A stretch of 64,000 nt of DNA, from NCBI GenBank assembly GCA_949317995.1, contig OX439040.1, forward strand, positions 29,242,030 through 29,306,029, read 5' to 3'. Within the stretch, counting starts at the first letter, position 1, and the number at the start of each line of letters is the position of its first letter. Shown here one piece after another: positions 1 through 64,000 of this stretch. The translations under genes were made by a program, and so were the position numbers. A model generated the notes under the pieces. It did no database searches. It was given only the letters and a program-made list of their open reading frames with translations, and was not told the DNA's origin. Source of the DNA: Acholoe squamosa. Taxonomy: Eukaryota > Annelida > Polychaeta > Phyllodocida > Polynoidae.

Positions 1-60
1 GACCACTAGTGCAAGGCGCTTGACCACCTAGGCAGTGGAGAAACACTCAACCCGAAGAAA

Positions 61-470
61 CTGGTCAGAAGTATGTCGGATTCACTAAAGCTAATATCAA
101 AATCCTCATGGAAAACAAATGACATTAGACACAACAATGTCTATGCAGGTCTGAAAGGTGTCGGCCTGGAAGTTGCACAGAAGCTGGAAAACCACAAAAG
201 CTTTAAATATCTGCTGGGAGAAGATGCAGAGAGCAGATTGTGGTCAGGCAGAAAGAAGAAGAAGCCCTAAGAGATGTGGTATCTGCTCCTAGGTCCTGGA
301 ACTGCCGCAAGGGAAACTACAAGGGCGGCCAGACCCGCAGCCGCCATACCAAGAGTGGGTCCAACCGCAAATACTCAGCGGGGAGCTCCAGGTCCAGTCA
401 GGACAGCCACCGCCACCAGTACAAGGGTGGCAACAACAACAACAAGGACAACAACAACAAATAAACATTT
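61..470 (+). other. Unidentified basic ORF fragment (two overlapping frames)
   Basis: Two overlapping open frames (73-270 and 240-464) read as one basic protein if a frameshift near position 250 is assumed. The first part contains KYLLGEDAESRLW and a Lys run. The second is rich in Arg, Ser, Gly and Asn and ends in an Asn-rich tail before TAA. Such a basic, low-complexity C-terminus resembles the tail of a retroelement gag (for example DIRS-type), but no cysteine knuckle or other diagnostic motif is present. It could also be the last exon of a host gene running in from the left. The function is not recognised. Confidence 0.2.
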
Positions 471-479
471 GACACCCAG

Positions 480-1180
480 TTGTTCAATCACTCCCTCTTG
501 GCCAACTGCCCGAAATACCTGTAAAATACACCAAAGATTCAGAGTTATTTTTAGCAGGTGGGTTGGGCAGGCAGGCTGGGAAATGGCCAAAATTCACCGC
601 TGATAAATGGTCCCCTACAACACATTTTCTTGGCCTTTCACAAACCCCAGGTGGATTTGTTGGCATTGACTCATTTGGAGACTCCACAGATAAGCGAGTA
701 TACCTGACACCCCTACTCCCATGTAGTGGTATGGTCCACTCCCTCCTTCCTCTGTGTATTGGGGTAACAGTCAGTGAGGCATGTCCCCAGCTCTATCTCC
801 ACCACTGTACATATACTGGTACTACTACTAGTAGTAGGCAGGCTCCCCCTTCTCTGTGTGTAGGGGAAGGGGTGACTTACATAGGACATGTATGCCTCAC
901 ACAGTCTTTTTTTAGAAATGTAGAAGAGAAGAGTTTAGGTTTGTTTCACTACTAAATTAAGGAAATATTGAGCTTTATTTAGTCATTCTAGTACTGCAGG
1001 GTATCACAATCTAAGCAGTGTAGCCATGTGTAGCCTCTGTTACTCACTTGCTGCTTCCTCTATAAGGAAGAGCAATGATCAATTTAAACAGGCTACACTA
1101 CAGCTAGTAGGCCTACTGTACAACTAAAAAGAATAAGGCTCCTTCCACTACACAATATGTGGCAATCTAGTAGTGTTGTT
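480..1180. other. Unassigned non-coding stretch
   Basis: No protein-like frame, RNA gene or repeat structure is supported here. There are only short chance ORFs and a few pyrimidine-rich runs. It lies between the basic ORF at the left edge and the start of the minisatellite block. Confidence 0.5.
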
Positions 1181-4092
1181 CCTATACTACTGGATTACTC
1201 CACCCAAATAGAATAGAATTTTGCCCCGCAGGGCTATTAATATGGAATAGGAAAGAAGGTTGCCCCACAGGGCTATTAATATGGAATAGGACAGAAGCTT
1301 GCCCTGCAGGGCTATCAATATGGAATAGGAAAGAAGCCTGCCCCACAGGGCTATCAACATGGAATAGAATAGGATTTTTCCCTGCAGGGCAGTTAATATG
1401 GAATAGGAAAGAAGCTTGCCCCACAGGGCTATCAATATGGAATAGAATAGAATTTTGCCCCACAGGGCTGTTAATATGGAATAGGAAAGAAGCTTGCCCC
1501 GCAGGGCCATTAATTTGGAATTCATTTCCCTACTAAATAAAGGGAATTTCCCCCTTTATTCAGTAAAAAATAAGCATAAATAAACTTCTATATCCAGTGA
1601 AAACAAGTACAAAATGTGAGGTTACAAGATTTGTTGCTGTACTACTGGATTGCCACCCAGCCCAAAAAGAATACAATTTTGCCCTGCAGGGCTATTAATA
1701 TGGAATAGAAAAGAACCCTTCCCTGTGGTATAGGTCTCCATGGCTATGCCTATGGCTTCCATAACCTTTATGATATTTCAAGTCTCCATGCAAATTTTGG
1801 AATAGAATAGCCCCACAGGGCTATTAATATGCCATAGGAAAGAAGCTTGCCCCGCAGGGCTATTAATTTGGAATTCATTTCCCTACTAAATAAAGGGAAT
1901 TTCCCCCTTTATTTAGTAAAAAATAAGCCTGAATATATTACTGGATTGCCCCCCCCCCCCAGCCCAAATAGAATACAGCTCGCAACCTGCCATGTGGTAC
2001 AGATAGATAGATAAAATTTTGCCCCGCAGGGCTATTAATATTGAATAGAAAAGAAACCTACCGTGTGGTATAGGTTTCCATGGCTATGCCTATGGCTTCT
2101 GTAACGTTTATAATATTTCAAGTCTCCATGCACTTTTTAGCCCCCACCCTGCCATGTGGTATAAGTCTCCATGGCTATGTCTGTGGCTTCCGAACCTTTA
2201 CGATTTTTCAAGTCTTCATTCATGCAATCTTCAGCTCTCAACCTGCCATGTAGTATAGATCTCCTATACTACTGGATTACTCCACCCAAATAGAATAGAA
2301 TTTTGCCCCGCAGGGCTATTAATATGGAATAGGAAAGAAGGTTGCCCCACAGGGCTATTAATATGGAATAGAATAGAATTTTGCCCCACAGGGCTGTTAA
2401 TATGGAATAGGAAAGAAGCTTGCCCCGCAGGGCTATTAATTTGGAATTCATTTCCCTACTAAATAAAGGGAATTTCCCCCTTTATTTAGTAAAAAATAAG
2501 CATAAATATACTTCTATATCCAGTGAAAACAAGTACAAAATGTGAGGTTACAAGATTTGTTGCTGTACTACTGGATTGCCACCCAACCCAAATAGAATAC
2601 AATTTTGCCCTGCAGGGCTATTAATATGGAATAGAAAAGAACCCTTCCCTGTGGTATAGGTCTCCATGGCTATGTCTATGGCTTCCATAACCTTTATGAT
2701 ATTTCAAGTCTCCATGCAAATTTTAGCGCCCACCCTGCCATGTGGTATAGGTCCCCATGGCTATGCCTATGGCTTCTGTATCCTTTACGATATTTCAAGT
2801 CTCCATTAATGCAATCTTTAGCTCCTAACCTGCCATGTGGTATAGGTCTCCATGACAAGGCTATCAATATGGAATAGGAAAGAAGCTTGCCCCGCAGGGC
2901 TATCAATAGCGAATAGAATAGAATTTTGCCCTGCAGGGCTATTAAAATGGAACAGGAAAGAAGCTTGGCCCACAGGGCTATTAATATGGAATAGAATAGA
3001 ATTTTGCCCCGCAGGGCTATTAATATGGAATAGGAAAGAAGCTTGCCCCGCAGGGCTATTAATTTGGAATTCATTTCCCTACTAAACAAAGGGAATTTCC
3101 CCCTTTATTTAGTAAAAAATAAGCCTAAATATACTACTGGATTGCCCCCCCCCAGCCCAAATAGAATACAGCTCCCAACCTGCCATGTGGTACAGATAGA
3201 TAGATAAAATTTTGCCCCGCAGGGCTATTAATATTGAATGGAAAAGAAACCTACCGTGTGGTATAGGTTTCCATGGCTATGCCTATGGCTTCTGTAACGT
3301 TTACAATATTTCAAGTCTCCATGCACTTTTTAGCCCCCACCCTGCCATGTGGTATAAGTCTCCATGGCTATGTCTGTGGCTTCTGAACCTTTATGATATT
3401 TCAAGTCTTCATTCATGCAATCTTCAGCTCCCAACCTGTCATGTAGTATAGGTCTCCATGGCAAGGCTATCAATATGTAATTGCAAAGAAGTTTGCCCTG
3501 CAGGGCTATTGATATTGAATTAATTTATCTACTAAATAAGGGGAATTTTCCCCTTAAATTAGTACAAAATAAGCCTAAATATACTTGTAGAGGTATCATA
3601 TTGTACCATATATATATGTCGTCTGGCGTGGCGGGTGAGTCCAGTCGCTGGGTGTTCCTAAGGTTCCGGATAGGTGGCAGCACCAATCCGGGCCTATGGG
3701 ACATCTAGCGACAAACACCAGGGTCCCTATATAAAGACCGGGGCTCAAAGGTCTATTGCTTAAAGGTATTCTTTAATAAGACTAGCTACCCTACCATCAC
3801 TTTCCGGGTAGCCGCTGAGTTATCCGAATAAAACCGTTGGCATACACTCGAATCACTGCCTTGCTTTTTCTTTCCTAATTGTAAGGCCCGAACCACCAAA
3901 CTGGTAAAACCATTACATACTTCTATATTCAGTGAAAACTAGTATAAAATGTGAGGTTCAAGCGGGGCAAGCTTCTTTCCTATTCCATTTTAATAGCTGT
4001 GCAGGGCAAAATTCTACTCTATTCCATATTGATAGCCGTGAGGGGCAAAATTCTATTCTATTTAGGTGGAGTAATCCAGAAGTATAGCAACA
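1181..4092. repeat. Composite minisatellite block with inverted ends (foldback-like)
   Basis: The block is built from roughly 40-bp units with the core GCCCCGCAGGGCTATTAATA followed by an A/G-rich stretch, arrayed at 1210-1510, 2290-2445 and 2860-3060. Larger blocks recur: the start TACTGGATTACTCCACCC occurs at about 1188 and 2269, so about 1.1-1.2 kb is duplicated. An inverted copy of that start lies at the right end (4055-4090), with reversed 40-bp units at 3955-4055, so the whole block has inverted termini. A hairpin of ACTAAATAAAGGG and CCCTTTATTTAGT recurs at about 1530, 1890, 2457, 3081 and 3529. The long frames that cross it are repeat artefacts. Confidence 0.8.
3586..3917 (+). mobile_element. 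Solo LTR (Ty3/gypsy-like), TSD TACT
   Basis: A 332-bp sequence starts TGTAGAGGTATC and ends ACCATTACA. It is flanked by TACT at 3582-3585 and 3918-3921. Removing it and one TACT restores a sequence matching the uninterrupted repeat copy near 2500 (AAATATACTTCTATATCCAG), which proves insertion. Ends and length match the LTRs of element C (40820 and 57371), so it belongs to a related family. An ATATAAAG TATA-like motif (about 3731) and AATAAA (about 3827) lie inside. No internal region remains, as expected after LTR-LTR recombination. Confidence 0.9.
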
Positions 4093-4096
4093 GTAC

Positions 4097-4448
4097 TGTA
4101 ATGGTTCATATTAGGTATATGTTGGGTGGCTCTTTGGCTAGCTTAACTCTAGAGATACCAACACAACACGAGGGGTTCGGGTTGGGGCAAAGCCCTGGAA
4201 CTTCCTACCTGCTCGGGTTAGGCTTTATTGATGGAGAAGCACACGTCTGGACTGGACTAGGTCCAGTCCTCTTCTGCGGATCGCCCGGCTCCTTAGTAGG
4301 AGCTGGATGCGAGGTGTGGTGCTGCCCCCCTTGTACTAAACAGGTATCGCGAAGCGACACCCGGTTGGCATAGAAAGAATGAGCACCACAAGACCACATC
4401 GCTCGGATGAGACGCACTAATATATACACGACGATGCCGGCCCCTACA
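4097..4448 (-). mobile_element. 3' LTR of element A
   Basis: On the minus strand it starts TGTAGGGGCCGGCATCG and ends CCATTACA (352 bp). It is closely similar along its length to the LTR at 46616-46978, so A and B are one family. A polypurine tract (minus strand CTAGGGGGGTAG, 4449-4460) lies immediately upstream, as expected for a 3' LTR. The four bases beyond the end are GTAC (4093-4096); a matching copy at the other end is not found because that end is lost. Confidence 0.88.
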
Positions 4449-4708
4449 CTACCCCCCTAGACTTTACCTAGGGTAGGTGTTACAATAGACCTATTGTTTA
4501 ATATGATATGACAGTATATACATAGGTAAGTCTATAATTAAATGTTATATGTAGATTATGTAGGTATTGCTATTTCGAGATATACCTTAATATCGAGACA
4601 ACTATATTATTGAAGCAATAACTAGTCGGTTCGAGTAGGTTTCAGAATCACTTTATTATGGTACTTGTTACAGGAAGACTGCAAACACGTTTCTCAGCTG
4701 GCTCCAGG
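4449..4708 (-). other. AT-rich 3' non-coding region of element A
   Basis: An AT-rich stretch between the third ORF and the 3' LTR. Short segments match the equivalent region of element B (about 46500-46615), including the sequence around TATAGACTTACCTATG. No ORF is supported. Confidence 0.6.
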
Positions 4709-5045
4709 TTAGGTTCGGGAGTCTTCACTCCGTGTGCTCCTTCGGCTACTAACGGCTGAGTCAGTGTCCAAAGAGGGACTAGACTGGAGCTGGGCCTGCT
4801 GCTTGCGGTGGGCCTGACGGGCAGCGACTAGCTCCTTCTGCTGTTTGTCAAGCTCCTGGCGCTTGGCTTCTACAGCAGCTTGCTGACGAGATATGTCCTC
4901 GTTTGAGATGCTACCAGCCGCCTCCGGTATGTTGGCGCCTGGCTCCTCCTCAGACCTAGACCTCTCAGTCACTATCCGAAGGTCCTCGTCCTCGAGATCA
5001 GACTCGGTTAAAGGTCCCTTCGTTGTAGGCTTGCGAACCAAGATC
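4709..5045 (-). repeat. Duplicated segment of element A third ORF
   Basis: This stretch encodes GPLTESDLEDEDLRI and an ISRQQAAVEAKRQEL coiled segment, nearly identical to the segment at 7500-7800 in the same element. It sits downstream of the ORF's natural C-terminus (5096), so it is an internal duplication rather than part of the original order. The flanking CTCAGCTGGCTCC motif near 4697 also repeats one at about 5163. Confidence 0.8.
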
Positions 5046-5095
5046 TTCCGAGAAGTAAATCTCTGGCATATATAGTATGCCTTTACCCTCGGGTA

Positions 5096-8000
5096 CTATG
5101 AATGTGGTAGCCGGCAGATGGACACTAACAAGTCCTCGGACTCGCCGTCAGTGTCCATCTTCTCAGCTGGCTCCGGGTTAGGTTCGGGAGCCGAGCTGCT
5201 GCTTCCCACGGTGAGAAGCTTAAGGGCATCGGTGCTTGTGTCACTGAGTAGACTCAGAGCACCCATGCCTTCAGAGGGGCTGTCCCCCAATGCCTCGGCC
5301 TCAGCATTTGAAGGGATGACCAAAGATGACGCGGTGCCGTCCCAGTCATCCAGGTGCTTGCCGGAGCAGAGGAAGAACTTGAGATCCACCTCCTTGTACT
5401 TGTTGATGTACTTTAAGTTCTCAGCAGCGTGGAACTCCTTAAGCTTCTCGGCTTCCCTCTGTTTCTTCTTGCAGGATTTGTAGGCCTCCTCGACCCACTT
5501 TATCTCCTGCTCTTTGATTTTATCTTCCTCCCTCTTCTGGATCTCTTAGACCAGATTGAAGGTGGCTTCAGTCATATCTCGCCAGTAGTCGATTGACCTC
5601 TGGTGATGCAGTGACTGCCACTCGCCCATCAGATCATTCTGGATCCGGCAGGTATGTTCTTCGCGGTGATCAACAAACGTCTCCAGATCCTGAAGACCCA
5701 CCAGGGTACTTGCTACTAACCCCATGATGGGGACCCAAGAGTCCGTAGATGGGGCAGCAGCCGGTACGGAAGATGCAGTAACAGGCAGCGCTAGGGACTA
5801 CAGTGCCCTCAATCGTGGTACCTCCTCTACCTCGGCCGGAGCCGGGGGCCGGTCGGGAGGACTCGCATCCCCCACAACCTCTACCCCAAGCTTTCTGTCG
5901 ACCCGAGGCAGTCAGGACCTGTGATTCGGGTCCTGCGGGTCCCATGGCAGGGAACTTCGCCACATACTCCTCACAAGCCTGGCGCTGCTTCTCGACTGAC
6001 CCCTCTCCTGCCCACCATGTACCGTGGCAGGTGCGTGAGCCGAAGAAGCTGGTCCAGTCTTCCTGGTTTCCGGTGTCAACACCCAAGGGGCGCTGCGCAC
6101 CGGCGGTGAAGCCAGGCAGTGGTGGTGGTGGTACTGCCTGGCTGACCACCCGATGGGTCTGGTTGCCAGGCATATTCAGAGCCGAGACCTGTCGTCCCGA
6201 CTGGCGACGATCACCTGGGTTGGCTGGTCTAGACTGATCCTTATGGCCCGCGGGGCTTACGGATCGGTCTGCTCGGGTTCGTTTGGTGGATGTGGCTGAA
6301 GACTGTGCCCCAGCTGACCCCTTCAAACGAGCCTGCTTGTCTTTCTCACGCTTGTCGTCATCTCGCCATTTCTTAAGCTTCAGATGACCCTCAGTCGGTA
6401 ACTGGAACTTGGAGCCGAAGTAAGTGGTAACATTACCACTCTTCCGAACGCAGAACTCGGGTTCAAACGCCTGCTGTCTCACTTCACTGGTAGTCATCTC
6501 GGCCCAATTCGCTAGGAGCTCGCTAAAGCACCTCATTGCACGCTTTCGTGTCTTCTCCAGGCCGGTACCATGGGCTCTTTGCAAATGCAAAGCCAGGTCC
6601 CGGCGCCGGTTGGTCACAAAGGTGCCGTCACACAGCTTGCTGGGGCGGTCACCAGGGACACACCTCATCAAGGGCTTATGGTGCATGTGATGCTCCACAA
6701 TATGCCTGGCGAACCGAGGCTTCGTATCAAAGATCTCTCCAGTGAGTGAGAGCTGGCACGACTCGAATAGGCACTTGCGGCGGTTGCTGGTGGGTCCCCA
6801 TTGAGTCATCACCCATTGAACGTTAGTTCTGGACTCGTAGTTGTAAACTAAACCCAAATTGGACTTGAGCTGGTCAATCCAAATTAGGTAAAATTTACCA
6901 ACAATGGTGTCGTGAGGGCTGGTCTTCATCCACTCCTCATCGTCACTGTCACCGTCTTTGTTAACGGTGCCCGGGCACATGTAGTGGATTGTGTCGTAAG
7001 CACAATCCGCGAAGCAGCGAGGGACGCATTCTTTAAATCCCTCGGCTGCATTCTTCCACATCCATTTCTGATTTTCGTACTTTGGAACGTCCGTGGTCAT
7101 ATCCTCCCACGTCGTTACGGACTCCAAATCAGATTTGGCTGACTCGGGCAGTTCCGGGTCACTTTCGCTCCCCGACTCGCTGCTCGAGTAGATGCCTGTC
7201 CCTCTAGGCTGGACTCAGCTGGTGGTAGTGGTACCAGTCAAAGTCACAACCGAGGTGACAGCGGGCGACCCGCTGGTGGTGACAGTGGCTGCTGCAGTAA
7301 CCAAGGTGGCCCCGGTGACTGCTGTAGATGCTGGAGCTGGAGCCTTCGGCTTACCTTTGCCCCCCCTTCTTAGTAGGAGAAGGCTCGGGTATAGCCTGAG
7401 ACGCTTTCGCTCCCTTCTTCTTATCTTTCTTCTTCCCTTTTGTGGGCTGCTTTGGGGCTTCAGGGCTGGAATCCGTCTTACCGGACTCCTTACCTTCACT
7501 CCGTGTGCTCCTTCGGCTACTTACGGCTGAGTCAGTGTCCCAAGAGGGACTAGACTGGAGCTGGGCCTGCTGCTTGCGGTGGGCCTGACGGGCAGCGGCT
7601 AGCTCCTTCTGCTGTTTGTCAAGCTTTGTTAGCTTCTACAGCAGCTTGCTGACGAGATATGTCCTTGTCTGAGATGCTACCAGCCGCATCCGGTATGTTG
7701 GCGCCCGGCTCCTCCTCAGACCTAGACCTCTCAGTCGCTATCCGAAGGTCCTCGTCCTCAAGATCAGACTCGGTTAAAGGTCCCTTCGGTGTAGGCTTGG
7801 GATCCAATTTCTTGGTCCGCCCGGATTCCACCGACGATTGGGTGATGGTAGAGTCGGTGTCCATGTCCAACTCCGACTCTCTTAGCTGTGTTGCCCTCCG
7901 GGTAATCCCTTCAGACAGTAGGACAGCTCGCGCCAGCTCCTCATCCATCATCATAGCTCCCACCAACCATTTGTAGTTGCGGAGCCATGACACTGGCATA

Positions 8001-8640
8001 CTTTCAGCCAGCTCGTCGGAACACGAGTCTATCACCAGTGATTTGAAATCATCTGGGATAGACTTTGGTTCACCGGGCACCTCGGCCAACGGACCACATC
8101 TAAACATGGATGGGTGCATGGGTATCCAGGTGCCCCAACTCGTGTAGACGATACCCTCGGCCTCGTCTATGTGAGCGAGGCGTTGGGTACTGGTCTTGAA
8201 TCCCGGAGGATACAACGGTATGTCCAAGACATCCGCATTAACTCCCGTCGGGTTGGAGGGTTTCGTTGAACCTTCGTGGAGGAGGCATCCGCTCCCTGTC
8301 TGTTGTCACAGTCGACATGGCAGCGAGGCAGTTGGCGGCTTCTTCCACTTCTGGCTCTCGTCCTAGGCCAGCATCTGAGGAATCCATGGTTTCCTCCAAC
8401 CACGACGCGGCCTCTGGGGCCTCATCTTCACCCAACTCAACGTTGGCGCTTTGACGCACAGCGTCAATTGATCCCTGTGCCATTACGGCGGAACAATCTT
8501 CCAATTGAAAATTGGCAGTAAAAGCGTTGGACTCCTCCTGAAGGATTCGTCCAACAAAAACAATAAAAATCTCAACTTGTGAGTTGCCGGAGGGCGCAAA
8601 ATAACTGGAGCGAAATGCGTGGCGTCTGACCACCACGATT
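5096..8640 (-). pseudogene. Third ORF (ORF3) of element A: acidic, zinc-finger, coiled-coil protein
   Basis: A long ORF downstream of pol, broken into frames 8636-8238, 8227-7619, 7499-7215, 7127-5670 and 5389-5096. In order it shows: an acidic N-terminus; a helical domain with VSWLRNYKWLVGAMM (about 7990); a charged stretch; a SDDEEWM motif (about 6935); a two-finger Cys/His module at about 6780-6570 (CLFESC, HIVEHHMHH, then two Cys and H-x5-H); a basic linker; GPAGPESQVLT (about 5930); and a coiled C-terminus with DLKFFLCSGKHLDDWDG. There is no signal peptide or membrane span, so it is not a typical env. Homologues are ORF3 of elements B and C. Function unknown; nucleic-acid binding is a guess from the fingers. 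Confidence 0.72.
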
Positions 8641-9105
8641 CCGTCCTAGTTATAACCAATATGGCATCGTACTTCTCGTCTCGCGAGATCCCGCTGCAAG
8701 CTATCCGGTGACCTAGTTCCGCACTTTCCCGCCACCCCTGTGGACTAGATTCGAACTAAGGTTCGGCTCGGTATAAGAGACGCATGTTGCTGCCCAGGTG
8801 CTATCATCTGGAGCTTGGTGGTATATATACATCGCTATAAAGCGGATGTACCGGTTAATCTGACCACCACTCACGGGATACGGCTACCCAGGAAACATAT
8901 GTTCGATGCCCCAGCCGCGATACATATGTCATTCGGCGAACTACACACAGTTGCTCGTTGTGTACTGAGATAGGTTATGGCAGACCTCAGCCAAGGACTG
9001 CGTCTGACGCCTTGGGTCAGCATTTAATTTGCCTGGCTGTACACATAGCCTTTTCTGGGTCCCGCATAGCCACGGCAGGACCTTTCCCATGTGTAATGCC
9101 TTCAC
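8641..9105 (-). other. Non-coding gap, RNase H and integrase deleted
   Basis: In an intact relative (element C) RNase H and integrase lie between RT and ORF3. Here RT runs out just after the first RNase H Asp motif (ILDTNASN) and only about 460 bp of non-coding sequence precede ORF3. This includes the pol-ORF3 spacer, so the enzymes are deleted. Confidence 0.65.
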
Positions 9106-10336
9106 TCAGCGAGACATTTTTGCATTATTGCTCGCATTGGTGTCTAGTATGAAATGACCCTCGGGAGTGGGATATTTCAATACCGGTGTGTTTCTAAACA
9201 AATCTTTTATTTTATTAAAAGATTCTTCCTGCTTGCTGGTCCATGGGAGGGGTTCCCGTGCCCTACCCAGTGTCCAATGAGCTAAGCATTGCATGGGAAA
9301 ACTTACACGAGAGTAATTCGGTATAAAATCACGGTAGTAGGAACAAAATCCTAAAAAGGATCTAACCTCCTTAGCACTCGTGGGTCTTTCCCAATTGTCC
9401 ACTGCTTCAAGCTTCTCCGGATCTGCGCTTACCCTGTTAGGGGTAATTATCCTTCCCAAGTATGTAAATGTTTTCTTAAACAGATTACATTTCTTAGGCT
9501 TGAGCTTTAGGCCATTGGCTAGAATTCTATCCAAGACGAGCTGTAGATTCGCGTGGCACTCCTTGAATGAATTGCCGAACTCGGGAACATCATCCAAGTA
9601 GACCAAACACTTCTTCCACAGCAAGTCACTGAGTAGAGATTCCATCATCGCCTCAAATGTAGCTGGTGCATTACACAATCCGAAGGGCAAGACATTATAC
9701 TCGAATAGTCCCAAATGACTAGAGAATGCAGTTTTCTCTATGTCTTTGGTATTTGCCAATACCCGGATTGTAAATCCAGGGTGTAGAACCATTGGTTCCC
9801 ACCCAAGCTATCTAATGTCTCGTCTATCCTTGGTAGAGGATACGAGTTCTTCTTTGTCATACCGTTTAATTTCCAGTAGTCGACACAGAAACGGATGGTA
9901 CCGTCTTTCTTGGTGGTCATACAAACAGGGCTGGACCAGGGGCTCAAGCTCGGCAGGATTACTCCAACTGCTTTTGTATTTCCTGCTCGCATATTAACTT
10001 CTTCTTAAGAGGAAGTCTATGATACGGTACTTTAAAAGGTTTCTCGTCGCCCACATCGATAGTGTGCAACACCTTATCGGTCCTACCTACGGGTCCTCCC
10101 TCCATACCGAAAGCATTTTCATACCTTCGAAGGAGTTCCCCTAGGTGCCATTTATCATCCGTATCCGTTAAATCTGATTTATTAATCAGTTTCTGAAATT
10201 TTTCATCCAAAGGATGCTTACTAACAGGTTCTAATGGTTTCTTGAACTCGGCTTCGGCGACGTGTTCCACTGAACTCATCACCCCTACGCCGTCGCCTCC
10301 TTTCAAGTAAATCACTGAACCGGTTTGGTTAGCCAT
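9106..10336 (-). pseudogene. pol: Reverse transcriptase of gypsy element A
   Basis: Two overlapping frames (10336-9959 plus 9992-9738, then 9792-9106) cover the RT of a Ty3/gypsy pol. Visible motifs are SPWSSPVCM, DGTIRFCVDYWKLN, the first catalytic Asp in TLDLQSGYWQI, LPFGLCNAPATFE, and the catalytic LVYLDD. The thumb and connection follow, with FLGFCSYYRDFIPNYS, then only the beginning of RNase H. A frameshift lies near 9760. The sequence upstream of RT (KVLHTIDVGDEKPFKVPYHR) is typical of the PR-RT linker of this clade. Confidence 0.92.
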
Positions 10337-10365
10337 GGATAATACAGATCATGCTGCATTCGCAA

Positions 10366-10810
10366 CTAACGTATCCACTGAGTCCAACCCGATGCTCGAT
10401 AAATGTATCGTGTCGGGTTCAAGACTCCCATGGCCTCGTATAGGCTTGCAAAATCCAAACCGAGGATTCCATCGTCACTAACCTCTGCTATAGTAGGCGA
10501 AAGAACGAATTCTTTGCCTCCTATATGGATAGGCATAAAAGTCCTTCCAAAAGTTCTCATACTGCTTCCGGCCAATCCGGCCTTCCACAGTTACAGTTAT
10601 ATACCACCGTCTCCCTCCCAATGGGGATGGGTTACTGGTAAACTGATGAAAGTCTCCCCAATCACCAAGATTCAATCCGAGTCCTTTTAAAAACTCCAGA
10701 TACGGATGACTTGGGGGAAGGCGTGTTCCACACACTCGGATCAATTCTTTAATCCATCCCTCCTCTCTCCCAGTGCGGCCACTTGCCATTAAGTCACCTC
10801 CGACACACAA
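10366..10810 (-). pseudogene. pol: Retropepsin-type protease remnant of element A
   Basis: Frames 10810-10478 and 10575-10366 match the protease region of elements C and D: a WYITVTVEGR-like strand, then a YPYRRQRI/FVLSPTIAEV region and the terminal DDGILGLDFASLY. The active-site Asp-Thr-Gly loop is not readable, which suggests damage at the catalytic centre. It lies between nucleocapsid and RT as in gypsy elements. Confidence 0.75.
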
Positions 10811-10946
10811 ATTGGCACTAGGGTCCCTGGCTCGGTCGGGGTGCTGGGGTGTGCACCCACAGTCACCCGACCTCCAGCTAAATTTGATTCGAAATCTTCC
10901 ACCGGATTACCCCCATGGGTACAACCCCCTCTAATATCCCGTGTCG

Positions 10947-11095
10947 TCAGGCTTTGGGTTCGGGTTCGGCTTCATAATAAGCCACCATTACTGGTTTTGC
11001 AGCAGTACATTCAGACGAATAGTGCCCCATTCTCTGGCACCTAAAACATTTAACAGTTCGGCGATCCACTATAGGTCTCGACCGACTGGCTTGTA
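10947..11095 (-). pseudogene. gag: Gag nucleocapsid CCHC knuckle of element A
   Basis: The minus strand encodes KCFRCQRMGHYSSEC, a perfect C-x2-C-x4-H-x4-C zinc knuckle that binds retroelement RNA during packaging. It sits upstream of protease in the expected order. The frame runs directly into the inverted capsid segment, where it loses gag character. Confidence 0.88.
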
Positions 11096-11102
11096 GTGCA
11101 TC

Positions 11103-11650
11103 AGTAACTCGGCCATGGAAGGAGTGGTTCAAAGATTTCATCGATGTGATGAATTGTAATGGGTGGACCCCATACGAGGCTAAGCCACATTTAGTGAGAT
11201 GCCTAAAAGGTGGCCCCGGTCGCATGGCTGTAGAGCAATGGCGAACCTTGTATGGCCTCGCTGGGAGTTTTGAGCAGCTGGTTGAATCTGCTAGTGGACT
11301 GTTATGTAATATGGTCAAAGAGAACCCAATGGTATGTTTTAGAAAACGAACCCAAAAACCCTCAGAAGCTTTTAGAGCATATGGGATGGATCTCCATGCC
11401 CTGTTAAGTAAGGCCAGACCCGGGACAGAAAACCAGGACTGGTATATGGACGATTTGATCACCCAATTCATTAAGGGGCTAAGAGACCGAGACGAGCAGA
11501 TAGCTGCAAGAGACGCTTGGAAAGAAGGGTCTACTCTGCATGGCATATTCAATAGAATAGACATGGCCGTGAAGAAATGAATCATGCTAGCCGGTGACGT
11601 TCCGTTACATGATGAGACAAGCCACTCATCATGTTCTTCCAGAGACGACC
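11103..11650 (+). pseudogene. gag: Gag capsid segment of element A, inverted
   Basis: The plus-strand frame is capsid-like and matches the capsid of element C: GWTPYEAKPHLVRCL versus GWTKDEALPYLVCWL, FRKRTQKPSEAF versus FKRRTQKPRESH, LITQFIKGLRD versus LFTQFIAGLRD. It should read on the minus strand with the rest of element A, so the segment has been inverted. The junction with the nucleocapsid is at about 11100; the far end is near 11650-11680. The frame is open for 144 codons from the first Met. Confidence 0.85.
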
Positions 11651-11680
11651 AGATGAAAGGCGCTGTGTCTACTCACACCT

Positions 11681-14600
11681 GAGTGTCCGAAGTGGATTGA
11701 CCCACCCTCGTGCTCAAAAGCACTCATCCCCACCACTTGTCACCTGCGAAATTAAAACTTGAATTATGTTAAAGTATGACGATAAGCTCAACGTACCTGA
11801 CCTGCCTCACATAGCCAATCCACTTTGGTGGTCAATAGGATACCCTGACAGTAATTACAGTTATTTTACATTTCATTAAAATAACTTATAAATTACAGCA
11901 CACCAACACCATGGGTATCAAACCCGGGGGTATCAAAGCCTTCCTTAATCCATGTTACTTTTTGAGGGTTCAAGTGTGAGTCTTCAAAAACACTCATGAC
12001 CGTAGAAAAGAGGCATTCAGGCAATGAATTTCTCTGAAAATACCCTGGTCCTGAGTGATTTTATTTGGAGGAATTGTACCTACGTACAGGGTACAGGAAA
12101 GCCCATACATGATAGCCAAATCAGGAGGAATGGCCCCAGGACTAAGCCTAGGTCCATGTGTATTGCGATTCAGGAAACTTACCAGACCTTACCTTTAATA
12201 CCACCCCATTTTGTATGAAGAAGCTAGGGTCTGGAAGACGTTCCTGTATTGATTTCTCCATATCTCGATCCTGGAGGCTGTTTATATCACCACTTGCACG
12301 ACAGAATAGGCCGTTCATGCTGGTCACCTACTGTGGTGACCAGCATTTCACACATTTCTCCCAACCTCTCAACCTAAACTCTGATTTTCTATTATTTAGC
12401 AACAATAAATGTAGACCACATGCATACCAATGGAAACCTACAATTCCATTCTAGGCATACATGAAAAGTTTGTGGTAACTTGTGTACTTAGATTGCTAAA
12501 TTTGTGCAAAGGAGTAAGTGGAAGTGTGTGAAAAGAGCTGTCTGTGGAGGCACCTAATTATGGTAGTAAAGATATGAAGCAGTGCAATAACTACTCTGTA
12601 CAAATTTGGAAAACAGGCAAAGCCTATAAGGCCAATTGATCCAGAATTGAGTGAACTATGGTCCCTCAATAGAGATCTATATTTAGAGATATCCCACTGT
12701 TTGATCCGACCAGTAGCACCAGAATTAGACAGAGAATCATTAAAGAATGGAGCCAAACACCATGCAAATGAATGAAATTGAATGTGTTGGTAAGTACACA
12801 TTGCTTCCTTTATTCATTTTGTGGCATCTGTAGAAAAAAGGACAAATTCCAAAAAGATTAGGTCAGCGTTATGAACATATATACAAACCACTATTTTTCC
12901 AAAGCTACTGCACTGTGTGTATACCCAGAGTTGGGACAACAGAGCCCACTGAATGCATGCTATGCAGGTGTGGTGGGCAGGCAGATCAGGGGAATACAGT
13001 ATGTACACACAGGTGCTTGTGTCTACCCCAGTACTCCAGAATCTTGACCAGAAGCATGAATCCCTTACCATGGCTCAAAGGGCCTCAGTTTGTCACCTCA
13101 AAACCCCTGACTTTTTTCACAGAATATTCAATAGAAAAATCAACCAATGATGGTAGAATCATAATTTCTGAATTACTCTAGATCCCCTTTATCCATTCTA
13201 CTAAAAAAAGAAAGTGTTTTATGTGTTTTCTATAAATAGCCTGAACAGCCTAGACAGAACAAGTTTGGTGGAAAGGTCAACTCAAAGGTTATGAAGGGAA
13301 TCATTAGAGGTCACTGAACTACCAAGAAGGTCAAACAACGCATCCCAAGGTCGTGGCCTAATTCAATCTATAGCCATCTATACCTTTCGCAGTATTTCCT
13401 CTTAGCGGAATTGGTCCCTTAATGCAGACCATTGCTGCTAATGAGGGACAAAGGCCTGAGAGTATGCCAGAAACCCCCCGGGCCAGAAAGTATACAGCAT
13501 AGGCTGAAGTGCCAACTGAGTATGCTATAAGAGCTATACTGAACATTTTAGATATCATAATCGTTACTTACCTTTCTATCTGTTACCTAAAATGCTTGTA
13601 TGAAGCCATATAAAGGTCTTTTTTAGCCTTCATGTATGTACCACCTTGCCTTGGCCAAGCATGCTTCCTCAATCCCAGGTTGTCAATTTTTTTTTTTTAG
13701 CTTTAAGGCCTCTCAGCAGGCACAATTCAGATAAACACATTCTTGTTCATAATTTAAGACATGTCTACTAAACATCAGCATGACCACACTTAATGGCTCT
13801 GTCAAATGAATTGCACTTTGTGTGAATTTGGAAGCATACAATACAGGTAATATGATAGTAGCTCATAGTGGCTCCCTAACGGGTGCTGCTGATTCTGACT
13901 GGTGCAGTAGTGGCACATTATACTTTAATACATATATGAGGTGCCTATCCTATGGGATAGGATATCCACCCACATAGGATATCACAGAATATATGCTGTG
14001 ACATAGCAGAATGATTCGATATATTCGTGTCAGTTAAAGACTACATAGTGAATAAGCGATTATATGTGATTTTTAAAAACAGATAGCAATTCATCCAATC
14101 AAGAAATAATTTGGTTGCAGAACATGATAGATATTTCTGTACTCCTTGCACATAGGCTTATTACACGATGTGGGCTATTTTGTAAATTATTAGCATGGCA
14201 ACTCTAGGTACTACTATGAGATGAGTTGACTAGTGTATGGTCCAGAGTCGCCACAGTGTAAAGGATAGGGAACCCCCACAATCTATTTTTGTTTGTGGCT
14301 CCTCTGCTATTGACTATTCCTACTCAATATTCTAATATAATAACAACTGTGTGTGTACTTTACAATAACTGAAGGAATTTTCAGAATATATGTCATACTT
14401 TTGACTTTATTCCCAGATTAGACATTTCTTCATTTGGAGTCCTATGGCAGATTAGCATTATAGCTTTTAAGATTCAAAAACACCTTTTAGAATTGTTTCT
14501 TCTAAAACTACTATATGTAGTACATGTTTCATCTCAGTGGGTTATAGTACAATTGGATCATTTGTTCTGTATTTGAACAAAGTATTCACTGTTAAAGATC

Positions 14601-14850
14601 TTTATGGAGAAATCATTGCTAAAGTGTGTGTTGCCATATCTGCATCTTTGAACATCAGAGGAGGTCAAAGTGTAAGGACACCTTGTGGAACTGCTAAGTT
14701 CTTTTCTCTGTTAACTTTTGTAGTTGACATTGATATAATGGTTTCTCAGAATATGTATTTCCTATTGGTGATGAAACATTACTTTAATTACTCATCTCAT
14801 TATATTTCACTTTATAAATGATGTTGTGGAACACTGTGAAAACATGTATG
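11681..14850. other. Unassigned, mostly non-coding stretch
   Basis: No transposon protein, RNA gene or clear exon is supported. Short open frames include 13358-13558 on the minus strand (66 residues, hydrophobic N-terminal half, could be a chance signal-like peptide) and 14537-14821 on the plus strand. Neither has a recognisable motif. Base composition is moderately AT-rich without tandem repeats. Confidence 0.5.
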
Positions 14851-15119
14851 TATGGAAATGTCCTCACACTGTGCTCCTCCTCTACAGAGAGGCCCGGGCA
14901 GAGAGGTGGGGTGATCTGGCTGGGTTTCTGACCACTGGCCTGTGATGAGGTAGATACTATTACAAGGTGATTGGCAGTTGGGTGTGTGTATGTGAGGGGG
15001 GGGGAGGCAGAGCAGGCTCCTGGCGATCTGAGACAGTGTACACTAATAATGACACACCTGTTGACTATGGCATTGAACATTGAATAAGACAGGTCCTTGT
15101 GACTGTTGACTGTACACTA

Positions 15120-15262
15120 TACTATCTGTATGCTTTATTAGTAATAAGCTGTAATTTACAGCTGGACCTGGGCTGGGTATGGGGTCCATTATCACACATT
15201 TTGTACAATATACTATCTGTATGCTTTATTACAGCTGGACCTGGGCTGGGTATGGGGGCAGG
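15120..15262 (+). repeat. Short tandem duplication
   Basis: The sequence ATACTATCTGTATGCTTTATT and the following CAGCTGGACCTGGGCTGGGTATGGGG occur twice (about 15117-15183 and 15209-15260), with a short insert in the first copy. The duplicated segment contains a potential splice acceptor (TTACAG). Confidence 0.75.
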
Positions 15263-15474
15263 ATGCCACCAGGTGTCGCGCCACGCGACCCGAGCACCGG
15301 AATAGGAAGGCGCGAGTGGTTTCACCACAGGTAGTGACCCCAGCGGCGGATGTGGACTCTGGGCTGGGCACGGCGGATGGCGACCTGTCATTTGCCGGTC
15401 CCTACCCACCCTGCCTGCTACCTATGGCAGTGGACAACACAGCCAACACACAGACCAGCTTCATGCTCAGCGAT
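15235..15474 (+). CDS. Candidate host exon
   Basis: An 80-codon stretch open in one frame starts right after a splice-acceptor-like TTTATTACAG and ends at GAT followed by the donor consensus GTGAGT. It is GC- and CpG-richer than the flanks and is bounded by AT-richer sequence, as coding exons often are. The peptide (with AGPYPPCLLPMAV near its end) matches no family I recognise. Evidence is only splice signals plus an open frame with no stop, so a chance occurrence is quite possible. Confidence 0.3.
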
Positions 15475-15480
15475 GTGAGT

Positions 15481-16800
15481 ACACTTTAAACTAACTCACA
15501 AGTAGGTACACAAGTGTTAAACAAGATTAGGCAGCATGAATTGTGTAGGGTGATCATTATACATGATGTGACTAAGGTAGCACGACAAATATAGGCATAA
15601 TGCACTGAGGCTCAATGCTGATGTCCTGTTGTGCAAATTGGCAAAGTACATGTACCTGTATTGTTCATGTGATGATTTCAAGGGGACGACGTTTTGGTGT
15701 GATCAACGATAATGTACATCTGGCTGTATTAGGGGGTATCAGTATTAGAGGGTAGGCTTCAAAGAAGATTACTTTTCAAAGCTTCTGGGCTTTTTCTCCA
15801 GGAAGTATCGGTGTCACATGAGCTCCAAGGGTACAAGAGTATTAAACTGTATATCAAGAAGTAAAATCGCATTTCAAATAAGAGCTTGTCTCATTGAAAG
15901 CTATAAGTGCCCCAAACGGACCATTATATGGTGTCCAAGGTCATTTACAGAATTTACCTTAAAAGGACATGCCCTGTACTGAATTATAAATGTATTTGCT
16001 TTTCTTATTTCTGCTTAATTCGTAGTAGACAGACAGGCAGTATTACAAATAAAACTAAAAAGAGGTTACAATGTGACAAATGGGTCTAGACATTGGCAGG
16101 AACAAAGCACAAGTTTCATATTTGAAAAATTCTCCCAGCGCTAAAGTAGCCCCCCTCCCTTTTTAAGTTTGAAAACCTAAGGTTTTTCCAGAGGGCTCTT
16201 CAAATCTTCACACAAACCCGACACATATCCTATTGACCGATGCTACATTAGTATAGGCATGTTTGTTTTCCTAGGCTCCTCAGAAATGGCCTCAGGATGT
16301 GATGGTATTATCGGGAGTCCGGCCTAGTTATAACAGATCTTCTAAACCTTAGTAGAGTTAGTTCCCCATCCTCGACTAACTGGGCATATGGTGGACTAGT
16401 CTTGTAACATGACCATTTACCACAGGGCAGTATGGGTCATGGTGATAGCAATAGTCTGTAACATCTGGTTGGTTGCACAACTTAACCAAAACGGCTAACC
16501 CGGAAGGCATCAGCATTGACATTGGATGTTCCCGTAGTTAGCCACTCAAACTCACTCTGACAGCAATCAGCGAAAGTGATCCTGTGACAGGAAGTGTTGG
16601 TATTGAAAGCAAAAGTTGCATGCTCCCAAAGGAGTTAGCCCAGCGAGTTGCAGTGCTTTGGCCATGCGTGGCGCCACATGAGAGTCTTTCTGCATGGAGT
16701 CACGCACAAGAGGCAGAGGGCACCACTATCCCAGCAGTGCAACTGCTGGTTGGCTATAAATATCTCAGATTATTCTGATTGGCTGCTACTGTAGGTCATC
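15481..16800. other. Unassigned non-coding stretch
   Basis: No coding frame beyond chance length, no repeats and no RNA gene seen. It would be intronic if the exon at 15235-15474 is real. Confidence 0.45.
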
Positions 16801-16899
16801 ACCCAGGTCATGCCGTATTTAGCTGGTACTGGCTGGTTTTGTTCTGACTTCAGTTAGTAAAGACCAGCAAAATTCCACTTCCAGGGGAGGTTCCCACTG

Positions 16900-17123
16900 G
16901 AAGTGATGTCATACTGTAACAGACGCAGACAGACAAGTCCGTTCCGTACAGGCCGTGTGGGACGCTGGGGGGGGGGTATATATAAGCTGGGAGAAACATT
17001 GTACATTTCAGTTGGATCTTAGGACTTGACAATAAAGGATCTCTTGGTAAACCATATTCCGCTGGCTATTGAGTCTTCTTTCCACATCTTATCTATTTTG
17101 TTATATTGGTGACAGCGGTGGGA
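16900..17123 (+). mobile_element. LTR 3' portion and primer-binding site (element F)
   Basis: A TATA box (TATATATAAG, 16977-16986), a polyadenylation signal (AATAAA, 17031-17036) and, after an end reading TTATAT, the sequence TGGTGACAGCGGTGGGA (17107-17123) are arranged as in a plus-strand LTR followed by a gypsy-type primer-binding site. Element E has the near-identical site TGGTGGCAGCGGTGG. The 5' boundary of the LTR is not clear. The internal region is cut off 32 bp later by element D. Either F was the target of D or only its end survives. Confidence 0.6.
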
Positions 17124-17154
17124 TTACAGAGATACAGGGCCAACGATATGGATG

Positions 17155-17623
17155 TGTAGTGTTCTACCCCTTGATGCTAATCGAATCTTTCGATAGACAA
17201 CGAAGAGCAACTATTCAGGTTCCAGTTAAAACTTTATTGTCAATAACGCAGAGGCATCAGCCGTTCTCGGTGACAGTTTACAGGTAGTAGTGTTTGACCT
17301 ACTAAGCACTTTTGACACTAGACGGCCTTCTAGTGTCTATGTTCAAAAGCAACATACACCTTCTCTGTGCAACAGCACAGAGAAGTATTATAACATGGTA
17401 GTCGGGCAGCCGCCAACCATCGCTCACAATGGTCCGTCACGACTGGACTGACCCTGAGGAAGGCCGTACAACGGCCTTATATACACCAGAGTCGAGGGCC
17501 ATGTGACCATGTGGTGATGTGGCGCTGGACTCCAGCGCCCCCAGGCGTCGGGTAAGAGAGGTGCTCTCGATGTCGCCCACGAGGACCACGAAGGTACCTC
17601 GAGGATAACTTGCGACCACCACA
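17155..17623 (-). mobile_element. 3' LTR of element D
   Basis: A 469-bp copy starting (minus strand) TGTGGTGGTCGCAAG and ending AACACTACA. It is about 85 bp longer than the other LTR because of extra sequence around 17330-17460. It shares the segments TCGGTGACAGTTTACAGG and TGTCGCCCACGAGGACCA with the 5' LTR. Confidence 0.9.
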
Positions 17624-17634
17624 CCACCCCCCCT

Positions 17635-18400
17635 AGACTGAAACGAGGTCTCTGAAAAAAAATTCAGAGATCCCGGATCAGTCTAAACGAAAAAGTAATA
17701 ATTAAGGTACTGTACCCGAAGACCTAGTCCACGAGAACAGTAGAGATATATTAGAAAAATATATATTTTCTACTGTACTGTAGAAAAAAATTATCACAGT
17801 TAATTTTAGGGGTGCTGCTCCATCCAACGTTGGAGACCAGTGTCAACGACACTGATTCAAGACCGGTTCCTGGTCAATCCGAGGGAGGCACGACCGGGTA
17901 TGGTAACCAGGGTCGTGTCGTTTCCTCCCTGTCTCATTGAGAAGCTCCTTCCAGCGTAGGAAGCCCATCCATAGTGTTCAGAACAACTATGGTGGTCTTT
18001 CAACCGTGAGGCCGAGTATGTGTGGCACCACTGGGTTCCTAGAACCAGGGTGGCATCGGATCCACACAGCTTCGCAGGGAGGTCCGGGGACAGGAAAGGT
18101 ACCCTCACTCATGGAGGGTACACCGTCATCCAGGAACAAGTTCCTGGGGGTTCCATGCTGACATACCAGGCTCAGTTCGATCTCAGCGGTCCGAGCTAGG
18201 GGAGAGAACAGTAGTATCATACTACTGTCCCTCAGAGATGGACCCGGTAGCAGTGTCAATTTCCGCCTGATCACCGTCAGTGTGATCATCGTGGTGTGAT
18301 GCACTGCCGGCTAGCTGGCCGGAAAACGTAGGCGACTCGGGCATTGGAGCCTCGCGGTCCATTGTGGTCCCCCAAGCCTCGTTACAGGTCTCGGGTGCAT
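17635..18400 (-). other. 3' non-coding region of element D
   Basis: Between the downstream ORF and the 3' LTR. It contains a hairpin (GTCTCTGAA ... TTCAGAGAT at about 17650) and an A/T-rich patch (17690-17790). A 105-residue minus-strand frame (18304-17987) shows no recognisable motif. No gene is claimed. Confidence 0.5.
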
Positions 18401-19527
18401 CTAGAGAATCTCCCTCAGCATCTGAGTGGAGGACTGTTGAGCATCACTCTCTCGATCATCATGATCGTCTTGGTCTCCCTGGTCCGAGGGAGCCTCCAGA
18501 GAGTGACTGGTGACATTGACGTCCCCATCTACCTCCATCGACTGCTCCACCTCTGCAGGTACTACTGCACTGGTGGACGCCGGGCAGACGGCTGCTCCTG
18601 CTGTACTCAAAGGTTTGATGCCTTGGAGGTCCGGATGGATCCTCGGCAACACCACCCTCTGAACAGCTGGTGGGGCAGGCTCAGGGGCTCCCGAAAGGTT
18701 GACTAGGGGAGCCGATGAGGAAGGCGCGGGTGCTGGTTGGTAGACGGAAGTGCCGAGAGACCGTCTAGGGGTGTCAGGGTTATCCTGCACCGCCTGCTCT
18801 CGACCCAACATGGTCATAGCCAAGCTCAGGCTGTCTATCCTCGGAGATAGCTCTCTCAGGGGATTAGCCTGGACTGCCAGCGTCCTGAATTCAGGGACGG
18901 CTCCACCTTCGACTAAGTACCTCTGTGCTTCACGAGAGGGCTCAGTGCGAACAGGCTTCAAGGTCCTGACATCATGGTGTTTGTCCTTCATCCATTCCTG
19001 GACCCCGAAGACTCTAAAGAATCCGTGATCCTTTCCCTCCCAGCTTTCTATGATAGCATCCCTCTTGGTGATATCATATTGAGCTTGAGACTCGAAGTTA
19101 TTGAGTTGCATGCGGACATCGGTCAGACGGGAGTCCATCTCCATCTGCACGGTCTGATGCGCCTCTTCCCTAAGAGCCGGGAGGAGCTCATTACAGATGG
19201 CCGTGTTTGTCCAATCAAATAGGTCGAACAAGTAGGCATTTGCTTCCTCACGAAATGCCTCACCGAGTGATCGATAGCAGGGCTACCCATCATCTGTAGC
19301 AGTCCTTTACATCGCTCCACGAACGACTTGGGGACTCCATGTTCGACGCCTTCACTGTACGCAGGCTGGGCCAACTCCCAACGCAAGGTTGCTGTTGGGG
19401 TTTTGACACCCGACATGACATTGGAGAAGGTAGCTCCTGCTCCCGAAGTTAGTGTTGCACCACCTACATGAAAGGCGGTTTAGACGCTTTCGACTTATCT
19501 CGATGAGCCGGTCGACCATGGCGTCGC
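18401..19527 (-). pseudogene. Downstream ORF of element D (possible diverged ORF3)
   Basis: Frames 19416-19123 and 19231-18401 lie downstream of pol, with a frameshift near 19240. The protein shows WELAQPAYSEGVEHG, a coiled region (MQLNNFESQAQYDITKRD), then GFFRVFGVQEWMKDKHHD and a Pro/Ser-rich acidic tail. No zinc fingers are visible. The stretch FFRVFGVQEWMKD resembles the FFLTFGKHLDEWDG (B) and FMTVFGVNLDEWDG (C) C-terminal motif of ORF3, so a distant relationship is possible. The upstream part is cut by LINE-1 at 19528. No signal peptide or transmembrane segment, hence not env-like. Confidence 0.5.
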
Positions 19528-20104
19528 TTTTTTTTGAGGTTTGAAAATGTTTTATTGTCAAGTCACTATTCATACAGAAAGTGGTAAAATTAGACAATAA
19601 TGTGAATCCTCGTTCAGTTATTACATTAAGTGGTTGTTTGCACATAGTTCAATGAATAAAGATGGGAATTTATACAATGAAGGATGAGAACAATAATATA
19701 AACAGAAAAAACGAAATCTATATAACAAACAGTATATACTATGTACACAAATAGCAACCTCTATAATCTTACAATAAAATTTCAAAAAAAAGGGCAGCAG
19801 GCATGGTACACCAGTTTGTTACTATCAACAAGTTTTATACTAGCATGTATTACACTATACCAACAGGATATATATGGAGAGATCAGTAGGTACAAAACAT
19901 ATCTTAAACAGATGATCAGCAGATATACAGCATGAGAGTATAGTCACTGTGAGCTCATGGATGAAATTCATGCAGTGTAGTCTTTCAGCAGCTCCACATG
20001 AATAAAGTTTAGTAGAGGGTGTAGTCAGCAAACAACAGCTCCCTCTACTCAATCAGGATAAGGTGTAGTCTTTCAACAGCTCCCTAACCTGTATCTTTTT
20101 CATA

Positions 20105-22042
20105 TTACTCATCTGGCTCATTCAGCTCATCACCCATTAACATCATCTTGGACAAATCTTGTATCTGCCTAATTCTTGCTTTAAATTTAAGTTTACTTTC
20201 ACTGCATTGGACATCAGCTCGGAGATTGTTCCATAACTCAACTCCTCTATATAGCGGCGAGTTGTTGAATCCCATGTTACGTGCTCTGGGAATGACTATC
20301 TTGATCTTTGACTCGGACCTCATACCTAGCCTTCTGATTTCCTCATTGACCCAATCTGGATTTCTTGATAATTTGTACATGAAGCTAAGCAATAATTCTT
20401 CTCGTCTCCTCATCAGGAGTGGAATATTGGCCCGTTCATGGAACTCTTCTTCATTAAGATCCAAACCTCTGAAACAAATTTTAAGGCCTCTCTTCTGCAT
20501 TCTGTCCAACTTTTTTAGCAGGCCTTCATTAGCCCCCTCGTAGACAAAACAAGCGTAATCAAACACGGACATTATGGTGGTTTTATAGACTGTTACAGCA
20601 ACTTTTTCAGATAACATGTTTCTGAATTTACTGAATCTAAAAAGACGGTGGTTAATTTTACTATTTAAATCCTTTAGCGCAGGTTCAAAACTCAATAGAC
20701 TGTCTAACTTTAGTCCTAAGTAGCAGTAGTTATTCAGGGTTACAAGTTCTTTGTTATACAAATATAGTTTTTGGCCCCTGGACTTTGGTAACTTTTGGCA
20801 TGAACCATACCACACAACTTTGGATTTATCCGTGTTAGCAGTAAGCCTCTTGGTTACAAACCAGGATTGTAGTCGATTTAATGCCGTTTGTAACCTATTG
20901 GTTATAGTTTCGATTTTGTTGTTTGAGCTATATATTACCAAGTCGTCTGCATAAAGATAATGTTTGCAATCAGCAAGAACATCACTGACATCATTTATAT
21001 ATAGTATGAACAAGAGCAGTCCCAATACAGACCCTTGCGGGACACCAAATCGTACTGGGGCTTCATTGGAAACAAAGGAACTAATTTTAGTATACTGGCT
21101 TCTCCCAGTTAAGTAACTCATTAGCCAATTGAGTGTTGTGTCATGTAAACCAAGTTGTCCTAAAATTTCAACAAGATAGGCGTGATTAACACAATCGAAC
21201 GCCTTACGTAGGTCAAGATAACAAACTCCAGTCAAATGGCCTCTATCTCTATTTTCATAGATATCACTCAGGAGTCTGAAGACTGCATCTGCAGTCCCCA
21301 GTCCTGATCGATAACCAAATTGTTTTGCAGAAATAACATTTTTCTTATTTAGAATTTTGTTTAAATGGCAATACATTATTTTTTCCGCAATTTTGGAAGG
21401 TACAGGTAATAGTGATATCGGTCGCCAATTAGTGATTAACTTTTTATTACCAGGCTTGGGTATTGGATTAACCCTTGCCCTTTTCCATTTTTCAGGAAAT
21501 ATGCCACTGGTGAAACTCAGCTCGTACAATCTAGTAACAGGATCTAACAAAAATAACAGTGCTGTTTTCAAAATATCACATCTAATACCCTCAATTCCGG
21601 AAGTTTTGTTAACATTTATTTCTTTTATGAGCATCTCAACAAAGCCTTTCTTAACTCGCACAGGAATTTCAGCTGGATCAACAGGTTCAGTCATTAATAC
21701 ACGCTCAGAATAACCATTATCTGTGAAAACTGATGATAGTTTAGCACCAATATTTGAGAAATAATCATTTAAATAATTTACAGATTCCTGCTCTGACTTG
21801 ATAAAACCATCATCACCTATCAATTCTGGAGGGGCAATTTGCACCTCTGGTTTCAAAACTCCATTTAAAACTCTCCAGAATCGCTTTTGGGTCATACTTA
21901 GCCTCCTCCAGTGCAGACTTGACCTGGTTGGCCTTTGAGTACCTGATAGCCTTATTAATTCTACAACGTAGCTGCCTGGCTTTATTGAGATAATAATCAT
22001 CTTTAATTTTCGAAAACATTTCCACATTGTCCTCACGCTCAT
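20105..22042 (-). pseudogene. LINE-1 ORF2, reverse transcriptase half
   Basis: A 645-residue open frame with the LINE RT block order: RVNPIPKPGNKKLI, NWRPISLLPVPSKIAEK, FGYRSGLGTADAVF, YLDLRKAFDCVNHA, FGVPQGSVLGLLLF and the catalytic YADD (HYLYADDLVIYSS). The C-terminal region has NSPLYRGVELWNNL, typical of Jockey/CR1-like LINEs. It continues the endonuclease frame after one frameshift near 21880 (at an AAAA run) and has no other stop, so the element is fairly young. It would copy its own RNA at a nicked target. Confidence 0.92.
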
Positions 22043-22988
22043 TTATCATTGACAAGATGTCATGTGTCATCCATTTACTTCTTCTGTCCACAATCTCAAT
22101 TTCAGACCAAGGACAGTACTCATCTAAGTATTCAATTATCAAGTTTTCAATGAATGTCCAAGCACCATCGGGGTCATGCAGTTCATAAAAAACATTCCAG
22201 TCTGCCATTATTAGCCATTCTTTGAAAGTTTCTTCATCATAACCTTTGTACTTTCTCACCCAAACTTTCTTTTTGATATAGTCAACCTTCTCTCTTGTTT
22301 TTACAGCAAACACAGGCAGATGATCACTTACTAAAAAATTCAAGACACCAGATGTAATAGACTCATTGTAATTAGTCAATATATTATCTAAACATGATAC
22401 AATAATCTTATAGGGTCTAGTGCACTGATTAATGAGTTTATGATAGCCGTTAAATCGGCAAGCATCGATTAACTTTACAGTACTAGGTAGTTTTTCACGC
22501 AAGGTATTTATATTTATGTCCCCCATAATCCATTCTTCAAGCCCTTCTTTATCTGCAATTTCCATAACACGAGACAAATGTAGAAAAAACTTATCTATCT
22601 TGCCAGAAGGAGGTCTATATAGAGTGACCAATTGTAAAGTATGTGTCTTCAAGACTAGATCTAATACTAGACATTCAATATCCTTGTTACTACTACTAAT
22701 GTCATTGCGTATCTTAACATCAAGATTAATATCATCTCGAATGTAAACTGCTAAACCTCCGCCTTTCTTTCTTTTTCTGTCCAGCCTGAACAAATTCATG
22801 CCTTCCCAGTTTATTAAGTCGTCATCATAGTCTTCATGTAACCAAGTTTCACTCATTCCGACTATATCAGCACCATCTAAATGGTCAAATATTTCCTGCC
22901 TTTTGTTAAACATGCTTCGCGTATTTAGATGTACCATTTTCAAGCCCTTCATATTTAGAAAATCATTTAATTCTGTAGTCGTTGCCAT
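21813..22988 (-). pseudogene. LINE-1 ORF2, endonuclease half
   Basis: An open frame of 391 residues with the apurinic-type endonuclease motifs: LKMVHLNTRSMFNKR, the catalytic Glu in VGMSETWL, VTLYRPPSGK, IMGDININ, and the terminal SDHLPVFA. It starts at an ATG (22986-22988) after a non-coding AT-rich leader. The frame is broken by a single-base shift before the RT. The endonuclease nicks target DNA to prime reverse transcription. Confidence 0.92.
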
Positions 22989-23265
22989 TACATAAACAAA
23001 TACAAGTAGACAATAATTTATATATAAAAAAATAAAGAATTATAAATTAAAATAAAGGAGCCCCTGGCTAAATTCTAGCCAGAGGCTCAGATGGTTTACT
23101 AGCCTCCAACACCTCCACCTCGCTCAGTTTTCGAGCCATGTCCTGTCATTTTCGATGACCCTGCTTAGTTTGTTTTTTAGACTGAACTCCAGGTCGCGAT
23201 CTTTTGATCTCTATTTCGACCTTTTCAGAAACAGACTTAACCCTTTTCGTGGCCCCACGAGAAGG

Positions 23266-23640
23266 TTATTCATCATCATGTTGTGGTTGCAACAACTCGA
23301 CAGTTTGCGATAGTTCTATGTCCAACCACCGGTGTACGCTATCAACATTACTCTTTTGCAACCGACCACGAGACGATCGAAGTAATAGTGTCGACTCAGA
23401 GAGGACAGAATCCACTATGAACGGCCCGTCGCAGTTGGGGGCTAGCTTCATAGCTGCCTGGGGGGTGTGGTACCTCACCACCTGTTCCCCAACTGAGTAC
23501 CTTCTCTGCTTCAGCCCATAGTCATACCCGACCTTCTGGCGTTCCGCAGATTTACCTTAATTCTCTCTTACCATGCTATAACTTTCTCTCAACCGATCTC
23601 GAAGTTGTTCCACGAATGTAACGGAACAAGGGACCTCGAG
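23266..23640 (-). pseudogene. pol: Integrase C-terminus of element D
   Basis: The minus strand encodes APNCDGPFIVDSVLSE, the GPY/F module found at the integrase C-terminus of many gypsy elements, followed by RLQKSNVDSVHRWLD. The equivalent in element C is ASNWDGPFTVTTVISD. It is disconnected from the catalytic core at about 23700 by frameshifts. Confidence 0.88.
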
Positions 23641-23702
23641 TGGGTTCTCGATTGAGCTGAAAATTACATCAGCCGGCATGAGAATTTCTTCCCTGAATAC
23701 CA

Positions 23703-24413
23703 TCATATTTGCACTGCATCCAGTAGAACTATGTTATATGCGGACACAACATATTTAGCCTGTTCGTCCCAGTCGTCCATATGCTTGTCAACCAACATAT
23801 TCAAACTCTGAATCAATGTTCTGATGAACCTCTCCACCTGACCATCACTCTGTGGCCTGTATGGATTGGTTCTCTGTTTTACAATTGTCAAATACTCACA
23901 CATTACAGAGAAGAGACGAGACTCGAATTCTCGCCCTTGGTCGGAATGCAGGAGCAACGGGACGCCAAAGGTCAAGACCCATTCGTCCACGAAAGCTTCT
24001 GCACAGGTCTCTGCTGTGTGATTTGGTAAGGGAATAGCACGAACATACTTGGTGAAGTAATCCTGGATTACTAACATGCAAGTATTCTTGTTTGGTGTGG
24101 GTGCAAAACCCGAGATGATATCCATAGCTATCTTCCCGAACCTCACCCCAAACAACTCTTGGTGCAAAGGAGATTTACCCATGCCCTCACCGGGCTTCAC
24201 CAAGCAACAGGTGGGACAATGTCGAACCCAACGACCTATGTCCTTTCCCATTCCCAGCCAGTAATATCTCCGCTTCACCTTTTTGAGAGTTCGTTTTCGA
24301 CCAAAATGTGCCGCTGTTCGATGTCCATGGCAAAAGGAGAGTACCTCACCCCTGAGTTGGCGTGGTACTACTACTTGGGTCTTGCACGACCCGCCTCGAC
24401 CTTCCAGCGACAC
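23703..24413 (-). pseudogene. pol: Integrase core of element D
   Basis: Begins near an H2C2 zinc-binding region (FCHGHRTAAHFGRKR ... CPTCC) and continues with the DDE core: first Asp in IAMDIISG, second Asp in LLHSDQGREFES, Glu in SDGQVERFIRT. These residues catalyse strand transfer into host DNA. It aligns throughout with integrase of element C. The frame is open for 236 codons. Confidence 0.93.
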
Positions 24414-24583
24414 AGCAAGCCTTCACGGAAAGTTAAGAGGGGCCATTGCCCTATTAATTTCCGTACCTCGGTGCTCTCGATTGATACCTCAGGCCTAGTG
24501 GGTTTAGCCCCCTTAACTAGCCATTCAGCAACTCGCCTGATGTCAGCGTCCGCTTTCTAAGCACCAATGAATTCATCGAGAGA

Positions 24584-25085
24584 CTAAAATGCAACACCCA
24601 CCCTTCTGTCTACTAGACTACCTACAGCTGCCAAAACAGCGTTGTGACTGCCACAGTCCGTGCAATCTGACCTTTGGCACAGTCGCACAGGGATACGACT
24701 GAGGCCATCGGCATTCAGATGCTTGGCACCACTTCGATGTTTGATCTTTGAGTTCTCGAGACCGAACTCCGAGAGATGCGCCAGCCACCTACCCATCATT
24801 CCTTCAGCTTCTTTGAAATTCAGGAGCCATTTCAAAGAGGGATGATCAGTGCGGATAGTGAAGTTACCACCATAGAGGTAGTGCCTAAACTTCCTGGTGT
24901 ACACGACGACTGCCAAAAGTTCTCTTTTGGTTGTGCAGTAGTTTCGTTGTGTTACTAGCAAAGGAGATTAGGAACAAAAGCCAATGAAGGATCGATTTCC
25001 TTCACTGTGGTGGGCCTAGTCCAAGTCATTATGTCGCTAATCTTCCCCGGGTTGGCTTCTATACCCTGTTCAGACACGATTCGGC
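24584..25085 (-). pseudogene. pol: RNase H region of element D, internally deleted
   Basis: The frame 24961-24584 carries the second half of a gypsy RNase H: TQRNYCTTKRELLAVV, IRTDHPSLKWLL, GMMGRWLAHLSEF, KHLNADGLSRIP. The first half, with its catalytic ILDTDAS motif, and part of the RT thumb are missing compared with element C. At about 24960 the thumb-like sequence joins directly to LVTQRNYC. Confidence 0.88.
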
Positions 25086-25628
25086 CTAGGTACTCGGCTG
25101 AAGCTGACACTTTTTAGGTTTCAACTTCAGTACCCATCCAAGAATCCTGTTGAAAACTTCTGCCAGATTTGCCATTGCTTCATCCGTCGTTTTGCCAAAG
25201 ACGATGATATCATCGAGGTAAACTAGGCAAGTCTTCCCTAATAAACCTCTCAACATCTCCTCCATCATTCGCTCGAATGTGGCGGGAGCATTGCACAAAC
25301 CAAACGCCATTCGATCGCATTCATAGAGCCCCCTCTGGTAGGAAAAAGCGGTTTTCCCGACATTGTCGGGGTTCATCCCGATCTGCCAATACCCAGATTG
25401 CAGATCGAGACAACTAAACCACTTGTTTCCTCCCAAGGCATCTAAGCATTCGTCGATGCGTGGGAGAGGATAAGCATTTTTCTTAGTCACTCCATTCAGA
25501 CATCGATAATCGATGCAGAATCTCATGGTCCCATCCTTCTTCATCAACATCTGGACAGGACTGGACCAGGGACTAGTACTTGGCCTAACCACTCCCGTAT
25601 CCAACATCTCTTTTAGTTGCTCATCCAC
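25086..25628 (-). pseudogene. pol: Reverse transcriptase of element D
   Basis: An open frame of 180 codons with SPWSSPVQMLMKKDG, MRFCIDYRCLNG, LDLQSGYWQIGM, MAFGLCNAPATFE and the catalytic LVYLDDIIVFG. It is most similar in style to the RTs of elements A and C. The upstream linker (25721-26143) is in another frame; the thumb is damaged downstream. Confidence 0.94.
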
Positions 25629-25720
25629 TACAGCCTTGCTGAGAGGAATCCTCCTATAAGTGACTCGGATAGGTTGTGCATCACCAGTTTCGATGTTATG
25701 CAGACATCGATTGGTGCGCC

Positions 25721-26147
25721 CTAACGGTTTGTCTGGACATCAGCATGCTTACGCAGTAAGGTGGACAGCTTCAGTCTTTCCTCTGGTTGGGTCAAGTGGG
25801 TATCACCATACATATCTAATAGCCAGGTAGGGAGCTCCCCCGTGTGGGTGCTCGCAATTTCTGCTGTCTCGACGTCTGCAGCTTCTTGCTTGAGACACAT
25901 CATTACAGATCCTACCTCTGGCGAAGAGAATTCACCATTTCTATCAGCATATTGTACGGTACCGACCACCTGGCCTTTCTCCAGGACAATGTCTCGATTC
26001 AGTGGATTACAGACAGGAAACACTGTTCGACGGACATTGCTGACAAGGGCAGCCTCACCAACCGACTCAAAACTTCTCAGAGTTTTCAGATCGGGTTCGA
26101 CTATGCCCTGTCGATCTCGTTCCAGACCCTCGGATTCTACCAAGACA
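25721..26147 (-). pseudogene. pol: Protease-RT linker of element D
   Basis: The frame reads VVGTVQYADRNGEF, LDMYGDTHLTQPEE and LSTLLRKHADVQTN, matching the equivalent stretch of element C (GTVTLAETV, MYEDTSLEDPSQKE, LLIKYQKAF). It continues the protease frame that stops at 31216, showing that LINE-2 split one open frame. Confidence 0.85.
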
Positions 26148-26583
26148 TTTTTTTTTGGTTTGAATTTACTTTATTGACTTAATATATATCGAGCATAGTT
26201 TTATAACAGTACAGAGATCAAGGTATACAAGCCGACATGTCAAATATGTTTGAAACATCCTAGTTTAACATGAAAATACAATGTTTTCTTGAATAAGTGC
26301 ACATAATTTCCATGTATTACGAACGATAGCATAAGTCAAACAGAAGGCAGAGGACCTCATCCCCACTATAACAGTGTTAGGTTGATAATTCTGGTCCTAC
26401 CTATCTTCCCAAAATATGTACGAAATCTTTGGCACATAAGTTAATAAAGTAATAATGAAATATACATAGAAGGAGTCTTAGAGATAATTCAGTAATCCAT
26501 GTCACACATTGGAAACTTCTTTAAAATAAGGGAGAGAGATCAACAGTAAGATTAATATTGTTGTTATAGATTTTCAGGATATA

Positions 26584-27737
26584 CTATGCATTTACATACG
26601 GAATAAGAGACTTTAGTGATTTTTTGGATTCATTTTTGAATTGATTTAAGTTTACAGCAAGTCTCCTGGTAGGTAGAGCATTCCAGTTTAAGGCTCCATA
26701 GTATTCTACGCTCTTAGCATATGCCATACCATTTGGGGTTATAATCTTCAACGTGGGTGCATCATGTAATCTAGTAACAATTCTTCTATTGTCTTTATAA
26801 TTATCATCTTGTGCTCTATTATACATGTAATTTAATAAATGGATATGTCTTCTATCACCAATTTTGTTAATTTTTGTTACATTATGTATGTAGTTAGTAT
26901 TTGTCAGATGGGGCACGCTGAGACATTTTTTTATACAGCGATTCTGAGCATATTGGAGTGGATCCAGATATTTATCAAATGTGGTGGCAAAACAAATATC
27001 AGCATATTCCATATACGGGAGAATAGTACTTTTATATATTCTTATAGCTAGTTTTACATCAAGATATCTTCTTAGTTGACATAGTTTATAGGTATTGTAT
27101 GCAATAGTTTTTACTTGGTTAGCTAGATGTAGATTATAAGTTTCTGAGTTTTTTGGTACTTGAGGAGAAAATCATTACCTTGGTTTTAGCCACATTAATA
27201 GATAATTTGTTTTGAATACACCATGTTTCGTACATCTCAAGATCATGCTGAAGATCAATTTTAGCTGTCATGTACGAGTGATGTGCTGAATATATAACAG
27301 TATCATCGGCATACAGTTTAATGTTACAATTTTTTACACAATTTATTACATCATTCACATAAATCAGGAACAATAGAGGACCCAAAATGGACCCCTGGGG
27401 AACACCACACAGTACTTGATTTTTACCAGACTTTATACCATTTGCTATTGTTATTTGGTGTCTGTTCGTAAGATAATTTTCAAACCAATGGTAATTGAGG
27501 GGATGAGACTCCTCGCACTTATAGAATACAAATGGATAGAAAAACTTCGCACAAAATGCCCACAAGGCATGAACACGAAGGACGGCAAATACGGCTAATC
27601 GTCTACTGAAAAGCCACGTTATTAGAAACCAATGGTAATTGTCAGATCTTATACCGTAATGATTTAGTTTTATTAGCAATACAGAATGATCGACCGTATC
27701 AAAAGCTTTTCTTAGGTCTATAAATGCAGCTATAGTA
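26584..27737 (-). pseudogene. LINE-2 ORF2, RT second half and C-terminus
   Basis: From the insertion point of the small LTR element the frame resumes with AAFIDLRKAFDTVDHSVLL, followed by LCGVPQGSILGPLLFLIY and the catalytic YADD (KLYADDTVIYSAHH). The C-terminal part (27012-26584) has GDRRHIHLLNYMYNRAQDD and ALNWNALPTRRL, separated by frameshifts. It is similar to but distinct from LINE-1. Confidence 0.9.
27498..27625. mobile_element. 128-bp insertion with 16-bp TSD
   Basis: The sequence AAACCAATGGTAATTG occurs at 27482-27497 and 27626-27641, bracketing 128 bp that interrupts the conserved RT order between GIRSDNYHWF and ENYLTNRHQ. Insert plus one TSD copy is 144 bp, so the reading frame is kept, with no stop inside. 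The insert has no A tail, A box or B box and matches no RNA I recognise. TSD length suggests LINE-mediated insertion of a short RNA. Confidence 0.85.
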
Positions 27738-27791
27738 GTGTTTGTATCATACCGATCCAGGTGTAGTTGGAAGGTAGAGAATGTCAGGCCA

Positions 27792-27863
27792 GGGGAAGTA
27801 GCTCAGGGGTAGAGCTTCCGCTTCGAAGTTGGAGGGTCCCGGGTTCGAGTCCCGGTTTCTCCA
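27792..27863 (+). tRNA. tRNA-Ala-like gene inside the left LTR (anticodon CGA)
   Basis: A 72-nt cloverleaf: acceptor GGGGAAG with TTTCTCC (7 pairs, two of them G-U), D stem GCTC/GAGC, anticodon stem TCCGC/TTGGA (4 of 5 pairs), loop TTCGAAG, variable GGGTC, T stem CCGGG/CCCGG with loop TTCGAGT, discriminator A. The A box region is TAGCTCAGGGG; the B box GGTTCGAGTCC is perfect. TTTT follows at 27869-27872, a Pol III stop. Body and acceptor resemble eukaryotic tRNA-Ala, including the G3-U70 wobble pair, but the anticodon would be CGA (Ser). A short variable loop argues against true tRNA-Ser. Probably a tRNA-derived module rather than a housekeeping tRNA. Confidence 0.75.
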
Positions 27864-27888
27864 TGACATTTTCCGCTGACCACTACAT

Positions 27889-27902
27889 TGGTGGAGAAAC
27901 CG
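27889..27902 (+). promoter_or_regulatory. Primer-binding site complementary to the LTR-encoded tRNA
   Basis: TGGTGGAGAAACCG starts 2 nt after the left LTR (one spacer T). It is the exact complement of the last 10 template-encoded bases of the tRNA-like gene, its discriminator A, and a CCA tail (CGGTTTCTCC-A-CCA). The next bases no longer pair. The 1-nt spacing equals that in elements C, D and E. Confidence 0.8.
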
Positions 27903-28178
27903 AGCATCCTAACGCAATCACGGATTGAAGGTACGGGAACCCCGTATCTTAACGCAATCATGGATTGAGGACTCGGGAACTGGGCCGATATGATACAGAT
28001 GACGCTTCGACCAATCCGGTACTTGTACCAGTACACCCACTGGGAAGTCAGGAGTGCCCCAACACTGCTTGATAAAGCCTCAACTCTCAGGTAACTGGAT
28101 TGAGGGGGAATGCCGGGTGCTAGTGGATGGTGGTTGAAGCTGATGGGGAGGAGTGTAGGGGCAGTAATTCCCCGTACT

Positions 28179-28194
28179 TGGTGGAGATACCGAG
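28179..28194 (+). repeat. Second PBS-like motif in the TRIM internal region
   Basis: TGGTGGAGATACCGAG, preceded by a T as at the real primer-binding site, matches 15 of 16 bases of TGGTGGAGAAACCGAG (27889-27904). It lies 62 bp before the right LTR. Two further near-copies of AACGCAATCAYGGATTGA are at about 27910 and 27955, so the internal region is partly built from duplicated pieces. Confidence 0.8.
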
Positions 28195-28309
28195 TGGTCC
28201 CACCTTGTGAGGGGGATCTCTAGAGAGCTTGGTACCAGGTAATCACTGCCCCCTAGTGTGTGTATCATACCGATCCAGGTGTAGTTGGAAGGTAGAGAAT
28301 GTCAGGCCA

Positions 28310-28381
28310 GGGGAAGTAGCTCAGGGGTAGAGCTTCCGCTTCGAAGTTGGAGGGTCCTGGGTTCGAGTCCCGGTTTCTCCA
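28310..28381 (+). tRNA. tRNA-Ala-like gene inside the right LTR (anticodon CGA)
   Basis: Identical to the copy at 27792-27863 except one C-to-T change in the 5' T stem (CTGGG for CCGGG), which leaves a G-U pair. A box, B box, discriminator A, G3-U70 and the downstream TTTT are all kept. Being in the right LTR, its Pol III transcript would end before the LTR end. Confidence 0.73.
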
Positions 28382-28409
28382 TGACATTTTCCGCTGACCA
28401 CTACAGTAG

Positions 28410-30179
28410 AGTTACCCACATTTAAATTTCTTTTAATATCGTCTGTGAATTTTGCCAAAGTGTCTATAGTACTAAAACCTGATCTGAATCCTCCCTGATG
28501 GGGTGTTAATATTTTTTCTTTCACCAAGAAACCATACACTCTATTGTGTACAATTTTTTCAATTAATTTACATGGTAGGGGTAACAGTGATATTGGGCGG
28601 TAGTTATTCACCAATTTATCATTACCAGCTTTAGGTATTGGGGTTACCTTCGAGAGTTTCCAGTCATCTGCTACTGTATTTGAAGAAAAAGAAAGATTGA
28701 ATATTTTAACAAGTTTTTCGGGAGCATGAATGAAAATTTTCTTTAATACATTGGTAGATATATCTGAAATTGCTGAGGATTTGTTAACATTAATATCGTG
28801 AACTAGTTTCCTAACCTCTTGCAAATTAGTAACAATCGGATCCATTTTATTTACAACATATTCATCATAGGGTTTCCAAGGTAAATATAAATCTTTGGCA
28901 AGTGTAGGTCCAATATTTGCACAATATTGATTTATAAAAGCAGGAACTTCTTCTTTGTCAATAGGCATATTGTTATTGCCATGATCTACTAATGATATAT
29001 CTTTCGCACGATGGGGGTGTCCTGGTATCAAATTATTAATGACTTTCCAGAATTTTCTATGATCATTTTTGTAATTTTCAAGTTGTTCTTTAAAGAAATT
29101 TTTTCTGGCTTTATCTATTACCTTGTTTGCATTATTCCTAAAAACTCTTGAGCTTTCCCAATCTTCTTCTTTATTAGAACGTCTGGCTTTCCATAGTTTT
29201 CTGTTTTTTTCCCTTATGATTTCATATACATTCTGGGTCATCCATGGATCCCTATATCTATGCACAAGAAATTTATGTACCGGACAAAATCTATCAAGAA
29301 TGCCACGTATGGCTGATTCGAGCTGTGACCAGGCATAATTTAACATCTGTTGTATTATTAAAGTTGTCCCAGTTTACTTTATCAAATTCGGTTAAAAGGC
29401 TTTCATCAGATAACTTTGAATAAGAACGACCTGTTATATATACCTTTTCTTGTACATTTTTCATTTTTTTCCTTATTAAAAATATTGGGAGATGGTCAGA
29501 GATATAGTTGTTACATGTACCTGATACAATAAGATTTGGTCTGAGGTTTGTAAATATTAAATCGAGTGTTGCCTTTTTCCTCGTAGCATCTTTAATTTCT
29601 TGGTTCAGTCCAAAGTGTTTCATTCTATTTAGTAAATTATTAACTATATCTGTATCCTCATTTATATTAAAATTGAAATCCCCCAAGGCTATAATTTCGA
29701 ATGTGTTTGTATTTTCTAAATTCGAGAGTATGTCCGATTGGACGTTAACAAATAAATTTTTGTCACCATCAGGTGGTCTATATACATTTAGTAATAAAAT
29801 TGGTTTCATGTGATCTTTAAGTATGCATATACATTGGATTTCAATTGTACCATCAGATTTGTTTAAATACTCATATTTCTGTATATCATGTTTGATACCA
29901 TGCTTTACATAGATACATATACCCCCCCCCTGTTTTAATTTTTCCTTTATTGTCGAGGACTTGCCTGTCTAATCTATATCTAGTATATCCATAGAATTGG
30001 TAGCTAGATTCATCATCTTCACACTTGAACCATGTTTCAGAGAACGTAAAGATTTCAAGGTTGGATGGGTAAATTTCAGCACATATAGATGCATAATTGG
30101 CTTTGATACTTCTTGCATTTAGGTGCAGAATACATAGACCTTTGGAGTCTTCTAGTTTCTTTATATTTGTATAATACAT
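28410..30179 (-). pseudogene. LINE-2 ORF2, endonuclease and RT first half
   Basis: Frames 30179-29886 (LCILHLNARSIKANYASI, FTFSETWF), 29809-29294 (LLLNVYRPPDGDKN, IIALGDFNFN, ISDHLPIF) and 29346-28410 (VTPIPKAGNDKLVNNYRPIS, GGFRSGFSTIDTLAKF) give the apurinic-type endonuclease followed by RT fingers. Breaks lie near 29880 and 29330. The frame enters the TRIM at GNST. Confidence 0.9.
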
Positions 30180-30486
30180 GTAATACAGTGAATTGGTTTC
30201 TTTAATCTTTCCATTTTCTCTCTATTAACTCAGTAGTTAGATTACATAAAATTAACCCAAAATACACTCCTAGTTTGATTATTAACCAATATAGGAACTT
30301 CTGCCTTTGTGCAGTTCGGTATACCGGTAATGTTATTGAACTTAGTAGGCTTTTACTACAGCTGTTTGACCTTAGCCCAGGATTTCGTAGGTGATGGTAG
30401 AGTATTTTACAGATTATTAGGGATTATTTTGCTGTTGGTTTGCTGCATCTTGAAGACGAATTTCCTCAGCAGTTGGGAGGGGTTGT

Positions 30487-31216
30487 TCACGTGTGTCTAT
30501 ATCTTATTTTCATCAGAAATTCTCCCAACTTGTTGGCACATTCAGATTGATTATGGGCAACATTTCTAATATTAATGTCCTTTTTCTGTCCAAGATGGAA
30601 TCCAGCCCCATATGTACGATGACGTGTAGCTTCATACAGGTACTTGCCCTTGGTCTGGATTAGTTGATGTAGTAGTAGTGGGTCATTGAACTTGATCTCC
30701 AGCAGCTTCTGCATCACAGTCTCGTCTATGTCGTACCAGTCGTTGGTTTTCTTACATGCACGTCCAGCAAACATGCTATCAAGTGGGGTGGTTGCAGAGT
30801 TTACCTTCCTTAGGATATGAACTTGGTTGGACACTACACACATTATAGCTTGGTATGCTCTTTCAACAGAGTCATATGTGTGGCCTTCAAATATTATTTC
30901 AGACTTGTGTAGGTTAGAAAATACTGAGTGTTCACTTTGGAAGGCAATACCGTCTGGGGTTTGAACAGTTTTAGCATTTTGGAGGGATAGGTCATGAGGT
31001 AAATTTCCCAGCTCCTTGTATGGGTAAGCTTGACCTTCTATGATGATTTGTGTTCCTCTAATAGAGCAATCCACCCCCTTACCACGTGCCAATGCATGGA
31101 TTGATCTCAGGTCATTTTGGATTTGTTTTTCTTCCTTGGTTATGTCGTCAGCTAGGTGGAGTCCACGCCATGCAGCATTTCCTTGTAGTCTCTTTACATT
31201 TGAGAACATCTGGATT
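30487..31216 (-). pseudogene. LINE-2 ORF1-like region fused to a NADAR domain
   Basis: From about 31216 the frame reads an ORF1 C-terminal-like stretch (LQGNAAWRGLHLADDITKEE, GKGVDCSIRGTQIIIEGQAY) and then a NADAR (YbiA-like) domain: FSNLHKSEIIFEGHTY, SVERAYQA with the conserved Glu, AGRACKKTNDW, VMQKLLEIKFNDP, TYGAGFHLGQ, and CANKLGEFLMKIR. Order and spacing follow E. coli YbiA (FSNF, EHYFQA, KNRLGYLLMELR). NADAR proteins cleave N-glycosidic bonds of NAD-linked compounds; activity here is untested. The ORF stops about 300 bp before ORF2, as expected for ORF1. Its N-terminus is cut by 5' truncation at the junction with element D. Confidence 0.78.
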
Positions 31217-31943
31217 TTATAGTGACATCGCATCGATGCCTAGATGGTATCCTAGTGGTCTGTGCTACTGAGGCAATCGACGATATTCTTTTCAGCTTAC
31301 ACTGATAGTGCTCTTCTTTCGGCTCTGTCATGACCAATTGACCCGATCTCGGGTTAAGGATCATGCCATACAATGCCACAAAGTCCAGTCCCAGAATACC
31401 ATCGTCGGCCACATCGGCTACTATAGGGCTAAACACATAGTAGCTCGATTCGACCTTCAGAGGTAGAACCAATCGACCATAAGTCCGCATTTTGGCTCCA
31501 GATGCAGTGCACGCCGTTATTCCCTCGTAGAGATTATCTGACGGCACCACTAACGCTCTCGCGAGTTCCGGAGAGATAATGGTGTGGCTGGCACCAGTAT
31601 CTATTAGGAAGTCTAAAGAACGCCCTAGAATCTCGGCGGACAGGTACCATCGATTCCCCGACAAGGGGGCGGTTCCTGCTAGCATTCTCAATCCCACATC
31701 AGTACTCAGATCGATCCCCTTCTCCCTTAGGAAAGAGAGACAGGGATCATCCGAGGGAGGCTCTGTTGCGCAGACTCTGGCCAGCTGCCGCACCAGGGCT
31801 TCTCTCCCGGCATTGACTTTCACTTTCGATTCAGTCGAACCCTCGACCTCGGAGTTCGGGCTGCCAGCGCCCTGTTCTTTGGTCATTGAGGCTTTTTCTA
31901 CACCAACATCTTTGGAACCTGACCGGTGATCAACCGGTGCCAC
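31216..31943 (-). pseudogene. pol: Protease of element D
   Basis: The frame contains WYLSAEILGRSLDFLIDTGAS, with the active-site Asp-Thr-Gly of retropepsins, then GAKMRTYGRLVLP and DDGILGLDFVALYG, the second conserved hydrophobic Gly motif. The enzyme would cleave the gag-pol polyprotein. The upstream 80 residues are a Ser/Glu-rich linker. The frame continues past 31216 only as inserted LINE sequence. Confidence 0.92.
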
Positions 31944-32116
31944 TGTGGTAGAGGGCTTGGACGGCCCTACTGGGACCTTACCTAGTTCCTTCGAATATAC
32001 TGTCTTTTGATCAGAACTGCCAGAGGTGCCGATACCTTGGCTTTTCGATGGTCGGGCAGCTCGATTGCCACGTCGAGCCGCCCGCCTCAGTTTTCCGTCG
32101 CGTCAGGTGGTAGACC

Positions 32117-32395
32117 TTAAATAGGCTTGGGGCATGTTTGTGCAAAATGCCCTTGCCTCTTACAATTCCAACACTTGGCGTCGGACGGAGGGGTACTCGG
32201 CTTCTCCGAGTTAGTAGCAGGAACATTCCCTCCCTCGATTACGTTGAGTAAATTTTGCAATTGACTCAACGAAAAGGTTTGTTCCTGTACCTTGGGTTTG
32301 GAGGCCTTATTGGACGCTTTTGATTTCCATGATGTCCTTGAGGGACATGTATGTGCACCATTCTCGTAACACGTCTTGTTGCAAATCAGTGTCAT
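32117..32395 (-). pseudogene. gag: Gag nucleocapsid CCHC knuckle of element D
   Basis: KCWNCKRQGHFAQTCPKP is a C-x2-C-x4-H-x4-C zinc knuckle, preceded by a Ser/Lys/Gln-rich linker. It lies between capsid and protease in the expected order. Confidence 0.9.
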
Positions 32396-32399
32396 ATAA

Positions 32400-33280
32400 T
32401 CCTCCTATGAACAACTGGTTGACTTTGGTTATTAGCCATTCAACCGAGAAGTCCACACCTGGGTAGGCATCGCCGGCAAGTCATCTTAAAGCAAAGCAGT
32501 ATGCTCTAATGCTTTCCTTCTTGCCCTGGCGTCTCTTCTTCATAGTGATAATGGGATCCTCATGGCTTCAGTTACATGTCTACCAGCCCTTCGAGGGTCC
32601 TGTTACCATGCTCCTCCCGGAACCACACTGTATCAGCTGCAGGGCCATTCTGGAGTAGCATGAGGAGTTGAGCCAATGCCATGCTCGAGGTCCATACATT
32701 CACTCGGCGGACATGATTGAATCCATGGTACCAACGGAGCCAATCATCCTTCCAGGTAAGTGCGGGACACTCGACTGACCTAGTTCGAGTTGGTTTGTGC
32801 CTGATAGAGGTATTCTCAAACATTCTACTTGATCTTCTGACCTGATCAAGAGCGAATGTTGTATCTGATGGTTCATCCCCATGTTTCTCATAGTGGTGTC
32901 TGCATGACTATGATTCATCCCCCAGGTATTACCAGTCTCAGCCTCACTCATACGTGATGCCTCGAACCTGATATCCCTATACTTAGGAGGATCAACATGT
33001 TGTTGTGTAGTGATGGGAGTCGAGAACTGTCCGATCACATCACTTAGACCATCAGCGCACGGCATTGAAGGAATGGGTTGGGTTCGACATGATCTCGATT
33101 CTACTCTCGAGATATCATCGATAGTCCCCACCATTCGATCGATTTCCGACTGTTGTTTCGAACGTTCCACCTGCCTCAATTCTGATACAAGGAATTCCAG
33201 TCGGCTACGTTCTGGTTTCGAGAGATCTCGTTGCTCGCTTAAGGCGAAGAGTTGCTTAACCTCCATCATGGACGGTTAAG
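32400..33280 (-). pseudogene. gag: Gag capsid region of element D
   Basis: Frames 33269-32700 and 32823-32572 carry CPALTWKDDWLRWYHGFNHV and LLQNGPAADTVWFREEHG, which fit the capsid start of gypsy elements (compare EPWKDNYQIFVDEV and KGGKVALNRWRKEYG in element C). The upstream part (MSEAETGNTWGMNHSH) is a poorly conserved linker. Several frameshifts. Confidence 0.75.
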
Positions 33281-33289
33281 GCACTCCTT

Positions 33290-34690
33290 AAAGTCAGGAT
33301 TCTCGACTAGTTCCCCCGAAGTAGCAACCCTAGCAGTGCTGCATTCACTACTTTGTTGCTTCTCCCGAGGTCTATATAGTGGCATGCACTTTCATGTCTG
33401 TTTGCTCCTGCAGACGTTCTTCAAGTGCGAGTTCATCACAAACTTCTTGATTGACCCTGGCTTCATCAGCCTCTCTACGAGACGCCATCTCTCGTCGGAG
33501 TTTGTCGTTTTTTCCATGCATGGCCCCCAAAGTACTCAAATCTTTCTGATCCTTCAGAGATTGAGCTACTAAGGTTTCAGATTGTATGGTTTTAAGCTCG
33601 GCTTCATGCCTTGCTTTTCGTTCCATCAAAATCTGATATTCAGCCAACTTATCCGTGTGCACGATGCGCTCCTCACAGCAACGACGTATTTCTGCCTCAT
33701 CCCTGGCTAGAGCATCCTCATCAGCTTGCATCTGACAGAGTTACAATTCACGTTCCTGACGTAGCTGTTCAACCTGCTTTTCATAAGCATTTAGGTGACC
33801 AGCTACTTCTTCAGAATGCTCTGCTGATTTTTGACTCAGCTCATGCTTGAACTCTTGCAGTCGTTCCTCCAACATAGTCTTCTCTACTTCCTGTATTTTC
33901 AACTTATGTCTGAGGCACGTCTTTTCATGTTGGGCATCCCGAAAATTGTTTCAAGCTTTCGCGAAGCATTCTCGGCGGCTTGTTGCAAGGCGTTTGATCT
34001 TTCCTTTTAGCGATTGACACTCTGCGGCTGTCAATCGACTACGCTCGATCTCGGACTTCGTAGCAAGCAAAGACTCTTTCTCGCTCAAGAGTTGTTTGAC
34101 CTTCTCTTGAAGGTTTTCAAACTCTCTATTAGCAAGTTGAGTTTTGTTTGAAGTCTCCAGAGCTTGCTGCCTAAGCTGCTCCAATCTCAGCTCTATTTCT
34201 ACACTCTTCTCCTGAGCTTTCGTGGTGTTACTTGTGAGAGTATCCAACTGGTAACACCTTGTCGTATTTGGTGTTCTTGCTCATGCAACAACTCTTCGGT
34301 GAGTCCCTTGCCGCTGTCTATACTTCCTGGTATAGAAACGGGAGAAGGACCCTCAAAAGACCAACTACCAAGGCCTATTAGAGTTCCCACAGGTGATGCT
34401 GTCCTTTCCACATAGGACAAACTCTGTGTCCTAAGGAAATTCTCAGCAGCTGGAGAGAGTTGAGTCGATACTCGCCAATTGAGTAGTCGACTCCTTTGAT
34501 ACAGGCCCAACGGGTCAGTCGATGGACCTGTGATCAGTGAGTGGTTCAAACCACCACTAATTAGTGGATTGTTCATATCCACTAACGGACCTGTAGCCGC
34601 TTGATGTTGGTGATCGGGGTCATCACCTTCATCGAAGTGGCCCTGCATGTTGAACTTAAGCTCGCAGTACCTATGCGGACTAAAGTTAAC
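33290..34690 (-). pseudogene. gag: Gag N-terminal coiled-coil region of element D
   Basis: Frames 34648-34199, 34247-33951 and 33731-33372 encode a Pro/Ser-rich head and then long charged heptad-like stretches (IELRLEQLRQQALETSNK, VKQLLSEKESLLATKSEI, ARHEAELKTIQSE). An extended coiled-coil gag N-terminus is also present in element C (41600-42100), so it is a family trait. Multiple frameshifts. Confidence 0.75.
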
Positions 34691-34695
34691 AACTG

Positions 34696-34708
34696 GTCAT
34701 GGCACCAG
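34696..34708 (-). promoter_or_regulatory. Primer-binding site of element D
   Basis: On the minus strand, one base (C) after the 5' LTR is followed by TGGTGCCATGACC. Element C has TGGTGCCGTGACC at the same place. The TGG start matches a CCA-tailed tRNA; the tRNA type is not assigned. Confidence 0.82.
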
Positions 34709-35093
34709 TGTAGTGTTCTACCCCTCAATACTAATCGAATCTTTTGATAGACAACGAAGAACAACTATTCAGGTTCCAGTTAAAACTTAATTGTCAATAA
34801 TGCAGAGGCATCAGCCGTTCTCGGTGACAGTTTACAGGTAGTAGTGTTTGACCTGCTAAGCACTTTTGACGCTAGACGACTAGCACAGCCTTATAGTGTC
34901 TATGTTCAACAAGCAACATACACCTCTGTGCAACAGTACAATGGCCTTATATACACCAGAGTCGAGGGCCACGTGACCATGTGGTGACGTGGCGCTGGAC
35001 ACCAGGGCCCCCAGGCATCGGGTAAGAGAGGTGCTCTCGATGTCGCCCACGAGGACCATGAAGGTACCTCGAGGATGACTCGCGACCACAACA
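34709..35093 (-). mobile_element. 5' LTR of element D
   Basis: A 385-bp LTR starting (minus strand) TGTTGTGGTCGCGAGTC and ending GAACACTACA, aligning with the 3' LTR at 17155-17623. It is followed by the primer-binding site, which fixes orientation. Confidence 0.9.
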
Positions 35094-35398
35094 CATGGAA
35101 TACTGCAGGGGTGGACAAATAGCAAGGTGCTGGAGCAAATCTACAAATTGTTGGAGCAAGTGGTTTCCGTAGGGAATCGGGGGTGGGGCAAAATTCGGTG
35201 ATGAGGCCTAATCAGGGGGATGGTGCAGTGCCAGTTGTCGCAAGTGCAGCGACACTCCTATAGGGGGGCTTTGGGGTATGCCCCCCCAAGAAAAATTTGA
35301 AATCTAGACATTAGATGGTGCATTCTGGTGCATTCTAGACCCACATCAAGAGGCTAGTTTAGTTTTGTATATCATTGAGACCAAAAAAAAAGTTATGG
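35094..35398. other. Unassigned flank of element D
   Basis: No gene. It contains a G/C-run palindrome (ATAGGGGGGCTTTGGGGTATGCC) and could be the rest of element F, but no F-like coding sequence is seen. Confidence 0.4.
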
Positions 35399-35633
35399 GT
35401 TTCAGGTAACATGCTAGGTAGGGTAGGTCGATTTTTCTTTTTTTAATTTTGTAAAACTTTTTTAACTGCTACAAAGAGGCGCGATGAGTCACAGTCACAG
35501 GCGACGAGTCACAGTGACTCGTGAAAGGCTAAATTGACTAAAAATTAGCCAAAAAATGTATTTCTTCAAAAGTGAAGAAAAGAAATTTTAGGGTCGGTCC
35601 TGTTTAGCTAGGTAGGGTCGGGTTACCTGAAAC
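35399..35633. mobile_element. MITE candidate with 12-bp terminal inverted repeats
   Basis: GTTTCAGGTAAC (35399-35410) is exactly inverted as GTTACCTGAAAC (35622-35633), 235 bp overall. Subterminal GCTAGGTAGGGT motifs occur at both ends in the same orientation. No ORF. A TSD is not evident, so class assignment is open. Confidence 0.5.
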
Positions 35634-35877
35634 AAACAATATTTTTTTTGCCTGATGTATCATTAAATAGGCCACCAGTTGCCTCATCCCCAATCCCCCT
35701 CCCCTCATATCTCAACCCTCAGTCTCATCTGGCTCATCTCCATTCCTCCTCCCTCATTCTTATCTAGCTGCCCTCACCTAGATTAACCATTCCTCATCCT
35801 TGAGTCCTATCTCTCATTCACCCCAAATGCTATCATATTCTGAACATATGCCCTCATATCAGTAATAATAGGTAGAG

Positions 35878-36120
35878 CTATGCACAGGGGGCATCAGGAC
35901 GATCCAGGAGGGCAGTGCACGGCACTGGAGGTATGTGGATCGTACAGAGGGCATCAGGACGATCAAGGAGGGCAGTGCACTGTACTGGAGGTATGTGGAT
36001 CGTACAGAGGGCATCAGGACGATCCAGGAGGGCAGTGCATGGCACTGGAGGTGTGTGGATCATACAGAGGGCATCAGGGCGATCCAGCAGGGCAGTGCAC
36101 GGCACTGGAGGCAAGGATTG
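35878..36120 (+). repeat. 60-bp tandem repeat, four copies
   Basis: Units of exactly 60 bp (GCATCAGGACGATCCAGGAG ... GGTATGTGGATCGTACAGAGG). As 60 is a multiple of three, four frames look open; these are artefacts. The unit shares GCATCAGGACGAT and GGATCGTA with the array at 38030-38600. Confidence 0.95.
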
Positions 36121-36699
36121 TACAGTATAGGATAGGTCAGTCCATACAATCCTATAGTAAGGACCAACCCCCCTCTACCCCCTCCTATGAAACTAGGTGA
36201 ACTTGTGTGTTCAGTTTTGGGCCCCATGTAGGATAAGGGGGTTTATGGAGCTATCAAGTATCATGTATCTTCATGAAAGGGATACCAAATGAAATGAGAC
36301 CATCTAAACCAAAAAGTCCTGCTGAATACAAAAATGTTGGTCTTTATTATCAGAATTTGACCGAAAGTACCCAAAAAAATGATGTTTAAGGAGGGAAATA
36401 TTTTGAAAATGTACAAAAATGATATTGAAAATGATTGGAAATTTTAAATATAGAACACATAAATCAGAGTTAATACCTCAATCCACATATATGGCTGCCT
36501 ATCTCTCAGTCAGGCAAGTTCTGGGCCTGTGCATTGTTCAGCCTATCCCACATACAGCATATCAATTGTGTACCTATCACTCATCCTGCCTATCTCTTCA
36601 ATCCAAAACATCTACAGTTCAATCTGGTTATCTCTTAAAAGGCTTAACTTATAATGCTTACCCCTCACCTTACCTTATCTCATTTGTTCCTTCTTTCCT

Positions 36700-37965
36700 T
36701 AAGTCTACCTATCATTCATTTTACCTATCCCTCATGGTGACTATCCCTCAGACCATCATGTTTAATCTGCGCTGGTTGTCTGCTATATAAGCCTTTATTG
36801 GTTCCTTACCATGTCTACTATTTCAATTTTACCTATCCCTGATAATGCCTATCATGTAGCCTACTGGGTACCTATCCCTCATTGTGCCTATCTCCCAACT
36901 CTGCACATCCCTCATATTTGACTCGGGTTTCCCTAGCCCACTTAAAAGGGTCTATTTCTCCTCTTTCCTATCCCCTCGGATGTGTGTGGTGCACATATGC
37001 GCAGCACTGACACATCCAAATTGTAATGTAGTTCTCGCCATGAATATGACCTTAGCTGCCGAAATGGCTTTAAACATCTATTACTCACTCACTCATATTT
37101 AACTTGCATATCTGTCCCTAGGATGCATGTTTTCTTTTATTTTACGTTTGCTCGTCTTACAAGGTACTCTGTGCCTATTCCTCAAATTGCTAATTGCTCA
37201 TACTGCCTATCCCTCTTGCTATCCATCCTTACCTATCCCCCATGCTCTCTATATAGCTCTCTTACCCATCTTACCTCTCTTAACCTACCTATGTCACAAC
37301 CAACCTAATTTATGATGACCATTTCTTAGTCAACCTATCACCTAACATACTGGTTACAGTCCACCTTATTCATACATCTACCTATCATTCATGCTGCATA
37401 TCTTTCAGTTTACCTATATAATGATATGAATGGAGGATAGGCATAATGGGGGATAGGTATATTTCACAAGACATAGGAAACAGCTGGAAGAAATTGAACA
37501 CAACCTGAGATATGTATAGAGAGAGAGCGGGTTAGACTGACTGAGCTGAGATGGCAAGAAAGCCATATGGAGAGCATGAGGGATAGGCATTCAAAAGGAT
37601 TGGTAGCAAGGGGGATAGGTAGCATGAGCAATATCCAGTTTGAGGGATAGGCACAGAGAGTACCTTATAAGATAAGCAAATGTGAAACAAGAAACATGTG
37701 TGCTAGTGACAGATGTGCAAGTCAAATATGAGGGATGTGCAGAGTTGGGGGAAAGGTATAATGAAGGATAGGTAGGCTTTATGATAGGCATCATTAAGGA
37801 TAGGTAGGATCAAAATAGTAGACATGATAAGCAATGTACTGTAAACCATTAGGGCCTTAATAAACAGATGAACAATACAGTTTAAACATGGTGGTCTTAG
37901 GGATAGTCAACAAGAGGGATAGGTAAAATGAATGATAGGCAGATTGAGGATAGGTAAACTATGGG
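36700..37965. repeat. Large inverted repeat with CCTATCCCTCAT-type motifs
   Basis: Left arm about 36700-37310 and right arm about 37540-37965 are inverted copies with indels. A 29-bp block at 36894-36922 is matched perfectly in reverse complement at 37721-37749. About 230 bp lie between the arms. The motif CCTATCCCTCAT recurs through the left arm and ATGAGGGATAGG through the right. No coding sequence. A foldback-type element or a palindromic duplication is possible. Confidence 0.82.
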
Positions 37966-38029
37966 AAACTAGGACCAGAGAAGATTAGCTAAAGTAAGGT
38001 GTACGCTTTTAGTATCTAGGTCTTTTGGG

Positions 38030-38600
38030 ACGATGCAGGAGGACTACACACACGGTGGGAGGTGTGTGAGTCGTATGGAGTGCATCAGGATGATGCAGGA
38101 GGACTACACACATGGTGGGAGGTGTGTGAGTCGTATGTAGTGAATCAGGACGATGCAGGAGGACTACACACATGGTGGGAGGTGTGTGAGTCGTATGTAG
38201 TGCATCAGGACGATGCAGGAGGACTACACACATGGTGGGAGGTGTGTGAGTCGTATGTAGTGCATCAGGACGATGCAGGAGGACTACACACATGGTGGGA
38301 GGTGTGTGAGTCGTATGTAGTGCATCAGGACGATGCAGGAGGACTACACACATGGTGGGAGGTGTGTGAGTCGTATGGAGTGCATCAGGACAATGCAGGA
38401 GGACTACACACATGGTGGGAGGTGTGTGAGTCGTATGGAGTGCATCAGGACAATGCAGGAGGACTACACACATGGTGGGAGGTGTGTAAGTGCATCAGGA
38501 CGATCCAGGAGGAATCCCCTCTGGTTGGAAGGTGTATGGATCGTATGGAGTGCATCAGGACGATCCAGGCGGGATCCACTCTGGGTGGAAAGTGTGAGGG
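38030..38600 (+). repeat. 60-bp tandem repeat, about nine copies
   Basis: Exact 60-bp periodicity from about 38030 with the unit GTGCATCAGGACGATGCAGG ... CACATGGTGGGAGGTGTGTGA. Copies differ by a few bases; the last two units shift to the GATCCAGG form seen in the array at 35878-36120. Long frames on both strands are caused by the 60-bp period. Confidence 0.95.
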
Positions 38601-38991
38601 TCTTGCTTCCACATCTTATCTTTTTGGATACAATACAAACCATCATGGTGGTGCTGCTGACTAGACCTAAAGATGAAGTATGAAACATGTGCCGCCTGGG
38701 TAGGTTGGGCAGTACTAGACTAAGTGGAAGGCTCCACCTCAGGGACCTGCTGACACCTCTACCAGACAGACGGGCCAACTCGAGCCCCAGTTATCTGTCT
38801 ACAGGGTACTCCAGGTTATACCAAGATTCTGGCCCTTTCAATTTCAACTGTTTATATGCACGGTATTTGATTTTGAGTGCTTTTTTTGGATATATCTTTT
38901 CAAAGTCAAGTTGATATAGAAATTTTTTAAGTGTAGTTGTAAGCATTAGACATATTTTTTAAGTGTTACACTTCATTGCCAAGAAGTTCAT

Positions 38992-39070
38992 TCCCAAAGG
39001 TGGGGTTTGAACATTCGACCTACGGAATGAAGGTCCAGTGCACTGTGTGCTATCCATTACCCCATATGGA
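38992..39070 (-). tRNA. tRNA-like pseudogene or SINE head
   Basis: The minus strand reads ATGGGGTAATGGATAGC near the start, like a tRNA D-arm with A box, then a degenerate anticodon arm and TGTTCAAACCCCACC, a B-box-like T arm. The acceptor ends pair only in part and the anticodon loop lacks the usual U33, so it is a tRNA relic or the head of a SINE, not a functional gene. Confidence 0.5.
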
Positions 39071-39239
39071 TCACTGGTCGTAAGCAGCATATAACGACAG
39101 GTATGTGCATGGGAATATCCAGGAAAAGCACGCAGAATCACAGAAATCGTGTAATAAGCTCTATTACAATATGGCTTTGTCTCCTAACCGTGAACGCCCA
39201 GCTTGCTTTGGTCACTGTGAACGGACATACAGCACGGTA

Positions 39240-39360
39240 TTCATTAGCCGCACGCCAGCCACGCGGCGGGCGCCAGAGGCGCACCTCCTCTCTAGCTGGA
39301 GTGCGAGCACGTTCAGGTCCGGGCGCGCGCCGATGGCTGGGCGTGCCGCCTATTGAATTC
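39240..39360. other. CpG-rich patch
   Basis: A short GC- and CpG-dense segment (GCCACGCGGCGGGCGCCAG, GGGCGCGCGCCGATGG) between AT-rich flanks. A plus-strand frame crosses it without recognisable motifs. It could be a small CpG-rich promoter-like segment or repeat remnant. Confidence 0.3.
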
Positions 39361-39409
39361 CCCTCAGGTGAATGCTATCACCCTTCTCACATATACTCAG
39401 TAGCCTAGT

Positions 39410-39615
39410 AGGTAAGGTTAATGAGCAAGGACAGTGTTACTTGATTAAGGGGCCATGTAAAGTGAACACCTTGCTTATTGAAAAACTCCAGCCCTTGTGA
39501 CTTCAATATCAATACATTAGTTCATTAATATGTTAGGTTAATGAGCAAGGGCAGTATGGCTCGAATAAGGGGCCATGTAAAGTGCACACCTTCCTTATTG
39601 AGCAACTCCATACAC
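39410..39615 (+). repeat. Approximately 120-bp tandem duplication
   Basis: GGTTAATGAGCAAGG ... AAGGGGCCATGTAAAGTG ... CACCTTSCTTATTGA occurs at about 39415-39483 and 39537-39601 in direct orientation, with diverged spacer. No coding potential. Confidence 0.8.
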
Positions 39616-40110
39616 AATCACCAGAATCTGTATTGTCTAAAACCATCCGCGTAACAGGTAAATCATATTTCATAATTCAACATAGAGACTATTGGTCATC
39701 TTTTGATAATTCACTGTGCAGGTGCACTCTATTTTCTAGATGCTTGAATGCATTTGGTGTTTTGGCACATAGGACCTAAAATGTGTGGAATATAAAGCCA
39801 AATATTTCCTTTGCTTTGAATGCCCTGGTGTGACTGTTTAATCTAATCCCTGTGTTTAGACATTATATTCACCCTTTCCCTTTCACTAGCTGTAGCTTCG
39901 AGGGCTGTTTTAATGCAGAACCTCTGTTAGCTGCCCCAGTCCCCCCTCCCCCCGTACTGTGTATATGACAGGGGGTGCACGCCTTACACTCTGGATGAAA
40001 CATGGCCAATAGTCTGGATTAAGGGGCCTTGTAGTCCATAGTGCTGCGAGAAAAAAATGAATTCAAAGTAATCTAAATAAAGCTGCAAACTGTGTGCGAG
40101 TATTATTTAG

Positions 40111-40111
<1 letters not shown>

Positions 40112-40206
<95 letters not shown>
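40112..40206. repeat. TG/AG compound microsatellite
   Basis: A (GT)n run at 40112-40151 changes directly to an (AG)n run at 40152-40206. Simple-sequence slippage; no other function seen. Confidence 0.97.
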
Positions 40207-40209
<3 letters not shown>

Positions 40210-40299
40210 AATGTGGTAAGCGGTAAGTGGGATGGGGTCAGCAGATTATGGCAGTACAGGTAGGTGTGTGCATCTCATTAGTAAGAGGGGGCAGAGTTG

Positions 40300-40600
40300 G
40301 CTGGAGGGGGCAGACAGAGAGAGGTAGTAGGTGGCTAGGAGGAGGTGGACAGAGGCAGCCAGTGGTTGGCTGGGAGGAGGCAGACAGAGGCAGCCAGTGG
40401 GTGGTTGGGAGGGGCCAGACAGAGGGAGGCAGTAGGGGTGGGAGGGGGCAGACAGAGGGAGGCAGTAGGGGTGAGAGGGGCATACAGAGGGAAGCAGTAC
40501 GTGGGTGGGAGGGGGCAGACAGAGGGAGGCAGTAAGTGGCTGGGAGAAGGCAGGCAGAGGGAGCCAGTAGCCAGCTACATGCCTCCACCTCCACGTCATC
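40300..40600 (+). repeat. Degenerate GGGGCAGACAGAGGGAGGCAG tandem repeat
   Basis: About eight copies of a 30-45 bp unit with the core GGCAGACAGAGGGAGGCAGT and GGTGGGAGG. Open frames on both strands are by-products of the repeat. Confidence 0.88.
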
Positions 40601-40819
40601 TACTACTTCAGGAGACCAGTCACACTTAAAGGCCTCCATAAACCTAAGAATTTGACAAGGCCTCCCACTGGGCAGCGTAATCCCCCAATACGAGTGCTAT
40701 CTTGTTAACATCAGGGTAGCAGCCCATGAAGAATTGAGTGAAATAAGAAATAAGGATTAAATAAGAAGTAATTTTTCTTATAGATGGACCATCCACTACC
40801 AATTTGGCCGGTATCATAG

Positions 40820-41203
40820 TGTAGAGGTATGCATATATATATGTTACATTATGGTCCTTTGGCGCGGTGGGTGAGTCAGCCAACCGGGCTTCGCCCTCCA
40901 CTTCCCGGATAGGTGGCAGCATCTGTTCGGGTGGTGTGAGAGAGGCACGGGGTGGCGCCACTGTCCTTACCTATAAGAGGAGGATAGGGCTCAGTCGCCG
41001 CGTCAGAGATAGTGAGCCACCGCTGTATGAAGCTCTCTAAACCTAATTAGAGAATCCGGCACCTGCTACAAACTATCCGAGCTACCTCCGGGTAGCCGTG
41101 TCTGTGTCATCCGAACTGTAATAAAAACCTGTTCGCATACACCCGAATCCTCTTCTTGTTGACTTGTCTGTCGAATAGAGTAGAGGAAAAAGAAACCGTT
41201 ACA
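40820..41203 (+). mobile_element. 5' LTR of element C
   Basis: 384 bp, TGTAGAGGTATGC to CCGTTACA. It contains a TATA-like CTATAAGAGG (40971) and AATAAA (41120-41125), so promoter and polyadenylation signals are in place. It is followed after one base by the primer-binding site. Confidence 0.95.
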
Positions 41204-41204
41204 C

Positions 41205-41217
41205 TGGTGCCGTGACC
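41205..41217 (+). promoter_or_regulatory. Primer-binding site of element C
   Basis: TGGTGCCGTGACC, one base after the LTR end, would pair with a CCA-tailed tRNA ending GGTCACGGCA. The tRNA type is not assigned. Element D has the same site with one change. Confidence 0.85.
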
Positions 41218-41252
41218 AGTGGGTTCGGCAATATGTATAGCCCGGACACATA

Positions 41253-42170
41253 GTGTCCGAACAGGCGAATACAAGATTGGCGTATAACGCCAATCCGGAT
41301 GAGACCCAGGAGGACTCGGCGCATTTTAATGCGCCCTCCAGGGACCAGCAATGGAGGGACACGATACCTCACTATGCGGATAGTGAGGAGAACGTCCCGG
41401 AATCAATCCTGGTAAAACACAGGACTGAACGTGTTAACCAACATTATTCTGTCAATTTAGAATTGGCAGATTCTTTGTTCGAAGCAGGAGGAAGTCATGA
41501 TCCAAATCATCCGGCTCCTATGCCACGGAAGGTAACTTTTGGTGAACTTCCCTACGATGTCCCAGGGCATTTACCACCACTTGATTGTAGTGCGATTACC
41601 ACTGGGAATGTTACATTCAACGTTCCGGATCATGATAAATATAATCGGGAAATGGATGAAATGAACCAGCAATATGTGGCTATGAATGAGACGCTGAACC
41701 TGATAGCGAGAGCTAAAGATGAAGCGTTCGAAGAGAAAGAGGATATTTTGGAAAATCTCCGAGATATGAGAACTGAGTTTGATAATGAAAAACAAACTCT
41801 GAGGCAGCGTTTGCATGAGGAAGAAGTCCAATTTCAAAATGCAAAGGAATCGCTACAGGCAGAATACGAGCGCCTAAAACAATGTTGTGTTAAGCAGGCC
41901 GAATATAATGAAACTGTCCGAATAGGTATTCTCCGATATAACGAGCAGTTGATGAATGATCGGGATGAATACCTACTCGAACTGCAGGATTTACAAAATA
42001 CTGCAGCTGCATTGGGTGACTACGTAGAACAAACCCAACAAGCAATTGGCCCATTAGACGATACAATAATCGTACAATTGGCTAATCGGTTACAGACAGG
42101 GACTGTAGTGGATGATAATAAAGCCATAGGATCGCAGAGTGCGACACCTGTGGCCGGCCCCACGCGGTAA
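41253..42170 (+). pseudogene. gag: Gag N-terminal coiled-coil part of element C
   Basis: A 305-codon frame from a GTG (no good in-frame ATG, so the true start is probably lost; an ATG at 41233 is in another frame). Middle to end is a long charged coiled coil (FEEKEDILENLRDMRTEF, EEVQFQNAKESLQAEYERL, DEYLLELQDLQNTAAAL). It ends at TAA (42168-42170) and the same frame continues with NPFETDGADKNVAGG, so the stop is probably a mutation inside gag. Confidence 0.85.
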
Positions 42171-43480
42171 AATCCTTTTGAAACCGATGGAGCTGATAAA
42201 AACGTGGCAGGAGGTATCTATAACCCTAATATGCCCCCGAATGGAGTAGGTTCCGCAACTAATGGAACAAGATCACCTATCACAGGTAGTTCTCACAATA
42301 CTCCACCTGGAAACAATGTAAGAGCCCCACCGGTACCCCAATTACCTTTTTTGACGAATACAACGTCAGCCACTGGTGGAGCAGGCGATCCTTCGGATCC
42401 GAATAACGATGGTTCGGGTAGACAAGATAGAAATCGGAGTAATAACCCAAAACAACCGGACCCACCGAAACCCGGCCCGGGACCTTCCAATTCTGGTCCC
42501 GGAGCAAGTACACCACGTCCTCCCACAAGGAATACATTGCCTGATGGTCATTCTCAGAATGTTCCATCTCGTCCAACTTATGTAGGTAATCCCCAAATGC
42601 AAAATGCACAGAGCCCACATACAAGAATGTATGCCGATGGTGGTCAACCTCCGGCCAATGACTCCCATGGTTTCCGGGGAAACCAAGCTAATAGCTATGG
42701 CTATGACGGTAGTAATGCCAGTTATACCTATACCCAAAATTCAAGGATGCAGCCAAGGCTATGGGGGAGGTGGAGGTTATCCATCAGGAGGATCCGGAGG
42801 TGGTAGATATCCATCAGGAGGATCCGGAGGTGGTAGATATCCATCAGGAGGATCCGGAGGTGGAGGTTATCCATCAGCAGGATCCGGAGGTGGAGGTTAT
42901 CTATCAGGAGGATCCGGAGGTGGAGGTTATCCATCAGCAGGATCCGGAGGTGGAGGTTATCCATCAGGAGGATCTGGAGGTGGAGGTTATCCATCAGCAG
43001 GATCCGGAGGTGGAGGTTATCCATCAGCAGGATCCGGAGGTGGAGGTTATCCATCAGGAGGATCCGGAGGTGGAGGTTATCCATCAGGAGGATCCGGAGG
43101 TGGTAGATATCCATCAGGAGGATCCGGAGGTGGAGGTTATCCATCAGGAGGATCCAGAGGTGGTAGATATCCATCAGGAGGATCCGGAGGTGGAGGATAT
43201 CCATCAGGAGGATCCGGAGGTGGGGGTAATACCCCAGATGGTGCTAATCAAGGAGACGGAGGAAGGCCTAAGAAAATGAACAGGCGTTCTTCTATGTCCC
43301 CCGGAATGCAAGAAATTTTTAATAATAGTAAATGCATTCAGGGATTGGGAATCAATTGCCATCGTAAAGGAGCCGATGGTGTCGAAGTGATGGACTGGAG
43401 TTTAAAAGAGGCCAATCGGCTTAGGGGTTGTTCCAACCCTGCGCGTCGTATGGTGGAGGTATCCGACACCATACGATCCG
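42171..43480 (+). pseudogene. gag: Gag Pro/Gly-rich linker of element C, with 10-residue repeats
   Basis: The first part (42171-42740) is Pro/Asn/Ser-rich (PDPPKPGPGPSNSGPG). After a frameshift at about 42745 it becomes roughly fifteen copies of the decapeptide GGYPSGGSGG coded by a 30-bp repeat (42761-43230). A non-repetitive basic stretch follows (RPKKMNRRSSMSPGMQE). A further frameshift near 43450 leads into capsid. Element D has no such repeat. Confidence 0.85.
42761..43230 (+). repeat. 30-bp tandem repeat coding GGYPSGGSGG
   Basis: Units of 30 bp (AGGATCCGGAGGTGGAGGTT plus ATCCATCAGG), differing mainly in GGAGGTT versus GTAGATA and CAGGAGG versus CAGCAGG. The alternative plus-strand frame (EVIHQEDPEV repeats) and the minus-strand frame (DNLHLRILLM repeats) are also open because 30 is a multiple of three. 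Confidence 0.95.
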
Positions 43481-44003
43481 AATGAACCTTGGAAAGATAA
43501 CTACCAAATCTTTGTAGACGAGGTAAATTGTAGCGGATGGACTAAAGACGAAGCATTACCGTATTTAGTCTGCTGGCTCAGTAAGGGAGGTAAAGTAGCC
43601 CTGAACAGATGGAGAAAAGAATATGGGATAGAAGGTACCTATGACGAATTGTTGGAGTGTGCCTGCTACTTATTCGGTTCTATTGTCCGAGAAGATCCTT
43701 GGATCACATTTAAGAGACGGACACAGAAACCCAGAGAATCACATAAAGTCTTTGAGCTGGAATTACAGGACCTGCTTAGTAAAGCTAGGCCTAATTGGGA
43801 ATATAACGATGAATGTTGGATACAAGAATTATTCACTCAATTCATTGCCGGACTCCGTGATCCGGAACATAAGACTGTAGCCTGGGATGAATGGAAGGAC
43901 GATACCTCCTTCAATGATCTGTTCCTGGCTATCGAAAATTATGACAGAAAGAAGCTGTTGCTAGGCGCGAATGCACCCCCTGCAAGAGCTTCAGCAGTTA
44001 AAG
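43481..44003 (+). pseudogene. gag: Gag capsid of element C, first part
   Basis: Capsid sequence EPWKDNYQIFVDEVNCSGW, ALPYLVCWLSKGGKVALNRW, ITFKRRTQKPRESHKVFELE, ELFTQFIAGLRDPEHK, SFNDLFLAIENYDRKK. It lines up with the inverted capsid of element A. The frame is cut at 44003 by element B and resumes at 46979 (KSNPPIPEYTAAV). Confidence 0.9.
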
Positions 44004-44056
44004 GTGTAGGGGCCGGCATCGTTGTATATATATTAGTGCGGTTCATCCGAGAGACG

Positions 44057-45845
44057 TGTAAATTCTACCTCATTTGGATTGACCAGCTCAAATCCAAATT
44101 GGGGTCGATTTACAATTATGAGGCCCGGACGAAAGTTCAATGGGCTATGACCCAATGGGGACCATCCGGCAATCGCCGAAAGTGCCCATTTGAGTCTTGT
44201 CAGCTTGCCCTCACTGGAGAGAAGATGTTTGAGATGAAGCCTCGCTTCGCTCGACATATCGTGGAGCATCACATGCACCACAAGCCACTTCTTCAGTGTG
44301 TAGTCGGAGACCGTCCGAGCAAACTGTGTGACGGCTCGTTTTCCACCAACCGGCGTCGGGACATGGCTCTGCATCTGCAGAAGGCCCATGGTACCGGCCT
44401 GGAAAAGACAAGGAAATGGGCCGTAAAGTGCTTCAACGAGCTCCTACCTAACTGGGCCTCATTGAGCGTAAAAGACGTTAAAGGAACAGGCATTTGAAAC
44501 CGGATTCTGTTCATGGAGGAGTGGCAACCTCTTGGCCTACTTCCAAATCAACTTCTCGCCAACCAAGTTTGGGATGCCCACCGAGGTACACCTGAAGGTG
44601 AAGAAGTGGAGAGGGGACGACAAGCGGGAAAAAGGCAAGGCCCGCTCGAAGGGTCCTAATGGAGGCACAGCCACGGCTACCGGTGCTTCCAAAAGGACCC
44701 GCGCAGACCGATCCGTAAGCCCTACGGGTAACAAGGATCAGCCCAGACCAGCCAACCCAGCTGATTGTCGCCTGTCGGGACAGCAAGTCTCGGCTTTGGA
44801 TATGCCTGGCAACCAGACCCGTAGGGTGGTTAGCCAGGCGGCCACTCCAGCCACCCCAGCACCAACACCCACTGCAACCGAGGAGCAACCCCCGAGTGAA
44901 GCCACTGGCAGTCCGGATGACTGGAGCACATTCTTTGGTGCCCCATCCTGATACGGATCTTGGTGGGCCGGTGAGGGGTCATCCGGCAAGCGCCCCACGT
45001 ATAGTGAATACGCGACGAAGTTCCCTTCAATGGGACCAGCGGGACCCGAATCTCAGGTCCTAACCTCCTTGGGTCGGTCTAAACCCTGGGGTAGGACCCG
45101 AGCTCCCCCGGGCGGCGGCCGAGGCCGAGGAGGTACGACAGTTGAGGGTCCCTCGGTCCCTCCAGCAGGCCCTTCGTCTGTCACTGTGGAGGCCGCCGCG
45201 CCTCCACCGGTTATAGTTCCACCAATGGCCCCTCGGGTGCCCGTTATGGAACTAATCTCAGGTACGCTGTCAGGTCTTCAGGATCCGAACACGTTTGTCG
45301 ATCATCGCGACGTTCAAACGGCGACGATCCAGAATGACCTGATGGCGGAATGGCAGGCATTGCATCGCCAGAAGTCAGTCGACTACTGGCGTACAATGAC
45401 TGAAGCCACCTTCAACCTGGTCTACGAGATCCAGAAGAGGGAGGAAGAGAAGATCCGGGTACAGGAGAGGAAGAATGTCGAGGAGGCAATCCAATCCTGC
45501 CGGCGCCAGCAGTTGGAAGCTGAAAAACTTAAGGAGTTCCACCGTGCTGAGAACGCCGGGTACATCCATAAGTACAAGGAGGCCGACCTCAAGTTCTTCC
45601 TCACGTTCGGGAAGCACCTGGACGAGTGGGACGGCTCTGCGTCGTTCCTTTCCCTCGCTCCGGTTGCTCCACCCAAACCCGAGGCAGTTGACAGTCCGTC
45701 CGCGGGGATGGGCGCACTGAGCTTGGGTACCGAGTCGCTCAGCGAAACCCCAACGCTGCTCTCTGTGAGCAGTTGCAGCAGCTCGGCTTCAGCTGCCCAA
45801 GCGGAGTCGGCTGAGAAGATGGACACTGATCCGGAGGATCTTTAG
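44057..45845 (+). pseudogene. ORF3 (second half) of element B
   Basis: Begins inside ORF3 at KFYLIWIDQLKS, followed by the two-finger Cys/His module (CPFESC, RHIVEHHMHHKP, LQC-x10-C, HLQKAH) at 44168-44390. After a frameshift at about 44490: basic linker (NFSPTKFGMPTEVHLKVKKW), QQVSALDMPGNQT, GPAGPESQVLT (45031), EWQALHRQKSVDYWRTMTEA and the coiled C-terminus DLKFFLTFGKHLDEWDG, ending KMDTDPEDL. A TGA at 44949-44951 stands where A has Arg, so it is a stop in a CGA-type codon. Best copy for the C-terminal half of the family. Confidence 0.82.
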
Positions 45846-46615
45846 GTGTCCATCTGAAGGAATCTGTGGTACCCGAGGGTAAAGGCATTTACCATGCCAG
45901 AGGTTCTTATCCTTATGCTGGACTCGCCGATCTGGAACCAAACCTGCAGCGAAGGTGGACGCTACCCGAAACACAAAAAGGATTACCACACCAAACCGGG
46001 GCTCCATCTTCCCATCTTTATCAGGGCACATCATAACAGCAATGTGGCTTGCCACCACATATATGTCGCCGGGTGGAGCTGCAGACACCAGTTGTTCCAG
46101 ATTCGCCGGAAGTTCGGTATTTTGTACGGGCGATCCTACTACCCTGGTAGGACGCCTATTATCATCAATATTAAAATTTTGTGTAAAGCTATTTTTATAT
46201 AATATTTATATTTTTGTAAACAAACTAAACAAAATTTTTTTCTTTTCGGGTTATTAACCCCACCTCGGGTCGGTTACTACTATTGTAAAATAATGTTAAT
46301 ACCATATCACCACATGTCTATCACTTTTATCACGTCTTTAAACTATAATAACACTGTAACATTGTTACCATTTATCACCTTAGGTCGATGGTGCATAAGG
46401 CGCCACTTCCTAATTGTTATTATTAGTTACTTCGGGTTATATGCGATGATGCCTTATTATGTACATATTATTTATAATGCCCCTTTAATGTTGTATAATC
46501 TATACGAACACCTGTGTATAGACTTACCTATGTAGATATAACTTATTATTGTATAAAGTTAACAATAGGTATTTGTTAAATACACCCAACCCTAGGTATA
46601 GTCTAGTGGGGGTGG
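45846..46615 (+). other. AT-rich 3' non-coding region of element B
   Basis: Non-coding between ORF3 and the 3' LTR, very AT-rich at 46150-46610. It ends in the polypurine tract AGTGGGGGTGG (46605-46615) that primes plus-strand synthesis. Confidence 0.75.
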
Positions 46616-46978
46616 TGTAGGGGCCGGCATCGTTGTATATATATTAGTGCGGTTCATCCGAGAGACGTGTTCGTGTGGTGCTCGTTCCTTCTATGCCAAC
46701 TAGGTGTCGCTTTGCGATACCCGGCTGGTACAAGAGGGGGCAGCACCATGCCTCGTGTCCAGCTTCTACTAAGAAGCCGGACGAGCCGCAGAAGGGGACT
46801 GGACGTAGTCCAGTCAAGACGTGTAACCATAAACAGCTAAAAGGTTAATAAAGTCCTACCCGAGAGGTAGGGGTATCCGGGGCTTTGCCCAACCCGAACT
46901 ACTTGTGTTGTGTTGGTATCTTTAGTGATAAGCAAGCCAACGAGCCACCCAACATATACGTCGATACGAACCATTACA
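46616..46978 (+). mobile_element. 3' LTR of element B
   Basis: 363 bp, TGTAGGGGCCGG to CCATTACA, close relative of the LTR of element A. It carries AATAAA in TTAATAAAGTC (about 46848). Confidence 0.93.
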
Positions 46979-47480
46979 AAAGTAATCCGCCTATACCGGA
47001 ATACACTGCTGCGGTTGAGTCCAGTCGAATGGACTCCGATTACGAATATATCTCAGATGATAATGGAGAATATATCGGATCAGTACAAATTGCCGGTAAA
47101 TACTATCGGCAGAAAAGGTACCGAAAGGGAGGTTTCAAGAAGAAAACGAACTTCCAGAAACCCATAGGGTATGCATTACCCATAGCACTTCAGCTAGAGG
47201 TGCCGCAGAAACCGGTAGCACAATTACCGGTACCACAGTTACCCACATTCTCTACTCCTCAGGTGGCAGTGTCAACTGCTCAGGGAGATTTTATGGAGAA
47301 TCTGGTTACTTGGTTGACGAATGCTCTGCGACGCCCAAGGGTGGATAAGTCTCAGAGAAGGTGTTACAGGCCATTTCGCTGCCGAATGTGTGGCAGAGAA
47401 AGCGGTGTATAGAGCACGGATGAGTTTTTCTACCAGGATAAGGAAAACTAGGGGGGGATTCTGTTACGGGCAAGCAACAG
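46979..47480 (+). pseudogene. gag: Gag capsid-nucleocapsid end of element C
   Basis: After element B the frame reads SNPPIPEYTAAVESSRMDSD, IGSVQIAGKYYRQKRY, a Pro/Val/Gln-rich linker and a degenerate zinc knuckle. The C-terminal half (GHFAAECVAEK) is visible in another frame, while the first two cysteines are not, so the knuckle is damaged. Confidence 0.75.
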
Positions 47481-47561
47481 GATCCCAGAAAAGTCACTTG
47501 CCATGATACCACCAGCAGTGGTGCAGATCTGAATGGAGTAACACATTCGCCCAATACTGAG

Positions 47562-48149
47562 GTGGTAGAGGAGCCCGCTCAGGAGATTGGGGAATCCGGT
47601 ATAACAAGTGCCCAGGGAGCACAGGGGAAACCCGATACCGGATTGGAGGTAGGAGGTCATTTCTTGGCCAGAGTTGGTAATGCTCACCTACCCCCGGGCC
47701 ATCCTTGTCTGGAATACTTAAAAGGATGTGGACGGAACCCGGGTGCGAATAATGAGGATTCTGCAATAACTGATGTACCTTCCATGTTGCATGGAAGGCG
47801 GTGGTATGTTTCGCTTAATATCAATGGAAGACCCGCTGAATTCCTAGTCGATACGGGAGCTAGCCATTCCTGTGTCTCTCGGAAGATAGCGGATCTTATA
47901 TCGGATGTGCGCGATACTCTCCTATTGGGAGGAAACGCCCAAACGGCCGACGGTAGTAAGATGCAAACATATGGTAGGATGTGTGTGAAATTGCAATTTG
48001 AGGGTACTCAGGAGTATGTGATAACCACTACGATTGCCGGTATAGCGGATGAGGGGATATTAGGATTGGACTTTGCGGCCCTGCATGGAGCAGTCTTGGA
48101 CCCGAGAACGGGTGAGCAGCTAAGTGTGTGGAGCATCCTTATCCTGTGA
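47562..48149 (+). pseudogene. pol: Protease of element C
   Basis: WYVSLNINGRPAEFLVDTGAS holds the retropepsin Asp-Thr-Gly, followed by DGSKMQTYGRMCVKLQF and DEGILGLDFAALHG. Upstream is a polar linker. A one-base shift near 48120 separates it from the RT frame that starts with PYPVKVQCVLRQV. Confidence 0.93.
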
Positions 48150-49021
48150 AAGTACAATGTGTATTAAGACAAGTTAGCAGTGTGGCGTCCGTCGCTCAGA
48201 CTGTAAAGATTCCTCCGGGAGTGGCCTGTGATGTTCTGGTCCGGAGTAATTCCGAGTTAAGGAACCAGGATGCAGTAATTGAGCCAGATACCATTATGCT
48301 GGCTGGTATAGGATTGGAATCGGTTGACACGATAGTGGCCAATGGGGCTGGGTCAGTCGTACCGGTTTCCAACACCGGTAACAGGACATTATATTTGGAT
48401 AAGGGATCCATTTTTGGTACCGTTACATTGGCTGAAACAGTGACTAGTTGTTCCCTGAACCTTTCGGTTGAAACGGTTGAACAGGGATGGACCGAAGATT
48501 TGAAGAAAATGTATGAGGATACGAGTTTAGAAGATCCTTCGCAGAAAGAAACGCTTAAAGAATTATTGATTAAGTATCAGAAAGCGTTTGCCGCTCCGGG
48601 TGAACCACTCGGGAAGACTACGAAGGTATTACATACCATTGATACGGGAGAGGCGCTGCCCTTTAAGATCCCGTATCGGAGGCTACCCCTACCTAAGAAA
48701 AGGGTAGCGGAAGCGGAAATAGCTAAGATGTTAGAACGGAATGTAATAGTTCCATCTAGCAGTCCTTGGAGTAGTCCGGTATGTATGGTGACTAAAAAGG
48801 ATGGGTCTATCCGATTCTGTATAGACTATAGGAAATTAAATGGTTTAACGAAGAAAAATTCGTACCCATTGCCAAGGATTGATGAGACAATCGATTCCTT
48901 GGGAGGTAATAAATGGTTTTGTACCCTGGACTTGCAGTCCGGATACTGGCAAGTAGGAATGAATCCGGATGATATGGAAAAGACAGCTTTTTCAAGTCAT
49001 AAAGGGTCTGTTCCAGTATAA
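48128..49021 (+). pseudogene. pol: Reverse transcriptase of element C, first part
   Basis: Linker (VASVAQTVKIPPGVACDV), then RT: SPWSSPVCMVTKKDGSIRFC, YRKLNGLTKKNSYPLPRIDE, and the first catalytic Asp in TLDLQSGYWQVGM. The frame is lost at KTAFSSHKG by an extra base present in the repeated units that follow. Confidence 0.93.
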
Positions 49022-50386
49022 TGTTATGCCCTTTGGCTTATGTAATGCTCCGGCAACCTTTGAGGCCATGATGGAGACACTTCTGAGTGATCTGTTATGG
49101 AAAAGGTGCCTCGTTTACCTTGATGATGTTATAGTATTCGGTAAAACATTTGACGAATGCTTACACAACCTCAAGCTAGTTTTAGAAAGTTTTAAACTTT
49201 CCTTCCTTGGGAGGTAATAAATGGTTTTGTACCCTGGACTTGCAGTCCGGATACTGGCAAGTAGGAATGAACCCGGATGATATGGAAAAGACAGCTGTTC
49301 CAGTATAATGTTATGCCCTTTGGCTTATGTAATGCTCCGGCAACCTTTGAGGCCATGATGGAGACACTTCTGAGTGATCTGTTATGGAAAAGGTGCCTCG
49401 TTTACCTTGATGATGTTATAGTATTCGGTAAAACATTTGACGAATGCTTACACAACCTCAAGCTAGTTTTAGAAAGTTTTAAACTTTCCTTCCTTGGGAG
49501 GTAATAAATGGTTTTGTACCCTGGACTTGCAGTCCGGATACTGGCAAGTAGGAATGAACCCGGATGATATGGAAAAGACAGCTGTTCCAGTATAATGTTA
49601 TGCCCTTTGGCTTATGTAATGCTCCGGCAACCTTTGAGGCCATGATGGAGACACTTCTGAGTGATCTGTTATGGAAAAGTTGCCTCGTTTACCTTGATGA
49701 TGTTATAGTATTCGGTAAAACATTTGATGAATGCTTACACAACCTCAAGCTAGTTTTAGAAAGTTTTAAACTTTCCTTCCTTGGGAGGTAATAAATGGTT
49801 TTGTACCCTGGACTTGCAGTCCGGATACTGGCAAGTAGGAATGAATCCGGATGATATGGAAAAGACAGCTTTTTCAAGTCATAAAGGGTCTGTTCCAGTA
49901 TAATGTTATGCCCTTTGGCTTATGTAATGCTCCGGCAACCTTTGAGGCCATGATGGAGACACTTCTGAGTGATCTGTTATGGAAAAGTTGCCTCGTTTAC
50001 CTTGATGATGTTATAGTATTCGGTAAAACATTTGATGAATGCTTACACAACCTCAAGCTAGTTTTAGAAAGTTTTAAACTTTCCTTCCTTGGGAGGTAAT
50101 AAATGGTTTTGTACCCTGGACTTGCAGTCCGGATACTGGCAAGTAGGAATGAATCCGGATGATATGGAAAAGACAGCTTTTTCAAGTCATAAAGGGTCTG
50201 TTCCAGTATAATGTTATGCCCTTTGGCTTATGTAATGCTCCGGCAACCTTTGAGGCCATGATGGAGACACTTCTGAGTGATCTGTTATGGAAAAGGTGCC
50301 TCGTTTACCTTGATGATGTTATAGTATTCGGTAAAACATTTGACGAATGCTTACACAACCTCAAGCTAGTTTTAGAAAGTTTTAAA
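48901..50386 (+). repeat. pol: RT core amplified in five tandem copies
   Basis: GGGAGGTAATAAATGG recurs at 48901, 49209, 49496, 49783 and 50091 (spacings 308, 287, 287, 308). Each unit codes the RT palm from LGGNKWFCTLDLQSGYWQ through MPFGLCNAPATFEAMME to LVYLDDVIVFG and stops at ESFKL, joined to the next by SFLGR in the shifted frame. The 287-bp units lack 21 bp (TTTCAAGTCATAAAGGG region). Only the last copy continues into KPKKCNLF. Copies are nearly identical, so amplification is recent or an assembly error. Confidence 0.93.
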
Positions 50387-51574
50387 CTTAAACCTAAGAA
50401 ATGTAATTTGTTCAAAACGTCCATAAATTATTTGGGCCGAATAATATCTGATGACGGAATAAAAGCTGATCCTGAGAAAATTCAGGCAGTAACGGACTGG
50501 GGTGTACCGAAAAATCCAAAGGAAGTGAGGTCATTCTTGGGATTCTGTTCATATTACAGAGACTTTATACCGAACTATTCTCGGGTAAGTTATCCCTTAC
50601 AAATCTTAACAACATGGACCCCAGGTAGTAGAAAGGAGAAGTTCCCATGGGGAACCGAACAGGAACAAGCTTTCCAACAATTAAAAGCCTTGTTCACGAG
50701 TACTCCAGTACTGCAATACCCATCCGAGGATGGGCATTTCATACTGGATACGGATGCTAGCAATGAAAGTATCGGAGCAGCCCTTTCCCAAGTCCAAGGT
50801 GGAGTGGAGGTTCCGATTGCATTCGCTAGTAATACACTGAGTAAAACGCAGCGAAATTATTGCACAACTAAACATGAATTATTAGCTGTCGTTGTGTATA
50901 CCAAAAAGTTTAAACACTTCTTATGGGGAACTAACTTTACATTACGTACGGATCATTCCTCCTTAAGATGGTTATTAAACTTTCGGGATGCCGAAGGAAT
51001 GATAGGGAGATGGCTAGCCCATCTGTCAGAATTCGGACAAGAAAATAGCCAGATACAGCATCGTGCCGGAAATAAGCACGTGAATGCTGATGCCTTATCC
51101 CGAATACCAATTTGGAAATGTGACAATCCGAATTGTACTGATTGTGGGATCCATAGAGCAGTAGCAGCCTCGATTCGAATTCCTTTCGAAACACGTATTG
51201 GCAGTGTCCTGGATTGGTCCTTAGAAACCATAAGGAACTTCCAGGAAGCTGACTCGGTTACTACTAGGCTCCTACGATTAGTACCAAAGGGTATATGTCC
51301 AGCTAGGCCGATAGCCTCGCTGGAGAATAGGGAAATGAGAAGATTTCTAGCTCAATGGACGGAGTTGGAGGTCAAGAGAGGAATACTGTACCGCTGGAAA
51401 CCATGTAACAATGGCGGAAAGCAGATACAAGTTGTCGTTCCATCTGCCATGCGTAGAGACATCATGTATTATTGTCACGGACACAGAACAAGTGGTCACT
51501 TTGGGAAGAAACGATCTTTAGCTCGTCTCTCAAAAAGATACTACTGGCCGGGTATGTCGCAGGACTTACTCTGA
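50387..51574 (+). pseudogene. pol: RT thumb, RNase H and integrase zinc region of element C
   Basis: INYLGRIISDDGIKADPEKI and FLGFCSYYRDFIPNYSR (thumb and connection), RNase H ILDTDASNESIGAALSQ, NYCTTKHELLAVVV, LRTDHSSLRWLL, HVNADALSRIP, and integrase H2C2 YCHGHRTSGHFGKKR. TGA at 51572-51574 interrupts the frame; the following WVASCPDCCKNKPG completes the zinc site. The same frame continues from 51575. Confidence 0.93.
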
Positions 51575-52822
51575 TGGGTGGCTAGTTGTCCGGATTGTTG
51601 TAAAAACAAACCCGGACAAGGACCCGGTAAGTTGCCCTTATCCCAAGAACTATTCGGGGTACGGTTCGCCCGAATAGGAGTTGATATCATTAGCGGATTA
51701 AATAAAACGCCGAATGACAATACGTGCATGATGGTAGTGTGTGACTATTATACCAAGTATACTAAAGTCTTCCCACTGCCGGACCATAAGGCTGTTACTT
51801 GTGCGGAAGCTTTTGTGAAGGGTTGGGTACTAACCTTTGGGGTGCCCTTAATGCTTCACAGTGATCAGGGAAGGGAATTCGAATCAAATCTCTGGCAGAG
51901 TATGTGTGAATATCTCGCCATCTGTAAAACCAGGACCAATCCGTATCGTCCACAAAGTGATGGACTAGTAGAAAGGTTCAATAGAACCCTTATACAAGTC
52001 CTAAAGTCACTTGTAAATGACAATATGGATGATTGGGATGAACAATGCGACTTTGTAACACACGCTTACAATGGCACTGTTCATTTGAGTACCAACTGTT
52101 CCCCAAATTTATTAGTATTTGGAGAAGATTTAATAATGCCAGCAGATTTGGTGTTTGGTGTTGTCGGAATGAATCCGGAATTACCTTGCCAGGTAGTTTT
52201 TGTGGAAGCATTACGAGACAGGTTTAAAAAGGCATATGAAGTGGTTCGTCTAGAATTACATAAAAGTGCCCGCTGGCAAAAAGCCGGATACGATACGGGT
52301 TTAAAGGTAAGACACTTTAAACCCGGAGATTGTGTTTTACGATTACATGAACCCCTTAGACATGTTAAACTGGCATCCAATTGGGATGGTCCGTTTACAG
52401 TAACTACTGTGATTAGTGATTGTACGGTATTGATACAATCCGGTATAGGAAGGGTGTACAAATCCAATATAGATAGGTTACGTCCTTGGTTAGGAACAGA
52501 AAACTCTGACGAGAAATATGGGGAAGGTTCCAAATCCATATCAAATATGGATAGGGTACCCTGGTTAAAGAAATTACCAAGTAGAGGTCCCGGGAGACTG
52601 AGAAACGTACCGGATAAAACCGTAATGCCAGCGCCAACACCATCTCGGCGCGGTGTAGGAAAAAAAGTCTCGACGGGTGCAGGCGGACTGAACAGGAAAG
52701 GGAAATTGTTGGCTACGAAATCCCTAGAGAAGGCTCGGAAGTCTGCCAGGTTGAATAAGGGAGCTGGAGACGGTGTAATGCTCCGTCGCAGTCCACGACT
52801 TGCCAGGGCTGCAGTGACCTAA
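51575..52822 (+). pseudogene. pol: Integrase of element C
   Basis: CPDCC ends the zinc-binding region. DDE core: GVDIISGLNK, LHSDQGREFES, PQSDGLVERFNRT. It is followed by ASNWDGPFTVTTVISD (GPY/F module) and a basic Arg/Lys-rich tail to 52822. The core is intact in one frame of 414 codons. The in-frame TGA just upstream separates it from the rest of pol. Confidence 0.95.
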
Positions 52823-53322
52823 CCCGTTACACAACGAGTGTATCGTCCTGTAATCCGTTATATGTTGTACTTTGTTTAACGGTTCGCTATAGGTTGCTGT
52901 TATGGACTCCGGGAGACGTACCAGTTGGTATTGGATGAAAAATTCAATGGGTAAGTAAAGACTACCCATAAAGGCTCCATATGAATCCCTCGAGAGTCTC
53001 CCGAAGATGAGCGATAATGGCAGAACTGTACGGGTTGTCATTTGTTTATATGTATCGCACATGTTGTGTGACGTCACGTTGGCTACTCGCGTATGACCTC
53101 TCGTGACTGCGGGTAAGTGACGTCAACCACGAGAATTCGGCCATATTGGATTGAGCGGGCGAGGGAAAAAGACCTAGTCATTGGTACGTTTTTTCTGGCC
53201 ATTTCCGATTGAATAGAAAAAAACCAGCAAGATCTTCTAGCGCAGGGGAGGATGAACACCGAGTAGGTGAGTGTTCGGTGGGGAGACAGAGAAGCTACCC
53301 CAGAAGTTGTCTTCTCAGCTGA
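52823..53322 (+). other. Spacer between pol and ORF3 of element C
   Basis: No coding frame. It contains CpG-containing stretches (GTGACGTCA occurs twice, near 53070 and 53120), which resemble a CREB-type site and might drive a separate ORF3 RNA; no start-site evidence exists. Confidence 0.4.
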
Positions 53323-56300
53323 ATGGCTGAGAAAACCGTGGTGGAGTCTAAGCGGTCCGGCGAGCCGGATCACTTGACTCCAGATAGTGTCCTCCCAGAT
53401 GCCGATTTACAGCAAGGCCCACAGCCTTCGTCCCCGGTTACCCAGCGGGAGGAAGAGATGATGGAGTTCGACGATGATCTCGAGAACTTCAACTTGGGGA
53501 AAAACAGCAGACCGGTTTCACCGTTACCGTCTTCCCCAGGCGACAACAGTGCAGGGGGGATCGCCCTCCTGCACCGGATTTGTCACCCGAGACGATGGGG
53601 GAATCCGGTGAAGCCACCGGTAACCCGACTACCAGCAGTTGTGCGGATGACTGCAGTGAAAACCCGAATGACGGATTTCGAACCCTTGGGCGCCACAGAG
53701 TGAGCGAGAACTACTATCCATCTTATGATGGTAGGTACCTCTTCGTTCACCCGAACTTGATGAGGACGGATGAAGACGGTCGTCATATTCTGATTGACCC
53801 GGAAGTCCGACGGAGTATTTTGGAGGTTATACCAAACCACATATACTCGGAAATCCCTCAGGAATGGCTGACGGATTACGGATGGCTTCAGCGGGGACTT
53901 ATGGTCCACCAAGAATTCCGGAGGGCAGTATATGATGCTGCTATGACACTGGAGCTTGACCTCATGCCACGACCCGATCGTAGCACATGGGGTATCGATG
54001 ACCTTAAACAGGTAGATTGGGTCGAGCTTTTTGTACGGTTCGAAAGCTACTGTTACCCGAATCCGGATTCTCACGAGACGTCCTTATTGAACGTCGCTGA
54101 GTACCGGAGAGCTGCTGCTGCGTTTGATTCCTGGTCTACTGGTTACACCCTCCAGGAATCCGACATTGAAAAGTGTCGGAAGTCGAGCCTATTAACATGG
54201 ACTCGACCCGAACTTATCCGACGTCTCATCCGGGAACAAATGGAGGATGAGCGAGCCGCAGCCAAAGCGAGCCATGAGGAGAGTGAGAGGAAGCGTCTGG
54301 ATGACGAAGCCGCTATAGCTCCTCCGATTAAGAAGATTGTCATCACCGGCAAACGGGAGGACTCCTCACATAAAAGTACTCGTGCGGGAAAATCGACTCC
54401 TAAGCCCAGAGCCAAAGAGTCGGAAACACCCGCAGACACTGACGACGGGAGCTGGACTAAAACCCAGTCGGAACGTCAGCGGAAGGCTGAACTCTGGAAA
54501 CTTAAAAACCTTCCGGATTCGGCCATAATAGAACGATGAAACAGAGCCCCCGAACCCGTAGAATCTATGGATGTAGAGGAATCTGTTTCCGAATCGAATG
54601 TCTCGGATGAGTCGGACGACAACATTGTCCCGCCAACTCTATCCGATGCGGACAGATGGGCCAACGCTAAAGGGGGTTTTTAGGACCGTATCCCTACTAG
54701 CATGGAGGATTGTGTCACTGGTGTCACCAAAAAGGGTACGGTAAAATATGCCTGCCCAAAACGGTACAACAAGAACGGTAATTCCGACGATGAGGACTGG
54801 ATGCGTCTGACCGACAGCGATCCAGTCCCGAATAAGATGTACCAGAGTATCTGGCTCTTACTGAACAATTGTGCCGACACATATTATAGTCAGGTGCAGA
54901 AAAAGAAACTGCGGTGGGCCTTGGATAAATGGTACTCCAAGACCCGGAAGACATGCCCCTTCTCCATCTGTATGGATAAAAGCGACATGGAGCAGGAACG
55001 CGTCTGGGATACCCAGATCCGGTTCCAGCCCCACCTGGTGGAGGAGCATATGCACCACCACCCCGAGTACTCGTGTAATCCAGACGAGGGCAAGAAGAGT
55101 GCTAAATGCACTAAAAGTGTGAGTTATAAACGCCGGGGTGACTTATGTCGCCACGGAAAGATGGCTCACGCAGACAGACTCAACAAGGCCCGTGACCAAG
55201 TTATGGTGCTGCACAAAGAACTCATGGTAGAGTTCCGAAAAATGGATAATGAGCGTTGGGCGAACGTGAAGCCGAGTGATCAATCATTTGGCACCACGGA
55301 CACCACGCACGGTAAAAAGCTCGTGGCGAGATTTGTTCTCACTGAGGGCCGATGTAAACTGGACCTCCACGATGAAGAGTGGAATGAGTGCTGCAACTCC
55401 GGGAGGAAGCCAGTTCAATCCGGACGCAGCAGGAAAGATGTCAGACGGGAGGGATCCCCGAGACTTCCGGATGGTACCCACAGCCGGATAGACCGATCAA
55501 GGTGACCGCTGGACCATCATGATGCGGAGAAATCTTCGAAAGAAGTGACCTTCAAACACCCGTCACAGGTGTTAAGGGGCGCTTCCGGCAGGCCTAGTTC
55601 GTATAAGGCCGCTGCTGAAGCCACACCTGGCAAGCTTGATTCCAGCCAATTCCCCGACTTGGGAGGACATGGCCCGGAGAGTCAAGTACTGACACCCGGT
55701 AACAAGGGTAAACTGCGCCGGAAGCCGTCTGCAGCAGCAGGCAGTCCTATCGCTGGAGGTATTTATAAACCCCTCACCAGCGACGAACAAATTCAGCATT
55801 ATCTGAAGTTGGGATTGCAGGTACACCTCCCCCCTACCCCGGATGGTGTACCTTTTGTTCACGTGGGACCAGACCAACCCGGGCCTGCTCCCATTCCGAA
55901 AGCTGTGGTTAGTACTGAGAAAACTAACCCAACTGCTCCACAAGCACCCGCTAAAGTGGAGAAGGAACCCCCCAAAGCGCCGAAGGACAAAATTGTCGTT
56001 CGTTGTGGTAGGGTGGACACCTGGTTCGCAACTGTCGAACCAAAAAAGCTGAAGTCCAGAGCACCATCTACCAGACGTGGGAAGGACTTCAACGTCAGAG
56101 GGCCATAGCATTCCATCAAGTAATGATTAATGACACTCTGATGTGTTTCCGGGAGCTGCATGAAGCCGAGAAGGATCGTGTGGAGAAACAGGTCAAAGAA
56201 AAAGCACAAAAGAAATCAGATTGTGCCGTCCACGTCCTGAAAAAGAAATTGGACGCGGAAGAGATGAAGAATGTCCAACTTCATAGTAAGTTTATGACGG

Positions 56301-56383
56301 TCTTCGGTGTCAATCTCGACGAGTGGGATGGCACAAAGGAAGATGCTTTGCGGTTGCTGAAAGATAAATATGGCAAAAAGTAA
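53323..56383 (+). pseudogene. ORF3 of element C
   Basis: Starts at ATG 53323 (MAEKTVVESKRSGEPD, acidic Pro/Ser head). It shifts frame within a G run at about 53556 and continues to 56108 in one frame with three internal stops (54539, 54682, 55505). A last shift leads to the C-terminus at 56383. Segments: IPQEWLTDYGWLQRGLM domain (53850), SDDEDWM (54783), two-finger module (CPFSIC, HLVEEHMHHHP, SC-x10-C, RHGKMAH; 54955-55175), GHGPESQVLTPG (55670), coiled C-terminus with FMTVFGVNLDEWDG (56290). Same segment order as A and B. Confidence 0.75.
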
Positions 56384-57370
56384 CCGCAGTCCTCCCTAAG
56401 GGACCCGACTAGTCTATTGGCATAATCCTGTAGGCCGTACAGTATTCTTCATCCATCCGGACTAGAATACCGGATGATCCACAAGGATGACTCCTGAGGT
56501 CCCGGTTGGACTACTAACCCATCCGGGTGCGATGTTGACCACATGACATCTACAACCTAGTTATAAAAGGGACTACAGCGCACAGATGTACCCAATATCC
56601 AACTGGAACTATACATCTGTGGGGAGACACACTCGCGGATAGTGCCGTTGTGGTATCCCATGATTGTTACATTCCTGATATTTTTAACCCGGACTATTCA
56701 ATATAACGGAGAAAGGAGCATATGACACAACCGTGGATAGTGTCATTATGTTTCCTATACTATATTATTTAAATTTACAAGACTTTAGCACACCGTAGAG
56801 GATTAGGGTAGCTGCCCTATCATCTCACATACTATAACCACAAGGATTAATTACACAAGTTCCACATAGCAGGAATGGACAATGCTCTATTATCAGAGCA
56901 ATGATACCAATATATATATATATCTTGTCATTTGAACTATTCCACCACCTGGACTAACCGGACTGTGTTCATCCATATTTATTTTTCTCTCTCCTGGACA
57001 GTCAATACCGTTCTGTGATCCGAATGAATATATGATAATATATTCGTATACTATAATGACTATGTCATTCTTGTTGATAAATATTCATAGTATGTTTGTA
57101 AAAAAAAACAAACCCAAAGGGTGTATGACGATTAAATATTATATTGTAATATATTTTCCATTCTGGATGTATACCGATTATTACTCTGTGATATACGATT
57201 TAATATCACTTCTATCCGGTTATATATATATTCATATATTGTCGTCTAATGACACATATATCCATAATGTTAATAACCTCTATTATTATAGATAGATATA
57301 ACTATAACATAACCCCATTGTTGGTTTTAAATAGTTTATTTATCCCCCAAGTTTTATCTAGTGGGGGTAG
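56384..57370 (+). other. AT-rich 3' region and polypurine tract of element C
   Basis: Non-coding. It contains an (AT)n stretch near 56911 and ends in the polypurine tract AGTGGGGGTAG (57360-57370) directly before the 3' LTR. A minor 87-codon frame at 57032 looks fortuitous. Confidence 0.7.
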
Positions 57371-57755
57371 TGTAGAGGTATGCATATATATATGTTACAT
57401 TATGGTCCTTTGGCGCGGTGGGTGAGTCAGCCAACCGGGCTTCGCCCTCCACTTCCCAGATAGGTGGCAGCATCTGTTCGGGTGGTGTGAGAGAGGCACG
57501 GGGTGGCGCCACTGTCCTTACCTATAAGAGGAGGACAGGGCTCAGTCGCCGCGTCAGAGATAGTGAGACCACCGCTGTATGAAGCTCTCTAAACCTAAGT
57601 AGAGAATCCGGCACCTGCTACAAACTATCCGAGCTACCTCCGGGTAGCCGTGTCTGCGTCATCCGAACTGTAATAAAAACCTGTTCGCATACACCTGAAT
57701 CCTCTTCTTGTTGACTTGTCTGTCGAATAGAGTAGAGGAAAAATAACCCGTTACA
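57371..57755 (+). mobile_element. 3' LTR of element C
   Basis: 385 bp, TGTAGAGGTATGC to CCGTTACA, with about seven substitutions and one indel against the 5' LTR. AATAAA and TATA motifs are kept. ATAG follows at 57756-57759. Confidence 0.95.
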
Positions 57756-57814
57756 ATAGTGTAATAACCAGAGAACCGAGCCGCCGGCCGATGTTTATTA
57801 CATCCCTCCTACCT

Positions 57815-58290
57815 TACTTTATTCCATGGGTATAACTTTTATAATAAACATTATTCGAGTGTCCAACAATGGCACCTGTGCCGTACGACCTAGTGACTAG
57901 TACTTACTTTATTTGAACCTAGATTTTTTTTTAATTCTATAATTTCCGTAGTATGTACCAGGTGAGTATCCCCCCTTATTATCATGATTAGTTACAATAC
58001 CTATGGGCTCCAACAGTGGACCGCCCGTTTTACCTCCCTAACTGTGTAATATTTCATGACTTAATCCAGATTATCAGCACCTACATTGGGCCGTTCTTAA
58101 ATTACTATTACTTAATCCAGACTAGAGCATGAACGACTTATAAAAATGACTTAATCCGGACTACCAGCACCAACAGTGGGCTGTTCTTAAATTGCTATTT
58201 ACTGAACGAGGTATATACAATTGATCACTGGAAATCCACGGTCTAGAAGGGCGCGGTAATACAGCATGCAGGAAGTGGGGCCATCCCTCC
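57815..58290 (-). other. 3' non-coding region of element E
   Basis: Between the end of the gag-like ORF and the shortened LTR. Short direct repeats occur (GACTTAATCCAGA / GACTTAATCCGGA near 58058 and 58148, and CAGCACCWACA). No gene. Confidence 0.55.
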
Positions 58291-58473
58291 CTTGTCCTGG
58301 CCACGGGGATCCTGCCGACTCTCTGGGCTGCCAGCCCTTATGCTGCTTGTCTTGTGCCCCGGGGGCTTCCAGGGGTGTTCAGGGCCTGGGTTTCCTGGCA
58401 GGTACTCAATCCCCCACCAGTACTCCCCCTTCCCCCTACTAACCCCCTTTGCACGCCCCCTCCCGGCTGTCCT

Positions 58474-61230
58474 TCAGCTTCCCGGCTGCTCCCTCCGGCG
58501 TCCCTGCCATCCCTTCTCACCGGCCACTGCCCGTCCCCTCTTCCTCCTTCCGCCGCCCGCTCTCCCTTCCGGTGACCACTCTCCCCGGTATCTTCCTTCG
58601 CCCTCCTGCCTACGAATCCTTTCCTCCAGGTCGCAGCTCAAGGGTGCCTCGGCTGGTCGCAGTGGCAGCGGCTGCGGGGTAACTCTGGAGGGCCCTGGGA
58701 GTGGCGGGATGAAGGGTGTGAGGGTCTGGTGGCCGTATCTCCCCTGGACCTGGGATGAGGGCGGCGGAAGTCCCACGCCCGAACCTTGGGGCCCGGCTAT
58801 CCCCATTGCTCCCAACGTCTGGATGGGAGGTCTACCCACTGCAGCCGACGGTGGGGGTCGCCCCACTCCCGGTGGGGGAGGTGGAGGTGGTGGTGGGGAC
58901 ACTCCTCCCTGACCCATCCCTGGGTCGTACCTCTGGACTGTGGTCGCGTAGTAGTGCGTACGCCACAGGGATGGGCCCACCAGCTCCACCCACCCATGTG
59001 CCCGCCCGCCTACGGGGGTGTACTCCTCACCCAGATCCGGGGATGGAGCCAGCCCCACCGCCCACTTCTGCAGCTTGTTGGGGTTGTCCACCCGCCGCCA
59101 GGGGATCCGCTGGTAGGTGTCCCCGATCCACAGCGGCCTCCCAGCCAGCAGGTCCATCTCTTCTGCCCGTGGTGGCTCCGGAAACTCCGCCCCGGGGATC
59201 CTCCCTCCCCACTCTTCCCTCCACTTCTCTCTCCTGAGCCCCGAACCCCGGCGGCCCCTCTCCTCCTCGTACCTCTCCTCAAACTCGCAGCGCCTCCTAT
59301 ACTCCCCATAGCTTTCACTCCCCCGGCCCTCTCGCCTCATCTCCTCGTCCACTCTTCTCTCCTCCCGCCTCCTCCTCTCCCTTTCCTCAGCCTGTCTCTC
59401 CTCCCTTTCTCTCCTATCCCGGTCTTCCCTCTCCTTCTTTTCGTGGGCCGCTCTCTCCTCTCTCTCTTTTCGATCTTCCCTCTCCTTCTTCTCTCTTTCA
59501 TCCTTCTCCTTCTTTTCTTTAGCCCATCTTTCCTCTCTTTCCTTCTTCTCCCTAGCAGTCTTCTCGTCCCTCTCCCTCTTCTCCACCGTCTCTTTCTTTT
59601 CCCTCACAGCCCTCTCTTCTCTCTCCCTTCTCTCCTTCTCCTCCCTTTCTTTCTTATCTTTATCCCTCCTTTCCCTTGCCGCTCTCTCCTCCTCTCTCTC
59701 CTTCCTCTCCTTTTCTCTTTTCTCTTTTGCCTCATATCTCTCTTTCCTCTCCTTCTCCTTCTTGTCTTTAGTCGCTTTCTCCTCGTCCCTCTCCTTCCTC
59801 TCCCTCTCTTTCTTGTCCTAAGCCACTCTCTCTTCATCTCTCTCCCTCCTCTCCCTCTCTTTACTTTCTTTTTTATCGCCTTCTCTTCCTCCCTCCCTTT
59901 CCTTTCCCTCTCCTTCCTGTCCTTGGTAGCCTTCTCCCCCTCTCTCTCTCTTCTCTTTGGCCGCCTTTGCTTCATCCCTCTCTTTCCTTTCTCTCTCCCC
60001 TCTCTCCTCGACCTGAATAGGGGCCCCGGGTAGCGGAGCGCCCCCCATCGTGACCGTGCGTGTTTCGGTCTCGGTCTCGGGCGCTGGGCTTTCCTCGCGG
60101 TCCAGCCCAGTAAGGGTGATCAACCTCCTGTCGGCCGCCTCCCCCGGAGATGCCGCCTCCTTGTCTGAGTCCGTAGTCAGGGGTATGCTACGGTAGGCCA
60201 CCACCTCCAATATGGGCCCCTCTTCCTCCCAATCCAGCGCCTCCTCCTCCAACTCCTGGCCGTCCTCCACCACTTGCGAGGCGATGAGGGTCTCTAGGGT
60301 GTTGTTGTTGGAGGTGTGGGGCTGAATAGGGGGCAGCGTGGTCTGGAGGATGCGCCTCACCTGCTCCGGCGGCAGCCCCTGGTGGGGGGACCCCACGGCA
60401 GCCGGCTGGCCCCCCACCTCCGTTGGGTCCACCGTGGCTGGCGAGGGGTGGTCTATCGACACCACCTCGCCCTCTGGGGTTCGCCACTGCCGACGCTGCA
60501 AGGCCTCCGCCAGAAGCTGCCGCTGATAGCGCTTCCGCATGGCCTCTTCGCCCCCAGTCCCGGCCTACCAGGGCGTACCCCGCAACCTGGTGCTATCATC
60601 CCCTGCGTCTGATTTATCCCCAGGGGCGTGGAGGTCCTGGCCCCATCCCCGCTCTCCGTCCTAGAGCTACCTCTGGGGCTGCCCTGCCTCAGCCATTCCG
60701 CAAACGGGTCTGTCCCTTCTCTTATAACCGCTCCCTGGCCCTCTCTGACCTCCCCGTGGGCCCTGTTGGGGTCCCAGTCTCGCGTGAGCTTCTCTCGTCC
60801 ATCTCTCTGGTGGCCCTCCCTTGCCTTATCGTTCTCTGCGCCACCAAACACCGAGCCACCGAAATGCCCCCCCACCGACCCACCGTCCGGTCCACCGAAC
60901 CGGCCACCGAGCTCACCACCGAACCCAGTCTCCTTCTGCTTTAGCCGCCGCACCAGGAGGCACCTGGTGACCAGCCACGCCTCTTGCTATACCCCCTTCC
61001 ACCCCGGGTGTTTTTTCCTTTGCTCTCTCGTCAACCCGATCTTCCACCACCCACTTTTTGTCGTCTGCCCCAGCGGTGTCGGTGGCGTCGGCCGCCGTAG
61101 TCACCGCCCCTCTTATTTTAACTGAGATTTCCTCATCCACCACCTGGATAAGCTCGCCCCACCTGCCTGCTCCTAACTGCTCCTCTAGGGCCTTCCTTTC
61201 CTCCTCCATTTTTAATTCACTAGCTGCCAT
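58474..61230 (-). pseudogene. gag: Charged gag-like ORF of element E
   Basis: Begins at ATG 61230 (MAASELKMEEERKALEEQLG), with frameshifts near 60930 and 60560 and one in-frame TAG at 59818-59820. The middle (about 60010-59300) is a very long Arg/Lys/Glu coiled coil (KEREERWAKEKKEKDERE). A compact domain follows (AGRPLWIGDTYQRIPWRRV, GWVELVGPSLWRTHYYATTV; 59150-58940), then a Pro-rich tail. No CCHC knuckle is seen. It reads like a structural protein; the WRTHYY domain might be capsid-derived. Plus-strand Leu/Pro frames across it are shadows. Confidence 0.6.
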
Positions 61231-61292
61231 GCCTTTTTGTTTACTCTGGTAAGCACGGATTCGTTAATGTAAACAACCACCGCTGCCACCAA

Positions 61293-61692
61293 TGTAATAA
61301 CCAGAGTCGACAACTTGTATAAAGAATGGAATATAAAGTTACAGCCGTTGTTGTTGTTTTATTTCTTAGAGACCTTAGGGACTAACAGGCACTTGTCATC
61401 AGTTACTTGCTTCTACTGATACTGGTACTTATATTTGCTTAGAGACGCCACTCTGCTCATGGACTAGAAACCAGCCACCGAACTTCCTTAGGAAGGCTTT
61501 CACGTAGGCCACCTGAGTGTCTGATCGCGTCTGCTAGAAAACCACCGAACACGGCGTTTTATAGCCCTGGCTGCCGATGGTGACGTCACACAGCTGTGAC
61601 GTCACTGCCGACGCGCCCCCTAGCGGCCACCGCGTGAACCCACCGCCGAGATTCGGTGGCCACCGCTGAGCCGTCGGCCGATGTTTATTACA
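61293..61692 (-). mobile_element. 5' LTR of element E
   Basis: 400 bp; minus strand TGTAATAAACATCGG to CTCTGGTTATTACA. Near-identical ends are found in the 44-bp copy at 57760-57803. GC-rich with CpGs at its start (minus strand). Confidence 0.9.
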
Positions 61693-61696
61693 ATAG

Positions 61697-63230
61697 ATTA
61701 TTCCATAAGTGAAATAACCTTTGCCAGAGGAGCCCACCGACACAGAAATAAGGCCTTATTTCACATATTTCATGTTATTTCAAATTGAAATAACACTTTA
61801 TGGAACAGCAAAATGTTGAAATAAGTCTATTTCAAAATGAATTAAAGTTTATGACCATTTAAATATCTCATTGAAATAGTCATTTAGGAGCAGCTCACAC
61901 TCTGCATAAATTAACACAATTTAAGATTACAGGTTTGCAGACCCCATTTGTGGTGGAAAGGGGACACTTGAGGTGATAAAACTGACCACAGGGCATTTGT
62001 GGATTCACCCCTCTGAGTGAATTACTTGTCATTTATAAACCCTCCGGTCTTGACTATAGCTCTTCAACTCTTTTCTCGTCGTTGTCGTCGTGATCAGCAT
62101 CACCCCATTTGATAGGTCACTGTATCATACCCTGTCTCCCACCATGTCTCTTCCTATGCCCCTTTATACTCTATTCATTTATAAGCTGAATCAATCTTTT
62201 CTGCCATCCTCTCCGACGTGTACCTCTGCTTCTGGTATCACCGATCCTAGCCTGCACACCCCCATCTGCTATGCATGCATGCCCACGCCCTCTGGCTGTG
62301 GCGGGCATGCTCCACTGAGTCGCCTGTGCCACTGCCGATACAAATCCATACAAGCCCGTTTTATGTGCGCGCAGTGTGTCCCATTGACTCTAATTCTCAC
62401 AGTGGCCTCATTCTGGTTGCACCAATGAGAATAGAGGTATAAAGTAGAGAGTGTAGCTGCAGCGGGCCGTGCTGGGACAATCAATCAGTGCCTTAATCAG
62501 CATGATAAAACAAAGAGCTTACTACGACCCACTGCACTCATGCTTTCTCAATGCGGCTCCCTCTAGCGTCTTTAACACGCTAATTGATCAAATCAATGGG
62601 ACTCTTTCTGCTAACTGCACACACACTGCCTTTCTATTGACCCTCTTTTTGCATGGTACTGCTCTTTACAATGTATGGGTAAGACATGTGACTTGAGGAG
62701 TATCAAAAGACTATCACGATCGCGTTCATTATGTCGACATATTCAGATAAATATATAAAAAAGAAGAAAAATTCATCTCTTAATTGATGCAGCAGGCTTC
62801 TGGTAGATCTACCCGTTACATCGAGATTAAGGGTCTGTAGACAGGCAATTATTGGCTAATGGAAGGCCCAAATAACAAGACGGTTCACAAACAAGATAGA
62901 ATGACATGTTCCTGGTGTAAAATATGCGTGTGTTTGTAACATTGCCTTGTCTTTCATTCATCTTCATTTGCACAAAGCCTAATCATATACACATTAATGG
63001 GCAGTAAAACCGTTGAAACACAACAGACAACCTAAATATTGGGAGTTCTTTTCATTCTTTGGGCATTGTTTGTCTCAGTGTTGTTGGTCTCAGTGTGGAA
63101 CTACCCCCAGTAAAGAAGGCAGGTTTTGATTGGTGCGACTGCGTAGGCAATTGGCAAGAAGGCTTAAAGGGACTGGCCTCACATCAGACGGGCAGGGGAG
63201 GGGGATCCAGGGGCATACATCTCACCAGGA
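61697..63230. other. Unassigned flank
   Basis: No gene is supported. Near the start TTCCATAAGTG (61701-61711) is inverted as CACTTTATGGAA (61794-61805) in a 105-bp unit, a possible tiny MITE. The rest shows only chance ORFs. Confidence 0.4.
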
Positions 63231-63234
63231 ACCC

Positions 63235-63860
63235 ACCACACACCCTCTATACTCTATCTGTGCACATCACACACCCTCTATACTCTATCTGTGCACATCA
63301 CACACCCTCTATACTCTATCTGTGCACATCACACATCCTCTATACTCTATCTGTGCACACCACATACCCTCTATACTCTATCTGTGCACATCACACACCC
63401 TCTATACTCTATCTGTGCACATCACACCCTCTATACTCTATCTGTGCACACCACACACCCTGTATACTCTATCTGTGCACATCACACACCCTCTATACTC
63501 TATCTGTGCACACCACACACCTTGTATACTCTATCTGTGCACACCACACATCCTCTATACTCTATCTGTGCACATCACACATCCTCTATACTCTATCTGT
63601 GCACACCACACACCCTCTATACTCTATCTGTGCACACCACACACCCTCTATACTCTATCTGTGCACACCACACATCCTCTATACTCTATCTGTGCACACC
63701 ACACACCCTGTATACTCTATCTGTGCACACCACACATCCTCTATACTCTATCTGTGCACACCACACACCCTGTATACTCTATCTGTGCACACCACACACC
63801 CTCTATACTCTATCTGTGCTTACCAGACACCCACCACACACCCTCTACACTCTATCTGTG
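63235..63860 (+). repeat. ACACCCTCTATACTCTATCTGTGCAC-type minisatellite
   Basis: About 20 copies of a 30-32 bp unit (ACACCCTCTATACTCTATCT plus GTGCACAYCAC). Because units vary between 29 and 32 bp, all three plus frames run long; none is a protein gene. A related degenerate end is at 63825-63860. Confidence 0.96.
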
Positions 63861-64000
63861 CTTGATTATATGGACACATTATTCATCTTAATTTTTAAAG
63901 TGTATACAAAGCTTCATTTTACTATTTTGTTGGTTCAATTTGTTCTCATAAGAGGATGATACTACCCTCCACCCAGGCATGTGACCATTGCTGCCTGCAC

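Follow-up and report, generated by a model that had tools for sequence, protein, structure and literature searches.

A Helenus-like TRIM of Acholoe squamosa whose LTR-encoded tRNA probably serves as its own reverse-transcription primer

Copying of LTR retroelements and retroviruses usually begins from a host tRNA. Self-priming by a segment from the 5′ end of the mRNA is known for Tf1 and has been proposed for Tj1, according to the available part of PMC4600332. TRIMs whose LTRs contain a tRNA-derived sequence were defined as Helenus by Kojima in 2024 (PMC10886601). The available text of that survey states that no complementarity was found between the LTR tRNA and the primer binding site (PBS), and that the LTR tRNA therefore has no part in initiation; this absence is presented there as a finding and is not part of the definition of Helenus. 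A 2026 meeting report, in its available part, gives the LTR tRNA a role in transcription only (PMC12859917). Here we describe a Helenus-like TRIM from the polychaete Acholoe squamosa in which the PBS fits the LTR tRNA itself. Judging from its sequence and that of its relatives, we put the probability that the LTR tRNA is the element's own reverse-transcription primer at roughly 0.78.

The window element and its LTRs

The window, that is, the whole 64,000-nt stretch of DNA that was analyzed (contig OX439040.1, positions 29,242,030 to 29,306,029), contains a TRIM, or miniature LTR retrotransposon, and both of its LTRs carry a tRNA. Its features, in window positions, are as follows.

27735..27738, no strand: target site duplication (TSD) GTAG, left (direct reading)
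27739..27887, + strand: 5′ LTR remnant, 149 of 252 bp, first 103 bp missing (full 252 bp in other copies)
27792..27863, + strand: LTR-encoded tRNA, Ala-like body, G3:U70, anticodon CGA (ARAGORN; Rfam, 51.3 bits)
27799..27809 and 27842..27852, + strand: A box and B box, inside the tRNA at 27792..27863 (box positions read)
27869..27872, + strand: TTTT, putative Pol III terminator (a T run also follows the tRNA in the LTR ends read from other families)
27889..27902, + strand: PBS TGGTGGAGAAACCG, complementary over 14/14 nt to the LTR tRNA 3′ end plus CCA
28142..28153, + strand: polypurine tract (PPT) GATGGGGAGGAG, immediately 5′ of the 3′ LTR
28154..28405, + strand: complete 3′ LTR, 252 bp, TGTAGGGG...CTACA (boundaries identical in the subfamily copies sampled)
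28179..28191, + strand: PBS-like sequence TGGTGGAGATACC within U3, resembling the PBS of a variant with the tRNA end TATCTCCA
28310..28381, + strand: second LTR-encoded tRNA copy (ARAGORN; Rfam, 48.6 bits)
28387..28390, + strand: TTTT downstream of the second tRNA (sequence reading)
28406..28409, no strand: TSD GTAG, right (direct reading)

The element has two LTRs, a PBS, and a PPT, is shorter than 1000 bp, and carries no mobility proteins, as expected of a TRIM; its longest ATG-to-stop stretch is 62 amino acids. It lies in a LINE. The initial annotation had described flanking GTAG duplications and a LINE reading frame restored upon excision, and both were confirmed, the empty site being open in one LINE frame when rejoined in silico. 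It had also delimited two 149-bp LTRs. The repeats (27739 to 27887 and 28257 to 28405) and their two differences, at 27742 and 27840, were found as described, but the LTR boundaries were not. In 11 of 12 subfamily entries, which represent 10 distinct other copies (a single locus underlies both L002 and L062), both LTRs are alike for at least 75 bp further upstream, the exception being the window copy, and this longer likeness rules out the 149-bp boundaries. The full LTR is 252 bp and starts with TGTAGGGG directly after the PPT, and the layout of the subfamily in other copies is 252 + 266 + 252 bp. The window 5′ LTR lost 103 bp, apparently between two TAGTGT repeats; because the deletion would have run from the TAGTGT at the TSD-LTR border to the one inside the LTR, the TSD is intact. 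The PBS-like stretch in U3 has a leader with it, as if the LTR had taken up a former PBS region. Elsewhere in the same LINE, at 27482 to 27641, a 16-bp direct repeat, AAACCAATGGTAATTG, lies on both sides of a 128-bp insert, perhaps another small retroelement.

Further analysis of the two tRNAs supported most of what had been annotated, namely, a cloverleaf-capable tRNA with Pol III boxes and a TTTT stop. Both were detected by ARAGORN and by Rfam (RF00005, cut-off 29), the A and B boxes read TAGCTCAGGGG and GGTTCGAGTCC, and TTTT follows. However, when folded by itself, the window tRNA does not form a cloverleaf in the lowest-energy structure given by RNAfold. In the fold comparison, the host gene L086 likewise gave no cloverleaf, whereas L088 and the V5 tRNA (see below) of L082 did. 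ARAGORN labels the window tRNAs Ser because of the anticodon. At Rfam gathering scores, these two tRNAs were the only matches in the window, and 5S rRNA was not found. An LTR type with another anticodon loop (CTGCAGG) was seen at L094, L097, L098, and L118, with the acceptor end and PBS unchanged.

Genomic copies and the fit between PBS and tRNA

The element is neither single nor rare in the genome of its host. When as many as 3 mismatches were allowed, a 22-mer across the LTR-PBS junction matched 2302 places (reversed control, 3), a 24-mer from the tRNA anticodon arm matched 3525 (control, 0), and an internal 24-mer matched 453 (control, 0). The junction and anticodon-arm counts, set against their controls, exclude a chance origin of the structure. 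The main sample consisted of the first 100 exact anticodon-arm matches listed, all on contig C1 and grouped by hand into 69 loci, 60 of which were read together with 8 further loci from another genome search. This sample favors young copies and was picked by letters of the element; for the 60 loci those letters belong to the tRNA, which makes them unfit for testing whether the tRNA is present. Both LTRs were read in 35 elements, 26 of which carry an exact 4-bp TSD, and the LTR-LTR identity is 79.8 to 100% (median, 99.2%). Subfamilies vary in U3 and in the internal region (LTRs of 204 to 252 bp and internal regions of 167 to 466 bp, truncated copies included), and the tRNA, T run, U5 end, and PBS are retained across them.

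The LTRs of other copies also carry the tRNA. This was seen in a second sample, 20 of 100 listed junctions found with a search pattern free of tRNA letters: ARAGORN reported a tRNA just upstream of the junction in 16 of the 20, two more (L162 and L166) retain a partial tRNA with the TTTCTCCA end, and two (L153 and L159) have no tRNA. The exact TTTCTCCA end is present at 17 of these 20 junctions, and L167 differs by one change. Tandem arrays with common LTRs were found at L042 and L050. In the L077-L079 array, LTRs of two tRNA types adjoin, those of the window type leading into the PBS that belongs to the other. Large palindromic and tandem TRIM arrays surround a TGG-tRNA junction at L092, L093, L096, L098, and L100, with L105, L106, and L108 to L113.

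The annotated match of the PBS to the reverse complement of the LTR tRNA 3′ end plus CCA held over all 14 nt, and the two sequences differ between families in a coordinated way. When six PBS variants from at least three families (V1, the window type, to V6) were compared with six LTR tRNA ends, using one hand-picked copy per variant, the diagonal of the matrix showed 0 mismatches in 13 nt and the off-diagonal showed 1 to 7. Automatic pairing of each PBS (14 nt) with its own LTR tRNA gave 76 rows, 42 with 0 mismatches and 21 with 1; these counts include loci chosen by PBS variant or by antisense junction (see below), as well as six false pairings or misframed matches (L033, L056, L057, L061, the second row of L069, and L103), in which a 3′ LTR was paired with flank or the match was out of frame. 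A pattern for a PBS variant that left tRNA positions 66 to 68 free found 13 places. The tRNA has the matching change in five of them (L071, L074, L075, L076, and L081, of which L075 and L076 are near duplicates) and lacks it in eight, six of these combining a window-type tRNA end with a V2-type PBS. We read the eight mismatched pairs as priming in trans. V3 is represented by a single copy, L071.

A pattern for other families matched 207 genome places (control, 1) and was the source of V5 and V6. V5 has the tRNA end GGTTTCCCTA and the PBS TGGTAGGGAAACC, and a single 48-letter pattern holding both ends (up to 3 mismatches) matched 99 places, 11 of them exactly (control, 0). V6, found at 21 places, has an unrelated, Gln-like tRNA, and its copy L148 fits over 14/14 nt. 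Copy-by-copy tracking was absent in V6: the mean over 20 rows (L150 of the set gave none) was 2.25 mismatches compared to 2.22 after shuffling, with 6043 of 10,000 shuffles as good. The fit was exact in only 2 of the 20 rows, and the variation resembles CpG decay. The exact fit of L074 was dropped as proof of coordinated change: once more copies of that family had been compared, chance CpG decay could account for it, and permutation gave a negative result. V2 could derive from a host Ala end through CpG decay on both sides. The differences that are not of the CpG-decay kind lie at position 67 (host Ala versus window type), positions 70 and 72 (V5), and position 69 (V4).

All six PBS variants start with TGG. 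The letters that follow the LTR tRNA vary (TGAC, AAGAC, AGAGAC, AACG, and GACC), and none encodes CCA. Since TGG is constant while the LTR encodes no CCA, the PBS fits an added CCA, and the simplest reason for this would be pairing with the processed, CCA-tailed 3′ end of a tRNA.

No exact fit was found with host tRNA-Ala, the isotype covered by the comparison. The six host tRNA-Ala genes read end in CGGCATCTCCA, CGGCGTCTCCA, or CAGCATCTCCA. Against the PBS of the window type (V1) these ends have 2 mismatches, compared to 0 for the LTR tRNA; against V5 they have 4, and against V2 and V3 they have 1 at best. No Ala-anticodon gene with an end of the TTTCTCCA or TTTCCCCA kind was found when the genome was searched with a pattern that combined such ends with an Ala anticodon arm. 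The strict Ala pattern had 99 genome matches; by hand count, 83 of them lie within ~53 kb in a tandem tRNA-Ala cluster (contig C15:5088096-5141494).

Antisense tRNA junctions and the origin of the primer

In some copies, the LTR end, one nucleotide, and the PBS (TGG) run directly into the reverse complement of the LTR tRNA. Up to 44 such places were found, 26 of them without mismatch (control, 0). The pattern allowed 2 mismatches; one match, C1:104896297 (locus L070), is an ordinary PBS with leader, and other 2-mismatch matches among the 44 may also be ordinary PBSs. None of the 44 is of the host-Ala type, although five of the six host Ala ends fall within the 2 mismatches allowed. We sampled 34 loci, covering 35 of the 44 places, and read 34 junctions in 33 loci (L072, 13 from one set, and 19 of 20 from another); L130 had no junction match. 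The antisense copy continues past the U3 start into the PPT and internal region in 9 of the 34 junctions, ends at the U3 start in about 12 (11 clear, with L127 degenerate), ends just beyond it in one (L115), ends in partial U3 in two, and ends inside the tRNA, 24 to 68 nt from the CCA, in 10. These extents were measured by script and sorted by hand, which moved L095, L125, L126, and L127 from partial U3 to the U3 start, L132 from past the U3 start to the U3 start, L133 from past the U3 start to partial U3, and L115 from the U3 start to just past it.

All five U3-start junctions with a readable left border have 4-bp TSDs (L072, ATAG; L097, CCTA; L118, CATT; L125, AGGG; and L126, AGAT). The LTR to which the PBS is attached (LTR A) is only 36 bp in L126 and not recognizable in L101, and in 6 of the 34 junctions it has no script-recognized tRNA. 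In L072 and L132, LTR A has a window-type tRNA end, but the attached PBS bears the tRNA end of LTR B. The junctions are not limited to one family, since L126 and L127 are of the V5 type. Longer reads of five junction loci showed complex palindromes. The junctions imply that PBS and LTR-tRNA sequence became linked prior to integration. Either an LTR-encoded primer was copied or a PBS mispaired with an LTR tRNA, and either origin means that the LTR tRNA and the PBS were together during reverse transcription.

Most likely, the LTR tRNA primes reverse transcription after it has been matured and CCA-tailed. Pol III would initiate at the tRNA within an LTR, the 3′ end of the tRNA would be cut and CCA would be added as for any tRNA, and the CCA-tailed end would anneal, whether in cis or in trans, to the PBS on an element RNA, where the reverse transcriptase that extends it would come from an autonomous LTR element. 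Since the primer would rewrite part of the PBS in each new copy, the PBS would follow changes in the LTR tRNA. The proposal of the initial annotation that the element makes its own primer is thus supported at the level of sequence, from which we infer transcription, maturation, and priming. If true, the element has taken over its own primer supply, which would account for the retention of a complete tRNA rather than a promoter alone, and the genome offers a record of primer use.

A candidate for the helper class lies in the same window. A 16.9-kb Ty3/gypsy-type element at 40820 to 57755 has LTRs at 40820 to 41203 and 57371 to 57755, a TSD of ATAG, TGTAG...TTACA ends, the PBS TGGTGCCGTGACC, and reverse transcriptase, RNase H, and integrase zinc-binding domains within 50153 to 51574. 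It is similar to the TRIM in its TGTAG...TACA ends, in the 1-nt spacer before the TGG of the PBS, and in the 4-bp TSD, and it differs in being protein coding, in having no tRNA by ARAGORN, and in its PBS sequence. Given this likeness in ends and in the length of the TSD, its class could provide the helper for the TRIM. Its interior contains 30-bp tandem repeats and ~300-bp direct repeats at 42676 to 43327 and 48895 to 50384.

A host tRNA is unlikely to be the primer. In that case the LTR tRNA would act solely as a Pol III promoter, acquired in the distant past from that tRNA species, and its fit to the PBS would reflect common descent. The LTR tRNA is indeed Ala-like, the host Ala ends CATCTCCA or CGTCTCCA are one mismatch from the PBS of V2 or V3, and the Helenus families whose primers are discussed in the available part of the survey are given host tRNAs (PMC10886601). 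However, LTR tRNA and PBS depart from the host Ala ends together, in V5 (4 mismatches versus 0) as in V1, and both the search for Ala-anticodon genes with a window-type end and the search for junctions of the host-Ala type came back empty. We give very little credence to the idea that the complementarity serves RNA structure, the tRNA 3′ end and PBS forming an 11-bp hairpin for packaging or dimerization with no priming. The two arms, near neighbors in the 5′ LTR and leader, could pair, but the PBS occupies the canonical position, 1 nt after the LTR, and its TGG has no encoded partner next to the LTR tRNA.

The other two alternatives concern the junctions and the form of the primer. The junctions could be by-products of template switching, in which a nascent PBS mispairs with an LTR tRNA, rather than primer copies. 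This has a substantial chance of being correct, if somewhat short of even; it bears on the junction evidence only and is compatible with self-priming. A PBS and an LTR tRNA can base-pair over 11 nt, and copies that stop at the U3 start are consistent with a plus-strand DNA template, but in L072 and L132 the PBS on LTR A already has the tRNA end of B, which would require earlier priming of A by a B-type tRNA. It is also possible, though the odds lean against it, that the full-length RNA of the element itself acts as primer through its 3′ end; Pol III would pass the first TTTT and stop after the 3′ LTR tRNA, and R would equal the tRNA. This would refine self-priming and competes with a free, separately transcribed tRNA. 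The nine antisense copies beyond the U3 start and the dozen or so ending there suit the 3′ end of a genomic RNA because U3 lies upstream of the tRNA. The segments between the two tRNAs point weakly the same way: 23 segments (9281 bp), related to one another, contain no TTTT (6.3 expected from shuffles), no AATAAA, ATTAAA, or TATAWA, and three AAAA, a composition that fits a Pol III transcript. The absence of TTTT was dropped as strong evidence because the segments are related and 4 of the 27 loci tried (L003, L055, L065, and L075) gave no segment. On the other hand, the 10 copies ending inside the tRNA could come from a free tRNA, mispairing on plus-strand DNA could account for those that end at the U3 start, and RNase P might cut the tRNA off. 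A genomic RNA that ends in the mature tRNA, its CCA-tailed end priming the PBS of its own or another element, is a tentative form of self-priming, less likely than not. If true, neither a host tRNA nor a poly(A) signal would be needed, and the tRNA would be promoter, 3′-end signal, strand-transfer repeat, and primer at once.

Comparison with known elements

The initial annotation knew of no described element that encodes its own primer tRNA. TRIMs with a tRNA in the LTR have been published as Helenus (PMC10886601), so that the novelty lies solely in the match of the PBS to the LTR tRNA. In the literature searched, with preprints and most subscription papers outside its scope, no paper described an element that provides its own primer tRNA. 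The one survey of tRNA-bearing TRIMs found there asked whether the LTR tRNA might act as primer and, in its available part, reports no complementarity (PMC10886601), whereas several families here show it.

According to the available part of that survey, Helenus elements resemble the TRIM described here in being short LTR elements with a PBS, a PPT, and, in each LTR, a tRNA that has A and B boxes, and animal Helenus elements share the 4-bp TSD, exact here in 26 of 35 elements; thousands of LTRs and tandem arrays are reported for Helenus LTR-11_DR (PMC10886601). Pol III transcription, a further point of comparison, is predicted here from the promoter boxes and TTTT. The difference lies in the primer: host tRNAs are assigned there, whereas here the PBS fits the LTR tRNA over 14/14 nt and the six host Ala genes fit worse. 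The comparison with Cassandra made in the initial annotation is apt, both being TRIMs with a Pol III gene in the LTR, but that gene is 5S rRNA and not a tRNA, and the available part of the source mentions no primer role for it (PMC10886601). In Tf1, and as proposed for Tj1 and for our element, the primer is supplied by the element and complementary to its own PBS; according to the available part of PMC4600332, the primer of Tf1 and Tj1 is a 5′ segment of the mRNA, whereas here it would be a tRNA end with an added CCA. If Pol III starts at the LTR tRNA, that tRNA would lie near the 5′ end of the RNA. By its anatomy, then, the element is a Helenus-type TRIM, and by its proposed use of the primer, a mechanism that we infer from sequence, it is a new form.
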